In this document: piece by piece, positions 1 through 64,000 of the stretch
How positions within the stretch are numbered: the stretch's first letter is position 1
Layout of the letters: every line of letters starts with the position of its first letter
Notes under the pieces: generated by a model
Told to the model about the DNA's origin: nothing
Databases searched by the model: none
The model's input: only the letters and a program-made list of their open reading frames with translations
Position numbers and translations under genes: made by a program
Source of the DNA: Bacteroidia bacterium
GTDB lineage: Bacteria; Bacteroidota; Bacteroidia; J057
Length of the DNA stretch: 64,000 bases
Assembly (NCBI GenBank): GCA_022760475.1
Contig: JALEFZ010000006.1
Location: forward strand, 1-64,000
Direction of reading: 5' to 3'

Positions 1-836
1 AAGCTGTCAATGATGCCTGTCCATTCCTCTTCACTCATACAAAATCGTTTGAACTTTCTCCTCAAAAAGTAAGGGTGCTTCCTTTCATTTCCTTCAAGTG
101 TATACTGGGCTCCGACGATACCTGCCCAGTCGAAGTCATAGGGTACGACTATTGGTAAACCTGTTTTTCGAGCCATAATTTTCATGTTTTGCCTTACCGC
201 CACCTCAAAGTCGTAATTTGAAATCATGTAATTGAACATATAGACCCTTCCAAGTTTCAGCCTATTGACGTCTTCTTTGTAGACTCTCTTTTTTTCATCT
301 ACGGGCTTGGCCTTATTTCTTTTGGCCATATGTTCTTCTGATTCTATCAGGAAGGCAAAATGAGTTTCTGAAGGAAGAATCCCCGCCTTATCTACATAAG
401 TGATTTTTGCCAGGCGGACGAGGAAGCTCTCAGGAGTGAATAAATTATAGGCTTTATATATATAATATTCTTTGAGAATGGTCTCATCGTCCTGGCAATG
501 GGTTACCACCTTGAGTTTGTCCTGCTTTTCAAATGGACTTGGGAGTTCTCCTTTCTTAAAGTTGAACCTGACCGGAGGGAAATTACAAACCAGCGAATCT
601 CTTCTGAATCGACCCCTGACTTTGATTTTCATGGGGATATTCACCGATTCGCCATTGTGGGTATAAGAAAGTTCGGCAGGATAATATTCAGCTTTGAGGC
701 TTCGATCCTGGGTGAAGGCATTTAAATCTGCTGTGAGCGTTAATTCTAATGGACTATCATCCTGGAAAAGAGGAGTTTGTGCAAAAAAGATCCCATAATT
801 TCCCAGAAGGAAGATTATAAATAATTGATATTTCAT
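1..836 (-). CDS. CotH-like secreted protein, 5' part only (runs off the window)
   Basis: The frame is open on the minus strand from an ATG at 836 to the window edge, about 278 codons with no stop, so the C-terminus is missing. The first 20 residues form a signal peptide (MKYQLFIIF... ending near FFAQ). The mature part contains a KVRGRFRRDSLVCNFPP stretch (about residues 72-88) and then KLKVVTHC. A YDFDWAGIV motif lies about 40 residues before the edge. This order (basic RG-rich strand, hydrophobic strand before an Asp/Cys turn, late DxDW) resembles CotH-like kinase-fold proteins, which are common as secreted proteins in Bacteroidota. The family call is by eye. The 106-bp gap to the divergent gene at 943 would hold both promoters. 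Confidence 0.7.
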   Translation of the reverse strand, partial: MKYQLFIIFLLGNYGIFFAQTPLFQDDSPLELTLTADLNAFTQDRSLKAEYYPAELSYTHNGESVNIPMKIKVRGRFRRDSLVCNFPPVRFNFKKGELPSPFEKQDKLKVVTHCQDDETILKEYYIYKAYNLFTPESFLVRLAKITYVDKAGILPSETHFAFLIESEEHMAKRNKAKPVDEKKRVYKEDVNRLKLGRVYMFNYMISNYDFEVAVRQNMKIMARKTGLPIVVPYDFDWAGIVGAQYTLEGNERKHPYFLRRKFKRFCMSEEEWTGIIDS

Positions 837-942
837 AATAGCGTAGGGTTTGTGCGTCAATTGGAAACAAAATAATAAATAACTCCAAGAAATTTTTTTG
901 GAGTAGCAGCACCATTACAGCTTTCAACCTAACTAACTAACC

Positions 943-3900
943 ATGAGAAAAACTTTACCACTCTTTTTTTTAATCCTGACCTTTCTCATACCCGCCCATG
1001 CCACGCACAACATGGGAATTAAACTTTCCTATGAATGTTTGGGCAATGGAGATTACAGGATTCGCAGCACCCATTATGTCGATTGTCAAAATTCATTTAC
1101 GATAAGCCAGGGTTATTCCGCTAATAGCCTAGGCCAATCCATAGCAATTGATTTGGACTGCCCGGGAGCAACTTTAATTGCCCTAAGCCAATGGACTACT
1201 GAAAAAATCACTGACATCAGTCGACTTTGCCCGGGAGTAGTTTCTCCCTGTAACTCCATTTTTCCTACTGGAGTAGGAGGCTATGCCGAGGTCACCATTT
1301 ACAGAGATTACAACATTCCCAATCCCCCATGTAATTCGGGAACAATTTCTTCTAATTTTGCTGCGTGGAACCCATTAGTTACGTCTATGGGGGCATATTC
1401 AAGTAATTATCAGAGCATTAAACTGAATTTAACTTCGAATGGATGTACAAACAGTTCCCCGCAATTTCTGTCAGATCCTATGGTATTTGTGTGCAATACA
1501 GATACCTTATCCATGAACCTATCCGCTTTCGACCCTGACGGAGATTCTTTGGTTTACAGATTGGATACCCCCATTTCAATGCAAGGAAGCCCATTGCCTT
1601 ATCTCCCTAGCTATTCACCCTTAGCGCCTATGGGACCCAATTGGTATGTGAAGCTGGATTCTTTCTCAGGCAAACTTTCCATCGCAGGAAATGGAGCAGC
1701 ACCTGAAGTTGGACTTATGAGCGTAGAGGCAAGGTCTTACCGAAACGGAGTCTTTGTGGGATCTTCTACGGTAACATGGGTATTGCAAGGGCTCAACTGC
1801 TTACCTGATGATGCACCTGCCGCACAACAACTGAAGCTCATAAATGGTGGTATCCAGACAGGACTTTATGATTTACAAGCCTTTAAGGGAATCCCAATTA
1901 CTTTTGAATTGGTGTTTGAGGATGACAGTGCTAAGATATTGACGATTGAAAAAGAATATGAACGTCAATTGCCAGGAGCTACCTTCTCTTATCAAGGCTC
2001 AAACCCAATACTGGTCAAGGTTGAATGGACACCAGATTCTTCATTCGAAGGTAAAACATTTATCTCGGGTCCTACTACCCTTGATGATAAATGTGAGGTA
2101 ACCAACTATACATACCAACCTGTTAAAATTACCGTGGCTCCTTTGGTCTTTGATGCCGTGGTAACCAACAGTAGCTGCAGCTCAAATACAGGCAGCATTG
2201 ATTTGACGATTCAAGGGAATCAGGGGAGTTATGATTATTTCTGGAGCAATGGGGCAACAACCGAAGACCTTTCAGGTCTGGCACCTGGTGCATACACAGT
2301 CCAAATTACCAATCCCTTTGGCTTTTACTATGAAGAAACTTTCATGGTCTATGCAGGAGATATTCAAACCAATCTGAATGTCGTGCAACCCACTTGCAGT
2401 TTAAGCAATGGAACTATTTCTGTTTCTCCTACCGGAGGTTCAGGGCCTTATACGTATTTGTGGAATACGGGCGCTACTACAAATAACCTTTCAAATTTAA
2501 GCCCAGGGGGATATTCTGTGCTAATCACCGATGCCCTGGGTTGCTATAGAAATGAAAGTGTAAGCTTGAATTTTGGAGACAGTTGTGGAACTTTCGTCAG
2601 TGGACGGGTCTTCTTTGATGCCGATTCCAATTGTGTATATGGCCTTAATGATCTTGAAACACCGAACATCTTCATTTATACGAGCCAGGGACACGGTACA
2701 TTCACGGACAACCTGGGCAATTACAGGCTTAGGGTTGATCCTGGGAATTTGAGTATAGCCATGTCGCTGATTCATGCCAATACTGCTTGCGGTATCAATG
2801 TCCAATACCTGAACTTGGTACCGGGGCAGGATACCAGCGGGATAGATTTTCCATGGTATGTTACACCATACAGGGACCTTGTGGCTAGTATGTCAATGGA
2901 TTCCATCGCTAGTCCCATGGGGAGATTGGGGGGGGCAGCTGCAAGAAATGTAGGTAACTATCCTATGGATGGTACTTTTCGAATGTTACTTGACCCTCGT
3001 TTACGGGCTTCATTTTACCGTAAACCTCCTGATTATATCAATTATGCAACCAATGAATTCAGGTGGAATTTCAGGGGCTTATTGCCGCGAATGAATTTTT
3101 ACATAGCTGGGGTTATTCGTCCAAAAAATAATGTAAATATTGGGGATACCCTGGTAAGTATAGTTCAGGTATTACCTGACAGCCTTGACGCTACCCCTGG
3201 AGACAATATTGACACGATATACACGCTTGTTGTGGGGCCGTACGATCCTAATGACAAGCAGGTTAGCCCAGCTGGCATGGGAGAGTTGGGATTGGTAAGG
3301 CTGGATGAAAGGGATCATGAATACAAGATCCGCTTCCAAAATGTTGGAAATTATCCAGCAAAGAATGTGTTGATTCGGGATACCCTGGATCCGAATCTGG
3401 ACATCACTACTTTAAATCCACTTTTTGCTACAGATGATTTTGTAGCTTCTGTTAAGCCCGGGAGGGTGCTAGAGTTTTTCTTTGAAGACATTTACCTTCC
3501 AGATTCGGTGAGTGATCCCATCGGGAGCATAGGAGAAATTAACTTTTCGATCCAGCATGTAGCCTCCATTCCCAAGGGCAGTCAAATTAGAAATAAGGCC
3601 GCCATTTACTTTGATTTCAACGAACCTATCATTACCAATGAGGTACTGAATACCCTCTATACCCAGCCCGATGTGAAAATAATGAGCAACCCTTCCGATG
3701 TATATTGTGAAGGGGATGAATTAAATGCTCTTTTGTCTGGTGAGGGCATGGAGCCTTATACCTATAGCTGGAGTACAGGTGATGTAGATAGCAAGGTATT
3801 GGATCTGCAAAGTAATACCCACTTGACTCAAAGTGGGTGGTATACTGTCCGGGTGGAGGATTCTTTTGGAATTACCACCATTGATAGTGTAGAAGTGAAT

Positions 3901-4398
3901 GTAACGGTATCTCCTGAAATAGACTTAACTTGGTCAGTAGGGCAGGATGGACTTGTCCTCAATGCCGGTAATCCTGCGATCAGTTCCTATCAATGGGAGT
4001 TCGGCAATGGGAATACTTCTTCGGCTGCAGAACCAAGACTTGATGTAAGTGGCCTGAGTTCCCTAAGCGTTCGACTCATTGCTAGCAATGATTGTGGAAC
4101 TGATACAGCAGAAACGGTACTCACCTTTACAGGTATACAAAGGACAGCGGTATTTGGAAAAATTAGCATCCTCCCTCATCCGGTTAAAGACATCTCTACT
4201 TTTAAGTTCGAAAATCCACTTCAGGAAGAGATGAGCCTAACCATATTGGATATCAGAGGGAGAAAAATGTTAAATCTAAGTCGTAGTAGAGGTAATACTT
4301 TCCTGATCCACAAAAATGCCCTGCCCACGGGAATTTATACTTACCTCCTCAGCAGTGATTCCGGCAAGACCCAATATGGGAAAATCGTTATTGAATAG
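943..4398 (+). CDS. Large T9SS-secreted surface protein with SprB repeats (tandem copy 1)
   Basis: This 1151-residue exported protein has a signal peptide (residues 1-20, cleavage after IPAHA). The N-terminal region opens with THNMGIKLSYECLGNGDYR, typical of large Bacteroidota adhesin-like proteins. Two SprB-type repeats lie at about 405-545, each with the W-(S/N)-x-G-A-T-T core and GxYxVxITD ending. A SdrD/CnaB-like segment (GRVFFDADSNCVYG) follows at about 550-605. A DUF7619-type domain begins at YDPNDKQVSP (about 767-905). A PKD-like segment and a T9SS type A sorting domain close the protein (about 1066-1151, ending GIYTYLL...KIVIE). By family knowledge it would cross the outer membrane through T9SS and be anchored or released. 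It is a clear paralogue of the next gene. A run of eight G lies inside the coding region at 2928-2935. Confidence 0.9.
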   Translation: MRKTLPLFFLILTFLIPAHATHNMGIKLSYECLGNGDYRIRSTHYVDCQNSFTISQGYSANSLGQSIAIDLDCPGATLIALSQWTTEKITDISRLCPGVVSPCNSIFPTGVGGYAEVTIYRDYNIPNPPCNSGTISSNFAAWNPLVTSMGAYSSNYQSIKLNLTSNGCTNSSPQFLSDPMVFVCNTDTLSMNLSAFDPDGDSLVYRLDTPISMQGSPLPYLPSYSPLAPMGPNWYVKLDSFSGKLSIAGNGAAPEVGLMSVEARSYRNGVFVGSSTVTWVLQGLNCLPDDAPAAQQLKLINGGIQTGLYDLQAFKGIPITFELVFEDDSAKILTIEKEYERQLPGATFSYQGSNPILVKVEWTPDSSFEGKTFISGPTTLDDKCEVTNYTYQPVKITVAPLVFDAVVTNSSCSSNTGSIDLTIQGNQGSYDYFWSNGATTEDLSGLAPGAYTVQITNPFGFYYEETFMVYAGDIQTNLNVVQPTCSLSNGTISVSPTGGSGPYTYLWNTGATTNNLSNLSPGGYSVLITDALGCYRNESVSLNFGDSCGTFVSGRVFFDADSNCVYGLNDLETPNIFIYTSQGHGTFTDNLGNYRLRVDPGNLSIAMSLIHANTACGINVQYLNLVPGQDTSGIDFPWYVTPYRDLVASMSMDSIASPMGRLGGAAARNVGNYPMDGTFRMLLDPRLRASFYRKPPDYINYATNEFRWNFRGLLPRMNFYIAGVIRPKNNVNIGDTLVSIVQVLPDSLDATPGDNIDTIYTLVVGPYDPNDKQVSPAGMGELGLVRLDERDHEYKIRFQNVGNYPAKNVLIRDTLDPNLDITTLNPLFATDDFVASVKPGRVLEFFFEDIYLPDSVSDPIGSIGEINFSIQHVASIPKGSQIRNKAAIYFDFNEPIITNEVLNTLYTQPDVKIMSNPSDVYCEGDELNALLSGEGMEPYTYSWSTGDVDSKVLDLQSNTHLTQSGWYTVRVEDSFGITTIDSVEVNVTVSPEIDLTWSVGQDGLVLNAGNPAISSYQWEFGNGNTSSAAEPRLDVSGLSSLSVRLIASNDCGTDTAETVLTFTGIQRTAVFGKISILPHPVKDISTFKFENPLQEEMSLTILDIRGRKMLNLSRSRGNTFLIHKNALPTGIYTYLLSSDSGKTQYGKIVIE

Positions 4399-4414
4399 AC
4401 CAAAGTTTTGAATT

Positions 4415-4450
4415 GAAGCCAGGCCCAAGCATTCATAGGGTCCTGGCTTC
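4415..4450 (+). terminator. Hairpin between the two tandem T9SS genes
   Basis: GAAGCCAGG (4415-4423) pairs perfectly with CCTGGCTTC (4442-4450) around an 18-nt loop, 17 nt after the stop of the first paralogue. No T-run follows, so this is either a weak terminator or an mRNA-stabilising stem. Confidence 0.35.
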
Positions 4451-4490
4451 ATCACAATATAGGTATAGGGAAAATCCTTCGATTACGGAA

Positions 4491-4518
4491 TTGTAAGATT
4501 TCGTTAGTCATATATTTC
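4491..4518 (+). promoter_or_regulatory. Candidate Bacteroidota-type promoter for the second paralogue
   Basis: TTG at 4491-4493, a 17-nt spacer and TATATTTC at 4511-4518 fit the phylum consensus TTG / TAnnTTTG except for the last base. The predicted leader is about 100 nt. Placement between a hairpin and the next start supports it, but one mismatch in a short motif is weak evidence. Confidence 0.35.
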
Positions 4519-4627
4519 AGAGTTTTGTAGGGTTTGTTCCCGTTCAGGAAATTTATTGATAAGCAAGCACACGTATATCCTTCCTTTACCGTTTACAGCA
4601 CTTTTCTTCAATCTAACTAACGATGCC

Positions 4628-7600
4628 ATGAGAAAAACTTTACTGTTTGTTTTATCTTTTTTATGCGTGATAGGTCAAATTAAGGCCACCCATATTGTGG
4701 GCAGCAAGATGACCTACGAATGTCTTGGTAATGGCGATTACAAAATCACCGTAACCAATTATGTAGATTGTACTGGATCTGCTGCTGCTACCTATGTGCC
4801 AGTAGGTTTGGCAAATGCTCCAAATCAACCTTTTACCTCCATCAATTTTCAAATGTCTTGCCCAGGGGGAGTCATAAATCCAGTAGGCTCCTGGGTTGCG
4901 GAGTCATTTACAGATATAAGTAGGCTCTGTCCTGGCGTAGTATCTCCCTGTAATGCAAATATTCCCAATCCTCCTTATTATGGTTATGCTGAGTTGACCA
5001 TGACAAGGACTTACAATGTCGCCGTAGCTCCTTGTAGTACGGCTGTTTTGAGTGCAACGACTTGCTGCAGAAATGCCCTGATTACATCTATCTCTCAACC
5101 AAGTGGAAATGGTTTGTATCAGCAGATTGATATTCCGGTATCTCCAACAGGCTGTAACAACAACTCTCCACAATTTCTCAGTGAACCAAGAATTTTTGTA
5201 TGTAACAATGACACAACGGTCCTAAATCTATCTGCTTTCGATCCGGATGGGGACTCATTGTTTTACAAGTTTTATGTTCCAGGTTCAAACTCTACAACCC
5301 TGTTAAATTATCTTCCTGGGTATAGTTCAAACGTAGTTTTGGGACCAAACTGGTATGTCAACCTAAACTCCCAAAGTGGTGAGTTAAAGGTTGCAGGAAA
5401 TGGCGCTGCCCCGGAAATTGGAGTAATTGGTCTGGAAGTTGAAGAATACAGGAACGGACAACTCCTGGGTTCGGTGCAAATGGATTTTCAGATTGTAGGA
5501 AACAGCTGTCCTCCCGATGATGCGCCTTCTGCTGGCCCGCTAAATTTGATCAATGGTGGCATCAAGACAGGGCCATATGAATTGCAGGCCTATGTGGGGG
5601 TTCCATTAGAATTTGAAATTACTTTCACTGATGACAGTGCCCTCCAAATGATCCTGGATGCAGGCTTGGGTTCCCAGATACCTGGAGCTGTGATTACAGG
5701 CACAGGTTCAAATCCATTTACCCTCAATATCAAATGGACTCCTGATTCTACATTTGAAGGCCTTACCTTCTTTGCAGGGCCTACAGTGATTGACGACAAT
5801 TGCCCCATTGCCAACAGTACTTACCGTCCAATCCAATTCAATGTAGTTCCCTTGACTTATGATGCTATTGTAACCAATAGCGATTGTAATGTTAATAATG
5901 GTGCAATTGACATCACTATTCAAGGTACACAAGGTGCTTTTGATTTTCTTTGGAGTACAGGAGACACTACATCCGCAATTACCGGCCTTGGACCTGGAAC
6001 TTATACCGTAGTGATAACAAATAGCTCGGGCTTTAGCTATTCAGAGAGTTTTGTTGTCAATGCAGGTACCCTGCAATCTAATTTGACTATATCTACCCCA
6101 ACTTGTGGCCAAAACGATGGAAGCCTATCAGTAGCTCCCAGTGGCGGAATCCCTCCCTACAGCATAACATGGAACACAGGAGCCACAAGCAATAGCATCA
6201 ACAACCTTCCCGTGGGTGGATATTCAGTTGTAATTACCGATTCGCAAAATTGTTACCAGCTAGAGAGTGTTTACCTGGATTTTGATGACTCATGTGGTAC
6301 GTTTGTCAATGGTCGTGTCTACTTTGACGCAGATACCAACTGCGTATATGGAGTCGGAGATACAGCTACAGCCGGAATTCTTGTTTACAGTAGCCAGGGA
6401 TATGGGACCTTCACCAACAGTCAGGGCTATTACAGGCTCAGGGTTGACCCCGGAGTATTTGCCCTTGGAGCCAGTGTAATGAGCAACAGCTTTAGCTGTG
6501 CACAACAAACGAAATTTTTGAATCTCTCTTTGGGAGATGATACCATGGATGTAGATTTCCCCTGGTTTGTACCTCCAACGCAAGACCTTGTCGCCTTGGG
6601 AGGGCATGCAGTAGCGACCCCAGGGCGAATTACGACTGTTTATGCGAGCGTATTTAACCAGGGAAACATTCCTATGAGTGGTTATGTCGAATTGGAGTAC
6701 GATCCAGGGCTTCGTTACTATGGCAGCATGCCAAACGTGAATTTTATTGATTCCATAAACAGAATCATCAGGTGGGATTTTGCAGGCCTACTCCCATATC
6801 AGACCAATTTCCACTATGCAAACTTTATAGTTGATTCTACCTTGCTTTTAGGTGATCAATTGACCAATTATGTAAGGGTCTTTCCAGATAGTGGAGATGT
6901 AACTCCCAATAATAACGTTGATACCGTAATCACTTTTTTGAGAGCATCCTTCGACCCCAATGATAAGCAGGTGAGTCCTGTAGGATTGGGTGAACTAGGC
7001 CTCATCAAAATGGATGAAAAAGACCATAGCTATCGAATCCGTTTCCAAAATATTGGGAATTATCCTGCCCAAAATGTACTTATCAGGGATACCATTGATG
7101 AAAACCTGGAGTTGACAAGCCTGAGGCCTCTATTTGCTTCTGATGACTATGTAGTCAACATCAAACCAGGAAGGATCGTGGAGTTTCTCTTCGAAGACAT
7201 CTTCCTACCTGACTCTTTGAGCGATCCAGAGGGCAGTATAGGTGAGATTCAATTTACCATTCAAAGTAAGCCTGATTTGCCTAAGGGAACTCAAATCCGA
7301 AACAAGGCCGGTATCTACTTTGATTTCAATGATCCCATCATTACCAATGAAGCGCTCAATACCTTCTACATCCAACCCAAGGTTGAAATTCCTACAGATC
7401 TTTCTGGGATCAACTGTGAGGGAGATGAAATCACCGCCTTGCTTGCAACTGAAGGGATGGAGCCATATACCTATACCTGGAGCACCGGAGACATTGATAG
7501 CAGGATCTTTGATCTTCAAAGCACCTCTCAACTTGATTCCAGTGGTTGGTACTACATTACTGTTGTGGATTCATTTGGAATTACAACTGTTGATAGTGTG

Positions 7601-8107
7601 GAAGTCGGGGTTACACCCAAACCAAGTATTGATCTGAGCTGGACGATAGGTAACAATGAGGTCAGCTTCAGTGCGGGAGATCCTAGCTTGAATAACTACA
7701 ACTGGGTATTTGGCAATGGAACTACTTCTAACGAAGCCGAACCGCAGGTAGATGTTTCGGGCTTACCTGGCCTGACAGTGCTCCTCATCGCCTCCAATGA
7801 TTGTGGAAGTGATACTTCGAGCGCAGTAGTCTTGTTGACTGGACTGGAGCCCAAATCTGAATTTGGAGAGGTGAAAATCATGCCTCATCCTGTACAAGAT
7901 ATTTCTACCCTTCAATTTGATAACCCGTCAAGGGATGAAGTCAGTCTGATCGTCCTGGATACCCGTGGCCGTGAAGTATTTAAATTCGAACCTACGAATG
8001 GAGAAAATTTCGTAATCGAAAAAGGAGACCTTCCTGAAGGGATATATTTATACAAATTGCGAAGTCAAAACGGACGTACGCATCACGGAAAGTTAATTAT
8101 GAAGTAA
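4628..8107 (+). CDS. Large T9SS-secreted surface protein with SprB repeats (tandem copy 2)
   Basis: This 1159-residue protein is a full-length paralogue of the preceding gene with the same domain order: signal peptide, THIVGSKMTYECLGNGDYK opening, two SprB-like repeats, GRVYFDADTNCVYG segment, DUF7619-type domain starting FDPNDKQVSP, PKD-like segment and T9SS type A tail. An in-frame TTG at 4556 would add 24 residues. I chose ATG 4628 because MRKTLL matches the paralogue's MRKTLP start and both are preceded by a related CTAACTAAC sequence. That shared upstream sequence suggests the duplicated unit included the 5' untranslated region. The gene has its own candidate promoter and a strong terminator, so it can be expressed apart from copy 1. 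Confidence 0.9.
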   Translation: MRKTLLFVLSFLCVIGQIKATHIVGSKMTYECLGNGDYKITVTNYVDCTGSAAATYVPVGLANAPNQPFTSINFQMSCPGGVINPVGSWVAESFTDISRLCPGVVSPCNANIPNPPYYGYAELTMTRTYNVAVAPCSTAVLSATTCCRNALITSISQPSGNGLYQQIDIPVSPTGCNNNSPQFLSEPRIFVCNNDTTVLNLSAFDPDGDSLFYKFYVPGSNSTTLLNYLPGYSSNVVLGPNWYVNLNSQSGELKVAGNGAAPEIGVIGLEVEEYRNGQLLGSVQMDFQIVGNSCPPDDAPSAGPLNLINGGIKTGPYELQAYVGVPLEFEITFTDDSALQMILDAGLGSQIPGAVITGTGSNPFTLNIKWTPDSTFEGLTFFAGPTVIDDNCPIANSTYRPIQFNVVPLTYDAIVTNSDCNVNNGAIDITIQGTQGAFDFLWSTGDTTSAITGLGPGTYTVVITNSSGFSYSESFVVNAGTLQSNLTISTPTCGQNDGSLSVAPSGGIPPYSITWNTGATSNSINNLPVGGYSVVITDSQNCYQLESVYLDFDDSCGTFVNGRVYFDADTNCVYGVGDTATAGILVYSSQGYGTFTNSQGYYRLRVDPGVFALGASVMSNSFSCAQQTKFLNLSLGDDTMDVDFPWFVPPTQDLVALGGHAVATPGRITTVYASVFNQGNIPMSGYVELEYDPGLRYYGSMPNVNFIDSINRIIRWDFAGLLPYQTNFHYANFIVDSTLLLGDQLTNYVRVFPDSGDVTPNNNVDTVITFLRASFDPNDKQVSPVGLGELGLIKMDEKDHSYRIRFQNIGNYPAQNVLIRDTIDENLELTSLRPLFASDDYVVNIKPGRIVEFLFEDIFLPDSLSDPEGSIGEIQFTIQSKPDLPKGTQIRNKAGIYFDFNDPIITNEALNTFYIQPKVEIPTDLSGINCEGDEITALLATEGMEPYTYTWSTGDIDSRIFDLQSTSQLDSSGWYYITVVDSFGITTVDSVEVGVTPKPSIDLSWTIGNNEVSFSAGDPSLNNYNWVFGNGTTSNEAEPQVDVSGLPGLTVLLIASNDCGSDTSSAVVLLTGLEPKSEFGEVKIMPHPVQDISTLQFDNPSRDEVSLIVLDTRGREVFKFEPTNGENFVIEKGDLPEGIYLYKLRSQNGRTHHGKLIMK

Positions 8108-8133
8108 ACTGACCTTTAGGGTTTGAATATCAG

Positions 8134-8175
8134 GGCAAAATTCTCCGATTTGGGGAATTTTGCCTTTTATTTTTT
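8134..8175 (+). terminator. Rho-independent terminator after the tandem T9SS genes
   Basis: GGCAAAATTCTCC (8134-8146) pairs with GGGGAATTTTGCC (8152-8164), a 13-bp stem with one G-T wobble and a 5-nt loop. It is followed directly by TTTTATTTTTT. Confidence 0.85.
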
Positions 8176-8289
8176 CTGCTCCCTTACAGCTTGAAAGAAA
8201 GGTATGATTTATGTAAATTTCTTTTCAGGCAAAATAAAACAGTACTGTACCCCTGAAGTTATTTGCCTTGAAGTTGGTCCTAAGTGTTG

Positions 8290-9537
8290 ATGATTATGAA
8301 GGTCAGTATTGAAATCAAATTGATCCTTGCAGCCTTTCTTCTCTGGGCCTTGGCTTTCAACCAGCTAATGGCAAAGACCTCTGGCTTTTTCCTTGAGGGA
8401 GATGTGAAAAGAGTCCGTATAACTGTGGATGTCCAGAATAATGTGATTCTTTTGCCCGTCAGGGTCAATAATTCCTTTGAAATGAATTTTATCCTTGATA
8501 CCGGGGTAAAAACGACCATCCTGACTGAACCGAGTATCATGCCCTTCATTCGTTTGGATTCATTGTCTGATATCAAGGTGAAAGGATTGGGTCGAGGTGA
8601 GGAGATCAATGCAAAATTGGCTAGGGATGTAAAAATCTCCATTCCTGGTGCTGAAGGAAGAGGAATCAATATGGTAGTGATGCCTGAGGACATCATTTCT
8701 TACTCAGGGATGTTTGGAAAGCCCGTATATGGCATTATCGGCTATGACTTATTCGGTCAGTTTGCGATTGAAATCAATTATCAGCAAGAGTACATTACCT
8801 TGCACAATCCTTTTTTCTTCAAAGGAAAAAAAGGCAAAAACTGGGAATGCCTTCCACTAGATATCAAAAACTCCAAGCCATACATTCATGCCAGCCTTAA
8901 CGATCATCGTGGGGAAAGCATCGAAGACGCCTGGTTGATTGATACAGGTGCAAGTTCTGCCCTTTCTCTTTTTAAGGATGAGTTACCCGTTCCACAAAAT
9001 TCTATTACTGCATTTTTGGGTAAGGGATTGACTGGGGAGGTCCATGGGCACCTTGGAAGAAACCCTTCATTCAGTATTGGACAATTTAAGTTTGAAGAAA
9101 TAATTACGGGTTATCCGGATAAGGCATCTTTGGCGATGTTTCCCGAGGATCTTGAATGGTACGGCAACATTGGTTCGGATGTGCTTTCCCGCTTCAGGGT
9201 TGTATTCGATTATTTCCATAAGAAAATTTACCTCAAGAAGAATTCCGACTATAAAAAACCCTTTGATTACAACAATTCGGGCCTTGAGGTAATAGGCGTA
9301 GGCTCTGATTTTGATGAGTTCCTTGTTACCTATGTTCGCCCAAACTCACCAGCAGCAGATGCAGGAATTAAAATCAATGATTTATTGGTAAGCGTCAATG
9401 GAAGTACTGTAAAGGGAATGACCATAGAAGAATTATACGGAAGTCTCATTCGTAAAAATGGCAAGGCCGTCAGGCTGAAGGTCAGGCGCTTAGATGAGGT
9501 CATCAAAACCAAATTTCTCATCGAGCAGGAAATTTAA
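8290..9537 (+). CDS. Exported retropepsin-like aspartyl protease with C-terminal PDZ domain
   Basis: This protein of about 415 residues has an N-terminal signal or anchor segment ending near LMAKTS. It carries two aspartic-protease motifs: ILDTGVKTTIL (Asp near residue 70) and LIDTGASSALS (Asp near residue 219). Each is followed by a hydrophobic-Gly motif (GIIGYDLF; GNIGSDVL). A PDZ domain occupies about 337-412 (NSPAADAGIKINDLLVSVNG). By family knowledge it should be a periplasmic or membrane-associated peptidase whose PDZ binds substrate C-termini. Two DTG lobes in one chain mean it could act as a monomer. GTG 8284, ATG 8290 and ATG 8296 are all possible starts; I picked 8290. It is followed by two same-strand enzymes with short gaps and may lead a transcription unit. 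Confidence 0.85.
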   Translation: MIMKVSIEIKLILAAFLLWALAFNQLMAKTSGFFLEGDVKRVRITVDVQNNVILLPVRVNNSFEMNFILDTGVKTTILTEPSIMPFIRLDSLSDIKVKGLGRGEEINAKLARDVKISIPGAEGRGINMVVMPEDIISYSGMFGKPVYGIIGYDLFGQFAIEINYQQEYITLHNPFFFKGKKGKNWECLPLDIKNSKPYIHASLNDHRGESIEDAWLIDTGASSALSLFKDELPVPQNSITAFLGKGLTGEVHGHLGRNPSFSIGQFKFEEIITGYPDKASLAMFPEDLEWYGNIGSDVLSRFRVVFDYFHKKIYLKKNSDYKKPFDYNNSGLEVIGVGSDFDEFLVTYVRPNSPAADAGIKINDLLVSVNGSTVKGMTIEELYGSLIRKNGKAVRLKVRRLDEVIKTKFLIEQEI

Positions 9538-9607
9538 TTCTCCATTGAAACAGCTGGCCTAGGACAATGAAAAGGAATTGTTAACTTCCCTTTCAGAAAC
9601 CATTTCT

Positions 9608-10474
9608 ATGCCTACATTATCCAATGACCACCTTGCTATTCATGTCAACATGAAGGGAGCTGAGCTGAGCTCCGTTAAGTCTCCTAAAACGGGGATTGAA
9701 TACATTTGGCAAGCAAATCCTGATATTTGGGGCCGCCATGCGCCTGTTCTTTTCCCGATTGTAGGGAGGCTTAAGAACGATAGTTACCAGGTTGATGGCA
9801 ATAGCTATTGCATGAAGCAGCACGGCCTTGCCAGAAACATGGAATTTATGTTGGTGGAGGGGAGCGAAACCCATATGCTTTTTAGGCTTGAGTCCTCTGA
9901 AGAAAGCCTGGCTGCCTATCCTTTTGAGTTTTCATTCGAAATCGAATACCAACTTCTGGACAACCAGCTGGTCGTCCAATATGGAGTATTGAACAAAGGA
10001 AATGTAGACATGCCGTTTTCCATAGGCGCACATCCTGGTTTTGCGGTTCCGATGGGCGGAAATGGCGAATTGGAAGATTACGAAATTTTCTTTTCGAATA
10101 AAGAAAGCCTCGATCGTTACCTGCTTGAAGGGGGCTTGTTTTCGGGTGAAACCTCCCCTGCCATGACAGCTGAGCAGGTCTTACCTTTGACCAAGGGGAT
10201 GTTTGACCTGGATGCCTTGGTATTTCATCATCCCGAATCCAGCTATGTAGTTTTGAGGTCAGAAAAACATGATCATTCGGTCAGAATGAGCCTTAGGGGT
10301 TTTCCATATCTGGGAATCTGGGCAAAGCCTGGCGCGCCCTTTGTTTGCATTGAGCCTTGGCAGGGATTGGCGGACTATACCGATTCTGATGGAGATTTAT
10401 TCAAGAAAAAAGGAATTATGATTCTGGCTCCAAATCAGGTACATCAGTGTGGATACGAAATAATTTTTAACTAA
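9608..10474 (+). CDS. Aldose 1-epimerase family protein (galactose mutarotase-like fold)
   Basis: This 288-residue cytoplasmic protein belongs to the aldose 1-epimerase / LacX-like group. The N-terminal MKGAELSSVKSPKTGIEYIW, RHAPVLFPIVGRLKND, HGLARNMEF (likely catalytic His region), SIGAHPGFAVP (second His) and a late CIEPWQGLADY carrying the conserved Glu are all present. The reaction is interconversion of sugar anomers; the actual sugar cannot be read from sequence. An upstream in-frame TTG at 9578 is rejected in favour of ATG 9608, which begins just before the conserved domain. The stop is 4 nt before the next start, so the two genes are very likely co-transcribed. Confidence 0.9.
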   Translation: MPTLSNDHLAIHVNMKGAELSSVKSPKTGIEYIWQANPDIWGRHAPVLFPIVGRLKNDSYQVDGNSYCMKQHGLARNMEFMLVEGSETHMLFRLESSEESLAAYPFEFSFEIEYQLLDNQLVVQYGVLNKGNVDMPFSIGAHPGFAVPMGGNGELEDYEIFFSNKESLDRYLLEGGLFSGETSPAMTAEQVLPLTKGMFDLDALVFHHPESSYVVLRSEKHDHSVRMSLRGFPYLGIWAKPGAPFVCIEPWQGLADYTDSDGDLFKKKGIMILAPNQVHQCGYEIIFN

Positions 10475-10478
10475 TTCT

Positions 10479-11054
10479 ATGAAGAAGGTTGCTGTATTTT
10501 GTGGATCGGCCAAAGGGGATTTGCCGATCTATGCCGCCCATGCCCAACAGTTGGGAGCATTGATGGCTAAGCAAGGGCTTGAACTGGTTTTTGGTGGAGG
10601 CAAAGTTGGGCTGATGGGGGTGATAGCTGACGCTGTGCTGGAAAACGGTGGCAAGGCAACGGGTGTAATTCCAGGATTTTTGATGGAAAGAGAGGTCGGC
10701 CATAAAGGACTTACAGAAATGATTGTGGTTGACAACATGCACCTGCGGAAACAAAAAATGGCCGAACTTTCGGACGCCTTCTTGATTTTGGCAGGTGGGT
10801 TGGGTACGATGGATGAATTGTGTGAAATCCTAACATGGAAACAGCTTGGACTTCACAGTTGTCCTATTGGAATTCTGAATACGAAGTCCTACTATGATGA
10901 CCTTCTTGAATTATTTGCTTCCATGCGAAACAAGGGCTTTATCAGACAACCAAATTCAAATTATTATTTTGTTCAGGATACCCCGGAAAGTTTGATCAGT
11001 ATTCTTTTGGAAAATTTTGATAACAGCGATAAAAAAGATTTGAATAAAAGCTAA
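10479..11054 (+). CDS. LOG-family nucleoside 5'-monophosphate phosphoribohydrolase
   Basis: This 191-residue protein is of normal length for the Lonely Guy family, often annotated as TIGR00730 Rossmann-fold protein. It opens with VAVFCGSAKGD, has GGGKVGLMGVIADAVLENGG, then MHLRKQKMAELSDAFLIL, and the signature region reads AGGLGTMDELCEILTWKQLG. In the family this motif is normally PGGxGTxxE; here the leading Pro is Ala while the catalytic Arg (HLRK) and Glu are kept. Members release adenine-type bases from nucleoside monophosphates; in most bacteria the physiological role is unclear. It is tightly linked to the upstream epimerase-like gene. Confidence 0.9.
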   Translation: MKKVAVFCGSAKGDLPIYAAHAQQLGALMAKQGLELVFGGGKVGLMGVIADAVLENGGKATGVIPGFLMEREVGHKGLTEMIVVDNMHLRKQKMAELSDAFLILAGGLGTMDELCEILTWKQLGLHSCPIGILNTKSYYDDLLELFASMRNKGFIRQPNSNYYFVQDTPESLISILLENFDNSDKKDLNKS

Positions 11055-11290
11055 AATTCAATATTTATTCAATGTGATTATTGAAAAAACCGAAATTAAT
11101 TGTTGGATTTTTGATATATTGGTAATAAATGGCATTAATCCTGCCTAAGCTTTAAAAAACCAATTTGATTAATTGCCCCCTTCTGATTAATTTCAATTTA
11201 CAGTGAGATAACATAGACATAGAAAAAGAATTAATACGCCAATTCTTTTGTCCTTGCTCTCATTAATTTCTACTTCTACTACTTATCAAA

Positions 11291-14191
11291 ATGCGATTTC
11301 TAACACCTCAACCGGGAGAGTCTTTCCTTGGAAAGATATCTGCGCCTACAGGACTGGTCTTAACGCTTCTATGCTTGTTTAGCTTCCAGTCTATTCACGC
11401 TCAAAATCGGATTAAAGGAAAAGTCGAGCAAAAGAGTTCAGGCCAACCACTGGTGGGAGCTAGCGTTCTGATTTCCGGGACACAACGAGGTGCCCTAACG
11501 CAGGGAGATGGAAGTTTTACCATCATTTATCCAGGTGACTTTCCGATTACCATTGAAGCAACTTTTTTTGGATACGACACTGTTAAAATTGAGGTTGCCT
11601 CTGCTTCTCAGGAATTGGTTTTTGGCCTGAGTCAAGCAGATTATGGCATTGCTCAGGTAGAAATTACGGCCTCAGCTGCTGCAGAAAGAAAAAAACAATC
11701 CCCCCTCTCCATAGAATCCATGACCCTGAATGCCATCAAGGAAACACCTGCGGCGAACTTTTATGACGGATTGGGAGCGATGAAAGAAGTAGACTTGAAT
11801 GCTGCAAGTATTGGATTCAAAGTGATCAACACCCGTGGCTTTAACAGCGCCGCGCCGGTACGCTCGTTGCAAATCATTGATGGAGTAGACAACCAGGCCC
11901 CAGGCTTGAACTTTTCCCTGGGAAATTTCCTGGGAGCTTCCGAATTAGATGTAGAGTTGGTCGATCTGATCATCGGAGCCTCCTCGGCATACTATGGCCC
12001 GAATGCCTTCAACGGGGTAATCAGCATGAAAACCAAAAGTCCATTCGTTCATAAAGGTTTGTCATTTATGGCCAAAGGAGGCGAAAGAACCCTAGGTGAA
12101 TTTGCCATGAGATATGCCCGCTCCTTTACCAATAAAAGTGGACGTGATATTTTTGCATTCAAATTGAATGCTTACTACCTCCGTGCAGACGATTGGGTAG
12201 CAGACAACTATGACCCAGTAGATGGGACCTCACTTACTCCCTCTAATCCAGGCGGATATGACGCAGTTAACAGGTATGGTGAAGAAAACGTCTTTGACGG
12301 AACAGGGCTGACTGACCTGGTATTGAATCCAGGTTTGGGAGACTTTGTCAGAACGGGATATAATGAAGAAGATATCGTGAATTACGATACCCGAAACCTG
12401 AAGCTGGCTGCTGCCCTGCATTTCATGCTTACAAAGAAAGTAGAACTGATAGCTTCCAGTAGCCTTGGAAATGGTACTACGGTTTTGCAGGGAGATAACA
12501 GGTACAGCCTGAATAATATCCTTTTCTTACAGAATAGAATTGAACTACGCCAGCAAGGTAAATTCTTCTTTAGGGCATATTCTACGAATGAAAATGCAGG
12601 AGATTCCTATGATGCCGTATTTACTGCCTACCGACTCCAGGATGATCATAAAGGAGATACAGAATGGATTACAGATTATAGGAATTTTTGGGCTGGTTCT
12701 GCCAATCTGGCTCCCGGGGATTCTTTGAGAAGTATAGGTGCGAGGGGTTATTTGAGAAATGTTGAAGGCTATCCAACGCCTAGATTGCCTTTTGACGAAG
12801 AGCAACAGGCTGATTTACAGGCTTTCTTAAATGCCAATTCAGACATTGTACAAAGTCTTCACAACAGGGCGAGGGCTTATGCTGACTCTGCGGGTGTAGG
12901 TTCCAGGTTGATCCCCGGAACTCCAGCATATCAGGCTGCATTCGATGATATTACCCAGCGCCCGCTTTCAAGGGGGGGAACAAGGCTTGTTGATAGATCC
13001 GCCTTGTATCATTTGCATGGAGAATGGCAATTCAAGCCTGATTGGATGGATGAAATCAGGGTAGGTGCCAATGGCCGTATTTATAGGCCTGTTTCGGAAG
13101 GAAGCATCTTTGAGGACACCTTATCATTTGTAAGAGAAGAAGGACCTGATGGTATTTTAAGGAATGTTGATTCCTCGTTTAACCCCATTTTGAACTATGA
13201 ATATGGCGTTTATGCCGGGATCAGGAAGCTATTCAACAATGATAAACTCAAGTTTGATGCAACATTGAGGATTGATAAGAATCAGAACTTTAACTATGTA
13301 CCTTCAGCGGCTGTGTCATTTGTTTACAGCCCTAATGACAGGGACATTTACAGGATAAGTTTTTCTGCCGCCACAAGAAACCCAACCCTTGCAGACCAAT
13401 ATCTCTATTATAATGTTGGGCCAGCAATTTTGGTGGGCAACAGGAATGGCTTTAATAATCTGGCAGATACAGCTTCATATGCTGAATTCCTTAGACAGCC
13501 ATTCTCAAGCAGAGATACAAGCCAAATCCAATACTTTAATGTTGCTCCTATCCAACCGGAAAGGGTACAGACAGTTGAGGTAGGGTACAGAACTTCACTT
13601 TTTGATGACCACCTTTACCTGGACGCAAGTGCTTATTTCAGTCGTTATCAGGACTTCATCGGATATAATCTTGGTTTGGATCTGACATTCTTCTCGACCA
13701 CATTCATTATTCCCCAGGCATTCAGGGTGGCAGCTAATGCAACCGATATTGTAACCACCGCAGGTGCTTCACTGGGTGCAAACTACTTTGTGAACGATCA
13801 GATTTCCTTCAACGGGAACTACTCCTGGAATAGATTGAATTCTCAGTCAGATGATCCGATCATTCCAGCCTACAATACTCCTGAGCATAAGTTCAATATA
13901 GGGATTACTGGTAGGGATATGGAGATAGGACCATGGAAGAATTGGGGCTTTGCTGTGAACTATAAATGGATACAGGGATTCTTCTTCGAAGGTTCTCCCC
14001 AGTTTACAGGGAATATCCCCACTTATTACATGCTTGACGCTCAGATCTCTCAAAAGGTACCTAAGCTGAATTCTACCTTTAAGTTGGGGGGGGCTAACCT
14101 GCTCAACAACTTTACCTTCCAGGTTTATGGAGGCCCAAGGGTAGGACGATTGGTATATTTCTCGGTACTGACAGAGCTAGACAAATTATAG
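11291..14191 (+). CDS. TonB-dependent receptor with carboxypeptidase-regulatory-like N-terminus
   Basis: This 966-residue outer-membrane receptor has a signal segment ending near SIHAQ. A CarboxypepD_reg-like domain follows (about 40-125; IKGKVEQKSSGQPLVGASVL), then a plug domain (about 140-260, including RGFNSAAPVRSLQIIDGVDN and SAYYGPNAFNGVISMKTK) and a long barrel rich in alternating aromatic strands. It ends VYFSVLTELDKL. It would import a ligand with energy from TonB. No SusD partner follows. Instead a T9SS-exported hydrolase-like protein starts 28 nt downstream, so the pair probably acts on one substrate; which one is not visible. The gene contains G7 (12972-12978) and G8 (14086-14093) runs. 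The 236-bp upstream gap is A+T-rich with no clear terminator. Confidence 0.9.
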   Translation: MRFLTPQPGESFLGKISAPTGLVLTLLCLFSFQSIHAQNRIKGKVEQKSSGQPLVGASVLISGTQRGALTQGDGSFTIIYPGDFPITIEATFFGYDTVKIEVASASQELVFGLSQADYGIAQVEITASAAAERKKQSPLSIESMTLNAIKETPAANFYDGLGAMKEVDLNAASIGFKVINTRGFNSAAPVRSLQIIDGVDNQAPGLNFSLGNFLGASELDVELVDLIIGASSAYYGPNAFNGVISMKTKSPFVHKGLSFMAKGGERTLGEFAMRYARSFTNKSGRDIFAFKLNAYYLRADDWVADNYDPVDGTSLTPSNPGGYDAVNRYGEENVFDGTGLTDLVLNPGLGDFVRTGYNEEDIVNYDTRNLKLAAALHFMLTKKVELIASSSLGNGTTVLQGDNRYSLNNILFLQNRIELRQQGKFFFRAYSTNENAGDSYDAVFTAYRLQDDHKGDTEWITDYRNFWAGSANLAPGDSLRSIGARGYLRNVEGYPTPRLPFDEEQQADLQAFLNANSDIVQSLHNRARAYADSAGVGSRLIPGTPAYQAAFDDITQRPLSRGGTRLVDRSALYHLHGEWQFKPDWMDEIRVGANGRIYRPVSEGSIFEDTLSFVREEGPDGILRNVDSSFNPILNYEYGVYAGIRKLFNNDKLKFDATLRIDKNQNFNYVPSAAVSFVYSPNDRDIYRISFSAATRNPTLADQYLYYNVGPAILVGNRNGFNNLADTASYAEFLRQPFSSRDTSQIQYFNVAPIQPERVQTVEVGYRTSLFDDHLYLDASAYFSRYQDFIGYNLGLDLTFFSTTFIIPQAFRVAANATDIVTTAGASLGANYFVNDQISFNGNYSWNRLNSQSDDPIIPAYNTPEHKFNIGITGRDMEIGPWKNWGFAVNYKWIQGFFFEGSPQFTGNIPTYYMLDAQISQKVPKLNSTFKLGGANLLNNFTFQVYGGPRVGRLVYFSVLTELDKL

Positions 14192-14219
14192 AACTTTCAA
14201 AACCTCAAATTTAATACAA

Positions 14220-15785
14220 ATGGTTAAACAGTTACTTATGACAGCAGTCGCATGTCTTCTTGCCATGCTGACTTGTTTCAACGCGAATGGACAGTCTCGT
14301 TATCTTGATGAAATTTTCACAGAGGTAACAAGAACGGATACGGTAGTTTATGGACAGAATATTTCAATTCTGACTGGTTCTCCTGATACCATTCCCTTGA
14401 TTTGTGACATCTATCAGCCTGTGGGTGATACTGCTTCAGATAGAATGGTAATTCTATTAGCTTCTACTGGAAACTTCCTTCCAAGATTATTCAATGGGGG
14501 ACCTTTCGGTACCATTAAGGACAGTGCCAATGTTGAAATTGCTACCAGACTCGCAAAAAGAGGATTTGTAGTGGCAAACTTCTATTATCGCCAGGGATGG
14601 GATGCTGCAAACCCTGACATTGTTACTCAGACTCGTACCCTGCTTCAGGCTACCTATAGAGGTATCCAGGATGCCAGAACCTGTGCGAGATGGTTTCGCA
14701 TGACTGAGGATATGATGAGCAACCCTTATGGTATCAATCCTGATGCAATCGGTATCATGGGAGTAGGTACAGGTGGATACGTCGCATATGCTTGTGGATA
14801 TCTGAATGATTTCAACGGTGAGCTGAACTTGATTAAGTTTCAAGACCCAGGTACGGGTGCTCCCTTGGTAGATACCTTGGCTCAAAGTAACCTTTATGGT
14901 ACGACCAACACTCCCTTGAACATCGCAAACCACGTAGGTTATAGCTCTGATTTCCAGGTTGTAATCAACGTAGGTGGTGCATTGGGTGATTCTAGCTGGG
15001 TGAATCCAGGCGAGGCTCCTTCTATTTCATTCCACTGTAATGAAGACCCATTCGCCCCTTACAACATCGGTAACGTAATCGTACCTACCACAAACAATGT
15101 TGTAATTGACGGAGCAGCGGGTAGCTTCCTGGTATCCAAGATCCAGGATCGTCTTGGAAATAATGATGTATTCAAGCAGGGATACAGTGATGCCTTCACT
15201 ACCGCAGCTAATGCAAGAAATAACGGATGGGAAGGTTTCATGCCGTTCATTTTGCCTGATACCGGTGGAACCTATGATTGCTTTGGTACTCCACTTCCAT
15301 TGATCCCACAGTCAAGCCCATGGTACTGGTGGGACGATGCTCAGTTCATCGCAGACTGGGATGGCGGGGGCTTTGATGTGGCCTTTGGCGTCTCTGGTGT
15401 TGCTGCCAACTGTAACCAAAGAGCCAATGGACCTGATGCAAGCAAAGCAAAAGCAAACCTGTATATCGATACTTTGATCGGATACATGGCGCCAAGATTG
15501 GAGCGTATTGTGTCTTTTGTTACCAAGAATGAAAGCCCAATTGCCAGCGAAATCAGCCTGTATCCAAACCCTGCTTCAGATGTGATCACTATTTCTAATA
15601 GCGACGCAGGTAACCCAATCACTGAGGTTACGCTACTTGACCCTCAGGGACGTGTGATCTACCGCAGCAATGTTGGACAAACCAATCTTGTGAGAATCAA
15701 CCGCCAAAATTGGGCGAGAGGCCTATATATGGCACAGATCAAGACAAAAAATGGAACAGCAAGTAAGAAACTCTTGTTGAACTAA
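14220..15785 (+). CDS. T9SS-exported alpha/beta-hydrolase-like protein lacking the usual nucleophile
   Basis: This 521-residue protein has a signal peptide (1-24, ending NANGQ) and a T9SS type A sorting domain (about 440-521, SLYPNPASDVITISN to SKKLLLN). Between them is an alpha/beta-hydrolase-like domain. ICDIYQP near the N-terminus, a FVVANFYYRQGW strand and IGIMGVGTGGYVAYACG in the nucleophile-elbow position match carboxylesterase/lipase-like folds, and SFHCNEDPFAPYNIG fits the strand carrying the acidic residue. The elbow reads G-V-G-T-G-G, so the expected Ser is Gly. It is either inactive or uses another residue. Many C-ending codons suggest high expression. It lies 28 nt behind the TonB receptor and is followed by a strong terminator. 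Confidence 0.8.
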   Translation: MVKQLLMTAVACLLAMLTCFNANGQSRYLDEIFTEVTRTDTVVYGQNISILTGSPDTIPLICDIYQPVGDTASDRMVILLASTGNFLPRLFNGGPFGTIKDSANVEIATRLAKRGFVVANFYYRQGWDAANPDIVTQTRTLLQATYRGIQDARTCARWFRMTEDMMSNPYGINPDAIGIMGVGTGGYVAYACGYLNDFNGELNLIKFQDPGTGAPLVDTLAQSNLYGTTNTPLNIANHVGYSSDFQVVINVGGALGDSSWVNPGEAPSISFHCNEDPFAPYNIGNVIVPTTNNVVIDGAAGSFLVSKIQDRLGNNDVFKQGYSDAFTTAANARNNGWEGFMPFILPDTGGTYDCFGTPLPLIPQSSPWYWWDDAQFIADWDGGGFDVAFGVSGVAANCNQRANGPDASKAKANLYIDTLIGYMAPRLERIVSFVTKNESPIASEISLYPNPASDVITISNSDAGNPITEVTLLDPQGRVIYRSNVGQTNLVRINRQNWARGLYMAQIKTKNGTASKKLLLN

Positions 15786-15806
15786 TTGGAAAGAATGCCA
15801 AAAGGA

Positions 15807-15837
15807 AATCCCAGTGCAACTGCGCTGGGATTTTTTT
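15807..15837 (+). terminator. Rho-independent terminator of the receptor/hydrolase pair
   Basis: AATCCCAGTGC (15807-15817) pairs with GCGCTGGGATT (15822-15832), an 11-bp stem with one G-T wobble and an AACT loop, followed by a seven-T run. The rest of the gap to 16004 holds only a weak GGTAGG...CCTACC inverted repeat without a T-run. Confidence 0.9.
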
Positions 15838-16003
15838 ATTTGGCTTAAGTTTTTTGTGAGTGAATTTGTCAGAGAAAGGGAGTCACATCCTTTAAATGGA
15901 CAGAAGATTCTTCGTACACTCAGGATGGTAGGCTGCGCTTGTAGTCAATCTGTGCTTTCAGCACCTACCCTTACACCTCTTGGGTTATTCACATAGGTTG
16001 AAT

Positions 16004-18079
16004 TCAGACTGGCTGAATGGTATCTATACCTTCTTGTCTGGAAAGAGCCTCCGATATCAAGAATTGCTGCACGTCAAAGCCATTCTTCACAATAACCTTT
16101 TCATAGGTTCCATCCTGCTTGAGCCAACGGCTATTTCGCTCGTCATCCCACATGCTTTGAATGATGGTTTTAACCCTGCGCTTGATTCGAATGTCTTCGA
16201 TTGGAAATACAAGTTCTACCCTGCGATCGAGGTTGCGCTGCATCAGGTCTGCACTTCCCATGTAGATGTGAGATTGCCCATTAAAATTGAACCAAAAAAT
16301 CCTGCTATGCTCCAGGAATCGACCTACAATAGATTTGACTCGAATATTTTGACTGATTCCCGGGACTCCCGGTCTTAGGCAACAAATCCCCCTTACGATT
16401 AACTCAACATGAATTCCAGCCATAGAAGCCTTGTATAGAAGGCGAATAAATTCGGGGTCAACCAGTGAGTTTACCACAATTTTAATCGAAGATGGGTTGT
16501 TTTTGCTATGATTTTGAATGCATAATTCAGCCAGTTTTTTCAGGCTTTTCCTCAAGGCATTGGGAGCGATGAGGAATTTTTTCCAGTCTTTCTGTAATGA
16601 ATATCCAGTAAGTAGGTTGAACAATGCACTCGCATCCTCGCCCATTTCCGGGTTGGTAGTCATCAAGCCTATGTCGGTATATATTCTGGCGGTTTTTTCG
16701 TTGTAATTTCCTGTACTTAGGTGAAGGTATCTCTTGATCTGATTGTGCTCTTTTCGGACAATCATGGTGATCTTGCAGTGCGTTTTTAAGCCAAGAATCC
16801 CATAAACTACGTTTACTCCTGCATTATCCAATTCCTTTGCCCAGACAATGTTATTCTCTTCATCGAAGCGTGCTTTTAACTCAATGAGAGCGGTAACTTG
16901 TTTGCCATTTTCTACGGCTTGCTTCAAGGCTGCAACTATGGGAGATTGTCCAGTGGTGCGATAGAGCGTAATCTTTATCGCCAATACTTGAGGGTCTTCA
17001 GAGGCTTCCTTAAGCAGTTCAGAGACGTGGTTAAAACTTTCATATGGATGGTGAAGGAGTATATCACCCTCTGAGATGGTTTCAAAAATACTTTTTTTGC
17101 TCACCAAGCTTGAATTGGGAACCGGGGTAAAAGGTATATCTTTTATCTCTGGAAAATTTAAACCTAAAAATTGGAAGAATGAGGTCAGGTCGAGATAGGA
17201 GGGAATATCAAAAATTCCCCGTTCTTCAATTCCTGTCATCTCTTGCAGGAAATTCCTGTTTTCGATGCTCATTTCTTTACTCACCTCCATCCGAATTACA
17301 GTTCCGATTCTCCTTTTTCTAAGTTCCCTCTCAATATGTTTGAGCAGGTCGTCAGCCTCTGCTTCTGCCAGATCTATATCTGCATTTCTAGTGATACGGA
17401 AAGGAAAAATAGACAAGATCTTCATTTGGGGGAAGAGCAGTCCTGCAAATTTCTGGATGATGTCTTCAATGGCGATGAAATCCTTATTCTTTCCCTCTTG
17501 AGGAATCTCAATAAATCGTGGTAAGGTAGATGGAATATGGATTACTGCTTTTTTGCGCTCATTTTTGTAAGGAGCTCTTAATTCAAGCAACAGGCTCAAT
17601 CCCAAGCTCTTTAGTTTGGGAAAAGGGTGGGTTGGATCAATAGCAAGAGGGGTAAGAATGGGATAGATCTGCTTTTCAAAATACTCCTCAATGTAGGTTT
17701 GCTCTCGTTTTCTGAGCGTATTCAACTTTCTGATCCTGATACCTTTCTTTTTGAGCTTTGGAAGAATGTCCTCATCCAAAAGTGCATATTGATAATCAAC
17801 GGCCTTGTGTACATGCTCTGCCACCAGGTCTGCCTGAACTTCAGGTATGAGTCCATCTGCTGGAGCATCCTGAATCCCTGCAGCAATCTGCTCCATAAGC
17901 CCGCCAACCCTGATCATGTAGAATTCATCCAGGTTTGAACTATAAATCGCCAAAAACTTAAGTCGCTCCAAAAGAGGGTGAAAAGGATCTGCAGCTTCCT
18001 CGAGTACCCTATCATTGAATTTTAACCAACTAAGTTCTCTATTAAAGTAATATTTGGGATGTTTTAGATTTACCGACAT
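16004..18079 (-). CDS. ppk1: Polyphosphate kinase 1
   Basis: This 691-residue protein has normal PPK1 length and makes polyphosphate reversibly from ATP. The N-terminal domain is recognisable (YFNRELSWLKFNDRVLEEA, YSSNLDEFYMIRVGGL). The catalytic core has the KITLYRTTGQSPIV region, ALIELKARFDEENNI, and GLKTHCKITMIVRKE with the autophosphorylated His. YLHLSTGNYNEKTARIYTD and the late FLEHSRIFWF also match. A GTG at 18085 lies in frame; I chose ATG 18079 (MSVNLKHPKYYFNRELSW). The gene is single on this strand and divergent from lptC, sharing a 184-bp A+T-rich gap. Confidence 0.97.
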   Translation of the reverse strand: MSVNLKHPKYYFNRELSWLKFNDRVLEEAADPFHPLLERLKFLAIYSSNLDEFYMIRVGGLMEQIAAGIQDAPADGLIPEVQADLVAEHVHKAVDYQYALLDEDILPKLKKKGIRIRKLNTLRKREQTYIEEYFEKQIYPILTPLAIDPTHPFPKLKSLGLSLLLELRAPYKNERKKAVIHIPSTLPRFIEIPQEGKNKDFIAIEDIIQKFAGLLFPQMKILSIFPFRITRNADIDLAEAEADDLLKHIERELRKRRIGTVIRMEVSKEMSIENRNFLQEMTGIEERGIFDIPSYLDLTSFFQFLGLNFPEIKDIPFTPVPNSSLVSKKSIFETISEGDILLHHPYESFNHVSELLKEASEDPQVLAIKITLYRTTGQSPIVAALKQAVENGKQVTALIELKARFDEENNIVWAKELDNAGVNVVYGILGLKTHCKITMIVRKEHNQIKRYLHLSTGNYNEKTARIYTDIGLMTTNPEMGEDASALFNLLTGYSLQKDWKKFLIAPNALRKSLKKLAELCIQNHSKNNPSSIKIVVNSLVDPEFIRLLYKASMAGIHVELIVRGICCLRPGVPGISQNIRVKSIVGRFLEHSRIFWFNFNGQSHIYMGSADLMQRNLDRRVELVFPIEDIRIKRRVKTIIQSMWDDERNSRWLKQDGTYEKVIVKNGFDVQQFLISEALSRQEGIDTIQPV

Positions 18080-18231
18080 ACGCACCGTTCATTCTTTCTC
18101 AAAAAGAGCCCAGGTAGAACCAACTCTTTCTTGGGTGAACAACTCATTAGGAAGGAAACAGAATGCCTGCTCCTTTTTTATAGAAGTAGTATTAGTTGTC
18201 CAGATTAATCGCTTTAACTAATAAATATACA

Positions 18232-18243
18232 CTAAATATTTAG
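18232..18243. repeat. Small perfect palindrome upstream of lptC
   Basis: CTAAATATTTAG is a perfect 12-bp palindrome, 20 bp before the lptC start in the divergent ppk1/lptC gap. It could be an operator, but the surrounding DNA is nearly all A and T, so chance is likely. Confidence 0.2.
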
Positions 18244-18263
18244 ATAAATATTAATTTTACAGA

Positions 18264-18818
18264 ATGAAATCAATCTATCTCCTGCTCATATTGACGCTGT
18301 TTATTTCCTGTGATGATGAAAATAGCCAGGATGCAAATTCCTTGTTGAAAAAATATGACGGAGTGAAATCAGAGTCTTTTGGTGTTACTTATTACTTCTC
18401 TGATTCTGCTCGGGTGACGGCTGAGTTAAAAGCAAAGCACATTATTGAGAAAGAGTACAAGGAGCCCAAAGTTGAGGTCATCCACATCATTGACCAAGGG
18501 CTTCGTCTAAACTTTTTGAACTCAAGGGGGAAAGCTCACTCATTCATTGAAGCGGATTCAGGACGATTTTATATAAAGGATCGAAAGGGCTCCCTTTTTG
18601 GTAACGTGAAAATGCTCAATAGCAAAGGGGAGTCACTTGAAACAGAAGTTCTTCATTGGAATGAAAAGAAAGATTCTATTTTTACAGATCAGAAAGTCCG
18701 AATAGAAACTTCTGATAAGATAATTATCGGGAAGCGAGGTTTTAGGTCGAATAAGGAGTTTACGAACTATATCATTTACGGGATTGAAGGAGAAATCGAA
18801 ACGGAGGATGATATTTGA
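18264..18818 (+). CDS. lptC: LPS export periplasmic protein LptC (lipoprotein)
   Basis: This 184-residue protein begins with a lipoprotein signal (lipobox LFISC, Cys near residue 16). A single LptC/OstA-like beta-jellyroll follows: KSESFGVTYYFSDSARVTAELKA..., then GRFYIKDRKGSLFGNVKMLNSKGESLETE and a tail ending IYGIEGEIETEDD. LptC bridges the inner-membrane LptBFG transporter and LptA, passing LPS across the periplasm. Bacteroidota LptC proteins are often predicted lipoproteins of this size, frequently near a CNNM/CorC gene as here. A small membrane protein and that gene follow on the same strand. Confidence 0.85.
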   Translation: MKSIYLLLILTLFISCDDENSQDANSLLKKYDGVKSESFGVTYYFSDSARVTAELKAKHIIEKEYKEPKVEVIHIIDQGLRLNFLNSRGKAHSFIEADSGRFYIKDRKGSLFGNVKMLNSKGESLETEVLHWNEKKDSIFTDQKVRIETSDKIIIGKRGFRSNKEFTNYIIYGIEGEIETEDDI

Positions 18819-18925
18819 TGCAATAAATGCCAAATGGATTGATTGATAGACATTTTTATTATTTTAATGGCATTGGGAAAATATTTGTTACTTAAGGGCG
18901 TCATGACCCAAAGCATTCATTTTTC

Positions 18926-19150
18926 ATGAAACAAATAGAGTACGTATATCTGGGCTTGGTCGCGATTGGCATTTTCTTTCTAGCTACGGAATTTGATGAG
19001 CTAAGCAACCAAACCAGAATCCTTTCCATGGTTGGCATAGCCATTATGGCATTCATGTATTCATTTCGTCGAAATTCCAGGATAAATATGGAAAAGAGAT
19101 TTAGTGAAATGGAGGAGGAAAATGAAAACTCGGAGGAAAAGGGTACCTAA
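18926..19150 (+). CDS. Small two-helix membrane protein, unknown function
   Basis: This 74-residue protein has two predicted membrane helices (about 7-22 and 31-48), a short basic loop (RRNSR) and a very acidic tail (EMEEENENSEEKG). I do not recognise a family. It starts 107 nt after lptC and stops 17 nt before the CNNM/CorC gene, so it is probably translated with the latter. Conservation of this position would decide whether it is an accessory subunit. Confidence 0.65.
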   Translation: MKQIEYVYLGLVAIGIFFLATEFDELSNQTRILSMVGIAIMAFMYSFRRNSRINMEKRFSEMEEENENSEEKGT

Positions 19151-19167
19151 TAAGTGAATCTTGACAA

Positions 19168-20448
19168 ATGGAGTTAGGTCTTGCTATTTTAATGTTGGCG
19201 TTGTCTTTTTTCTTTTCAGGAATGGAAATAGCCTTCCTGTCTGCCAACAGGCTTCGAATTGAGCTTCGAGCTCGAAAGGGAAGCAGGGCTGCAAAACTCC
19301 TCTCAAATTTTAGGAAAAGGACTTCCCAAATTCTTATCACCATCCTCATCGGTAATAACCTGGCCTTGGTAATTTTTGCCAATACCATGGACAGCCTCAC
19401 AGGGAGCTCACTTGGAATAGACCCGGAATCCCAATACTTGCTATACACCCTGGTTCAAACCATTATCACTACGCTGATCGTGCTGGTAATGGCGGAGTAC
19501 ATTCCAAAAGCATTTTTTCGGGCCAATACAGAGTTTGTGGTTTATCCGAGTTCATACATCCTCAATTTTTTCTATGTCATTTTGTATGGCCCCGTATGGT
19601 TGGTTAATGTGATCTCCAAATTTTTGCTTACCAATATATTCAGGGTACCTATGGATGAACGGGTCATTCCACTTGACCATAGAGATCTTGATAATTACCT
19701 GCAAGAGGTAATGGCGGATAGCGACAATGCTCCCTTGGAGGATCTGGATACAGAAATGCTTTCTAATGCATTGGCTTTCCGAAACACAAAAGCAAGGGAA
19801 TGCATGATTCCAAGGACTGAAATTGAGGCTGCTGCAACCGATATTTCTGTGGATGAACTCCTTGATAGGTTTCTGGAAACCCAATTATCCAAAATTATCA
19901 TCTATGAAGAAAGTTTGGACAATGTTAAGGGAATGATTCATTCCAGTAGCATGTTTCAAAAACCTTCAAGCATCAGGGGCTTGATTCAGCCAGTAATTGT
20001 AGTTCCTGAAACCATGCCCGCAAACGAAATCCTTTTTGATTTGACAAAATCTAATCGCTCGGTTGCCATCGTAGTAGATGAATTTGGTGGGACGAGTGGT
20101 ATGATCACAGTCGAAGATCTAGTGGAAGAAGTCTTCGGAGAGATCGAAGACGAACATGACAATGAAAAGGAGAAGGTCGTTGAAGATGACATGGTGAACA
20201 TCAAAAATGAGGACGGTAGTTTTACGCTTGGAGCAAGATTGGAGATCGACGACCTCAACGAAGAATATCCAGAGCTAAGCATACCTGAAGAAGAGTATTA
20301 TACCACACTGGGGGGATGGATTTTATATGTAAATGAAGATATTCCTGAAGAAGGGGAGATCGTTGAAATCGCCCCTTATCATATCACCGTACTTGAAGCC
20401 ATGCAAAACCGTGTGGTAAAAGTAAGGCTGGAAAAATTCTATGACTAG
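19168..20448 (+). CDS. CNNM/CorC-type membrane protein (HlyC/CorC, DUF21 + CBS)
   Basis: This 426-residue protein has an N-terminal DUF21 domain with about four hydrophobic segments (residues 1-150; [20 protein letters not shown] is typical). A CBS-pair region follows at about 205-330 ([17 protein letters not shown], then [20 protein letters not shown]). A CorC_HlyC domain lies at about 345-425 ([34 protein letters not shown]). Relatives move or regulate divalent cations, mainly Mg2+, and one branch is the gliding-associated GldE. Which branch this belongs to cannot be settled here. Its stop is 21 nt from the convergent receptor-like gene. Confidence 0.9.
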
Positions 20449-20469
20449 AATGTATCTTAAATCTCCTCG

Positions 20470-23121
20470 CTAGAAACTTAAGTTAGCCTTGAGAATAAAA
20501 GTTCGAGGCCTCAACCTGATTCTCTGTTCCAATGTATAAATATCTGTCAATTGATTGTTTCCATAGAATTGAACATTGGCCAGATTCATCCCCTTTAGGA
20601 TAAATTCAAACTTTAATTTTTGGTTCTCGAGCGAAGGAAATTCAAGCTCAAATTCCTGGAAATTAAAGCCTTGTCTTTCCTGTCCCTGATTTGCTAGTAT
20701 GATAAATTCATTTCGCCCAACGAGTTCCAGTTTAAAGGGTAGGTGTATCAGTAAGTCTGCATAAGCAGATCCAGAAAATGAATGTGCATTAGAATAATTA
20801 CCGCTTTGTAGAAGAAAGAAATGATTTAAACTAGGACGACCCCCAAGGATAAAGTCGAATGGTGAAGAAGTTGCTGTTCGGGCAAAAAGTTGTAGGGCAT
20901 AATTAACCTGGTAGATCGTCCTGGCTTCCATATCGAGGCTATTGTTGTAGATAGAAGAACTTAGTTGAGGTCGAATTTTAATGGCAGTTTTAAATTTTGC
21001 AAAATACCTTTCCACTCCGCCCCAGATTTCTACCCGGTGGAAGTCATTTTCTCGGATAATCCAGTTTGATATTTGAAATGCAGAATCTATTCGAAATTCA
21101 TTCTGATAATCAAAACTACCTTTTGAGAGTTCAATTTTTAGCATTTTGACAGATCTATTGAAATTGCTAAGGTTGGGATGCGAAATAAAATTCGCGCTTA
21201 TTTTATGCTTATTTCCAAGCCTAAGTTCTGATATGCCTTGCTGGTAATTCCTATAGGTAAGCAGGAAGGGATCTGATGCGATTTGATCAATTTGTGGTAA
21301 GACCTGATGGAAGACATAGCTGATATTCCAGCTCCCGTTGATTTGCTTTCTCCCAATGAAAAACTGCGTAAAAAAATAGGGTCGAATTAGGTTTTTTCCT
21401 ATGCTATTTGCCTCACGTAGGTTGAGTGCCAAACGACCATAATGGAGTTCTAAAAATGCTGTAGGTCTGCGGGGCTTTGTATATTTTATTTTTAGCTCTC
21501 CATTTGCCACGAATTTTTCATATCTGGTTTGATTAAACATTTCCTCCTGGCTCGAACCTCTAGCCGCCACCACAAAATTTATTCCCGGACTCAGCCTGTG
21601 CATCCATCTGATATTGCCATTCCAGTGATCCATTTTCAGGGATAAATTTTGATACTGAAGGCTATCTGCTTCTTCATTTAAAATTTTCCTCAAATGATCA
21701 GTTTGAATACCAAGTGTTTGAGTTGAGATTAAATCTGCATAGCCTCCATCCAGAATAAAAAGGTTTTTTCTATCAAGCCGGAATAGCCATGCCAAGTGAT
21801 GATCCTGCCTTGAATCAGGCTTGGAAAAGGAAATGCGGTATGTGTCAACCCCAAGTTCCAATTGTGAGAGGGAATTTTCGGTATTTCTTGAGATTCTATT
21901 AAGAACCGTTAGATTAGACTTCTTTCCTGTATTGAGCCTGTTTTTTAGTTGGAGGTGTAGGCCTCGGTTCTGATTTGATAACCTATAATCCTCTTGAAAT
22001 AGCAATTGATTTTGAGTTCCTGAGAATAGCCTCCTAATCTCCATGAATTGTTGTTCTTCATACTGATCAAGTCCTATTTCAAGGAAGGAAGTAAACTTCT
22101 GAGAGGGTTTCAGGTGAAATCGGGATACATTCCAAGTATTAGAGTTGAATCGGAATGGGATAAAATCGGAGGGTAAGTTGATTTCAGGGTTCTCAAAGGA
22201 AGGAACCTTATTCATGCCACCAAGCAAAGGATGAGCTGTAACGATCCCTTGAAGGCCTTCCCAGGGATTGCTGATGGGCGTTGCTCTTGATTTCCCGATA
22301 GATTGGTGTTGAGCGATCTGTATGAGCTTCAAATTTTTCAAGAAAAGGAGTGCGTTAAGGGAAGCGATTCTCGATTGTGCGTTTCCGAGTCCTAATTCAA
22401 GGTTAAAGCTGGGTTTTCTACCTTTTTCCGGATTCAATTCTACATTTAGAATTAGACTTTCGGGTACATCAAAGCCTACTAATAGGCTATTTTCCACATA
22501 ATTACTCACAAACTCCAATCGTTTTACCATTTCAATCGGAAGATTTTGAGAAATCAACCGATAATCGTTTCCACTCAGGTCATCCCCGTCCAGAAGGATA
22601 CTTTTTATCTCCTGATTGCCAAAGCTGATTTTCCCGTTTTGGGCTATTTCAACTCCAGGAATCTTCCTTAGCACATCTTCAAGTGTTCTCTCCGTCGAGT
22701 CCATATAAGCCTTTGGATCGTAGGCAATGGTATCTACAGACTGCTTTACAGATGGCATCTCAGAAATAACTACTTCATTAAGTTGAAAAGACTTTTCTTC
22801 AAGAAATATGACCATATCAGGATTCAGGCTATCCAAGCGAATACTTCTAGCCTCGTAAGCAAGAGACTCAATAATTAGAAGGAAGTGTTTGGACTGGGCT
22901 GAATCTGGAATCTCAATGATGAAGAACCCTTCTTTATTAGAAAAGGCGTAGGCATTAACAAGGCTAGATTCTTCATTGACAAGGCTAATGACTGCATTAG
23001 GAATGGGATTCAGGCTGTACTTGTTGAGCACCTTTCCTTCAAGGGAAATAGACTCCTGGGCAGCAATAAATGCCAACCCAAGAATCGTGAAAACCCCTAG
23101 CAATAAAATTCTTTTCATCAT
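20470..23121 (-). CDS. TonB-receptor-like outer-membrane beta-barrel (last gene of the cysteine-rich peptide operon)
   Basis: This 883-residue outer-membrane protein has a signal peptide ending FIAAQ and a CarboxypepD_reg-like domain at about 25-110 (LEGKVLNKYSLNPIPNAVIS). A plug-like segment follows at about 125-215 (ERTLEDVLRKIPGVEIAQNG, KSILLDGDDLSG), then a long barrel ending FILKANLSF. It matches the outer-membrane protein group commonly found beside GLPGLI genes. The TTG at 23124 and ATGs at 23121 and 23118 are possible starts; 23121 is used. It begins 5 nt after the GLPGLI stop, indicating translational linkage. Whether it imports or exports is not decided by sequence; the upstream peptides are obvious candidate ligands. 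Confidence 0.88.
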   Translation of the reverse strand: MMKRILLLGVFTILGLAFIAAQESISLEGKVLNKYSLNPIPNAVISLVNEESSLVNAYAFSNKEGFFIIEIPDSAQSKHFLLIIESLAYEARSIRLDSLNPDMVIFLEEKSFQLNEVVISEMPSVKQSVDTIAYDPKAYMDSTERTLEDVLRKIPGVEIAQNGKISFGNQEIKSILLDGDDLSGNDYRLISQNLPIEMVKRLEFVSNYVENSLLVGFDVPESLILNVELNPEKGRKPSFNLELGLGNAQSRIASLNALLFLKNLKLIQIAQHQSIGKSRATPISNPWEGLQGIVTAHPLLGGMNKVPSFENPEINLPSDFIPFRFNSNTWNVSRFHLKPSQKFTSFLEIGLDQYEEQQFMEIRRLFSGTQNQLLFQEDYRLSNQNRGLHLQLKNRLNTGKKSNLTVLNRISRNTENSLSQLELGVDTYRISFSKPDSRQDHHLAWLFRLDRKNLFILDGGYADLISTQTLGIQTDHLRKILNEEADSLQYQNLSLKMDHWNGNIRWMHRLSPGINFVVAARGSSQEEMFNQTRYEKFVANGELKIKYTKPRRPTAFLELHYGRLALNLREANSIGKNLIRPYFFTQFFIGRKQINGSWNISYVFHQVLPQIDQIASDPFLLTYRNYQQGISELRLGNKHKISANFISHPNLSNFNRSVKMLKIELSKGSFDYQNEFRIDSAFQISNWIIRENDFHRVEIWGGVERYFAKFKTAIKIRPQLSSSIYNNSLDMEARTIYQVNYALQLFARTATSSPFDFILGGRPSLNHFFLLQSGNYSNAHSFSGSAYADLLIHLPFKLELVGRNEFIILANQGQERQGFNFQEFELEFPSLENQKLKFEFILKGMNLANVQFYGNNQLTDIYTLEQRIRLRPRTFILKANLSF

Positions 23122-23126
23122 CAAGC

Positions 23127-23927
23127 CTACTTCAGGGTGATTTCGACTCGATTTATCTTGCCAATGTCAAACTCTTGTTTTTGACCTGCTTTGCGCTCTG
23201 CTGACGCCCGTTGAGCATCTACGATTGCTTTGCGGATGTTATATTCTGCTTCCATAAAAGCCTGAATGCTAATCTTCTCTCCATTTATTGGAGGGGTTAT
23301 TTTTTCTGGCTTGGCTGAAGGGATTTTAATGGATTTATATGCGAAGCTAACCTCAGACTTTGCATCTTCGACCTCCAGTATCAGGCCTGGAAGACCATTG
23401 AATTTCCAGGGCCCATATGGAACCGGGATATCTTTTGTATACCAGGCTGTATAGGTTCGACCCCTGAAACTTGTTTCAGCTTTATGACAGGTGAATTTTC
23501 CAATTTTCTTGATGCCGTTGAGGAGTTTCCACTTGAAATCAATCCAAACAGGCTCCTGGACAAGGAAAGCTTTATTGACTACAATCTCCCTAAAGATTAT
23601 TTTTTTCGCCTGAAAATCAGTAAAAAATTCATTCCCAAATGGATCTAGCATAAAAGCGGTGAATAACTGGCCTTTGTTGGTAGGATCAACTTTTTGGGCA
23701 TCCTCCATGCTAATTTCCTGACCATTTCGGTCGAAAATTCTAATGCCGTTTCCCTTTCCATATGAGAAAATAGATCTATTTTTTTGGAAGGAGAGCTTGG
23801 CTTCGCGCGGAAGTTTAAATCCATCGAAGTTTGTCGTAAAGGTATAGGTTACGTTACCAGAAATATCCTGAGCAATTCCTGTGAAAAAGGAAAACAGGAT
23901 CAGAATGCAAATGAAGATGTTTTTCAT
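23127..23927 (-). CDS. GLPGLI-family secreted protein
   Basis: This 266-residue protein has a signal peptide (1-19, FFTGIAQ) and the defining FNGLPGLILEVED motif at about residue 177. The surrounding region is typical of TIGR01200: TCHKAETSFRGRTYTAWYTK, then PVPYGPWKF. The function of GLPGLI proteins is unknown. In my experience of the family they are often beside a carboxypeptidase-regulatory-like outer-membrane receptor, as here. The start ATG overlaps the TGA of the upstream lipoprotein by 4 nt, a classic coupling arrangement. The tail is lysine- and alanine-rich (QRASAERKAGQKQ). Confidence 0.92.
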   Translation of the reverse strand: MKNIFICILILFSFFTGIAQDISGNVTYTFTTNFDGFKLPREAKLSFQKNRSIFSYGKGNGIRIFDRNGQEISMEDAQKVDPTNKGQLFTAFMLDPFGNEFFTDFQAKKIIFREIVVNKAFLVQEPVWIDFKWKLLNGIKKIGKFTCHKAETSFRGRTYTAWYTKDIPVPYGPWKFNGLPGLILEVEDAKSEVSFAYKSIKIPSAKPEKITPPINGEKISIQAFMEAEYNIRKAIVDAQRASAERKAGQKQEFDIGKINRVEITLK

Positions 23928-24352
23928 GGTTGGGTGGTATTTGAGGTAATGGTATAAAAGGGTGGCTGTCCTGAATCAATCAGGAGGCTATCAATTCTAT
24001 GGCGAGCCAATGGGCTTTGAAGTTTCCTGAGCGAGTTGGCAAGGTCTATGAACACTTTTTCAGGACTCATTTCCATTTCCTGACTTTTGACCTTCTCCAG
24101 ATAGCTGACCATCTTCTTGTAGATTTTCCTAGCCTCAGGATCAGAATCTTCATACAGTATTCGGGCAATGTTTTTCCAATTTTGATAGTACTCGTAGCTT
24201 TGACTTTTGCTCCGCTTGATAGAGTCCTGCATCCAGCTTAGGCTTGCTTGAGAATGACTGTCCCGGCTCAAACTGGAATTGTCTTGACAAGACCAAAGGC
24301 CGACTAATGCCATAAAGATTATGGCAACGCATGTATATTTATGATTTTTCAT
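23924..24352 (-). CDS. Small lipoprotein of the peptide/GLPGLI operon
   Basis: This 142-residue protein has a lipoprotein signal with lipobox GLWSC (Cys near residue 22). The mature part is largely helical and charged (WMQDSIKRSKSQSYEYYQNW..., KIYKKMVSYLEKVKSQEME) and has no recognised domain. It begins 63 nt after the second cysteine-rich peptide, with a hairpin between, and overlaps the GLPGLI gene by 4 nt. It is therefore locked into the downstream expression unit. It may be a periplasmic partner of the GLPGLI protein; that is inference from position only. Confidence 0.8.
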   Translation of the reverse strand: MKNHKYTCVAIIFMALVGLWSCQDNSSLSRDSHSQASLSWMQDSIKRSKSQSYEYYQNWKNIARILYEDSDPEARKIYKKMVSYLEKVKSQEMEMSPEKVFIDLANSLRKLQSPLARHRIDSLLIDSGQPPFYTITSNTTQP

Positions 24353-24375
24353 GGTTGATAGCTTAAAAGATGAAT

Positions 24376-24404
24376 GACAAACCTCCCTGAAAGGGAAGTT
24401 TGTC
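24376..24404 (-). promoter_or_regulatory. Intra-operon hairpin after the cysteine-rich peptide genes
   Basis: On the minus-strand RNA, GACAAAC-U-UCCC pairs with GGGA-G-GUUUGUC around a UUUCA loop, a 12-bp stem with one G-U pair. The corresponding plus-strand RNA would have a C-A mismatch instead, which fits function on the minus strand. No U-run follows. It sits 11 nt after the stop of the second peptide and could attenuate transcription or protect the peptide mRNA, favouring the peptides over downstream genes. Confidence 0.6.
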
Positions 24405-24415
24405 TCGGGTCGAGC

Positions 24416-24721
24416 TTAATTCCCAGGAGAATTACAGCTACAGGCAGCAAACATAAAGTTGGAGCTACACTCGCACATTTGAGTTTCTGCGCATGAAGCA
24501 CTTGCATAGTGGCCCAACCAACTCGTTGCAGAGCAAGTGTGATTCAAGATTCCCATATCGCCCCAAAATTGCTCCATACTGGAATCAAATTCAGGGAAGT
24601 AAAAGGTCTCTGTTGACAGCCTGGCTGTGTTGATTCCCTCTGCTTCATCAGCTACGAGGGTCGGTAGAGAGAGGAAAATAGCAAATACGAATAGCAAACT
24701 TGCCTTGATCAAAGTTTTCAT
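24416..24721 (-). CDS. Secreted six-cysteine mini-protein (copy A)
   Basis: This 101-residue protein has a signal peptide (about 1-24, cleavage near TLVAD) and a short linker. An FYFPEFDSSMEQFW segment (about 41-54) precedes a C-terminal cysteine domain with spacing C-x13-C-x5-C-x-C-x8-C-x-C and the conserved SWLGxYAS between the first two cysteines. The upstream neighbour has exactly the same cysteine spacing, so the pair are paralogues. No known bacteriocin, lanthipeptide or NVEALA leader motif was recognised, and no modification enzyme lies nearby. The six cysteines suggest three disulfides or metal binding after export. It lies in one operon with a lipoprotein, a GLPGLI protein and an outer-membrane receptor. 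Confidence 0.85.
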   Translation of the reverse strand: MKTLIKASLLFVFAIFLSLPTLVADEAEGINTARLSTETFYFPEFDSSMEQFWGDMGILNHTCSATSWLGHYASASCAETQMCECSSNFMFAACSCNSPGN

Positions 24722-24762
24722 GGAAATAGCATTTATTGTTAAATAATGTTAGAGGGGGAAGG

Positions 24763-25062
24763 TCAGACGTTTTCGCAATGACATTCTGCACTGACAAAAG
24801 TCGTCGTACACACACAGTTTTGTCTGCTCAGACAGGTCGAGGATGCGTAGCCACCTAGCCAAGAACGCGCCGAACAGGAGTTGTGAAGGGGTTCCATGCT
24901 TTGCCAGAAGCTCTCCATTGTGTCATCAAATTCTGGGAAGTAGAATTCTTCTTTGAGAATGTCTTTACCGTCAGCCTCGCTTACAGTGTCTGCAATCATT
25001 GGAGTCGATAGCAGAACTACTGCAAATCCTGCCAATAAGCAGATCTTGCTTAATACTTTCAT
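24763..25062 (-). CDS. Secreted six-cysteine mini-protein (copy B, first gene of the operon)
   Basis: This 99-residue paralogue of the next gene has a signal peptide (about 1-24, cleavage near MIAD) and then EFYFPEFDDTMESFW. Six cysteines follow with identical C-x13-C-x5-C-x-C-x8-C-x-C spacing (SCSARSWLGGYASSTC... HCENV). Outside the FYFPEFD and SWLGxYAS blocks the two copies differ freely, especially between cysteines 3 and 6. This is the pattern expected of a fixed scaffold with variable loops. The gap to copy A is 41 nt. The upstream 140 bp, bounded by the terminator of the gene before, must hold the operon promoter, but I could not fix a convincing TTTG / TAnnTTTG pair there. Confidence 0.85.
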   Translation of the reverse strand: MKVLSKICLLAGFAVVLLSTPMIADTVSEADGKDILKEEFYFPEFDDTMESFWQSMEPLHNSCSARSWLGGYASSTCLSRQNCVCTTTFVSAECHCENV

Positions 25063-25202
25063 GGTTGAAAAGTTAATAATGAAACAAAAAATGAAATGTA
25101 ATTTTGTATTACGTTATAAAGGTATTAAAACAAGTTGAGGTAGTAAAGCCTTGGAGATAGAATTTGGCTTCTGAAGGTAAAATGTTTAAGAATTGAACGA
25201 TT

Positions 25203-25237
25203 ATAAAAAACTCTCCTTCAAATTCCTTGAAAGAGAG
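25203..25237 (-). terminator. Rho-independent terminator isolating the peptide operon from the upstream gene
   Basis: On the minus strand CTCTCTTTCAA (25237-25227) pairs with TTGAAGGAGAG (25221-25211), an 11-bp stem with one G-U pair and a 5-nt loop, followed by TTTTTTAT. It follows the stop at 25260, so the peptide operon has its own promoter between 25063 and 25202. Confidence 0.85.
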
Positions 25238-25259
25238 ATCTTGACAATGGCTTAATTAA

Positions 25260-26423
25260 TTATTTACACCTGATTTCTTCGAGGTCTTCATCGATATATA
25301 TCATGTATTGAAAAGCCTTGCTGATATTCTTAAAAGGTGAGTTCTCGCCGGTCAATCTACAAAGCACAACCCTGTCAGGGTAAGCCTTTTCTACATAATT
25401 GATCATGTCCTTTAGCGCATCATTCTCTTTCCATTTGGCATACTCATCCTGAAAATTTCTGAGGTATCTGGTGATGGCCATAACCTCGCCTTTCACTGGA
25501 GAATTTCCCTTTTCATTGAGCTGTCTCGCAATGGTTGGGAAATCCCAACTCAGCCCCTTGGCAAGTTGTGTATGCAAAGCACCAAATTGTGCATAACAGC
25601 CCCCATCCTGCAATTCGCGCTGAATGGTCAGGAAGTTGAGATACATCTGATCTTCTCTGACTTTCCAGCTTTTGGTCGAAAGGGCTATATTTAACCAGTT
25701 GAAGTTATACCCTGCGACCGTATTGTCTACAATCATTTCGAAAATTGAGAAGTTGTTATCGAGGAAGGCCTTATACTCACCTTCTTTCTTTTCCATGTCT
25801 TTTTTCAGGCGTTTGAACATCCTGGAGACTTGCTTGTCATCAATGTAGGGAGACTTGTGAAGCTCCTTCACAGCCTTTAAGCGTTTTTTTATGGCCTTAG
25901 GAAATTCTTTATTGGGGATCTGTAAATTCAGGACTTGCAAGGCCAGTTCAGGTGAGTGCTCCAGGTCAATGCCAAGAACCCTTATTTGATCTTTTTCAGG
26001 CAGATTTTTATTGTATTGATGGATTCTGCGGTACATCGTCCGCATGTTATCTGGACAGATAGGTGCCACAGCAAGTGCCTTGTCTAAAATTCTTTCGTTC
26101 CCACTTTTTACGTAGCTATTTAGAAGAAAGCCATAGCTGTATCCCCCTTCTACAATCAGATTTTTGACCCCGGCAGTCTGATGCAGGTAAAGGAGGAAGT
26201 TCAATTGGAGCTGGGTGTTGATCTTTTTTCTGTGTTCCTCGCCAGTGAAGAAAAAAGAATACTTGGGTACAACTTCGTCAAGGGGTTCGAAAGAGATAAA
26301 ATTGCTATCTCCCTTGATTACCAAAGGATGAACGTAGTTTTGCCATTTTATGCTATCTGTCTGTGCGCCAAGTTTCAGCGTAAAAATCGATAGAAAAAGG
26401 AACAGGGATAATCGGAATATCAT
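25260..26423 (-). CDS. Exported EreA/ChaN-like domain protein
   Basis: This 387-residue protein has a signal peptide (1-20, LKLGAQ). It reads FFFTGEEHRKKINTQLQLNF at about 53-72, then VKNLIVEGGYSYGFLLNSYV, IRVLGIDLEHSPELA and, later, CYAQFGALHTQL. The GExH near the start, a V(I/V)EGG strand, a D(L/I)E turn and a late GxxH match the erythromycin-esterase / ChaN-like clan. Resistance to a macrolide is not implied: most such proteins are uncharacterised, and the spacing GEEH differs from the classic GExxH of EreA. It stands alone as a transcription unit, with a strong terminator downstream and a divergent antiporter upstream. Confidence 0.7.
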   Translation of the reverse strand: MIFRLSLFLFLSIFTLKLGAQTDSIKWQNYVHPLVIKGDSNFISFEPLDEVVPKYSFFFTGEEHRKKINTQLQLNFLLYLHQTAGVKNLIVEGGYSYGFLLNSYVKSGNERILDKALAVAPICPDNMRTMYRRIHQYNKNLPEKDQIRVLGIDLEHSPELALQVLNLQIPNKEFPKAIKKRLKAVKELHKSPYIDDKQVSRMFKRLKKDMEKKEGEYKAFLDNNFSIFEMIVDNTVAGYNFNWLNIALSTKSWKVREDQMYLNFLTIQRELQDGGCYAQFGALHTQLAKGLSWDFPTIARQLNEKGNSPVKGEVMAITRYLRNFQDEYAKWKENDALKDMINYVEKAYPDRVVLCRLTGENSPFKNISKAFQYMIYIDEDLEEIRCK

Positions 26424-26596
26424 TGCCAGCTTATTTGAATAATAGAACGAAACTATTGGGATTTTGATAAGGATTTTGAAAAAATGGCAAAGAAATCATA
26501 AGTATTCCATCAAAAAGCACTTTATCAAATGAATAATTTACTATCTTTTTTTATTAGTTTGCCAAATTATCAACCTACTCTTCTTAATTCTCTGCT

Positions 26597-28612
26597 ATGA
26601 ATTATAGGCTTTTCGGGATCCTCATAATTATTTGGGGTTTGATGTATTGTCCATTAATTGCCCAACAAACTGACAGCCTAACTGATGTCAGAAACAATGA
26701 CAGTACGGAGGTCAGCCCCGTTGAAGAACAACTTGACCTAAGCGAGTTGATCGAAATCGAGGCTGAAAAAAGCCTTTTTAATGTTAAAGATGACGGAAAA
26801 TTCGTCCTTAGCTGGAAAAATGAAACCAATCCAAACGGGCAACTTGACCTTGAAGTAAATGGAGTGCCTGTGAAGGTTCAACTCAAAGAAGGCAAGGGCA
26901 CAATTACTGTAGCGAGTGAAGATCTTGAGGATACCAATGTCTTTACTTATAACAATGTAGAAGTTGCCAGCATAGATGTTCATAGGGTAAATTATGCTCC
27001 CTGGCTCTCTCTCCTTCCTCCATTAATTGCCATACTTTTGGCCCTGGTTTTTAGGGAGGTAGTTGTTTCTCTTTTTACAGGGATCTTCCTGGGAGCTGGA
27101 ATTCTTGCCCTCTCGGATGCCAATGATTCTACCAGTCTGTTTTCTGCTTTTTTGACTAGCCTTGACCATTATCTCGTAGACGCGCTGGTAGATGAAGATC
27201 ATGTCTCAATCATACTATTCTCTTTATTGATAGGGGGGATGGTGGCCATCATATCCAAAAATGGAGGTATGCTGGGCATCGTAAATCGAATTTCCCGCAT
27301 TGCCAAAACCGCCCGCTCAGGCCAGATCGCAACCTGGTTGTTGGGAGTAGTGATTTTCTTTGACGACTATGCCAATTCACTTGTGGTAGGAAATACGATG
27401 CGAAACATCACAGATAAGCTTAAAATTTCAAGGGAAAAGCTGAGTTATATCGTAGACTCTACCGCAGCTCCCGTATCTGCACTTGCCTTCATTTCTACCT
27501 GGATTGCTGCCGAACTGAGCTATATTGAGGATGGCATGGTTCAGTTAAGTGGGCTGCCAGAAGGACTGAGTCCATACCGGGTATTCTTGATGTCACTGCC
27601 TTATTCTTTCTATCCCATTTTGACGCTTGTGTTTATCCTTTTGCTGATTTTTACAGGTAAGGATTTTGGACCCATGTTGAAAGCTGAGCAGCGAGCTCGT
27701 ACTACGGGTGTGGTCAAGAGAGAGAATGAGAATTCAAAGGTAAGCGAAGAGGTTTCTCATTTTGAGCCTATTGAGGGGATCAAGCCGAAGGCCTTTAATG
27801 CTGTTATACCTGTATCTGTTTTGGTGGTAGGGGTATTGATTGGGCTGTTGTTCACAGGCTGGGACCAGGAGATATGGGAAGCTACAGATATGGGCTTTGC
27901 GGCAAAAATTTCTGCCATTATTGGTAAGTCAAATTCCTATTTGGCATTGATGTGGGCATCACTTTCAGCCGTAGTTGTCGCCCTTATACTTACCCTGTCT
28001 CAGAGGATGATGTCTCTGGTAGATTCCATTTCGGTCATGACAGGAGGCTTCAAAGCGATGTTGCCAGCCTTGATTATTCTGACATTGGCATGGGGATTAC
28101 AGGGAGTAACCTCAGATGTATATACTGCGGACTTTTTGACGGACTTGTTGAGCGACAACCTCTCACCAGTATGGCTGCCTGTAATTGCATTCGTACTTGG
28201 AGCGATGGTGTCCTTCTCGACAGGTTCTTCATGGGGGACCATGGCGATTCTTTATCCATTGGTGATACCCTTGGCATGGAAAATTTGTTTGGATTATGGG
28301 CTTCCTGTGGACAATGCCATGGCTATTTTTGCGAATGTAGTTGCCAGTATCCTCGCAGGTTCGGTTCTTGGAGACCATTGTTCGCCTATCTCTGACACTA
28401 CGATCTTGAGTTCGTTGGCTTGCGATGTGAACCACATTGACCACGTAAGAACGCAGCTGCCCTATGCCTTGGTGGTAGGCGTAATTGCCATTCTTGTAGG
28501 AACCATCCCAAGTGCATTCGGAATTCCTACCTGGATTTGCTTCCTTTTTGGAGTAGCGGCTTTGTTTGTAATCATCAGGTATTATGGAAAATATACCCAG
28601 GCAGAGGGCTAA
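26597..28612 (+). CDS. NhaC-family Na+/H+ antiporter with an exported N-terminal domain
   Basis: This 671-residue inner-membrane protein belongs to the Na_H_antiporter (NhaC/MleN-like) family. A signal peptide (1-22, CPLIAQ) and a soluble segment of about 110 residues (23-133), with a short Ig-like look (GKFVLSWKNE, GQLDLEVNGVPVKV), precede the transporter core. The core includes FREVVVSLFTGIFLGAG, FFDDYANSLVVGNTMR, DSTAAPVSALAFISTW, FSTGSSWGTMAILYP and LGDHCSPISDTTILSS, all characteristic of this family. It would exchange Na+ for H+ or an organic acid pair. The extra exported domain is the unusual part. A strong terminator ends the gene. Confidence 0.92.
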   Translation: MNYRLFGILIIIWGLMYCPLIAQQTDSLTDVRNNDSTEVSPVEEQLDLSELIEIEAEKSLFNVKDDGKFVLSWKNETNPNGQLDLEVNGVPVKVQLKEGKGTITVASEDLEDTNVFTYNNVEVASIDVHRVNYAPWLSLLPPLIAILLALVFREVVVSLFTGIFLGAGILALSDANDSTSLFSAFLTSLDHYLVDALVDEDHVSIILFSLLIGGMVAIISKNGGMLGIVNRISRIAKTARSGQIATWLLGVVIFFDDYANSLVVGNTMRNITDKLKISREKLSYIVDSTAAPVSALAFISTWIAAELSYIEDGMVQLSGLPEGLSPYRVFLMSLPYSFYPILTLVFILLLIFTGKDFGPMLKAEQRARTTGVVKRENENSKVSEEVSHFEPIEGIKPKAFNAVIPVSVLVVGVLIGLLFTGWDQEIWEATDMGFAAKISAIIGKSNSYLALMWASLSAVVVALILTLSQRMMSLVDSISVMTGGFKAMLPALIILTLAWGLQGVTSDVYTADFLTDLLSDNLSPVWLPVIAFVLGAMVSFSTGSSWGTMAILYPLVIPLAWKICLDYGLPVDNAMAIFANVVASILAGSVLGDHCSPISDTTILSSLACDVNHIDHVRTQLPYALVVGVIAILVGTIPSAFGIPTWICFLFGVAALFVIIRYYGKYTQAEG

Positions 28613-28630
28613 ATCTTTTTTCTGGATAAT

Positions 28631-28669
28631 AAAAGGCATCATGACTAATCGTGATGCCTTTTATTTTTT
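28631..28669 (+). terminator. Rho-independent terminator of the NhaC-family gene
   Basis: AAAAGGCATCATGA (28631-28644) pairs with TCGTGATGCCTTTT (28649-28662), a 14-bp stem with one wobble and a CTAA loop. ATTTTTT follows. Confidence 0.92.
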
Positions 28670-28757
28670 CAACTAAAAAAACGTTCACTTCAAATTCAAC
28701 TAAAGTCCATTCACTTTTTTGCAACATCACAATAATGTGTGACTAAGCTATTAGTTC

Positions 28758-29807
28758 ATGAGATTACTTTCCTCCCTCCTTATAATCAGTCTTCTTTTCT
28801 TTTTTGCATGTAGTACTACCCAGCAAAGGGAAATTACTTCCATCAAAATTGCCTTTGGCTCTTGCGCAAACCAGGATAAACCCCAACCTATGCTGGACAT
28901 CGCTGCATCCCAAGGACTGGATGCCTTTGTGTTTCTGGGGGACAACATCTATGGAGATTCCAGAGTGATGGACACCCTAAAGGCAAAATATAGGAGATTG
29001 GCTTCGAAAAGTTCCTTTCAGAACCTCAAAGCCAAGGCTGACATCTATGCGGTTTGGGATGACCATGATTATGGTGAGAATGATTCAGGACGCCATTACC
29101 CTTACAAAAAAGAGTCAAAAGAAATCTTTATGGAATTCTGGGAGGTACCGGAAAATTCTGATCGAAGAACCCATGATGGGATTTATGGGGTGGAGTACCT
29201 GAAAAAAGGAGACTTGATCGTCCAATTGATCCTCCTGGATACGAGGACATTCCGTGATGACTTGATTTTCAGGCGAAAAGAGGATACCCTCAACGGACAC
29301 AAAAACGACTACATTCCCAATCAGAATCCAGATAGTACATTTTTGGGGGAAGCTCAGTGGGCTTGGTTAGAAACAATTTTTAAAGCCCCTGCTGACGTCA
29401 GAATCATTGCCTCAAGCAATCAGTTTTCTCATGAGTATAATGGCTGGGAGTCCTGGACCAATGTCCCCCACCAGCAAAAGCGCATGTTAGAACTCATCAA
29501 GTCCACCCAGGCCAATGGGGTAATTTTCATCTCGGGAGATGTCCACTGGGGGGAGATCTCAAAGATGAAAAATGAAGGGGCATACCCTGTCTATGATGTT
29601 ACTTCAAGTGGCATTACCCAGACATGGGACATCATCGAACCCAATAATAACCGCATCGGCAATCCAGTTGCTCAAAATAACATTGGGACAATAGAAATTC
29701 TAAAATCCGAAAATGCAGTTAAGATTGAATTTGCCTTGATAGACTCAAGTGCTCAAAAAATTGAGCTACATAAACTTGAGCTTAGTGAGATTTCTTTTGA
29801 TAAATGA
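28758..29807 (+). CDS. PhoD-like phosphodiesterase/alkaline phosphatase, lipoprotein
   Basis: This 349-residue protein has a lipobox (FFACS, Cys near residue 19). It then shows the PhoD-like metallophosphatase set: IAFGSCANQ, FVFLGDNIYGDSRV, YAVWDDHDYGENDSG, LLDTRTFRDD, IIASSNQFS and FISGDVHWGE. Members hydrolyse phosphate mono- and diesters using Ca/Fe or other metals, at the cell surface or in the periplasm. All motif Asp and His residues expected of the family are visible. The 3' end overlaps the convergent next gene by 26 nt. Confidence 0.92.
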   Translation: MRLLSSLLIISLLFFFACSTTQQREITSIKIAFGSCANQDKPQPMLDIAASQGLDAFVFLGDNIYGDSRVMDTLKAKYRRLASKSSFQNLKAKADIYAVWDDHDYGENDSGRHYPYKKESKEIFMEFWEVPENSDRRTHDGIYGVEYLKKGDLIVQLILLDTRTFRDDLIFRRKEDTLNGHKNDYIPNQNPDSTFLGEAQWAWLETIFKAPADVRIIASSNQFSHEYNGWESWTNVPHQQKRMLELIKSTQANGVIFISGDVHWGEISKMKNEGAYPVYDVTSSGITQTWDIIEPNNNRIGNPVAQNNIGTIEILKSENAVKIEFALIDSSAQKIELHKLELSEISFDK

Positions 29808-30567
29808 TAGAAACCAACAAGCCTTTCTTCACATAGGCGGTGAGAAAGGCAGGTTCTCTTAAAAAGAATGTTCTTGAAGTCCGTTTTTGGATTTTTATAA
29901 GAAAAAATAGCCCCGATTTCATGATCCGCCTTGAGTTTTTATTCTTTCCTAATCGAAGTAGAAGTATAGCTGCCCCCACCAACATTGGCCATATAAAGAT
30001 CAGCAAAATCCTTTGGCCCTGGGCTCTAACCTGCATCAATGAAGCCGTTTGGAGATAGGACTGATTGTACTTTTGGTTGAGGTAATGGATATCTTCCTGC
30101 GAAAACCATTCGATGAAGCCAGAACCATCGCAGAATTGAGAATATTGGTAAACAGGGACATGGCTACTATCTGGATAATTTTCGGGATTATCTGCCAGAT
30201 AGGTCTGAGCAAAAATGAGCATGTCATCACCTTTAGAACCAAATATCCCACAGTCAGCCCAGCCGTTTCCCCCTTGTATGTAGGCCTTCGAGACAGGCTT
30301 TCCTTTGAATGTTACATTCACTTGAAATTCGTAAATGATGGCACTCAACTGCCTTTCGAAAGATTCTCCATTTGGCCTTGTGTAGCATACAGGCGCAGGA
30401 AAAACTGAGTCTATTACATTTACCAAGGTACCTTGAAAAATAAAAGCAGCTCGTTCGCATGTTTCTTCCTGATTCCTTTCAGGACATATACATGCCTCGC
30501 TTTCCCTCCCAAGAATGAAACCTAAAAAGAATAGGGTAAAAAGTTTTAAAATGGCTTGATGGATCAT
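29782..30567 (-). CDS. NTR/TIMP-like domain protein with C-terminal membrane anchor
   Basis: From ATG 30567 (preferred over 30609 because it starts the signal peptide MIHQAILKLFTLFFLGF) this is a 261-residue protein. The mature N-terminus begins ACICPERNQEETCERAAFIF, followed by a beta-strand region (GTLVNV, FQVNVTFKG) and WADCGIFGSKGDDMLIFAQT. An N-terminal CxC followed by (E/A)AxxVFxG and a late C-G is the layout of netrin/tissue-inhibitor-of-metalloproteinase-like domains, which occur in some bacteria. A single helix (about 193-211, LIFIWPMLVGAAILLLR) and a basic tail follow. Function unknown; protease inhibition is only an analogy. Confidence 0.75.
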   Translation of the reverse strand: MIHQAILKLFTLFFLGFILGRESEACICPERNQEETCERAAFIFQGTLVNVIDSVFPAPVCYTRPNGESFERQLSAIIYEFQVNVTFKGKPVSKAYIQGGNGWADCGIFGSKGDDMLIFAQTYLADNPENYPDSSHVPVYQYSQFCDGSGFIEWFSQEDIHYLNQKYNQSYLQTASLMQVRAQGQRILLIFIWPMLVGAAILLLRLGKNKNSRRIMKSGLFFLIKIQKRTSRTFFLREPAFLTAYVKKGLLVSIIYQKKSH

Positions 30568-30693
30568 ACCTCTTTTTTTAAGAAGAAGGCTCTGCGACCC
30601 TTTATCCATAAGTTGGGGGGAGGGATTAATTTAGTTTGAAGAAAAAGAGTTCTAGCAATGAGTTTTTGTACACCCATTGAGCGGGTATGGTTT

Positions 30694-31359
30694 TCAAAGG
30701 AATACAACCTCATCCAATAATTGGGGGGCCTCTTTGCTTAGCTCAGCTATTCTATTCAGAGCTTTTTCCCGAAAGGCAGGATCGGCTAATCTGAAATCAG
30801 ATTCAGAAAAATACTTGTAGTATTTGCTTGCGTTTTCCAGATCTCCGATCATTTCATACAGATTTCCGAGATGCCAAAAATAATACTTATGCTCCAGAGC
30901 CAGTTCCCGGAGGATCTTCTCTGCTTGATCAAAGTCTCTCATTTTGGCCAGGGCAGCAGCTTTATAAGCTTGTACTGGAGGCGATGGTTCCAAGGAGTAA
31001 GACTTATCAAACATGATGATTGCCTCTTCAGAAAGACCTGCATTGTAATACTCCTTTCCTACCAGAAAATTTAGAAGGGCGACTTCCGTATGGTTCAGGC
31101 TGGGATCATTTTTAATGATGGAATCGCCAAAGGAAATTTTCAGGGAGAAATCTTTTTCCGATTCGTCATAAAACTCGGATATGATCTTGTCCATTTTGTT
31201 GTAGGACATTCTTTCCTCGATGATCTTGGTCATTCTGCTACTTTCCTTGGTGGACGAATAGTTGACAGAGAAGAAAGTAGAACTAAAGAATGAATATACA
31301 AGGAAGGTCAATGCAATGACTACAATGATTATCCAGACCAGTGTGTTTTTATTTTTCAT
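30694..31359 (-). CDS. Membrane-anchored TPR protein
   Basis: This 221-residue protein has an N-terminal membrane helix (about 8-30) and a helical linker. At about 90-185 there are two to three tetratricopeptide-like repeats (FLVGKEYYNAGLSEEAIIMF, AALAKMRDFDQAEKILREL, YEMIGDLENASKYYKYF). It probably scaffolds protein contacts in the periplasm; no enzyme domain is visible. A putative 42-residue exported peptide ends 39 nt upstream on the same strand and may be co-transcribed. Confidence 0.8.
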   Translation of the reverse strand: MKNKNTLVWIIIVVIALTFLVYSFFSSTFFSVNYSSTKESSRMTKIIEERMSYNKMDKIISEFYDESEKDFSLKISFGDSIIKNDPSLNHTEVALLNFLVGKEYYNAGLSEEAIIMFDKSYSLEPSPPVQAYKAAALAKMRDFDQAEKILRELALEHKYYFWHLGNLYEMIGDLENASKYYKYFSESDFRLADPAFREKALNRIAELSKEAPQLLDEVVFL

Positions 31360-31398
31360 GAAAATGCTTTTTGCTTATGAATAATGGACTTCCAGAAG

Positions 31399-31527
31399 TT
31401 AGGTTTGTTGGAATAACAATGACCTACCATCCATCAGATCACTCTCGCTATCCTCTAAGGAACTGTTAGTATAGGAGGAAAGGAGGATGGCCAGAAGAGA
31501 AATCAGTATGAGTATGGAAGTTCTCAC
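31399..31527 (-). CDS. Possible 42-residue exported peptide (GTG start)
   Basis: A GTG-initiated frame encodes a basic start (RTSIL), a strongly hydrophobic stretch (about 4-19) and a polar acidic tail (SSLEDSESDLMDG). It has the shape of a signal or anchor peptide and lies 39 nt upstream of the TPR gene on the same strand. Codon choice looks like that of neighbouring genes. There is no ATG and no homologue is known to me, so it could be chance. Confidence 0.35.
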   Translation of the reverse strand: MRTSILILISLLAILLSSYTNSSLEDSESDLMDGRSLLFQQT

Positions 31528-31748
31528 AGGTTCAATGCTTGTTTATAAGGTAGGCTTTAAAAATAAACCCCAATGGTGATAAATGAAATTATCGCCTGTA
31601 TTCTTTTTGGGACTTAAGTCAATCCTGCTAAAAAAATGATATTTCCAAAAATGAATCACATTGAATGGTCTAATTATTTTGCTTTCCTGCCACATTTTTC
31701 CCCTCTCAACGTTAGAGATTGATTACTTCTTTTTATAATTCTTTTTTG

Positions 31749-31784
31749 TTGTGACACATTTGTAACATTTGAAGAATACTTTTG
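31749..31784 (+). promoter_or_regulatory. Candidate control region of the Crp/Fnr gene
   Basis: The intergenic stretch 31528-31915 (388 bp) carries no other gene. It contains a direct repeat TTGTGACA (31749-31756) / TTGTAACA (31760-31767) spaced by 11 bp, about one helical turn, and then TACTTTTG (31777-31784), a perfect TAnnTTTG box. A TTTG 14 bp before the box is closer than the usual spacing, so the -33 element is unsure. TTTTGCAAAA (31802-31811) is a small palindrome downstream. The leader would be about 130 nt. Confidence 0.35.
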
Positions 31785-31915
31785 CCTTTAAATTTAGGGC
31801 GTTTTGCAAAATGGGCGACAATCACATATTCATTTTTGGATCTGTTAATCCATTTTCAATTTTACACGTTTAAACACATAAATCTATTCGCAACTATCCG
31901 TAACCAATACCCAAT

Positions 31916-32614
31916 ATGAAAGATTCCGGAAACATCTGGTACCTAGAAGAAGTTAACTTATTTGAGTATTTCTGCCCAGTTACTGGCGGTCAGGAGAAGT
32001 ATGACAAACTGCCCAAGAGAAGCTATAAAAAAGGTGAGTTTGTATATTTTTCAGAGGATACATCTGACAAGGTTTTCTTTATCCATTCAGGTGCTGTCAA
32101 GATTGGAAGTTATACAAATACAGGGGAGGAGATGATCAAAACCGTTCTTCATCCTGGTGAAGTCTTTGGGGAGTTGGCTTTATTTGGAGAAGAAAAAAGA
32201 GCAGATTTTGCCCTGGCTATGGAGGATACTGAGCTTTGTGTTCAGGAGAGGGAGACAATCGAGGACTTGATGAAGGACATCAAGGGGTTTGCACTTTTTC
32301 TCCAAAGGCTAATGGGCCAGCGCATCATATATACCCAAAAAAGGCTTGAATCCTTGCTATTCAAGGATGCCAAAACAAGAATTTCGGAATATGTGCTTGA
32401 TCAGGCCAGGCGTTATGGGAAGACCCTTGCAGATGGGGCTGTAAAAATTCGTAACTACCTCACTCACCAGGAGATAGCAAACTTTACGGGCACTTCAAGA
32501 CAGACGGTAACCACAGTCCTCAATCAATTGAGAGATGAGAGACTTATCGATTTTGACCGAAAGAGAATCATTATCCGTAACCTTAATGGGATGAAAGATT
32601 CAGTAGCGGCCTAA
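31916..32614 (+). CDS. Crp/Fnr-family transcription regulator
   Basis: This 232-residue protein has an N-terminal cyclic-nucleotide-binding-like beta-roll (about 35-125; VFFIHSGAVKIGSYTNTGEE, HPGEVFGELALFGEEKRADF) and a long dimerisation helix. A C-terminal winged helix-turn-helix lies at about 175-222 (LTHQEIANFTGTSRQTVTTV, IDFDRKRIII). The PGEVFGE motif is the phosphate-binding-cassette position. No cysteine cluster for an iron-sulfur centre is visible, so an oxygen-sensing Fnr role is unlikely. It stands alone and is the only obvious transcription factor in the window. Confidence 0.93.
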   Translation: MKDSGNIWYLEEVNLFEYFCPVTGGQEKYDKLPKRSYKKGEFVYFSEDTSDKVFFIHSGAVKIGSYTNTGEEMIKTVLHPGEVFGELALFGEEKRADFALAMEDTELCVQERETIEDLMKDIKGFALFLQRLMGQRIIYTQKRLESLLFKDAKTRISEYVLDQARRYGKTLADGAVKIRNYLTHQEIANFTGTSRQTVTTVLNQLRDERLIDFDRKRIIIRNLNGMKDSVAA

Positions 32615-32665
32615 TTTTGATGGAAAATGTTTTCCTCAAACTAAATTTTGGCGAGATTTACCAGC

Positions 32666-34429
32666 ATGAATAATGCAAGATTGATATTTCGCTTATCCTT
32701 AATTTTTCCATTGGTCATTTTACTTTCTGCCTGCGAGAAGGGGGAAGTCAAAGAATCCTACGCAAAAAAGCTGGATCAGGCTTTTGAGGCTTGGGCCAAG
32801 TACGACAATGAGTTGATGGATTTCTACCAGCCTTCCTTTGCTTCGAATTATTCCAATTCAGAAAAGGAACTGGCTGATATTTCCAGAGAAGGAATTGCAA
32901 AAAAGTATCAGGGAGCCAAAGAAGGCCTGAGTATTGTTCAACGAATTGATACCTCAAAGCTAAGTGCAGAAGGAAAACTGGATGTAGAAGCGGCCAACTT
33001 CTTTTTTGAGACTTTGGTAGAAGGAGAAAAGTATGCCTATCATGAATGTCTAATCAATCCTGTCGATGGCATCCATTTTTCTCAGTTTGAAGACCTTGCC
33101 TTCTCCTACAGCATGAAAGCCAAAAATGATGGGGATTATTATTTGGCTAAGGTTCGTTCCTATCCTCAGAAAATCGAGGCATTAAAATCCTATCTCAATG
33201 AATGTTCTCAAAGGGGAACCCTACCTCCAAGGCCTTTGCTGGAAGCAGTAGCCAGACAAGCCAAAAATCTTGCAGAGATTCCCGTCAAGGAGCATCCCAT
33301 TTACAAGGGCATCGCCCGCCAGTTGGGGAATGCCGATCCTGTGATGATCAATGAGCTTGAGGCCACGGATTACATGATTACCTCAGCGAGAACCATTGAG
33401 GAGTATGTCGTACCTGCTTACAAGGAGTTGTTGGGAATGATTGAGGTATTGATCAAAAATAGTAAGGAAGAAATCAGCATAAATAGATTCGAGGATGGGA
33501 AAGAATTCTATAACTACCAGTTAAAAAAATATACAGGTAGATCTGTAAACACTGCTTCATTGCATGCATCGGCTTTGGCTCAATTGGATAGCCTCTTAGC
33601 AATTTATCCACTGACAGACCTTAAGAAAAGCGATTCTTTGGTCAAAGGGATTTTGAGAACAAGGATTCGAATGTCCAGTTTGGACTCAGCAAGAGCCTTT
33701 ACCCAGCGGATGAAGCGAAACGCTAGCGGCTTGATGGACAATATGCCCCAAGCGGGAATCTACATCAACGAAATGCCAGACTGGGCAATGGAATACACCC
33801 CTAACTTCAAATATTATACAGGATCTCTCAGCGGTAAAAGAAGGGGAATTTTACTTGTTGACATGAGCCATCCGGATTATCAGGGAATCCTTACTCACCA
33901 GGCACAAATTTATCAAAATGGGATTCCTGGTCTTCATTTGATAAAATCTGGCAATTATGGACAGGCTACATTAGGTGATTTTTTAAAATTTTTGAGGTTC
34001 GAAGGAAATGACCAGGGGTGGAAAGTCTTTTCTGGGGATCTTGTGGTCAATGTAATGGGGCTTCTGCAATCGGATAAAACGGCCTATGCAGAGTATTCAC
34101 AAGGAAAACTGCTGGCATTGGCAGCTTTGATTGTAGATACCGGAATCCAGCTCGAAAATTGGTCCCGAGATGAGGCTGTGGATTTTTTAGTAAATAAAAT
34201 TTCTCTTAGCCAAAGAGAGGCAGTCAGGCTGGTAGATGAAGCAATTATTTATCCTGGTAAAAATTGTGCTCCATGGATTGGCTATTTAGATCTGCTTGAA
34301 CTTCAGTCCGATGCGCAAAAAATCATGGGAGATGACTATTACCTTCAGACCTTTCATGACTTGATCATGAGAATGGCCCATTCCCCCTTCAATTTGACCC
34401 GTTCTCGACTACCTCTGTTGCTAAACTGA
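32666..34429 (+). CDS. DUF885-family lipoprotein with degenerate metal site
   Basis: From ATG 32666 (TTG 32648 rejected) this 587-residue protein has a lipobox (LLSAC). Its C-terminal half clearly follows DUF885: LIVDTGIQLENWSRDEAVDF, SLSQREAVRLVDE, then YPGKNCAPWIGYLDLLEL and FHDLIMRMAHSPFNL. The zinc signature HExxPGHHLQ of active members is replaced by QNGIPGLHLI, and the later EGWxxYxE by QGWKVFSG. Both first-shell His and Glu positions are therefore lost while the fold is kept. I infer a non-catalytic lipoprotein. It is followed by an unrelated secreted protein 69 nt downstream. Confidence 0.85.
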   Translation: MNNARLIFRLSLIFPLVILLSACEKGEVKESYAKKLDQAFEAWAKYDNELMDFYQPSFASNYSNSEKELADISREGIAKKYQGAKEGLSIVQRIDTSKLSAEGKLDVEAANFFFETLVEGEKYAYHECLINPVDGIHFSQFEDLAFSYSMKAKNDGDYYLAKVRSYPQKIEALKSYLNECSQRGTLPPRPLLEAVARQAKNLAEIPVKEHPIYKGIARQLGNADPVMINELEATDYMITSARTIEEYVVPAYKELLGMIEVLIKNSKEEISINRFEDGKEFYNYQLKKYTGRSVNTASLHASALAQLDSLLAIYPLTDLKKSDSLVKGILRTRIRMSSLDSARAFTQRMKRNASGLMDNMPQAGIYINEMPDWAMEYTPNFKYYTGSLSGKRRGILLVDMSHPDYQGILTHQAQIYQNGIPGLHLIKSGNYGQATLGDFLKFLRFEGNDQGWKVFSGDLVVNVMGLLQSDKTAYAEYSQGKLLALAALIVDTGIQLENWSRDEAVDFLVNKISLSQREAVRLVDEAIIYPGKNCAPWIGYLDLLELQSDAQKIMGDDYYLQTFHDLIMRMAHSPFNLTRSRLPLLLN

Positions 34430-34485
34430 ACTTTGGCAAACTAATTGCGGGTGTAATGAATGTGTCGGAATTGTCGTTAATTGTG

Positions 34486-34491
34486 CAGGAG
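34486..34491 (+). promoter_or_regulatory. Strong Shine-Dalgarno site (AGGAGG), unusual here
   Basis: AGGAGG lies 7 nt before ATG 34499. Nearly all other starts in this window lack such a site, as is usual in Bacteroidota. It fixes the start at 34499 rather than the in-frame TTG at 34481. Confidence 0.55.
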
Positions 34492-34498
34492 GTCCAAT

Positions 34499-35962
34499 AT
34501 GAAAACATTCCTAGTTCCCCTACTTCTGGTATCGTTGACAACCGCAATACTTCAGGCGCAGCACATTGAGGATTGTGCATACAACTATGAAGCCCTCAAA
34601 AAAGCTGTTTACCTTGAACCAGATCAGGTTAGTCCCGATAAGGCCATCTTCCTTTCAGAGAGCTATGTGAAAGCCCTGAAGGAAGGGGTATATGGTACCC
34701 AGGCTTCAAACTTGATATACTACGAATATGTAAGGCCAGCTTCTAAAAAGGAGTTGAAGACGCAAAAGATCGAAAACCCTGGAAGGGAGAAGATTGCTTC
34801 TGATGGTAAGATATATATTCCTAAAAGCCTCTCAGGGCACTATCATTTTTTCAAGCCCACCAAAATCTTCAAAGGAAATTACCGCCCCTCGTGGAACGAT
34901 CCCAACCTGGTGGTTCCTATGGGCTTGAAGCCTTTCGATGTACTTCTCTTTGCCGGGAAAAAGTTCTGGATCATCGAAAAGAAAACAGATTATCTGCTGT
35001 TGGAGGTTGATAAGCAGCAATTGGTCTACTTCATCGACTATCCAAAAATGGAAGATGTCTTTGAGACTGAAGAAATCAAAGCCAGTATTTCTGCCAAGGC
35101 AGAGCATGCAAGCAGGCTGCTAGGCAAAGAGTGGTTCATTCAGCATGAAGAGACTCCTACGTTTCGCTCTGCGGAAACTGGCCTAACCGCTCCGCAGGAT
35201 TTATTTTTTCTGGCACCATTGATCGAACTAAATTTCACCAAAACGAAGGTGGATCAACTTCAGACTACACTTTTTACAGAGGACGATTCTATTAAAATTA
35301 ATGATGAAAGTAAATTCGTCATACTAGATAAGACCTGTGTGCTTGGTCAACAAACCTCTTATGCTGAGCGCTTGATGGAGAGTTTTGAGGAAGACAACGA
35401 AGGCCTTAGGAAAGCATTGAAATATTCTTCGGTTGAAGAGTGGGTTAAAGATCCCTGGGTAAAAGAGACCTTGTTCAAGAGGTTTTGGTTACTGCCTTCA
35501 AAAAGACATAAAAGCAGTTATCAATATGTGCTTTTGGACAATGAAATAAACTATGAAAACTATCTTTTCGCGAATACAGACTTCGAGGGTAGCGTGCGTT
35601 TAACCTCGCATTTTGCTTCTCAAGATGGTCTTTACCACAACCGAATCCTGATTTTTAAAGGCAATAGGAGAGATTCGCTAGAATCTTCGAGGGTGTCTAC
35701 ACGCAATCGAAACAGTGCTCGAACCTATACAGGCGATTCGATCGTTGAAGAAATCGACTTTGACAAAGCCCGCGATCAAGCCCTGTTGAAGACGATTGCT
35801 TATAACACACATCGCAAAATCAGGGTCAGATTCAAGGCAGGTGGGAAGTATTACAAAGACATTGTACTGGATGACTTTTACAAGCAGCAGATCAGAGATG
35901 TTTACATGCTATCCCAAATTCTGAAAAATACACCCTTTGCGCAGGGAGAGCCCAAAGATTGA
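34499..35962 (+). CDS. Exported protein of unknown function
   Basis: This 487-residue protein has a signal peptide (about 1-20, ending LQAQ). I do not recognise a domain. The body is charged and rich in aromatic residues (YHFFKPTKIFKGNYR, DVLLFAGKKFWIIEKKTDY), with a conserved-looking KFVILDKTCVLGQQTSYAER at about 277-296 and a basic R-rich stretch (RRDSLESSRVSTRNRNS) at about 393-409. It could be a periplasmic or surface structural protein. It is followed by a terminator, so it ends its transcription unit before the permease. Confidence 0.75.
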   Translation: MKTFLVPLLLVSLTTAILQAQHIEDCAYNYEALKKAVYLEPDQVSPDKAIFLSESYVKALKEGVYGTQASNLIYYEYVRPASKKELKTQKIENPGREKIASDGKIYIPKSLSGHYHFFKPTKIFKGNYRPSWNDPNLVVPMGLKPFDVLLFAGKKFWIIEKKTDYLLLEVDKQQLVYFIDYPKMEDVFETEEIKASISAKAEHASRLLGKEWFIQHEETPTFRSAETGLTAPQDLFFLAPLIELNFTKTKVDQLQTTLFTEDDSIKINDESKFVILDKTCVLGQQTSYAERLMESFEEDNEGLRKALKYSSVEEWVKDPWVKETLFKRFWLLPSKRHKSSYQYVLLDNEINYENYLFANTDFEGSVRLTSHFASQDGLYHNRILIFKGNRRDSLESSRVSTRNRNSARTYTGDSIVEEIDFDKARDQALLKTIAYNTHRKIRVRFKAGGKYYKDIVLDDFYKQQIRDVYMLSQILKNTPFAQGEPKD

Positions 35963-35988
35963 TCATTCAGAACAACAATATATCTGCA

Positions 35989-36020
35989 GAGGCAGTTGTT
36001 TTTAACAATTGCCTCTTTTT
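35989..36020 (+). terminator. Rho-independent terminator before the MlaE-like gene
   Basis: GAGGCAGTTGTT (35989-36000) pairs with AACAATTGCCTC (36004-36015), 12 bp with one wobble and a TTT loop, followed by TTTTTGTTT. It lies inside the longer TTG-initiated reading (35959) of the next gene, which argues for the later ATG. Confidence 0.85.
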
Positions 36021-36081
36021 GTTTATTCAATTTTTTAAGCAGATTGAAACAAGGAGGAAAATTAACCTCTCTCAAACTCAA

Positions 36082-36816
36082 ATGAACAAACTTGCGCCCT
36101 ATGGAGAATTTGGTTACCTGATTTGGCGTATTCTTACCAACTTGCGATTTGCCTGGAAGGATAGGAGAAGGATCAGTTACCAATTGGATTATGTGGGGGT
36201 ACGATCTATCCCTCTGGTGCTTCTCATAGGGATATTTGCAGGGGCAATCATTGCTTGGCAGGCAGCCTATCAGTTCAAGGGCATGGTATCGCTGAGTGTC
36301 CTTGGAGGGCAAGTAATGCGGGTAGTACAAATGGAAATGGCGCCTGTATTGACTGCCTTGGTCATCAGTGGTAGGATTGGCGCCTCGATGACGGCAGAAA
36401 TCGGTTCAATGAAGCTCACAGATCAGATCAATGCGTTAAAGACCATGGCCATTGATCCGGTACGATTTATTGCTATGCCGCGCTTTTTGGGCTTAACTTT
36501 GATGATGCCCTTTCTAACTTTGTTTTCTGTAATTATTTCTGTCCTGGGGGCATTTGTGGTTTCAACCTACTTTTTGGATATTACGCAACAAGTTTTTTTT
36601 GCTTCAATAAGGGATTTTTTTAGCATTTGGGATCTTTTCGGTGGCCTGGTCAAAGGAGCCATCTTCGGCATGATCATTTCCCTTATTGGTGTGTACAAAG
36701 GATTCCAGGCTCAAGGGGGTTCGAGGGGATTGGGTGAGTCAACTATTGCCTCTTTTGTTAATTCGGCGGTAGGAATTTTGGCCGGAGACTTTTTCCTATG
36801 GATTATTTTGTTCTAA
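36082..36816 (+). CDS. MlaE-family ABC transporter permease, without an adjacent ATPase
   Basis: From ATG 36082 this is a 244-residue inner-membrane protein with about five or six helices. Family features include FAGAIIAWQAAYQFKG, VLTALVISGRIGASMTAEIG, MKLTDQINALKTMAIDPVRF (the EIGxMK..EQIdAL..m coupling region) and MPRFLGLTLMMPFLTLF. MlaE/TTG1-type permeases move phospholipid between inner and outer membrane with an MlaF ATPase and MlaD substrate protein. Neither partner is present here, although they often follow directly. It is preceded by a terminator and followed by a promoter-like sequence and the PorE-like gene, so it is a single-gene unit. Confidence 0.9.
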   Translation: MNKLAPYGEFGYLIWRILTNLRFAWKDRRRISYQLDYVGVRSIPLVLLIGIFAGAIIAWQAAYQFKGMVSLSVLGGQVMRVVQMEMAPVLTALVISGRIGASMTAEIGSMKLTDQINALKTMAIDPVRFIAMPRFLGLTLMMPFLTLFSVIISVLGAFVVSTYFLDITQQVFFASIRDFFSIWDLFGGLVKGAIFGMIISLIGVYKGFQAQGGSRGLGESTIASFVNSAVGILAGDFFLWIILF

Positions 36817-36858
36817 TTCATTGAGACAAAGCAGGATTTTTTCTAGTTTTGTTTATCG

Positions 36859-36889
36859 TTTGAACCTCGCTCTATAAATTCCAACTTTG
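36859..36889 (+). promoter_or_regulatory. Candidate Bacteroidota promoter of the PorE-like gene
   Basis: TTTG (36859-36862), a 19-nt spacer and CAACTTTG (36882-36889) match the TTTG-N19-TAnnTTTG consensus except C for T at one position. The start codon is 21 nt after the box. Confidence 0.45.
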
Positions 36890-36910
36890 TGAAGTAAAAC
36901 ATTCACTCCT

Positions 36911-38941
36911 ATGACGACATCATACAACACGTGGCCCAGGTTAAGCCTATTCATAATGATGCTGGCAATTCCAGTAGCCATGTTGGCCCAAAATCCTAAA
37001 GCGGAGAAGCTGTTGAGTAAGGCAGATCTCTATTATCAGGCCAATGATAAACTCCGTTCACAGGAGCTCTACCTTGAGGTCCTGGAATTGGACGAGAGCA
37101 ATTATCGCGCTTCTTATCAGCTTGGTAAAATCAACCGCTTCTTTAAGAACTATCGTGAAGCCTCTCGATATTTTCGCAAAGCCAGTGAAATTGATCCCAA
37201 TAAAGATCCTTCTATCTGGCTTGAAATTGGACTTACCTATAAAATTCTGGGGAATTACAGGAAAGCCAAAGAAGCTTTCGAAGATTTTAAAAAGAGAAAC
37301 AAAGACCCCGAATCTGAAGAATACAAGCGTGCTGAACTGGAGATTGCAGGATGTGAACTTGCAGAGTCCTTGATCAACAAAAAGCCGAACTGGCGCGTCA
37401 AGTCAGCCAGCTTCAACTCTGCTGCTGGTGATCGTTTCCCTGCTTACCTGGATCAGCGTCAAGAAGATGTATTCCTTGCCTTTTCTTCATCCAGACCTTT
37501 GCCTAACAAGCGTAACAAAAGAAATAGTGTTACGGGTGAGCCTAAGGACGAGGATATCTACTTCGTTATTAAGGAGAATGATACTACCTTCAGCGCGGAT
37601 GTAGAAAGAATCAACTACAAAAAAATCAATACCAAGACCAACAACGGTCCTGCTTCGTTTACAGGTGATGGGTTGACCATGTACTTTACAATCTGTAACA
37701 CCAAGCAAAACCGCGATGGTTGTAGTATTTATGAATCTAAGTACGATCCCGTAAAGAAAAGATGGGGTAAGCCAAGCTTTCTTGAAGGCATCAATGGCGA
37801 AAAGACTGTGATCGTAAATGCCAAGGGCAAAACTAAAGAAGCGCCAACTGATGACCGTCAGCCATTCATTACCAGAGATGGAAGAACCCTATTCTTTGTT
37901 TCTGACCGTCCAGGCGGTGAAGGTGCATTTGACATTTGGTACTCTCGTCGTGTAGGCGCAGGATGGTCTGCTCCTGAGAATCTCGGTGCAAACATCAACT
38001 CTCCATACAACGAATATTCTCCTTATTTCAACGAGGCAGGTAATGCTTTATATTTCTCCTCTGATGGCCACCCAAGCCTTGGTGGGACCGACCTTTTCAA
38101 GTCTGCGGGAAGCATCGGAAACTGGTCGGAGCCTGAAAATATGGGCATTCCTTTGAACTCGTCTTATGATGATTTCGGCGGAATCTGGATGGACGAGGAT
38201 TCTTTGGCTTATTTCTCTTCGGACAGACCTGGAGGAAACGGTTCATACGACGTCTATTGGGGAATGGCTATTCCTGTCGACCTTTCAAAGCTGAATGTGG
38301 CTGTAAAAGGTGTGATCAGAGACAAGCGAACCAAAGACCCCATTCCATTCGCAACTGCGACATTGTACGAGTTTGAAAAAGATGGCTCGATCACCGAGTT
38401 GGGAACATTCAACACGACCGAAGATGCCAGATACGAGTTCAAATTGAAAGTGGATAGAAAGTACAAAGTGCTGGGTAATGCCCGCGAGTACCTCGCCAAT
38501 GAAGAGGAATTTGACACCCAGGACATCCGAGAAGATAGAACGATTATCAAAAACATTGACATTGAGTTGGAGCCAATCATCATTGACTCTGCGATCTATC
38601 TGGATAACATCTACTACGATTTCGACAAGTATTACCTGCGCCCAGATGCGATTTCCGAGCTGCAGAAATTGATCACCCTCTTGAATCAGAACCAAAACAT
38701 CATCGTACAGATGGGTTCTCACACGGATACCAACGGTTCTGATCCATATAACGATAACCTTTCTGACAACCGTGCTAAGGCGGTAGTCGCCTTCCTGGTA
38801 GACAATGGAATCAACCCCCAGCGTCTCTCATGGTTCGGTTATGGTGAAAGAGAACCCTTGATTTTCCCAGAATTAAGCGACGAAGATGAACAAACCAACC
38901 GTCGTACAGAGCTTAAAATCAAGTCTATTGACTTTGAATAA
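36911..38941 (+). CDS. PorE-like OmpA-family protein (TPR, propeller, CRD, OmpA)
   Basis: This 676-residue exported protein has a signal peptide ending AMLAQ and TPR repeats at about 28-150 (LLSKADLYYQANDKLRSQEL). A WD40/PD40-like propeller follows at about 165-450, with repeated FVSDRPGGEGAFDIW / YFSSDGHPSLGGTDLF / YFSSDRPGGNGSYDVYWG blades. Then comes a carboxypeptidase-regulatory-like domain at about 458-545 (VKGVIRDKRTKDPIPFATAT) and an OmpA C-terminal peptidoglycan-binding domain at about 560-676 (IYYDFDKYYLRPDA, GSHTDTNGSDPYN, LSDNRAKAV). This exact domain order and size match PorE of the type IX secretion system, which links the machine to peptidoglycan. OmpA-family paralogues are common in the phylum, so true PorE identity is not certain. 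C-ending codons suggest high expression. Confidence 0.88.
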   Translation: MTTSYNTWPRLSLFIMMLAIPVAMLAQNPKAEKLLSKADLYYQANDKLRSQELYLEVLELDESNYRASYQLGKINRFFKNYREASRYFRKASEIDPNKDPSIWLEIGLTYKILGNYRKAKEAFEDFKKRNKDPESEEYKRAELEIAGCELAESLINKKPNWRVKSASFNSAAGDRFPAYLDQRQEDVFLAFSSSRPLPNKRNKRNSVTGEPKDEDIYFVIKENDTTFSADVERINYKKINTKTNNGPASFTGDGLTMYFTICNTKQNRDGCSIYESKYDPVKKRWGKPSFLEGINGEKTVIVNAKGKTKEAPTDDRQPFITRDGRTLFFVSDRPGGEGAFDIWYSRRVGAGWSAPENLGANINSPYNEYSPYFNEAGNALYFSSDGHPSLGGTDLFKSAGSIGNWSEPENMGIPLNSSYDDFGGIWMDEDSLAYFSSDRPGGNGSYDVYWGMAIPVDLSKLNVAVKGVIRDKRTKDPIPFATATLYEFEKDGSITELGTFNTTEDARYEFKLKVDRKYKVLGNAREYLANEEEFDTQDIREDRTIIKNIDIELEPIIIDSAIYLDNIYYDFDKYYLRPDAISELQKLITLLNQNQNIIVQMGSHTDTNGSDPYNDNLSDNRAKAVVAFLVDNGINPQRLSWFGYGEREPLIFPELSDEDEQTNRRTELKIKSIDFE

Positions 38942-38966
38942 GATTAACTAGAGTGTATAATAATTG

Positions 38967-38995
38967 GGCTGGCCACAATTTGGTCAGCCTTTTTT
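38967..38995 (+). terminator. Rho-independent terminator of the PorE-like gene
   Basis: GGCTGGCCA (38967-38975) pairs with TGGTCAGCC (38981-38989), with one wobble and a 5-nt loop, followed by six T. Confidence 0.88.
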
Positions 38996-39076
38996 GTTTA
39001 GGAGCTTTATTGGGGGAGAATTGATTTTTTTTGAAAACTAAAAAAAGCCAATTTTGCCCCATTGAAATAAAGCAGT

Positions 39077-40237
39077 ATGAGTAGCAATTATGCCAAGCGC
39101 GGCGTTTCCGCCGATAAAGAAGATGTCCACTTTGCCATCAAAAACCTTGATAAGGGGCTTTTCCCAAATGCCTTTTGCAAAGTAATGCCTGACATGGTCG
39201 CAGGAGATGATGATTTCGTAAATATTATGCATGCAGACGGGGCAGGGACAAAATCTTCGCTGGCATACCTCTATTGGAAAGAAACCGGAGACCTTTCGGT
39301 CTGGAAAGGAATAGCACAGGATGCAATTGTCATGAACATCGACGACATGATTTGTGTAGGTGCTACCGATTCGTTTTTGTTTTCCAATACCATTGGCAGG
39401 AATCCATTTTACATTACCCGAGATGTCCTGGCGACCATGCTGAATGGCATGGAGGAGTTTTTTCAGATGCTAAGGGAGTATGGGGTAACGGTTCACAATA
39501 CAGGTGGAGAGACGGCTGACGTTGCAGACCTTGTCCGAACCATGATCTTCGATGCCACTGCATTCTCCAGGATACCTAAGAGAAGTGTAATCACCAACGA
39601 GGACATCCGTGAGGGGGATGTAATCCTCGGTCTGGCCAGTTTTGGACAAACGATATACGAAAACAGCTACAACGCAGGAACAGGCTCTAACGGGCTTACA
39701 AATGCCCGTCATGATGTCCTCGCTAATGTATATGCCTCCAAATATCCGGAATCTTATTCTCCCGATGTACCCAAAGACCTGGTTTATTCAGGAAAAAGCC
39801 TGCTTACTGATCCCTTGGAAGGAACGGAAGTGAATGTAGGCCAAGCCTTGCTAAGTCCAACCAGAACCTATTTGCCGCTCTTCAAAAAAATCTTGCCTAT
39901 TTATCGGGATAAAATTCATGGCTTGATCCACTGTACAGGAGGGGGGCAAACCAAATGTATGAAGTTTGTCAATGGCTTACACATCATCAAAGACAAGCTC
40001 TTTGATACACCTCCGCTATTTAAACTCATCCAACAAAACTCAGGAGCTTCATGGGAGGAAATGTACAAAGTCTTCAATATGGGGCATCGAATGGAGATTT
40101 ATACAGATGAAGGCACGGCAGAAGCTATCATGAAGGAAGCTGAATCTTTCAAGATTGAAGCGAAAGTTGTCGGTCGTTGTGAAAAAGCCGAAAAAAATCG
40201 CCTGACAATCGTAGGTGAGGAAACAGTTGAGTACTAG
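39077..40237 (+). CDS. purM: Phosphoribosylformylglycinamidine cyclo-ligase (AIR synthase)
   Basis: This 386-residue enzyme of purine synthesis closes the imidazole ring of FGAM using ATP, giving AIR. It opens YAKRGVSADKEDVHFAIK, then MHADGAGTKSSLAYLYWKET, AIVMNIDDMICVGATDSFLF, VHNTGGETADVADLVRTM and IHGLIHCTGGGQTKCMKFV, all in PurM order. The length is that of the longer Bacteroidota form rather than the roughly 345-residue proteobacterial form. It is a single gene ending at a bidirectional terminator shared with dnaN. Confidence 0.95.
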   Translation: MSSNYAKRGVSADKEDVHFAIKNLDKGLFPNAFCKVMPDMVAGDDDFVNIMHADGAGTKSSLAYLYWKETGDLSVWKGIAQDAIVMNIDDMICVGATDSFLFSNTIGRNPFYITRDVLATMLNGMEEFFQMLREYGVTVHNTGGETADVADLVRTMIFDATAFSRIPKRSVITNEDIREGDVILGLASFGQTIYENSYNAGTGSNGLTNARHDVLANVYASKYPESYSPDVPKDLVYSGKSLLTDPLEGTEVNVGQALLSPTRTYLPLFKKILPIYRDKIHGLIHCTGGGQTKCMKFVNGLHIIKDKLFDTPPLFKLIQQNSGASWEEMYKVFNMGHRMEIYTDEGTAEAIMKEAESFKIEAKVVGRCEKAEKNRLTIVGEETVEY

Positions 40238-40261
40238 AATTACTCCTTAGGAAATAAAAAT

Positions 40262-40307
40262 AGCCGTAGATATTCCCATTGGGTATCTACGGCTCAATTT
40301 TTTTATG
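40262..40307. terminator. Bidirectional terminator between purM and dnaN
   Basis: AGCCGTAGATA (40262-40272) pairs perfectly with TATCTACGGCT (40284-40294), with a further CCC/GGG inside. T-runs lie on both sides (ATTTTTTT on plus; ATTTTTATT on minus). Confidence 0.92.
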
Positions 40308-40314
40308 AAGCTTA

Positions 40315-41451
40315 TCAGGTCCCTACGTAGCTATTTAGCATGATAGGCATGATGAGCATCAGGATATTCTCTCCATCTTCCTGGACGTTAGGAAGGATGA
40401 TCCCTGCACGGTTGGGTTCGGAAAGTTCTACAATTACCTCTGCTGTATCCACATTGGTGATGACATCCAGAAGAAGGGCTGCATTGAAACCTATTTCAAT
40501 GTCAATTCCTTCATAATGACACTTCAAGGTTTCCTTTGCTTCGTTTGCGAAATCGGGATCTTCTGAGGAGATCTCCATTTCACTTCCTTTAATTGAGAAG
40601 CGTACTTGGTGCGTCGATTTATTTGCAAAAATATTTACCCTTTTTAATGTCCCCAGAAGATCAGCTTTGGCAATGAATAGTTTGTTTGGACTGTTTGGAG
40701 GAATTACATTTTCGTAGTCAGGGTATTTTTGATCAATAAGCCTACAAACCAACAGCAAATCATCAGTACGGAAGAAGGCATTGTTGTCATTGTAATAAAT
40801 GACGACATCTCTGTTGTCATTCGGATCAAGGGAACCTTTGAGAAGATTCAAGGCTTTCTGAGGTACAATGAAGGAGGTAGGATTGGCTACCGTAACGTCT
40901 ACCCTTCTATAGCGAACCAATCTATGCGCATCGGTCGAAACGAAGGTTGCACCATTTTCTCCTAGGTCGAAGAAAATACCATTTAATGCAGCCTTATCCT
41001 CATCACTGGAAGCAGCGAAAAGGGTCTTGTTTACAGCCTTCAGCAGGATAGGCATGGGCATTTGGATGGATTCCGTAGCCTCGGGCTGTGGAATAAGTGG
41101 GAAGTCTTCCCCATTTTCTCCACTGATTTTGTATTTCCCGTTTTCTGAGCTGATTTCTACCCCAAAGCTCTTTTCATCTATGATAAAAGTAACTGGTTGC
41201 TCAGGTAGGGCTTTTAAAATATCCATCAGAATTTTAGCCGGGATGGCCACCTTGATAGATTCTCCACGGCTTTCAACCAGCAGTTTTGTCTGCATGGAAG
41301 TTTCCAGGTTGGTAGTGGAGATCGTCAGGTTATTTCCTTCTAATTCAAAAAGGAAGTTCTCGATGATAGGTAGCACCGATCGAGAAGGAATAGCACCTGC
41401 TATTTTACCCAACTGCCGCGACAAGGCAGTCGACGACACAATAAAATTCAT
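40315..41451 (-). CDS. dnaN: DNA polymerase III beta subunit (sliding clamp)
   Basis: This 378-residue protein has standard length with three clamp domains. It begins MNFIVSSTALSRQLGKIAGA and contains LPIIENFLFELEGNNLTIST, then GENGEDFPLIPQPE, NGIFFDLGENGATFVSTDAH and VPQKALNLLKGSL, ending LMIMPIMLNSY. It encircles DNA and tethers the replicative polymerase. It is not next to dnaA or recF; the neighbours are purM (convergent) and an O-methyltransferase (divergent), so this is not the usual origin-proximal layout. Confidence 0.96.
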   Translation of the reverse strand: MNFIVSSTALSRQLGKIAGAIPSRSVLPIIENFLFELEGNNLTISTTNLETSMQTKLLVESRGESIKVAIPAKILMDILKALPEQPVTFIIDEKSFGVEISSENGKYKISGENGEDFPLIPQPEATESIQMPMPILLKAVNKTLFAASSDEDKAALNGIFFDLGENGATFVSTDAHRLVRYRRVDVTVANPTSFIVPQKALNLLKGSLDPNDNRDVVIYYNDNNAFFRTDDLLLVCRLIDQKYPDYENVIPPNSPNKLFIAKADLLGTLKRVNIFANKSTHQVRFSIKGSEMEISSEDPDFANEAKETLKCHYEGIDIEIGFNAALLLDVITNVDTAEVIVELSEPNRAGIILPNVQEDGENILMLIMPIMLNSYVGT

Positions 41452-41552
41452 ATGACAGAAATATTATGAGATGAAAAGGGGTAGCGACAACAGTTTTGAA
41501 TACTGCTTGGCGTAAGATCAAAATTAATAATCTTTGGGCTAAAATGATAAAA

Positions 41553-41574
41553 TATTTTTTTTGCAAAAAAAATA
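41553..41574. repeat. 22-bp perfect palindrome abutting the methyltransferase start
   Basis: TATTTTTTTTG (41553-41563) and CAAAAAAAATA (41564-41574) form a perfect inverted repeat with no spacer. It ends one base before ATG 41576 in the dnaN/methyltransferase divergent gap. As DNA it could be an operator. As RNA it would crowd the ribosome site of a leader with no other Shine-Dalgarno. Confidence 0.6.
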
Positions 41575-41575
41575 C

Positions 41576-42214
41576 ATGGAAGCTACACAAGAAGAGATAA
41601 TTTTTTACTCAGAAAAAATGAGCAGCCCGGAACCAGAATTGCTTCAGGACTTGCACAGAGAGACCCACATGAAGGTGCTCTACCCAAGGATGCTATCTGA
41701 CCATTACCAAGGCAGGTTCTTGTCCATGCTTGCTAAAATCCATAGGCCCAGAAGGATTTTGGAAATTGGAACCTTTACAGGCTATTCCTGTATTTGTCTT
41801 GCAGAAGGTCTCGCAGAGGGAGGAGAAATTCATACACTGGAAATGAATGCCGAATTGGATTTTATAATCCGGCCATTCTTGAAGAGAGCTGGCATTGAGG
41901 AGCAGGTGCATGTACACTACGGAATGGCCATAGATAGCCTGAAAAATTTGTCCGGCCCCTTCGATATGGTTTTTATTGATGCAGATAAGTCCAACTACTT
42001 GCCTTATTACCACACTATTTTTGACTGGGTACCCTCAGGAGGCCTGATTCTTGCTGATAATGTACTTTGGGATGGAAAGGTCGTTGGGGAGGCATATCAG
42101 GACAAGGAAACCAATGGAATCAGGACATTCAATGAGTTTGTCTCAAATGATGAGCGAGTAGAACGGGTATTTTTGCCAATAAGAGATGGATTGTTTGTCT
42201 TGAGAAAGAAATGA
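41576..42214 (+). CDS. Class I SAM-dependent O-methyltransferase (caffeoyl-CoA OMT-like)
   Basis: From ATG 41576 (TTG 41561 rejected because it lies inside the palindrome) this is a 212-residue cytoplasmic enzyme. ILEIGTFTGYSCICLAEGL is the SAM-binding motif I, FDMVFIDADKSNYLPYY the metal and SAM-binding motif, and GGLILADNVLWDGKV carries the conserved metal-binding DN. It ends with PIRDGLFVLRKK, standard for Methyltransf_3. These enzymes methylate catechol-like or hydroxyl groups with Mg2+; the substrate here is unknown. It is a single gene with an unusual 22-bp palindrome at its start. Confidence 0.93.
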   Translation: MEATQEEIIFYSEKMSSPEPELLQDLHRETHMKVLYPRMLSDHYQGRFLSMLAKIHRPRRILEIGTFTGYSCICLAEGLAEGGEIHTLEMNAELDFIIRPFLKRAGIEEQVHVHYGMAIDSLKNLSGPFDMVFIDADKSNYLPYYHTIFDWVPSGGLILADNVLWDGKVVGEAYQDKETNGIRTFNEFVSNDERVERVFLPIRDGLFVLRKK

Positions 42215-42226
42215 TTCTTTGGTTTT

Positions 42227-42258
42227 AAGTGTAAATTTCAAAATTTGAAACACTTTTT
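42227..42258 (+). terminator. Weak terminator after the O-methyltransferase
   Basis: AAGTGT (42227-42232) and ACACTT (42249-42254) flank an inner TTTCA/TGAAA pairing, followed by five T. The stem is A+T-rich and imperfect. Confidence 0.35.
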
Positions 42259-42412
42259 AGCCTAAGCTTACAGCTAGCTTCATTTCTCAACCAAATTTCA
42301 GCTCAATTCGTTTATTTAGTATAAAAGTACAGGCGAATAATAAGGTCATCGAAATTCCCTTATTACCTACCTTATTTTTAGCCTACCTCATTTTGGTTAA
42401 AGAAAGCTACCA

Positions 42413-44047
42413 ATGAATTCTTTGCAAAGAAGTTTCCTCATCGGATTCTGTTTCCTTTCACTCTTGCTACCCATAAGCACGATTGCGACCGAGATTCCGG
42501 ACAAAATCGAATATTGTGGGATGGAGTTGGAAATTGGACCAGGAGCAAAAAAGGCCTTGTCTGATCAAATTAAGTCTATCCAGTCCTCCAAGGTCTACTT
42601 TGACCGCATGGTGTTACGTGCTCAAAAATACTTTCCATACATAGAGGCGGCATTCACCAAGCACAATGTCCCTCATGACTTGAAATACCTGGCCATTCAG
42701 GAAAGCTCCCTCAGACCTAATGCTGTTTCATCTTCCAAAGCTGTTGGTTTTTGGCAATTCAAAGCCCCCACTGCTATCGAGGTCGGGCTGGAGGTCAACG
42801 AAAAGGTAGACGAAAGAAGACATATTTTCAGAAGCTCGGAAGGAGCAGCCATCTATCTGAGTAAAGCAAATTTTGATTTTACCAACTGGGTTTATGCTGT
42901 TATATCCTATTATGAAGGTCCAACAGGTGCTGTCAAGCATACCAACCCTGACTATTTTGCTGTAAAATCAATGAAGATTGACAAAGATTTGCATTGGTAC
43001 GCCATCAAGGCCATTGCACATAAATTGGCTTATGCAGAAGCCGTGGACAAGGCGCAGCAAGAAAATAAACCGCTCAAAGAAGGGCTTGAGATGCTCGAAT
43101 TGATAGATGGAAGGAAGTTGGGCCACATCATGAAGGATAACAAACTGACCAAAGAGGATTTCCTGATCTACAATCCCTGGATGTTAAAGTTCGGAAGTTT
43201 TCCACCAAAGAAAAGTTATTTTGTGTTTCTGCCGACCTATAATCTCCCGGCCCAGAATGTAGCCAAACTTGTTGAAAATCAGGGGAAACAAACGGCAAAT
43301 AAAGATGTGCCTGCCGAAAAGGAAAGCGATAGCCGTTCAAAGGTAGAGCCGGTGCTTACTTCATTGTATCCTCAGGCCATTTCAAGAACTATTTTATTGC
43401 CTTCCCAGTATGCGTCTTTTCCCTTGGATAAGGATCTACATTATGGGGTTGAATTTATCCGACATGAATCGGAAATGCCTTTGAGTATGATGGCCATGAA
43501 GTTGAAGATTTCTCTGGCAGATTTGCTGGTGTGGAACGGATTGATCCCAGGCAAAGAGCCTGCAAAAGGCCAGGTGCTTTACCTGAAAAAACCTAAGAAG
43601 AGCGAATTCCATGTAGTTCAGGAAGGAGAAGACCTTGGGGAAATTGCCAGTAGGCATAAAAGTTCTGTCAATAAGATCAGGAAGAAAAACCGCATGGGGA
43701 AAGAAAATCTTCAGATCTATATTGGCCAGAAGTTGTATTTGAAAAAGAAGAAGCCCAAGGGAGAACGCATGATCATCCTGGTCAATGATAAAATTGAAGA
43801 AGATAAGGTCATTGAGATAAAAAAGGATACGCCCACCAAAACTGACCCAGCGACTAGCAAGGGCTCTGAAGGAAAAGATGAAGTTGAGGCAACCTGGGTT
43901 GAACACAAGGTTGCTGAAGGGGAGACTTTGTGGGGGATTTCTCAGAAGTACAATACGAAAGTAGAAATCATCAAAATGATCAACAAACTCCCTAATGACA
44001 ACATTCAACCAGGACAGGTATTGAGAATACTGGCAAAGAAGAAATAG
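42413..44047 (+). CDS. MltD-like lytic transglycosylase with LysM domains
   Basis: This 544-residue exported protein has a signal peptide (about 1-25) and a GH23 transglycosylase domain at about 60-190. LAIQESSLRPNAVSSSKAVG contains the catalytic Glu, then GFWQFKAPTAIEVGL. Three LysM-like modules follow: about 340-395 (first, divergent), 399-447 (VVQEGEDLGEIASRHKSSV) and 498-543 (KVAEGETLWGISQKYNTKVE). A lysine-rich linker lies between the second and third. It cleaves peptidoglycan with anhydro product and binds glycan through LysM. The stop is 10 nt from the convergent nuoI. Confidence 0.93.
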   Translation: MNSLQRSFLIGFCFLSLLLPISTIATEIPDKIEYCGMELEIGPGAKKALSDQIKSIQSSKVYFDRMVLRAQKYFPYIEAAFTKHNVPHDLKYLAIQESSLRPNAVSSSKAVGFWQFKAPTAIEVGLEVNEKVDERRHIFRSSEGAAIYLSKANFDFTNWVYAVISYYEGPTGAVKHTNPDYFAVKSMKIDKDLHWYAIKAIAHKLAYAEAVDKAQQENKPLKEGLEMLELIDGRKLGHIMKDNKLTKEDFLIYNPWMLKFGSFPPKKSYFVFLPTYNLPAQNVAKLVENQGKQTANKDVPAEKESDSRSKVEPVLTSLYPQAISRTILLPSQYASFPLDKDLHYGVEFIRHESEMPLSMMAMKLKISLADLLVWNGLIPGKEPAKGQVLYLKKPKKSEFHVVQEGEDLGEIASRHKSSVNKIRKKNRMGKENLQIYIGQKLYLKKKKPKGERMIILVNDKIEEDKVIEIKKDTPTKTDPATSKGSEGKDEVEATWVEHKVAEGETLWGISQKYNTKVEIIKMINKLPNDNIQPGQVLRILAKKK

Positions 44048-44057
44048 GCAGTCGAGG

Positions 44058-44669
44058 CTAGGCTTTGGGCTTGGTCTTCAGCAAGGGCTTTTTGGGACCT
44101 GAGCCAAGAGGCTTTTTCGCTGTTTTGGTTTTTTCCAATTCTGCCCGTTTAATCGCCTCTTCTTCAGGGCTTAACATCCCAAAGTGGTAGATGAAATTGT
44201 CCCTGTTAAACTCACTGTAATCATATACCTTGGTCATGGTAAGGCATTCGGTAGGACATACTGTTGTACACAGACCACAATAGCAACACTTGGCCATGTC
44301 TATGTCAAAAACAGGTAGCTCAAGCCTCTTTCTGGAGCCATCTGATGTGTAACCCAAATCTTCAGTTGCCTTGAAACTTTCAATGGTAATGCAGTCTACG
44401 GGGCAAATACGGGCACATTTATCACAGGCAATACAGTCTTCGCCTTCCATATGCAGCCTGTATCTGCCATTGTCAGGTAGAGGAATCCTTTCCATCGGAT
44501 ACTGAATGGTAACAGCTTTATCGGCATCAGAAAAATACTCGTCCTCATCAATGCCTCTATGTTGCCTGCTTTTTCCAAATTTGAAAAAATGTGGTGCTGT
44601 AACCTTTAGACCTTCCCAAAGGCTGGTAAAACTTTTCCCAATTTGTTTGAAATATCCTTCTTCAGCCAT
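44058..44669 (-). CDS. nuoI: NADH-quinone oxidoreductase subunit I
   Basis: From ATG 44669 (an ATG at 44678 would overlap nuoH by 8 nt) this 203-residue protein carries two [4Fe-4S] motifs: CIACDKCARICPVDC and CCYCGLCTTVCPTEC. It passes electrons within the peripheral arm of Complex I. The C-terminus is a lysine/proline-rich tail (KTAKKPLGSGPKKPLLKTK), common in Bacteroidota. It follows nuoH by 1 nt, but nuoJ and the rest are absent; a convergent transglycosylase gene comes next. Confidence 0.93.
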   Translation of the reverse strand: MAEEGYFKQIGKSFTSLWEGLKVTAPHFFKFGKSRQHRGIDEDEYFSDADKAVTIQYPMERIPLPDNGRYRLHMEGEDCIACDKCARICPVDCITIESFKATEDLGYTSDGSRKRLELPVFDIDMAKCCYCGLCTTVCPTECLTMTKVYDYSEFNRDNFIYHFGMLSPEEEAIKRAELEKTKTAKKPLGSGPKKPLLKTKPKA

Positions 44670-44670
44670 T

Positions 44671-45792
44671 TTACACATTTAGCATTAAGTAAACTTCAAT
44701 CAACTTCCATACCCCACTGATCAGGAATAAGGCAAATCCCGCGGGGGTAAGGTATTTCCAACAGAGGGTCATCAACTGGTCTACCCTGATCCTTGGGTAA
44801 GCCCACCTCACCCAAATAAAGATAAATACGATGAACAGGCTTTTGAACAATAACCAAAAACTACCCCAAAGGGTTCCTGCAATCGTTCCAGGAGCACCTG
44901 ATGTCCATGTGGCAAGCTCAGCTGCGCCTATGTTGGGTAAGGGAGTATTCCACGCACCAAGGAAAATGATGCTGGCTATGATCCCTACAATGAGCATCTT
45001 TCCATACTCCGATAGCATCATGAGGGCAAAACGAAATCCTCCATATTCGACATGGTAACCCGAAACCAATTCAGATTCTGCTTCTGGTAGGTCGAAAGGG
45101 GCTCTGTTACACTCTGCGAGCCCGGCAATCAGGTATACAAGGAAAGCAATTAACAAATGGGGGTATCTGACTATTGCCCAGGAGGTAAGGCCTCCTATGG
45201 CTGCTGTGTCCCAAATTCCGAGCAATTGCAGCTTTTCCGAACTGTAAATTCCCTGATCGATGGCAATTTCCTGCATATTAAGTGTGCCAAACATCATAAT
45301 GGCAGATAGAAGTGCCAGGCTAGTGGGAACCTCATAAGAAATGATTTGGGCGACTGACCTGGCCGACCCTAGAAGTGCGTATTTGTTATTTGATCCCCAG
45401 CCTGCCATCAAAAGCCCCATGATATCGATAGATAAAACTGCCAGGATGTAGAGTAAGCCGACATTCATGGCAGTTTCAGCGGGCTCTGCGGAGAGAGGTA
45501 AGGCTCCAAAAGCTGCAAATACCGAAATGAAAATGATGGCTGGCGCCAGAACAAACATGACTCGATTGGCGGCCGATGGAACAATCAGTTCTTTGACCAC
45601 CAGCTTCAACACATCTGCAAAAGTTTGGAAAATACCGAATGGTCCTGTCTCCATAGGCCCAAGGCGGTCCTGGATAAAGGCAGATACTTTCCTTTCTGCA
45701 TAAACTGCCAGCAGGGTGTAGACAGCTACAAGTCCAAGACTAAGTCCAGCCTGAATCAGCCAGTTTGCAGGTATGCTAAGCAATTGAAACAT
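44671..45792 (-). CDS. nuoH: NADH-quinone oxidoreductase subunit H
   Basis: This 373-residue inner-membrane protein has eight or nine helices. It has the NuoH hallmarks YAERKVSAFIQDRLGPMETG (quinone-site loop), ADVLKLVVKE, GWGSNNKYALLGSARSVAQI, ECNRAPFDLPEAESELVSGY and WVRWAYPRIRVDQLM. It forms the quinone-binding junction between the membrane and peripheral arms. Upstream on the same strand lies an unrelated membrane protein 38 nt away, so nuoG does not precede it here. Confidence 0.95.
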   Translation of the reverse strand: MFQLLSIPANWLIQAGLSLGLVAVYTLLAVYAERKVSAFIQDRLGPMETGPFGIFQTFADVLKLVVKELIVPSAANRVMFVLAPAIIFISVFAAFGALPLSAEPAETAMNVGLLYILAVLSIDIMGLLMAGWGSNNKYALLGSARSVAQIISYEVPTSLALLSAIMMFGTLNMQEIAIDQGIYSSEKLQLLGIWDTAAIGGLTSWAIVRYPHLLIAFLVYLIAGLAECNRAPFDLPEAESELVSGYHVEYGGFRFALMMLSEYGKMLIVGIIASIIFLGAWNTPLPNIGAAELATWTSGAPGTIAGTLWGSFWLLFKSLFIVFIFIWVRWAYPRIRVDQLMTLCWKYLTPAGFALFLISGVWKLIEVYLMLNV

Positions 45793-45830
45793 CCCCTAAA
45801 AATAGGGAGATAATCAGGGATTTGGAAGAT

Positions 45831-46673
45831 TTAATAGTAGAAAGGCATTTTCTCATCAAACTTGGCCATCATGGTATGGATTTTATGGCCAAGTATTTCT
45901 TCCTGAATGTGGTGGGAAGCTTTTTCCCTCGTGGCATATCCTTCTTTGTTGAAGTCATATCCTCTAGTAGAAAGTTGCCATGAAATTAGCAACAAGGCAA
46001 AGCCACAAACACATGCAGGAAGATATCTCATCCCTTTTTTTAGTGGAGGAATCCATTTGATGAGGGCAAGGTTGAGTATTAATACTACGCCTAATACAAG
46101 GCTGAGGTCGTAATTGTTCCACCACCACGTCATGCCCCATCCACCTACATGAACCTCCATGGGAAAAAATAGTTGTATCCCATGCCATGGGCCGGAGGGA
46201 GCAGCAAGGTCACCCAACAAGTGAACGAAATAGCTCAGACCGAAAGTGAGTGCGTATACAGAGACATAATTGATAGCAGAAGAAAGGGAGGGTGCACCTT
46301 TCAGGATTTTGTAGTAGACTAAGCCCATTCCTAATAGCAGGAGGGTGGAAAAAAGCACATTGGCAAGGATAGAGTGCATGAATGCTTGGTGCGAGTACCA
46401 GTGGGTACCCATAAAAATTTCTACTCCTGATTCTTCCAGGCCTAGCCAAGTGCCAAGTGTGTCATCAAATCTGGACCAGAGCGTGATCTCGTCAAGGCTG
46501 GCAAAGCATGCTCCAAGGGCTCCGATGGCCATCAGCTTTACCTGCTGTGCTGGTCTGCTTCTGTTCCAGGCAGCCATGGCAGTGCCGATTCCTAAGCCGA
46601 GAAGTATGTTAATCAAAAGATCCAATTTTAACTGTTTTTGCAATGTGGTATGCCAGTTTGAAACCGGATACAT
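45831..46673 (-). CDS. YdjM-like membrane-bound putative metal-dependent hydrolase
   Basis: This 280-residue protein has about five hydrophobic segments. GACFASLDEITLWSRFDD, THWYSHQAFMHSILANVLFS, then YFVHLLGDLAAPSGPWHG and LFFPMEVHV match the order of DUF457/YdjM proteins, whose conserved Asp and His residues sit near the membrane face. The biochemical role is not known in most organisms. It lies just upstream of nuoH, but the 38-nt gap and unrelated function do not prove shared transcription. Confidence 0.8.
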   Translation of the reverse strand: MYPVSNWHTTLQKQLKLDLLINILLGLGIGTAMAAWNRSRPAQQVKLMAIGALGACFASLDEITLWSRFDDTLGTWLGLEESGVEIFMGTHWYSHQAFMHSILANVLFSTLLLLGMGLVYYKILKGAPSLSSAINYVSVYALTFGLSYFVHLLGDLAAPSGPWHGIQLFFPMEVHVGGWGMTWWWNNYDLSLVLGVVLILNLALIKWIPPLKKGMRYLPACVCGFALLLISWQLSTRGYDFNKEGYATREKASHHIQEEILGHKIHTMMAKFDEKMPFYY

Positions 46674-46714
46674 TATTTTAACTTATAAATCTAATATATT
46701 GTTTTCTGGATATT

Positions 46715-46749
46715 CATAAAAAAAATACCTGCCAAAAGACAGGTATTTT
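46715..46749 (-). terminator. Rho-independent terminator for the small membrane protein gene
   Basis: On the minus strand AAAATACCTG (46749-46740) pairs with CAGGTATTTT (46731-46722) around an 8-nt loop and continues into a run of T. It separates this unit from the YdjM-like gene. Confidence 0.85.
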
Positions 46750-46781
46750 GTAACCAAACTAAAACTAGTACTATTTTGAAC

Positions 46782-46985
46782 TCAAACTAACTCTTCGGGT
46801 GATGCCGCAAACAAAGCCTCTTGTACTGAGATCCAGCCCCTTTTGGGGTTTTCAAGAATCTTCTCAAACCGACTTGTGTTAAAATCCGGCAGAATTAAGG
46901 AACCAAGGGTTACAATCAGGATCAAAATGGCGATTCCTATCCCCCATGCCTTCTTCCTGTTTGCCATTTTATTGCTCGTATTCAT
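46782..46985 (-). CDS. Small single-helix membrane protein, unknown
   Basis: This 67-residue protein has a basic N-terminus (KMANRKKAWG), one membrane helix (about 15-33) and a 34-residue outward tail (FEKILENPKRGWISVQEAL). No family is recognised. A strong terminator follows. It comes 92 nt after the LamG-like gene on the same strand and may be the last cistron of the rhomboid-led group. Confidence 0.6.
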   Translation of the reverse strand: MNTSNKMANRKKAWGIGIAILILIVTLGSLILPDFNTSRFEKILENPKRGWISVQEALFAASPEELV

Positions 46986-47077
46986 CTGCCTTAGTGCTTA
47001 ATTCAAAGGTAGACGAATATGCCTTTCTATGTGGTTAATGGGGAGTTAATGTTTGTTAATGAAGCGTTAAGGTGGAA

Positions 47078-47755
47078 TTACTCATCCTTATTTGCCTTAA
47101 CCCTGAGGTTCATGTTGGCTGCTCCCTCAGGCATTGGTTGGCTTACTTTGAAGCTATTGACTTCGAGTGTCATTTTTCCGTAGAGTGCGATGCCCATATC
47201 TTTGCCTACCATCCTTTCAGCACGGCTGGCAAAAATGCGTTGACCATTGAGGTAATAGATGTATTTATCCCCTCTTTTGCTGACCTTAAGGTGATTAGGT
47301 CTTCTTACTTTGTTGACCAGTCGGCTATCAGTCCATCTTTTGATTTCGTTAAACAGACCTCTTTTCCTTGCTAGCAGGGTGTATTTTCCATTACTGCTCA
47401 AGAAGAAACCCATATAATCACTCTGCTCATCTTTAGCAGCCCAGCAAAGGCCATATGCCATGTTTTTGGCTCCTTTGGTTTGGGTAAGGGTCATTTCAAT
47501 GTCATAGTCCTGAGAATTATTCACAGGCATGGGTAAGAGAATGAAATTACCGGCAGATTTTGAGCTTGTTCTGATGACTAGCCTACTCTCCTCAATGGAA
47601 GAAGAAATCTTTCTTCCCTGGACAAGGGCCCAGCTATTGGCGTTGGACTTATCCTCGAAGTTTTCAACGAAGACATCTACCTGACCCACAAGGAGTGAGG
47701 GGGTCAGAAGCCCGAATATGATAGCAAGGATTAGAAGTAACCGAACTTTTTTCAT
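47078..47755 (-). CDS. Secreted LamG/DUF1080-like jelly-roll protein
   Basis: This 225-residue protein has a signal peptide (ending SLLVGQ). A single beta-sandwich resembles laminin-G / DUF1080-like domains: FVENFEDKSNANSWALVQGR, DYDIEMTLTQTKGAKNMAYG, NHLKVSKRGDKYIYYLNGQR and MGIALYGKMTLEVNSFKVSQ. Such domains bind glycans or act as accessory modules of hydrolases. No catalytic residues are visible. It is the third gene of a minus-strand group with the rhomboid protease. Confidence 0.7.
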   Translation of the reverse strand: MKKVRLLLILAIIFGLLTPSLLVGQVDVFVENFEDKSNANSWALVQGRKISSSIEESRLVIRTSSKSAGNFILLPMPVNNSQDYDIEMTLTQTKGAKNMAYGLCWAAKDEQSDYMGFFLSSNGKYTLLARKRGLFNEIKRWTDSRLVNKVRRPNHLKVSKRGDKYIYYLNGQRIFASRAERMVGKDMGIALYGKMTLEVNSFKVSQPMPEGAANMNLRVKANKDE

Positions 47756-47807
47756 CTGTGCAGGTCTTAAAGCCCGACATTTATAATAATATAAGCAAAA
47801 ATCGTCC

Positions 47808-48488
47808 CTACTTCAATGTTTGTCCAAAAGTATAAGTGGATAGGAAAGTTGCGATTATCTTAAAGCCAGTTAATCGTTCATTTTGTGGGCTTGAGTCATC
47901 GATCTTCACCTTTTTAACACCCTCATTATCAGCTGTGAAAGACATGATTTCTACAGTTTTTTCGGTGCTTGCCAATGGACCACTTTCACCGGATTTGCTC
48001 GGGACTTGAATTGTCTTGTATAAGAGACAATATTTCGTGCCCTTAGACACATTAGAATCGTCTCCCTTTATACATAAAAATAGGGTATCAGAGCGTGAAG
48101 TCAACTTCCATTTGGGGCTGGTTCCAACTTCCGAAGAGATGGAAATTTCATCCTGTGCGTAAATGAATGCCCCCTTTGAATAGTTGAATTGATCGTCCCT
48201 TTCCAGGCTAAACTCTCCACCTTCGCCACCAAAAATGACCCAGAACTCTTTTTGAGAAGGTGCTTTTTGGGCTTTTTTTAGAAAAAATCTGTTCTCATAG
48301 TCCGAATAGATGCCCATGTTTTTTATCTCAAGGCCTCTATCGGTTTTGTGCCATTTATTTTTGGTATAAGTAATGACATCCTGGCCTATGGATTGGCAAG
48401 GAAGAAGTAAAATGAGTAAAATAAGCAGGGCAGATGAGTATGGAACCAGGGAGCTATTTGGGGAGTTAAATGTTACCTGAAAGTTCAT
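47808..48488 (-). CDS. Exported protein of unknown function overlapping rhomboid
   Basis: This 226-residue protein has a late signal peptide (about 18-36, LLILLILLLPCQSIGQ). The mature part is beta-rich (GIYSDYENRFFLKKAQK, FWVIFGGEGGEFSLERDDQ) with no recognised domain. Its start lies inside the last 23 nt of the rhomboid gene, so the two are translationally linked. A function in the same pathway is plausible; it could be a substrate or partner of the protease. That is inference from the overlap. Confidence 0.65.
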   Translation of the reverse strand: MNFQVTFNSPNSSLVPYSSALLILLILLLPCQSIGQDVITYTKNKWHKTDRGLEIKNMGIYSDYENRFFLKKAQKAPSQKEFWVIFGGEGGEFSLERDDQFNYSKGAFIYAQDEISISSEVGTSPKWKLTSRSDTLFLCIKGDDSNVSKGTKYCLLYKTIQVPSKSGESGPLASTEKTVEIMSFTADNEGVKKVKIDDSSPQNERLTGFKIIATFLSTYTFGQTLK

Positions 48489-49326
48489 CTAGTCGTCTTT
48501 TTTCTTTTGGAGTAAGGTTGTCAACTCCTTTATCCAATAAGTAATCTATTTCTTCTTCAACAGATTTGAAGTTGGGGCCTGAGTTCTTGCTGCGCATAGG
48601 TCTAATGACTGCCTCGCTGACGTGAGTGGGCTGTTTGGGTGGTTTCCGCTTAAAAAGCAGGGAGGGCACAAGAAGAACTTCTGGGCGGAATAATACAATA
48701 TAACCAAATCCCAGAATTGGAATCATCATCAGGCCAATGGCCCAGCCGTTGGTTTGAAGAACTGAGGGCTCAAAAATGATGGTCATCACAATCCCCACAA
48801 TCGCCCCACCAAGGTGGGCTTCATGACCAATGTTGTCTCTTTTTGTAGTGATCCCCCATATAGAATAGGTGAGGTAAAGTACCGCAAAGACCCAAAAAAT
48901 CATTGGGATAAAGAAAAAGAGGTCAAATCTTAGGGTTGGTTCTAAAGTTGCACCGGCGAATATTACTCCGTTTACGGCTCCTGAAGCACCTACCGCTGTA
49001 TAGGATGGGTTTCTTCTATTGAGGTACAAGGCCAACAGGTTTCCTCCTACTAAACTCAACGTATACAAAAGAAGGAAATACCAGACTGGCATGTGAAAGA
49101 TAACTCCTGAAAATGCGTATAGCACATACATGTTCATGATCAGGTGGATCCAGTCAACATGGAGGAAGCCAGAGGAAATAAGGCGATAGTATTGCCTCCA
49201 TATCGCTACTTTTTCTACCTGAAAAAGATAGCGGGACATCCAGGACTCTTTTACAAAACCCTGGTAGGAAAAGATGAAGTTTACCAACATCAAGATCAAC
49301 GTCGCTATTTCAACGGTAAATCCCAT
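48466..49326 (-). CDS. Rhomboid-family intramembrane serine protease
   Basis: This 286-residue protein has six or seven membrane helices. The L1 loop is recognisable (WRQYYRLISSGFLHVDWIHL). The catalytic Ser is in TAVGASGAVNGVIFAG (near residue 117) and the catalytic His in NIGHEAHLGGAIVGIV (near residue 170). Rhomboids cut helices within the membrane. The C-terminus is a cytoplasmic tail with charged helices (YLLDKGVDNLTPKEKRRLDE). It heads a minus-strand group with two or three secreted or membrane proteins. Confidence 0.93.
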   Translation of the reverse strand: MGFTVEIATLILMLVNFIFSYQGFVKESWMSRYLFQVEKVAIWRQYYRLISSGFLHVDWIHLIMNMYVLYAFSGVIFHMPVWYFLLLYTLSLVGGNLLALYLNRRNPSYTAVGASGAVNGVIFAGATLEPTLRFDLFFFIPMIFWVFAVLYLTYSIWGITTKRDNIGHEAHLGGAIVGIVMTIIFEPSVLQTNGWAIGLMMIPILGFGYIVLFRPEVLLVPSLLFKRKPPKQPTHVSEAVIRPMRSKNSGPNFKSVEEEIDYLLDKGVDNLTPKEKRRLDELSGNI

Positions 49327-49667
49327 AACAGCCTGCGAACAGTTTGATGAAAAAAAATCTAGACAGTGTACCCTAACTTACGACAAAAGTGCCACAGATG
49401 GTACGAAAAGACTTTAAAAAGAGAAAATTGTTACCTGTAACATAAAAATTGAATCTTTGACCTACTCCCCTCCAAGCTGGCCTTGAGCCTAATGTTAGCC
49501 CAAAAACACGGTTGAAGGCCAAAATTTCACACAAAAATTAAATTTCATTATTACAATACTCATCTTACTGTAAGAAATTTCAAATATCCCACTAGGTCAA
49601 GGCGGCTGATTGGCGCACCTTTAACTTCATAAAGCGGTAATACCCATTTATTTTAATTGACAAGAGG
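49327..49667. other. Divergent gap without a gene
   Basis: This 341-bp A+T-rich stretch lies between the rhomboid gene and the small acidic protein gene. It holds only very short frames (a 15-codon one near 49398). It must contain the two divergent promoters, but I found no good TTTG / TAnnTTTG pair. Confidence 0.5.
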
Positions 49668-50006
49668 ATGAAAATTTCTGTAACAAAACTAAATATCAAA
49701 GCTGCCCTTGAAAATGCTGAAAAGATGACCCCAATTGAGTTGGCTATCCTTGATTTGGGAATGTTTGAAGAAGTCATTTTGAAAGAGGTCTCTGAGGATA
49801 AATTTTCTGTTTACATCGACGACATGAATGTAGTCCTTCCAACAAAAGCTAACAGAGCATTGGTTAAGTTTAATGAACTGGCTGAGATGAAGCCATTTTC
49901 TTTTGAACTGGCTTTAGAACAGGAGTTGGACATTCCCACGGGAGATCTTGAAATCATGGATTTCGAAGAGAGCTATGATTTCGGTTTCGATCTGGGCTTT
50001 GCCTAA
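49668..50006 (+). CDS. Small acidic cytoplasmic protein, unknown
   Basis: This 112-residue protein has no signal peptide and no recognised domain. It has a helical N-terminal half (LNIKAALENAEKMTPIELAI) and a strongly acidic tail ending in aromatic/glycine residues (FEESYDFGFDLGFA). It is a single gene between a long A+T-rich gap and a perfect hairpin. Codon use matches the neighbours, which supports it being real. Confidence 0.7.
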   Translation: MKISVTKLNIKAALENAEKMTPIELAILDLGMFEEVILKEVSEDKFSVYIDDMNVVLPTKANRALVKFNELAEMKPFSFELALEQELDIPTGDLEIMDFEESYDFGFDLGFA

Positions 50007-50007
50007 A

Positions 50008-50036
50008 GATAAAAGGGGGAAAATCCCCCTTTTATC
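50008..50036. terminator. Bidirectional hairpin between convergent genes
   Basis: GATAAAAGGGGGA (50008-50020) pairs perfectly with TCCCCCTTTTATC (50024-50036) around AAA. The T-tract is inside the stem. It directly touches the lysA stop. Confidence 0.75.
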
Positions 50037-51296
50037 CTAGATATCTATTTCAACCTGTCCCCGTAGGAGGTCATCGAAAGTTTCTCTTTCTCGTATCAGT
50101 TTGGCTTTGCCATCCAAAACCAGTACTTCCGCAGGGCGCAACCTTGAGTTGTAGTTGGAACTCATGGAGAAGCCATAGGCTCCTGCATTTTTGAGGCAAA
50201 GGATATCACCTTCTCGAACTTCGCTGAGTTTGCGGTCCCATCCGAAGGTATCTGTTTCACAGATATAACCTACAATCGTATAAATTCTGGGAATTCCTCC
50301 TGGATTGCTGACATTGACAATGTCATGGAAGGAGCCATACATCATAGGCCTGATGAAGTGATTCAATCCTGAATCAACACCTACAAAGACCGTAGAAGGG
50401 GTAGGCTTGATCACATTTGCCCTCACAAAGAAGTATCCTGATTCACTGACGAGGTATTTGCCTGGCTCGAACCATAGCTCAACTTCCTTCCCGTATTCTT
50501 TGACGAATTCAAGGTATGCAGTACGCAATTGGTCTCCAATGGAATTGACATCAGTGAAGATATCGTCGTCTTTATAGGGTACTTTGAATCCACTGCCAAA
50601 ATCGATGAATTCAAGACCTTCGAATTCGAAAGCCAATTCAAACATGATGTTGGCAGATTGGAGGTATGAGGCTGCATCCAAAATATCAGATCCCGTATGG
50701 ACATGGATACCAATAACCTGGATGTCGTGGGCCTTTATGATCCGCTGTACATGCCTGCGCTGGTAGACTGAAATACCAAATTTGGAGTCGATATGGCCTA
50801 CAGAAATTTTGGTATTACCTCCTGCAAAAATATGTGGATTGAAGCGGATGGCACAGGGAATGCTGTTGCCATACTCATGACCAAATTGCTCCAGAATGGA
50901 AATATTGTCGATGTTGACAGTAAGTCCAAGCTCGACGGCCTTCTTGATTTCCTCAAAAGAAACGCAGTTTGGCGTAAAAATTATCTCCTTTGGCTCAAAG
51001 CCTGCCATGAGTCCTAGCCTTGCCTCCTGTATAGATACTGTATCCAGTCCTCCACCCAATGACTTGATAAGTTTCAGGATGCTCAGGTTGGAAAGGGCCT
51101 TTACAGGATATTTAATCTTTGCATTGAGGCCTTCGAAGGCATTTGCCATCTGTTTGTATTTCTCCTTGATTTTGTTGGCATCGTAGACGAATAGAGGAGA
51201 ACCAAATTCCTGACACATTTCCATCACATTCACAGCCTGAATGTGATAATTCCCATCGGTGAGGGTAAGTTTTGAAGATTGTGATACAATATCCAT
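50037..51296 (-). CDS. lysA: Diaminopimelate decarboxylase
   Basis: This 419-residue PLP enzyme is fold type III and makes L-lysine from meso-diaminopimelate. The PLP lysine sits in KIKYPVKALSNLSILK. GIHVHTGSDI, DFGSGFKVPY, LWFEPGKYLVSESGYF and VGYICETDTFGWDR follow in family order, the last being the substrate-binding C-E-x-D region. It ends with NYNSRLRPAEVLVLDG. Ornithine or arginine decarboxylases share the fold, but EPGKYLV and CETD favour lysA. A small GGCCTG/CAGGCC stem lies at 51370-51384 upstream; I see no lysine riboswitch. Confidence 0.93.
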   Translation of the reverse strand: MDIVSQSSKLTLTDGNYHIQAVNVMEMCQEFGSPLFVYDANKIKEKYKQMANAFEGLNAKIKYPVKALSNLSILKLIKSLGGGLDTVSIQEARLGLMAGFEPKEIIFTPNCVSFEEIKKAVELGLTVNIDNISILEQFGHEYGNSIPCAIRFNPHIFAGGNTKISVGHIDSKFGISVYQRRHVQRIIKAHDIQVIGIHVHTGSDILDAASYLQSANIMFELAFEFEGLEFIDFGSGFKVPYKDDDIFTDVNSIGDQLRTAYLEFVKEYGKEVELWFEPGKYLVSESGYFFVRANVIKPTPSTVFVGVDSGLNHFIRPMMYGSFHDIVNVSNPGGIPRIYTIVGYICETDTFGWDRKLSEVREGDILCLKNAGAYGFSMSSNYNSRLRPAEVLVLDGKAKLIRERETFDDLLRGQVEIDI

Positions 51297-51467
51297 AACG
51301 GATTTAGAATGAATGATTTATTTAATATTCTGATTGGATGAAACGAGTATAGCAATAGAAAGGGAGGTGGGCCTGGATCAGGCCATAAGTTTTCGCTTCT
51401 TATCAAAAGAAGTTTTGGCTGAAAGGGAGTCAATATGAAAAGCCAAGTAGTTCATCGACTGCAAATA

Positions 51468-51507
51468 TAGAAAAAAGGCAGCCAGCATTTCAAAATGCAA
51501 CTGCCTT
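51468..51507 (-). terminator. Rho-independent terminator of the 152-residue protein gene
   Basis: Read on the minus strand, AAGGCAG (51507-51501) pairs with CTGCCTT (51481-51475), with an inner GCATTT/AAATGC stem and a following T-run. The remainder of the 233-bp gap to lysA shows no gene. Confidence 0.8.
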
Positions 51508-51529
51508 CTTTTTTCAAAAAAACAATATT

Positions 51530-51988
51530 TTATTTCAAATACCTTTTTAGCCAGGTACTCTGTAGGGGGACTTCCCACTTTTCAAGATCATCCGAATGGC
51601 TCAAAGAGTGATCCAGTACAAGGGTGTTGGCGTCCAATCTTCCCCCGTCGATGTACTGAGGCAATTCCTTGAAGTGCACTTCCTGAATCTCACCATCAGC
51701 GTCAACAAAGAAGACGTATCCATTGTCGAAGGTCTTGAGCTGGTGCTGTCGCAAAATCGCTTCTACGCCTCTTCGGAGGCTATCAATAGAGCAGCCTGAA
51801 GGCCTGTCATCAGCAGGATTGGACTGTGCGATTACAAATCTTTTGTGGCGAATTTGAATTAGCCCGTCTACTGGCGCTCCATGAGTCTTCCACTGTGAAG
51901 TAAATTGATCAAAGTCGCCTTTGAGCTTGGCAAACTGCTCGGCATCCAATTCATCCTTAAGGGAAAAAAACCATGTATATGATTGCAT
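51530..51988 (-). CDS. Conserved-type cytoplasmic protein of unknown function
   Basis: This 152-residue soluble protein has no signal peptide or membrane segment. It has a central block IQIRHKRFVIAQSNPADDRP then CSIDSLRRGVEAILRQH, resembling a Bacteroidota protein often labelled 'ABC transporter ATPase' by error: it has no Walker motif. Function unknown. It is a single gene with its own terminator, 72 nt from the following lipoprotein gene. Confidence 0.75.
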   Translation of the reverse strand: MQSYTWFFSLKDELDAEQFAKLKGDFDQFTSQWKTHGAPVDGLIQIRHKRFVIAQSNPADDRPSGCSIDSLRRGVEAILRQHQLKTFDNGYVFFVDADGEIQEVHFKELPQYIDGGRLDANTLVLDHSLSHSDDLEKWEVPLQSTWLKRYLK

Positions 51989-52060
51989 AGATAAAATTAA
52001 TATTGGTCAAGTAAATATAACGGAAATTGACTTATAGAGGATTTCTCAAAGTGAAGAATC

Positions 52061-52924
52061 CTACATCCATCCCAGTCCCGTTCCTCTCAAGGGATTTCTT
52101 TTCGCTTTTTTTAATGTATCGCTAATGGGGCCATTTTCCCACCACTTGATATAAGCCTCATGTGCCTTTTTTAAAGCTCCTTTGGAATTGAATAGCCTGG
52201 GGTTGCCTCTCCGGGTTCCCAAAACCGGGACATTCGAAGGAGGCATCAGGAATATGGGTTTATCTCCTACTTTCCTTGAAACATCTCTCCTGATGGCCTC
52301 TATCATCCATAGAGCTACCTGACCAACTCTGGCGCTGTCAGGTTGAAGTTTAGATCCTGTCTTTATCGGGAAATGCTTGATGATTGCGCTATCTTCCCCA
52401 TGCTCCAGCAAGCCAGGGATGTCCCCCCATGTCAATCTTGGAATAAAATTTCCTTCCCAGTTACCAGCCTTAAGGCTCCCTATCAATTCATTTACATTGC
52501 TTTTGGCCATCTTCTTCCTTTGGGAGCCTGAGTTTGGTGATACAGCGGATTTGAGAAAGAGTGTCAGGGTATCTCTGGGAATATTTGCAGGGTCAATGAT
52601 TTTTTCATTTTTAAGGTATGCCCCATTTCCAGACAAGACAGGCTCATAATATGGCTTGGAGGCCACAACTTTAAACTTGTAGCCCTTTTCTACCGAAGTC
52701 TTAAAAGCTGGGTAAATTCCCGCTTCGTTGGTTTGGAAACTATCGACAAATACTGGCTGGCCTCCCTCATAGAAACGATACAATTCAATGGTTGCATTGG
52801 GTAATGAAGCCGAATTTTCTATATCCTTTACTTCAAAGGATATTTCAACACCTGTTTTCTGACTACAGGAACTGATGGTTGCCAGGCTAATCGCCCATAC
52901 AAACACGAATAATAATCGCCTCAT
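52061..52924 (-). CDS. Lipoprotein of unknown function
   Basis: This 287-residue protein has a lipobox (TISSC, Cys near residue 20). The N-terminal 100 residues look like a CarboxypepD_reg/Ig-like beta domain (ASLPNATIELYRFYEGGQPV, FQTNEAGIYPAFKTSVEKG). The rest has a basic, proline- and glycine-rich end (PPSNVPVLGTRRGNPRLFNS, KRNPLRGTGLGWM). It starts 33 nt after the GH13 gene on the same strand, so it is probably co-transcribed and may act at the surface with that enzyme. Confidence 0.75.
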   Translation of the reverse strand: MRRLLFVFVWAISLATISSCSQKTGVEISFEVKDIENSASLPNATIELYRFYEGGQPVFVDSFQTNEAGIYPAFKTSVEKGYKFKVVASKPYYEPVLSGNGAYLKNEKIIDPANIPRDTLTLFLKSAVSPNSGSQRKKMAKSNVNELIGSLKAGNWEGNFIPRLTWGDIPGLLEHGEDSAIIKHFPIKTGSKLQPDSARVGQVALWMIEAIRRDVSRKVGDKPIFLMPPSNVPVLGTRRGNPRLFNSKGALKKAHEAYIKWWENGPISDTLKKAKRNPLRGTGLGWM

Positions 52925-52956
52925 AAGTCAAAACTTTAGGAGTTCAGGCCTGGAAT

Positions 52957-55644
52957 TTAATTCTTGATCCAGACTTTGAAATTCTTTCCATCCATTTCAA
53001 AATCATAAGATTTGTTGCCTTCGAGCTTTTCCAGCCAATGGTCTTTGTCTTGGACACCATTTTCATGGTCAAAGCCCTGGTTGTTGCCCACCAGTTTCCA
53101 GTTCCCTTCAGGAATTCTGATGTTTTTCCATCCATGTTCATTAGAACCAGTATTGATGAGTACCAATATTTTTCCATCAATCATATATCCCAATTGATAA
53201 GGATTTTCGGTATCCAACCATTCATAATACCCCATGGGAGCAGGGCCAACGATTCTTAGAGATGCACCGGTTTCACTCATTCTAAAGCGATTCAGCCCTC
53301 TCCAGAATTTATGCATTCCATCATAATCAGCAGGACTGTTGTTGCTTTTACCTACATTCTCCCAAATAAACTGGTTGGGAATCCTCATGTTGTAGGTATC
53401 TCGCTTGCCATGGATGTACACCCTTGTCCCATTGTTCATTTCCTTTACAGTCTCCTTCAATTCACCTGCTCCTTTGGATCTCATCATTTCAGATCCTCCA
53501 TGGGTAACTATGGGGCCGAGGGAGGTGTAAAGCAGGACAGCGGCTATTTTATAGCGATCTTCATCTACCCCATATCTTCCATCCCAATTGTTTTTGGCGA
53601 AGCGATCTGCCAAAGCCCAGTTGTCATGGATGTCCAGGTAGTTGATCCCACTTAGGGCATTTTTATCAGTTGGGAATGTTTTGGTTAAGGCTGCCTTTAC
53701 CTTTTCTTTTTCTCTGAAATTCCCTCCAGCATAGCCTTGATCTCTTTCCTTTTCATAGGGAGTGCCCGTAGGGCCTTTGAAGGCATTTCGGGAGTCATCA
53801 TGGAAATAGGTAATGGGTGAATTATGCTTGTACCAATCCCACGAAGGATTTGACTCAAATTCAGGGTCTCTGGAACCGATCCACGGTTCTCCATAAATGA
53901 TGACATCCTCACCCAGGGCTTCTCTCAACTTGATCAGGGTCTGTCTGTCTACCTGGCCTGCGAGGTCAATCCTAAAGCCATCTATTCCGAACTCTTCGAT
54001 CCAGTGCTTACACTGGTCAATCAACCAGCGTTGAACCATGGGACGATTTTCGAATTTTACTTCATTGCCATACTCGCCTATGTGGTCCAGGTCCTTGGTT
54101 CTGTAGTAATACAACTTATCCATGACATTCCAGTGGAAATGGTATTGACGCCTGTCATTGCGGTCATCATCCATGTTTTCCGCCGTATGGTTGGGTACAA
54201 TGTCAATGATAACAGCCATTCCCTTGTCGTGGAAAGCTTGAACCAGATCCCTGAATTGTTCTCTTTCGGCTCCTGCTTTGGTATTTTTTTGGCGGAAACG
54301 TGTTTCTACTGCAAATGCATGAGAAGTTCTGTAACCCCATTGGTAGTTTTCTGTATTGATTCCTGCCTCCTTCATAAATTCGTCATCCTCGAAAGAGTTT
54401 CTCCATTCCTCCGTAGGATAATGAAGGAACTCTTGAACGGGCATGAGGTGGACTGTATTGATGCCCAAGTCTACCAGATAATCAAAGCCAATGGATTGTC
54501 CCTTCGAATTTTTTAACCCTGGCTCGAAGAAAGCAGGCAATGTTCCCTTCATTTCCTCAGCCACAGGTAGGAGATCTGTGAAGTCCTGGACATGTACTTC
54601 GTATGCGATTACATCTTGCATAGGAGGTCTGCCTTCGGCAAGTGGAGTCGCAGGCTTGGTACGAGGGGCGACCATTGATCTTCCCCATGTATCATCGCTT
54701 ACCCTTGCATAAGGGTCTGAGATGTGAACCCGTACACTTTCAAAAAAATGATTGCCTGGATCGGTTGCACCATGGATGGTAAAGTCGTACCAGGTACCGG
54801 AGATGTCTTGTTCAATTATCATTTCCCATACCCCATCCTCATCTCTATTCATGGGAAGCTCCTGGCTGGGTGCTTCATCTCCCTTGTCATCATAGAGGTA
54901 TAAAGATACTTTTTCTGCCCTTGGGGCAAATAGTCTAAATGCCGTTTCCAATCCATCCTTTGAGACGTTGGCCCCCAATTCTTTAGGGGAATAGGTCTCT
55001 CTGAACCATCCGTCAAAATTTGCCCATGCCCTGAGTCCTTCTGCTTCTACAAAATAAATCCTGCGATAGTCAATCGGATCTTCGGGGATCAATAGGGCAC
55101 TATGGGACTCATTGGGCAACACATCAGCAATTGGAATTTCTCTATTTTCCGCATCTAAGAGTTTATAGCGATCTACAGAAAGCGGTCTTGACAGACCTTC
55201 AAATTCTACCCAGATCCTTCCGGAACTAAGCATTTCAGCAGTTAAGTTGGGTGCTATCATATTTGGCATGTAAACGAAGTTCGAGCCCTTTTCATTTGGG
55301 GTATTTTCAGGGGGATTTAACCATTCCCCTTCATTTATTCTAAACTTAAACTCAGACCTGATACCTATGTTGGAAAATTCCGGATTGCTAAGTTCAAGGA
55401 CCCAGAGATCCTTTTTCATAGGCTTGAGTTGATATTTCGAGTCATTCATGTCTCCGCTCCAAGACCTGAACGAACCGGTTAGAACGACTTTTTGTGGCTT
55501 CGAAATACCATATAATTTCTCACTAAATAAAAACCAAGTTTGGTCATTTCTGTTGGCATATCCTTGTTGGATTTCTTCTTGTGTAAAAACCTGAGAAAAT
55601 GCCAGAACAGGGAAAAATAGGCAAAGGAGTAATAGTTTCCTCAT
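52957..55644 (-). CDS. Secreted pullulanase-type GH13 glycoside hydrolase
   Basis: This 895-residue exported protein has a signal peptide (1-18, LAFSQ), N-terminal beta modules (about 25-330, carbohydrate-binding/E-set-like) and then a GH13 barrel. Barrel markers are YEVHVQDFTD, DLGINTVHLMPVQEF, IDIVPNHTAENM, DGFRIDLAGQ with the nucleophile Asp (near 562), IIYGEPWIG with the acid/base Glu (near 585) and YLDIHDNWALADRF with the third Asp (near 673). The type I pullulanase group uses these motifs to cut alpha-1,6 links of glycogen and starch. No T9SS tail is present, so it may be periplasmic or use another route. Followed by a lipoprotein. Confidence 0.9.
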   Translation of the reverse strand: MRKLLLLCLFFPVLAFSQVFTQEEIQQGYANRNDQTWFLFSEKLYGISKPQKVVLTGSFRSWSGDMNDSKYQLKPMKKDLWVLELSNPEFSNIGIRSEFKFRINEGEWLNPPENTPNEKGSNFVYMPNMIAPNLTAEMLSSGRIWVEFEGLSRPLSVDRYKLLDAENREIPIADVLPNESHSALLIPEDPIDYRRIYFVEAEGLRAWANFDGWFRETYSPKELGANVSKDGLETAFRLFAPRAEKVSLYLYDDKGDEAPSQELPMNRDEDGVWEMIIEQDISGTWYDFTIHGATDPGNHFFESVRVHISDPYARVSDDTWGRSMVAPRTKPATPLAEGRPPMQDVIAYEVHVQDFTDLLPVAEEMKGTLPAFFEPGLKNSKGQSIGFDYLVDLGINTVHLMPVQEFLHYPTEEWRNSFEDDEFMKEAGINTENYQWGYRTSHAFAVETRFRQKNTKAGAEREQFRDLVQAFHDKGMAVIIDIVPNHTAENMDDDRNDRRQYHFHWNVMDKLYYYRTKDLDHIGEYGNEVKFENRPMVQRWLIDQCKHWIEEFGIDGFRIDLAGQVDRQTLIKLREALGEDVIIYGEPWIGSRDPEFESNPSWDWYKHNSPITYFHDDSRNAFKGPTGTPYEKERDQGYAGGNFREKEKVKAALTKTFPTDKNALSGINYLDIHDNWALADRFAKNNWDGRYGVDEDRYKIAAVLLYTSLGPIVTHGGSEMMRSKGAGELKETVKEMNNGTRVYIHGKRDTYNMRIPNQFIWENVGKSNNSPADYDGMHKFWRGLNRFRMSETGASLRIVGPAPMGYYEWLDTENPYQLGYMIDGKILVLINTGSNEHGWKNIRIPEGNWKLVGNNQGFDHENGVQDKDHWLEKLEGNKSYDFEMDGKNFKVWIKN

Positions 55645-55779
55645 GTCATATGTAATTATGTCATAAAGTTAACAGGAATGTGGAATTTTTGATGAATGGC
55701 AGGGAGAGATTATGGAATATTTGAATTTTCGCAGGGTAGCCATTATACATTTACAAGGTTCTTAATATCAGGGGACTAC

Positions 55780-55817
55780 AAATAAAAGGGGAAGCCTGGA
55801 AAGAGCTCCCCCCTTTT
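55780..55817 (-). terminator. Terminator of guaB
   Basis: On the minus strand AAAAGGGGGGAGC pairs with GCTTCCCCTTTT (one extra G) and continues with ATTT. It lies 15 nt after the guaB stop. Confidence 0.65.
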
Positions 55818-55831
55818 GGGTTATATCACGC

Positions 55832-57352
<1,521 letters not shown>

Positions 57353-57400
57353 TTACGAAGAATATCCGTGAAAAATTCTTGTGAAAAGATGACTCATGTC

Positions 57401-59488
57401 TTACTTGCTACTTTCGGCTTTTGAGTATGCCTCCATTTCTTCAAGCAGGGTAAAGCTCGTGCTATTGTTAGGACTGCCTTCAGGTACAGTTACTTCTACC
57501 TTGTTTGACTCTTCTATCAGTTTCTTCAATTTTGCCTTTGCTTCCAGATGGTTGGGGTTGATTTTTAATGTTTCCTCATAATCTTCAATTGCCTTTTTAT
57601 TCATCTTTGTTAAATGATAAACATTTGCACGCTGGAAATAAGAGTTGGCATTATTAGGATCTTGCTGGATGGCTAGAGAGTAGGCCTGGATACAATCGTT
57701 GAAGTATTCAAGTCCAAAGTAACACTTGGCCATCATTTGGTGGATCACCGCCATTCCCCTTCCACTGCTAGCCTGGACTTGCTGAAGATTGCTGTAAGCA
57801 GATCTGTAGTCCTCTTTTTTCAAGTAGGCCGTAGCCAGTATCCAATAATTGATGTCTTCAATGTTGCCTGTTAGGAAGCCTTCTTGAAGGTCATATACGT
57901 CATTGAAGGCGGCAGCTCCCAGCTTGACTTCATCTTGTGAGGCTTTGGAGTAGATAGAGTTGGGAGAAACGTACTTCAGCTTATGTATGCTGGTATCTGT
58001 GGAATAACTTCCATAATCTCCCCAGATTACCAGGTTCGCATTGTAGATTTCACCTATTCGTTTGGCTTCTTCAGCCGTACCCGGAAGCTGTGATCCTCCA
58101 GCATAAATGACATTTATGCCAAGTTCCTGACTTTCAGGAAGGGTATTTACCCAATCTCGTACAGTTTCTTCTGCCCATGATGATCCGCCCTCCGCCGATT
58201 CAGGTCTGAAAGGCAACAGCAATACATTGTATTGCTCTGCTGAAGTAGAGAAATTGGAAAGGAATTTGAAGTCGCTCAACCTAGGTGTCTGCCTTCCAGG
58301 CATGACATAGGCAATTGAACTTAGTGTTACCAGGGCAATGGTCAAGCCCACCCAGGTCAATACTGGCCATGACAACAATGAGTTTGTCGAACCTGCTTGT
58401 GGTTCATCATCTTCCTGTCTTTGTCCCTGTCCCTGATTGTAGTAGCTGTATTCCTCTTGATACTCTCGCCCCTCTTCTCTTTTTTTGACTTCCTCCATGG
58501 TGGCAACGGGAACAAGATCGTACATCCTACTTGGCTCATTGCGCGGGGGTAAGGCATAAGTCTGCCTGTCAGTTTCTTCCTTGACCGAAGTATTGGGTTT
58601 GGGGTGAATATCCCCTGTTTTGGCTGCAATATGAGTAAATTCTCGTTCCCTCACTTCGCTATAGGAGGAAATAAGATGACCTTCTTCCCAGGTAGAAAAT
58701 TTTGATGTTTCCTCAAACCACAACATGGGTTCTTCCTCTTCGACAGGTGCCTCATATACTTCCACCTCTGGCTCCTCTTGAACGATCCAATCCGACTCTT
58801 CTGCTTCGTTTTGATAAAAAGAAAAAGGAGTCCATGCCCATGCCAGGATGTGTTCACCACCAGTAAGGTTGATAAGACATCCATCCCCCTCAACTGCCTT
58901 TTGCTGATTTTCTTTCCATGCCCAATAGTCATAGGGATCTGATGGGAGGGTATACAAAGGCATTTTAATACCTGTTTCTGAACAGGAAGATTCCAATGCC
59001 CTGTTTAGTCGCTCTCCTTTAAGAAGTTTGGCAAACAAGGATTTTCGAAAGGCTTCGGGATTGTTGTTTCTGGGAAGGAGTAGCACTGCAGGAGCGCCTG
59101 AAAAAAGAAACTGTTCTGCAACATCCAGGCTATAATTTCCATCCAGGATGATGATCTTCAAGTCTGGAAATGCCTTCCAGTTGAATTCTTCAAAATCGAG
59201 TTTATGGCGCTTGGCAATTTTTTGACTAAGGAAAAGCTCCTCTCCTACATCCGAGTCCGAATAGAAATAAACCAGCTGAACTTGCTGATACACCAAATCC
59301 CCTGAGATAGCATCCCATGCAAAGGGTACATCCTTAGCCCCTTCTCTATGAATGAGGGTTGTGGGCGAGTACTGTTGTACCAGCCTGTCAAATCCATCCT
59401 GAACAGCCTTGAGCTGTCGGGTTGAACGTTTTTTTACTGAAGAGCTTAAACATGCAAGGTAAAGGGAGGACGCTTTGTAATCACTCAT
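57401..59488 (-). CDS. Membrane protein with degenerate CHAT-like head, TolB-like domain and TPRs
   Basis: From ATG 59488 (TTG 59572 rejected) this is a 695-residue protein. Residues 1-215 resemble a CHAT/caspase-like fold: VQLVYFYSDSDVGEELFL occupies the place of the histidine strand, and LKIIILDGNYSLDVAEQFLF with FSGAPAVLLLPR the place of the Cys strand. The family His and Cys are not there (Ser-Asp and Asn-Tyr instead). An acidic, proline-rich spacer (about 230-365), one helix (about 371-393, LTWVGLTIALVTLSSIAYV), a TolB-like alpha/beta domain (about 415-500, YNVLLLPFRP, ANLVIWGDYGSY) and three or four TPRs (about 560-660) follow. The likely topology is head in the cytoplasm and TolB/TPR outside. 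Single gene; function unknown. Confidence 0.75.
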   Translation of the reverse strand: MSDYKASSLYLACLSSSVKKRSTRQLKAVQDGFDRLVQQYSPTTLIHREGAKDVPFAWDAISGDLVYQQVQLVYFYSDSDVGEELFLSQKIAKRHKLDFEEFNWKAFPDLKIIILDGNYSLDVAEQFLFSGAPAVLLLPRNNNPEAFRKSLFAKLLKGERLNRALESSCSETGIKMPLYTLPSDPYDYWAWKENQQKAVEGDGCLINLTGGEHILAWAWTPFSFYQNEAEESDWIVQEEPEVEVYEAPVEEEEPMLWFEETSKFSTWEEGHLISSYSEVREREFTHIAAKTGDIHPKPNTSVKEETDRQTYALPPRNEPSRMYDLVPVATMEEVKKREEGREYQEEYSYYNQGQGQRQEDDEPQAGSTNSLLSWPVLTWVGLTIALVTLSSIAYVMPGRQTPRLSDFKFLSNFSTSAEQYNVLLLPFRPESAEGGSSWAEETVRDWVNTLPESQELGINVIYAGGSQLPGTAEEAKRIGEIYNANLVIWGDYGSYSTDTSIHKLKYVSPNSIYSKASQDEVKLGAAAFNDVYDLQEGFLTGNIEDINYWILATAYLKKEDYRSAYSNLQQVQASSGRGMAVIHQMMAKCYFGLEYFNDCIQAYSLAIQQDPNNANSYFQRANVYHLTKMNKKAIEDYEETLKINPNHLEAKAKLKKLIEESNKVEVTVPEGSPNNSTSFTLLEEMEAYSKAESSK

Positions 59489-59661
59489 GATACATGGTTC
59501 TGGAAATATCCACCCAAGGGAATTCTTGTGCTTAAAAACATCCAATGACCATGCCAAAAGCGTGATATTCAAGCAGCAAATATGACCGTTCGCATTATGC
59601 GAATAAGATGTTTGATCTGCTGCGAATAAAGCCCGATTTTAAAGATTAAATGCAGAAATAA

Positions 59662-60831
59662 TCAAGAAATAAAATATTTTCTTACCGTATCAATCACATA
59701 GTTTTGCTGAGAAATGCTCAGTGTAGGAAACATAGGGAGGCTGATACAAGCGTTGTAGTAAGCCTCCGTGAGTGGAAAATCTCCTTTTTTCCAGCCTAAT
59801 TTTTGGTAAAAAGGTTGATAGTGAACCGGGATATAATGGATTTGAGATAGAATTTCATGTTGGCGTAAGTATTTGTAGAAATCTTTTCTATTGTCGACTT
59901 CTATCACAAATAGGTGAAATGCATGACCTTCCTCTATGAGAGGCAGCTTCATTGGCAAATCTTTGAAGGCGTCCAGATAGATTTTGGCTATTTCTGTTCG
60001 TTTGGCGAGACCTGATGCTCCTCGATTGAGCTGACTCATGCCCAAGGCTGCATGGATATCACTGAGCCTGTAATTGTAGCCCAGGACTTGCATTTCATAG
60101 TACCATCCTCCATGATCTTCGATCAGTTTGTTTCGGTTTCGGGTGATTCCATGGTTTCTTAGGTCGATCAACCTTTCATATAAGGTGGGGTCATTGGTCG
60201 TAACCATGCCCCCTTCACCTGTAGCAAAATGCTTTACAGGGTGAAATGAGAATATAGCCAAGTCAGCATAGGCACCGTTGCCACACTGTTGTTGCTTGTC
60301 TTCGGCATCCTGATAAGAGCCTCCAGGTGCATGGCAAGAATCTTCGATGATCCAGCAGCCATAGCGATCAGCGATTTCTCTTACCCGATCCATACGGATG
60401 GGGTGACCCGCAAAATCAACCGCAATAATTCCTGAATAATGTCCTAATGGGGCTTGATCCAGCTTTTTTTCTAGTAAGTCAAGATCCATGAGCCTGGTGG
60501 AAGGATCAATGTCTACAAAATCGATGTTTCCTCCTTGATACAGGATACAATTGGTGGAAGCTACAAAGGTCAAAGGTGAGCAAAGTACCCTATCTCCGGG
60601 TTTTACCCGAAGCGCCAAACTGCAAAGGTGCAGGGCGGCAGTACCACTGGAACAGGCCACTGCATATTGCGAGCCAATGTAGCTGGCAAAAGCCTCCTCA
60701 AACTTTTTGACTGTAGGTCCGCCAGTAAGGTAGGCTCCCCGAAGGCTTTGCAATACGGCCTCTTCATCCTCTTTGGTGATTTCCTGTCGACCATATGGGA
60801 TGGGTAGCTGTAAGGAGGGATTTAGAGACAT
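59662..60831 (-). CDS. PseC-like DegT/DnrJ/EryC1 aminotransferase
   Basis: This 389-residue PLP enzyme opens IPYGRQEITKEDEEAVLQSL and has SSGTAALHLCSLAL, WIIEDSCHAPGG and FSFHPVKHFATGEGG (PLP lysine). LGYNYRLSDIHAALGMSQL and YIPVHYQPFY follow. The GRQ opening, HPVKH...GEGG and MQxLGYNYRxxDI pattern match UDP-4-amino-4,6-dideoxy-N-acetyl-altrosamine transaminase (PseC) of pseudaminic acid synthesis. No PseB, PseH, PseG, PseI or PseF partner lies in the window, so the pathway or exact sugar is unproven. It is located 50 nt after the DUF3857 gene. Confidence 0.82.
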   Translation of the reverse strand: MSLNPSLQLPIPYGRQEITKEDEEAVLQSLRGAYLTGGPTVKKFEEAFASYIGSQYAVACSSGTAALHLCSLALRVKPGDRVLCSPLTFVASTNCILYQGGNIDFVDIDPSTRLMDLDLLEKKLDQAPLGHYSGIIAVDFAGHPIRMDRVREIADRYGCWIIEDSCHAPGGSYQDAEDKQQQCGNGAYADLAIFSFHPVKHFATGEGGMVTTNDPTLYERLIDLRNHGITRNRNKLIEDHGGWYYEMQVLGYNYRLSDIHAALGMSQLNRGASGLAKRTEIAKIYLDAFKDLPMKLPLIEEGHAFHLFVIEVDNRKDFYKYLRQHEILSQIHYIPVHYQPFYQKLGWKKGDFPLTEAYYNACISLPMFPTLSISQQNYVIDTVRKYFIS

Positions 60832-60880
60832 AAGGATGGTTAAACTTTTGAGATGTTAATACTTCAAGTTACCTGAATTT

Positions 60881-62767
60881 CTATTGCTTCTTCAAAACAA
60901 TGATCTCATTTTCCTTTTGTAGCTTTTTCTCGAAGATTTGCCTGAGCATATCTGCATCCTCCTTGGGATAGTTTACCCGCTGGACTTTCATCATATTTTC
61001 TATTTTCAAAGTCTTCCCCTGATTTAAGAGCATGCTATTAAATTTTACACTTATGTCTCTATTTGGAAGGGATACAGAAATATTCTGGGGAAAGCTTTCA
61101 AAGACATAGCCTTCCGGCGCCTCAATGGTAAATACTTCTCTGGATAAATAAGGATAGCGAAGGTTGATGGGAAACTGTCTTTTGGTCTCAGAAAATGGAT
61201 TTTTCTCCAGCCTCCATAGCTTGAACAGGTCAAACTCAAGGAAATCCCCAAGGGAATTTGCCCATATAGATGAATTAAGCTTGTATTTCAGACTCATGCC
61301 TTTTTCAACATCCTTCTTTCTGATCAGTTCCTGCTCTGAAATTTCTATGGTTTTATCCAGGTAAACATCCCAAAATTCTTTTTTATCGTCCTCATAATTT
61401 TCGAGAATACTACTTACCGTATACCCCTGATGAATTTCAGTAATTTCCCCATTTACATCTCCATCGGAGCTAAGCCTCAACTGAGCAATTAGGATGATTT
61501 GAGATAAGTTTTTGGGGACTACGGGATACCACTTTGGATTGTCAGGGTCAAGAACCCAGGCCTCCTGACCGAGTAGGTTGGAAGGAGGAAGTTGGGTAAA
61601 GGGGTATTTTTGACTGGCATCCAGCAGATATTCTTTTCCATCGATCTTGACCAGGCTAAGCAAGTGGTTAAACTGGTCGAATACAGGGTGAATTTTAATG
61701 GCACCTCCATGATCTCTCGTACTGATCAATGCAGGGTAGGTTTCAAGCCCTGAGCTTTTGAGCAAGGATGTCAATACAAGATTGATTTCACCTGAATTGC
61801 CTTCTCCCGAATTGAAAATATCTACCACGGAGCGCCCATTCTTGCGGAAGAAGTTGTAGGTTTCATCCCAGCTTATTTTTTCATGAACAAAGTTGAAAAT
61901 TCCCAGCATTTGTTGGACAGGACTTTCAAACTCGGGCAATTCTTGCAGGGCTATTTTGTGCAGTTTTTTGGAATCTTTATTGAGTGTCCCAATGAGGTCG
62001 GTCTGCAACATTCGCTCTGTTAATTCATCCCAGTCCTTCAAAACTGAGACCCCCGCATCTCCAAAACGAACTCCAACCAACTGAAAGCGAACTTTTGCAC
62101 GATAGTCAGATAGGTTATCTACGAAAACTTCCTTTGACAGGCCAGGAATGTTCTCCATCGAAAGGCTTGCCATCATGCCATTGACATGGCTTTTAACCCT
62201 GGAGAGGTCTTGCACCTGCAAAATAGGCTGGTAACTTGAACTCCCATCAGATAAAAAAGAAACTTCTGATTTAAGCACGGGGAAATTTTCCTGAAAAAAC
62301 CAAGCTATTGAAAATGAGTTTTTATCGAAAAAGGTATACCGAAATTCTACAATCGAACCCACTTTGACTTTAGGTAGGATGATTTTTTTCTCTTTAAAAT
62401 AAGGCCCAGGTTTTTCTGTAAATACATCTTCATTGCTGAGTTTGGATATCTCTATTTCTCCCTGGTTCAGGTTCAAACTTCGGCCTTTGATCCCTTTGAC
62501 AATGACATCTTTTTTATAATGCTGAATCCTGAATTTGGAAAGTGCTTCGACCCCTTTTTCATCGAGGATGTGCGCACGGTAATAGACCGTCCCCAAAATT
62601 CCACTTTCAGAAGCCTCATATTTGGCCTTTTGAAAAAGGTAGACTGACTGAGCAGGAAAGGCTTGACTGCCATCTGTTGTGAAATCTTCCGGTGAGATCG
62701 GATCCCATTGGCCAAATAAAGGGGACATTGCCAAAATGGACAAAAAAAACAGAATTGTGCTTCTCAT
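60881..62767 (-). CDS. Secreted DUF3857/transglutaminase-like protein
   Basis: From ATG 62767 (62827 adds a non-signal extension) this is a 628-residue protein with a signal peptide (ending LFGQ). A DUF3857 domain lies at about 45-225 (AHILDEKGVEALSKFRIQHY, IILPKVKVGSIVEFRYTF). A transglutaminase-like core follows (GEGNSGEINLVLTSLLKSSG, STRDHGGAIKIHPVFDQFNH, KEYLLDASQKY), then a C-terminal beta region. The cysteine of active transglutaminases is Ser in NSGEINL, while His (FNH) and Asp (LDA) remain. It is a close paralogue of the next gene. Confidence 0.85.
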   Translation of the reverse strand: MRSTILFFLSILAMSPLFGQWDPISPEDFTTDGSQAFPAQSVYLFQKAKYEASESGILGTVYYRAHILDEKGVEALSKFRIQHYKKDVIVKGIKGRSLNLNQGEIEISKLSNEDVFTEKPGPYFKEKKIILPKVKVGSIVEFRYTFFDKNSFSIAWFFQENFPVLKSEVSFLSDGSSSYQPILQVQDLSRVKSHVNGMMASLSMENIPGLSKEVFVDNLSDYRAKVRFQLVGVRFGDAGVSVLKDWDELTERMLQTDLIGTLNKDSKKLHKIALQELPEFESPVQQMLGIFNFVHEKISWDETYNFFRKNGRSVVDIFNSGEGNSGEINLVLTSLLKSSGLETYPALISTRDHGGAIKIHPVFDQFNHLLSLVKIDGKEYLLDASQKYPFTQLPPSNLLGQEAWVLDPDNPKWYPVVPKNLSQIILIAQLRLSSDGDVNGEITEIHQGYTVSSILENYEDDKKEFWDVYLDKTIEISEQELIRKKDVEKGMSLKYKLNSSIWANSLGDFLEFDLFKLWRLEKNPFSETKRQFPINLRYPYLSREVFTIEAPEGYVFESFPQNISVSLPNRDISVKFNSMLLNQGKTLKIENMMKVQRVNYPKEDADMLRQIFEKKLQKENEIIVLKKQ

Positions 62768-62856
62768 ATTTTTTTGTAAAAGGATGGAATTTGAATTTTC
62801 GAATGATGAGTTATTATCCCTGCCCAAGAAGGGCTTCCTAGCTTATTTTTCAATCA

Positions 62857-64000
62857 CTATTCATTTTCGTTTGATGACTTTTTTAGAACAAGCAATTCAC
62901 TTTCCAGGGAGATCATTTCATTGAAAAAATCCCTTAGTTCCTGGTTTTTTTCAGCTGGGAATTGGTAATTATTTGTTTGGAAAAGGGACTCAAGGAGATA
63001 AGTTCTTTCCTGCTCATTATGGCTTATTTTGAGCGAATAGACCAATTCTCCATACTTCAGGGAAATGAATTTTTCTTTGAGGCCGCTTTCAATATCATAT
63101 CCCTCTGGAATGAAAAACTTGATGATTTTCTTTTCCTTGGAAGGGAATAGCATGTCAATCGGGTAAATTCGCTCATCATCAGTAAAAGGATTGGCTTTTC
63201 TTCGCCAAAGTTTAAATAAATCAATAGTTACCAGCTCTCCGATTTGGTTTGCCAAATCCAGTGACTCGAAATTGTAGCCAATCGTTATTTCAGGTAGGTT
63301 TTGCTTTAATCCATCTATGGTGAAATTACTGATTTCAACTTCTTCCTCATCCTCTGAGTCGTCGTCATCGTTTTCCATGCTTTCCCTAAAAATCGAAGCA
63401 TTGTAACCATCCAGTTTTTGAAAGACATTGCCCGTCAGGATACTGGCCTCTTCCAGGTAAATCTCAGAATGAATTTCATTACTGCTAGCTATCGGAACAG
63501 ATACCCTTGTCCAGCTGATTTTATCTTTTTTAAGTATAAATCCCTCTTGGCCAAGGATATACATAGGGGGCTTTCTATAATCTGTTTTTCCACTGGCAGC
63601 ATCCAGGATATACCTTTTTCCATCAATCATCACCATACAGACAAGGTGATTGAATTGATCAATAATTGGGTAAACCTTTATGGCTTTGCCATGATAGATG
63701 GTGCTGATAAGCACTGGATAGGCCTCGATATTTTGATTTCTCAGTAGGTAGGTAAGGATTAGGTTGATTTCAGCACTATTCGCTTTGCCATTTTTGTATG
63801 TCTTGGCCAACTTCTTCCCTACAGAATAGGATCGGAAGGTACTGTCCCATGCCATCTGCTTGGTAAGCCTGGTATAAATGGCTTCCATTTTTTCATTGGG
63901 GGGCATTTCTAGTGGAATATCCGAATAGTATTTTTTATTAATCTTTTTTGTAGCCTTCACAGCAGGGGCTTCCAGCCTCTTCAGAAGTTCATCACTGAGT
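62857..64000 (-). CDS. Second DUF3857/transglutaminase-like protein, 5' end beyond the window
   Basis: The frame is open from the stop at 62857 to the window edge (381 codons), with no stop upstream of the GTG at 63960, so the start lies outside. The visible part aligns with the transglutaminase-like core and C-terminal region of the adjacent gene. ANSAEINLILTYLLRNQN replaces the catalytic Cys region, STIYHGKAIKVYPIIDQFNH keeps the His, and KRYILDAASGK keeps the Asp. A highly acidic insert (ENDDDDSEDEEEVE, about 170 residues from GTG 63960) distinguishes this copy. The order suggests tandem duplication. Confidence 0.82.
   Translation of the reverse strand, partial: LSDELLKRLEAPAVKATKKINKKYYSDIPLEMPPNEKMEAIYTRLTKQMAWDSTFRSYSVGKKLAKTYKNGKANSAEINLILTYLLRNQNIEAYPVLISTIYHGKAIKVYPIIDQFNHLVCMVMIDGKRYILDAASGKTDYRKPPMYILGQEGFILKKDKISWTRVSVPIASSNEIHSEIYLEEASILTGNVFQKLDGYNASIFRESMENDDDDSEDEEEVEISNFTIDGLKQNLPEITIGYNFESLDLANQIGELVTIDLFKLWRRKANPFTDDERIYPIDMLFPSKEKKIIKFFIPEGYDIESGLKEKFISLKYGELVYSLKISHNEQERTYLLESLFQTNNYQFPAEKNQELRDFFNEMISLESELLVLKKSSNENE

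What the first reader, a model, noticed from the sequence alone, without database searches (positions are those of the whole stretch)
23127..25062. Operon of two six-cysteine secreted mini-proteins with a lipoprotein, GLPGLI protein and outer-membrane receptor
Seen: two exported proteins of about 100 residues share FYFPEFD, SWLGxYAS and exact C-x13-C-x5-C-x-C-x8-C-x-C spacing, yet differ between cysteines. They are followed by a lipoprotein coupled (ATGA overlap) to a GLPGLI protein, then a receptor 5 nt later. A terminator isolates the set from the gene upstream. Known: GLPGLI proteins and such receptors are of unknown function. Inferred: a disulfide-rich peptide made for export, signalling, metal capture or antagonism, with the receptor as its transporter or target. 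I know of no described system with this content.
Basis: partly seen in the sequence, partly recalled or inferred. Interest (0 to 1): 0.78.

Follow-up and report, generated by a model that had tools for sequence, protein, structure and literature searches.

The report
Secreted disulfide mini-protein operon in Bacteroidota
Two small secreted proteins with six cysteines each begin an operon that continues with a likely periplasmic carrier (GLPGLI) and an outer-membrane transporter, and the same arrangement with other, highly varied small cysteine proteins recurs across the Bacteroidota but is described in no paper we could search, which makes the unknown role of GLPGLI proteins directly testable.

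Summary
P0001 and P0002 are diverged, purifying-selected paralogues with identical six-cysteine spacing, followed by a lipoprotein, a GLPGLI protein and a predicted TonB-dependent transporter (TBDT). No sequence relatives of the peptides were found in 395 genomes of the class, but the layout recurs widely. Among 80 loci fetched only by similarity to the window's GLPGLI, 41 of 83 GLPGLI clusters have a small secreted protein with two or more cysteines beside them, against 4 of 168 background genes (p=2e-19). A commoner GLPGLI/TBDT subfamily does not (1 of 43). These peptides are hypervariable, usually hold an even number of cysteines, and are usually separated from GLPGLI by a strong hairpin; the window has this hairpin too. 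A confident model of the GLPGLI protein has the LolA/RseB-type periplasmic carrier fold, and the receptor model has a TBDT plug and barrel. Best reading: a secreted disulfide mini-protein made in excess, escorted by GLPGLI and moved across the outer membrane by the TBDT. The module is well supported (about 0.9). Export rather than import, and the peptides' purpose, are inferred (about 0.45). I found no description of the module in the open literature searched.

The parts
25211..25237 (-). terminator-like hairpin followed by TTTTTT, separating the operon from the upstream erythromycin-esterase-like gene
24763..25062 (-). P0001, secreted mini-protein 1, 99 aa, six Cys after the signal peptide
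   Evidence: no Pfam or NCBIfam match
24416..24721 (-). P0002, secreted mini-protein 2, 101 aa, same six-Cys spacing
24376..24404 (-). 13-bp hairpin between the peptide genes and the machinery genes, probable attenuator or mRNA stabiliser; counterpart found at most relatives
23924..24352 (-). P0003, putative lipoprotein, 142 aa, no family above cut-off
23127..23927 (-). P0004, GLPGLI family protein with predicted LolA/RseB-like periplasmic carrier fold
20470..23121 (-). P0005, predicted TonB-dependent transporter: N-terminal CarboxypepD-reg-like domain, plug, large beta-barrel

Best explanation
The operon is one copy of a Bacteroidota-wide module: one or more hypervariable, Sec-secreted, disulfide-bonded mini-proteins, a GLPGLI protein, and a TBDT-like outer-membrane barrel. 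Shown: the gene set, its recurrence, the even cysteine numbers, the hairpin, the predicted folds. Inferred: the hairpin lets peptide mRNA be made in excess over the machinery; the peptide enters the periplasm through Sec and forms its disulfides there; GLPGLI, a LolA-like carrier, holds the peptide and hands it to the TBDT; the TBDT moves it through the outer membrane (Oar/PopC-type export); outside, it acts on neighbouring cells or kin as an antagonist or signal. Confidence is about 0.9 that the module is real and about 0.45 for the export mechanism.
For: Recurrence: 41/83 against 4/168 in an independent set with an unchanged criterion, p=2e-19; 12/41 against 0/83 in the discovery set; 1/43 in the common GLPGLI subfamily as a contrast. 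Peptide presence clusters on the GLPGLI tree, and the window's nearest rows mostly carry peptides. Small secreted proteins near GLPGLI have two or more Cys in 64 of 70 cases, against 12 of 36 elsewhere, p=7e-10. Mature Cys counts are even in 56 of 66, p=3e-9. A stem of at least 10 bp lies between peptide and GLPGLI in 34 of 44 cases, against 53 of 161 other gaps, p=2e-7; the window has it, z=-3.87. The GLPGLI model (pLDDT 89.7) matches the PNGase NBL domain (Z 15.7) and then LolA, LolB and RseB (Z about 8.7-10.7). The P0005 model (pLDDT 82.4) matches TBDTs such as FyuA, Cir and BtuB. Export through a TBDT has a precedent, Oar/PopC (PMC6434023). Bacteroidetes graspetide loci also carry TonB-linked barrels for which export was proposed (PMC8939145). 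At G159 the peptide, GLPGLI and TBDT are all broken.
Against: No experiment shows direction of transport or any peptide-GLPGLI contact. Most TBDTs import. A shared LolA-like fold does not prove carriage of a peptide. About half of close GLPGLI clusters lack a detectable peptide, so the GLPGLI/TBDT pair can act without one or with cargo elsewhere. The conserved GLPGLI cysteine does not track peptide presence. The window's six-Cys type has only one distant, broken relative elsewhere.
Confidence: 0.45

Rival explanations
1. Import: the peptide is a secreted scavenger (like a hemophore) that binds a metal, cofactor or ligand outside and is brought back, or unloaded, through the TBDT; GLPGLI receives the cargo in the periplasm.
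For: The P0005 model matches import receptors for B12, haem and siderophores. Import is the usual work of TBDTs. A LolA-like cavity could hold a ligand. High expression of the peptide would fit a scavenger.
Against: No inner-membrane importer or peptidase lies in the operon. Cysteine numbers are mostly even and paired with hypervariable loops, which fits disulfides better than a conserved metal site. Hypervariability is unexpected for capture of one common ligand.
Confidence: 0.2
2. Antagonism with self-protection: the peptides are bacteriocin-like toxins, and the GLPGLI/TBDT pair is the immunity or receptor part rather than the exporter.
For: Peptides are hypervariable: 66 fall into 50 similarity groups. 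They often come in pairs, e.g. two-peptide pairs kept between Polaribacter L347 and L399. A double-glycine-leader peptide resembling Chryseobacterium bacteriocin-like leaders stands in the same slot at L314, below the family cut-off. TBDTs are common bacteriocin receptors.
Against: No killing data. GLPGLI/TBDT are kept in many loci without a peptide. Immunity genes usually vary together with toxins, whereas GLPGLI keeps strong motifs.
Confidence: 0.2
3. The small ORFs are regulatory leader peptides of an attenuator controlling GLPGLI/TBDT, not functional products.
For: A hairpin follows the small ORFs and precedes GLPGLI in most loci.
Against: They are 55-130 aa with signal peptides, show purifying selection between the window's paralogues, have even cysteine numbers, occur in several non-identical copies, and some families are conserved between distant genera.
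Confidence: 0.06
4. The peptide-GLPGLI association is a sampling artefact of loci rich in small ORFs.
For: The criterion was devised after seeing the first set; loci of related genomes are not fully independent; the signal-peptide rule is a simple heuristic.
Against: The unchanged criterion gave 41/83 against 4/168 in a new set, while a matched GLPGLI/TBDT subfamily gave 1/43. The hairpin and the Cys-parity signals are separate observations.
Confidence: 0.03

Closest known systems
TBDT-mediated protein export, Oar/PopC of Myxococcus xanthus (PMC6434023)
   Same: A TonB-dependent transporter needed for a protein to leave through the outer membrane; here a TBDT-fold protein is encoded with a secreted protein
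   Different: PopC is a protease; no GLPGLI-like carrier is named in the part of the paper read (its abstract and section list); and here transport is not shown
Bacteroidetes graspetide / grasp-with-spasm peptide loci (PMC8939145)
   Same: Fast-evolving small precursors in loci that can carry a TonB-linked beta-barrel proposed as exporter
   Different: Those use ATP-grasp/SPASM maturases and ABC export; here Sec signal peptides, cysteines and GLPGLI, with no maturase in the operon
LolA/LolB/RseB periplasmic carriers
   Same: Predicted fold of GLPGLI, LolA Z about 10.7
   Different: No sequence-family match; cargo here is unknown and not shown to be lipoprotein
N-terminal bowl-like (NBL) domain of PNGase F-II (4r4z, 7zgn)
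   Same: Sequence and fold relative of GLPGLI
   Different: Fused to a glycanase; its function is itself unknown (PMC9522356)
Bacteroidetocins and double-glycine-leader bacteriocin-like peptides
   Same: Small, Cys-containing secreted Bacteroidota peptides; one such leader found in the same slot at L314
   Different: The window's peptides have Sec signal peptides and a different cysteine pattern

Membership tests
GLPGLI family (TIGR01200) | Score over the curated cut-off of the family model | tested here: met
   P0004 161 bits against cut-off 50, E 2.9e-47
TonB-dependent transporter | Plug domain inside a large (about 22-strand) barrel | tested here: met
   Predicted model, pLDDT 82.4, with N-terminal domain, plug and barrel; best PDB matches are TBDTs, e.g. 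FyuA, Cir, BtuB
TonB-dependent transporter | Pfam plug/barrel model over its cut-off | tested here: not met
   P0005: Plug E 0.13 and CarbopepD_reg_2 24.1 bits, both under cut-off; few relatives match barrel models
TonB-dependent transporter | TonB box and energy-dependent transport | not tested
   TonB box not searched for; transport needs experiment
LolA family | LolA-type half-barrel fold | tested here: met
   Predicted model; LolA chains at Z up to 10.7
LolA family | LolA sequence-family match | tested here: not met
   No LolA family among Pfam/NCBIfam matches of P0004
Bacteroidetocins / double-glycine-leader peptides | Double-glycine leader | tested here: not met
   P0001 and P0002 have Sec-type signal peptides and no GG leader; no family match
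Graspetides (grasp-with-spasm) | ATP-grasp or SPASM maturase in the operon | tested here: not met
   Operon genes P0001-P0005 show no such match
Oar-type TBDT export | Secretion of the cargo depends on the TBDT and on Ton | not testable with these tools
   Needs gene deletion and secretome analysis
Peptide-GLPGLI-TBDT module (proposed here) | Secreted Cys mini-protein beside GLPGLI of the P0004 branch, with hairpin between, and a TBDT | tested here: met

The most novel reading that the evidence does not exclude
GLPGLI proteins of this branch are dedicated periplasmic carriers and their TBDT partners are dedicated outer-membrane exporters, together forming an undescribed secretion route across Bacteroidota for a very large, unannotated repertoire of disulfide-bonded mini-proteins used between cells.
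Probability: 0.35. Interest if true: 0.92.

Novelty: new variant of a known kind. Interest (0 to 1): 0.76.

Why it matters
GLPGLI proteins and their TBDT partners are widespread in Bacteroidota and have no known function. Tying one branch to secreted disulfide mini-proteins gives them a candidate cargo and a direct test. It also points to a large unannotated repertoire of variable secreted mini-proteins in soil, marine and gut Bacteroidota, possibly moved by a TBDT working outward, which has few precedents.

Tried and rejected
Sequence homologues of P0001/P0002: none in Pfam, NCBIfam, PADLOC, PDB, plasmids, viral contigs, or 395 class genomes by profile; weak profile hits were read and were noise. 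A cysteine-pattern scan was swamped by TG-rich repeats but gave one true relative, G159/L211. The scan of viral contigs gave only low-complexity matches. I expected the conserved GLPGLI cysteine (C147) to go with peptide presence, hinting at thiol exchange: no association. CxxC thioredoxin-like genes near clusters: 6/189 against 5/732, p=0.013, too weak and partly chance matches, so not used. Order-level GLPGLI neighbours (L049-L058) belong mostly to the other GLPGLI branch and lack peptides. The search with P0003 found no relatives in the order. Literature: no paper linking GLPGLI to secreted peptides. Peptide folds were not predicted: only two structure jobs were allowed, and two sequences make a poor alignment for the window's peptides.

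Full report
WHAT IS THERE. On the minus strand, 25062 to 20470, five genes follow one another: P0001 (24763-25062), P0002 (24416-24721), P0003 (23924-24352), P0004 (23127-23927) and P0005 (20470-23121). Gaps are 41, 63, -4 and 5 nt. P0001 and P0002 carry a signal peptide, the motif FYFPEFD, and C-x13-C-x5-C-x-C-x8-C-x-C. They are 43-44% identical with saturated synonymous change but restrained amino-acid change (pS 0.95, pN 0.41), so they are real, old paralogues. The pattern is found twice in the window and never in shuffles, and twice in the whole genome. P0004 is a GLPGLI protein. A terminator-like hairpin isolates the operon upstream, and a second strong hairpin lies between P0002 and P0003.

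NO SEQUENCE RELATIVES, BUT A RECURRING LAYOUT. Profile searches of the 22 genomes of the order and 395 of the class found no relatives of the peptides. A scan for the bare cysteine pattern gave mostly low-complexity matches but one hit in a distant family (G159, L211): CQGNGALGGACSIICPPGCGCSCSSYLFGCSCTC. It lies upstream of a GLPGLI gene (58% identical to P0004 over the core) and a TBDT-like gene (33%). There the peptide gene has an early in-frame stop and the GLPGLI and TBDT genes are frameshifted, so all three parts appear to decay together; sequencing error cannot be excluded.

ANCHORING ON GLPGLI. GLPGLI proteins similar to P0004 were found in 45 of 395 class genomes. Their neighbourhoods (L242-L281) showed small secreted cysteine proteins upstream. 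I fixed a criterion (55-130 aa, signal peptide by a simple rule, not a lipoprotein, two or more Cys in the mature part, same strand, within 700 nt): 12 of 41 clusters against 0 of 83 background genes. Because the pattern was noticed in this set, two further sets were used. Set B, loci taken from the best TIGR01200 matches in one large family (about half drawn at even steps, about half multi-copy loci), gave 1 of 43 against 1 of 76. Set C, 80 loci fetched from named genomes solely by similarity to P0004's branch, gave 41 of 83 clusters against 4 of 168 with the criterion unchanged, p=2e-19. The hosts include Flavobacterium, Aquimarina, Maribacter, Polaribacter, Pedobacter, Mucilaginibacter, Marivirga, Runella and gut Prevotella, several orders in all. 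A tree of GLPGLI proteins shows the peptide label clustered (12 changes against 23 in shuffles), and four of the five nearest rows to the window's protein carry peptides.

WHAT THE PEPTIDES SHARE. Sixty-six peptides fall into 50 groups by BLAST, so they are hypervariable. They match no Pfam or NCBIfam family over its cut-off in the examples tested. Mature cysteine counts are even in 56 of 66 (2, 4 or 6), p=3e-9. Secreted small proteins near GLPGLI have at least two Cys in 64 of 70 cases, against 12 of 36 elsewhere in the same loci. A frequent type has the form C-T-[VIL] ... C followed by a probable helix. Some loci hold conserved pairs (L347 and L399). Upstream peptides mostly lie 50-100 nt before GLPGLI.

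A HAIRPIN BETWEEN PRODUCT AND MACHINERY. In 44 gaps between a peptide gene and GLPGLI, mean folding energy per base is -0.23 against -0.13 in 230 other gaps, p=2e-9. A stem of at least 10 pairs is present in 34 of 44, against 53 of 161 other gaps and 21 of 69 gaps before GLPGLI or TBDT genes without a peptide. The hairpin sequences differ from locus to locus. The window's hairpin (13 bp, -20.1 kcal/mol, z -3.87) sits at the same place, after the second peptide. The simplest reading is partial termination or mRNA stabilisation that makes the peptide more abundant than the membrane machinery (inference).

THE MACHINERY. AlphaFold2 with 63 aligned sequences gives P0004 a confident model (pLDDT 89.7, pTM 0.84). 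Its closest solved structures are the NBL domains of PNGase F-II (Z 15.7), also found by sequence and themselves of unknown function (PMC9522356). Next come VioE, LolA, LolB, EPDR1 and RseB/MucB at Z about 9-11. This is the open half-barrel fold of periplasmic carriers and sensors of lipoproteins or unfolded proteins. The P0005 model (pLDDT 82.4, pTM 0.75) has an N-terminal domain, a plug and a large barrel, and its best matches are TBDTs, although Pfam models do not reach their cut-offs.

MECHANISM. The parts suggest Sec export of the peptide to the periplasm, disulfide formation, capture by the LolA-like GLPGLI protein, and passage through the TBDT. Export by a TBDT has an experimental precedent, Oar/PopC (PMC6434023), and export was also proposed for TonB-linked barrels in Bacteroidetes graspetide loci (PMC8939145). 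Import of a scavenger and bacteriocin-plus-immunity are the main rivals. Nothing here shows the direction of transport or the target. P0003 is peculiar to this locus as far as tested.

LIMITS. The signal-peptide rule is a heuristic (it missed P0001, whose signal peptide holds a Cys). Related loci are not independent, although the peptides mostly are unrelated to each other. Set C was ranked by similarity to P0004, so the 49% figure holds for that branch, not for all GLPGLI proteins. The literature search covers open-licence papers only. The window's own six-Cys type remains nearly unique, so its fold and purpose are open.

Noticed in passing
L314:2963-9540: A GLPGLI+TBDT pair flanked by two double-glycine-leader peptides with the same leader (MLKNILNLKGVVQL[NS]REQQKSINGG) and by CxxC thioredoxin-like genes: the same slot filled by a peptide of another export type.
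   Followed up: partly
L211:3400-6870: In G159 the peptide, GLPGLI and TBDT genes are all interrupted, as if the whole module were decaying together.
   Followed up: partly
L250:3267-12808: One TBDT with seven tandem GLPGLI copies (one split in two frames) and no detectable peptide.
   Followed up: no
L347:5360-5939 and L399:5324-5922: Two different peptides, conserved as a pair between Polaribacter and a Bacteroidia MAG, both before GLPGLI; reminiscent of two-peptide systems.
   Followed up: no
G000:C17:35370-36044 (L049): The window's genome has a second GLPGLI+TBDT pair of the other, common branch, without a peptide.
   Followed up: partly
window 25260-26423: Secreted protein with a marginal erythromycin-esterase match (27.2 bits against a cut-off of 26.4) just upstream of the operon.
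   Followed up: no
window 943-8107: Two large tandem paralogues of about 1150 aa (both with ATH...YECLGNGDY near the start), probably secreted surface proteins.
   Followed up: no
literature PMC9603813: Several GLPGLI genes are in the PhoP regulon of Riemerella anatipestifer, both up and down, which hints at differing roles of paralogues.
   Followed up: no
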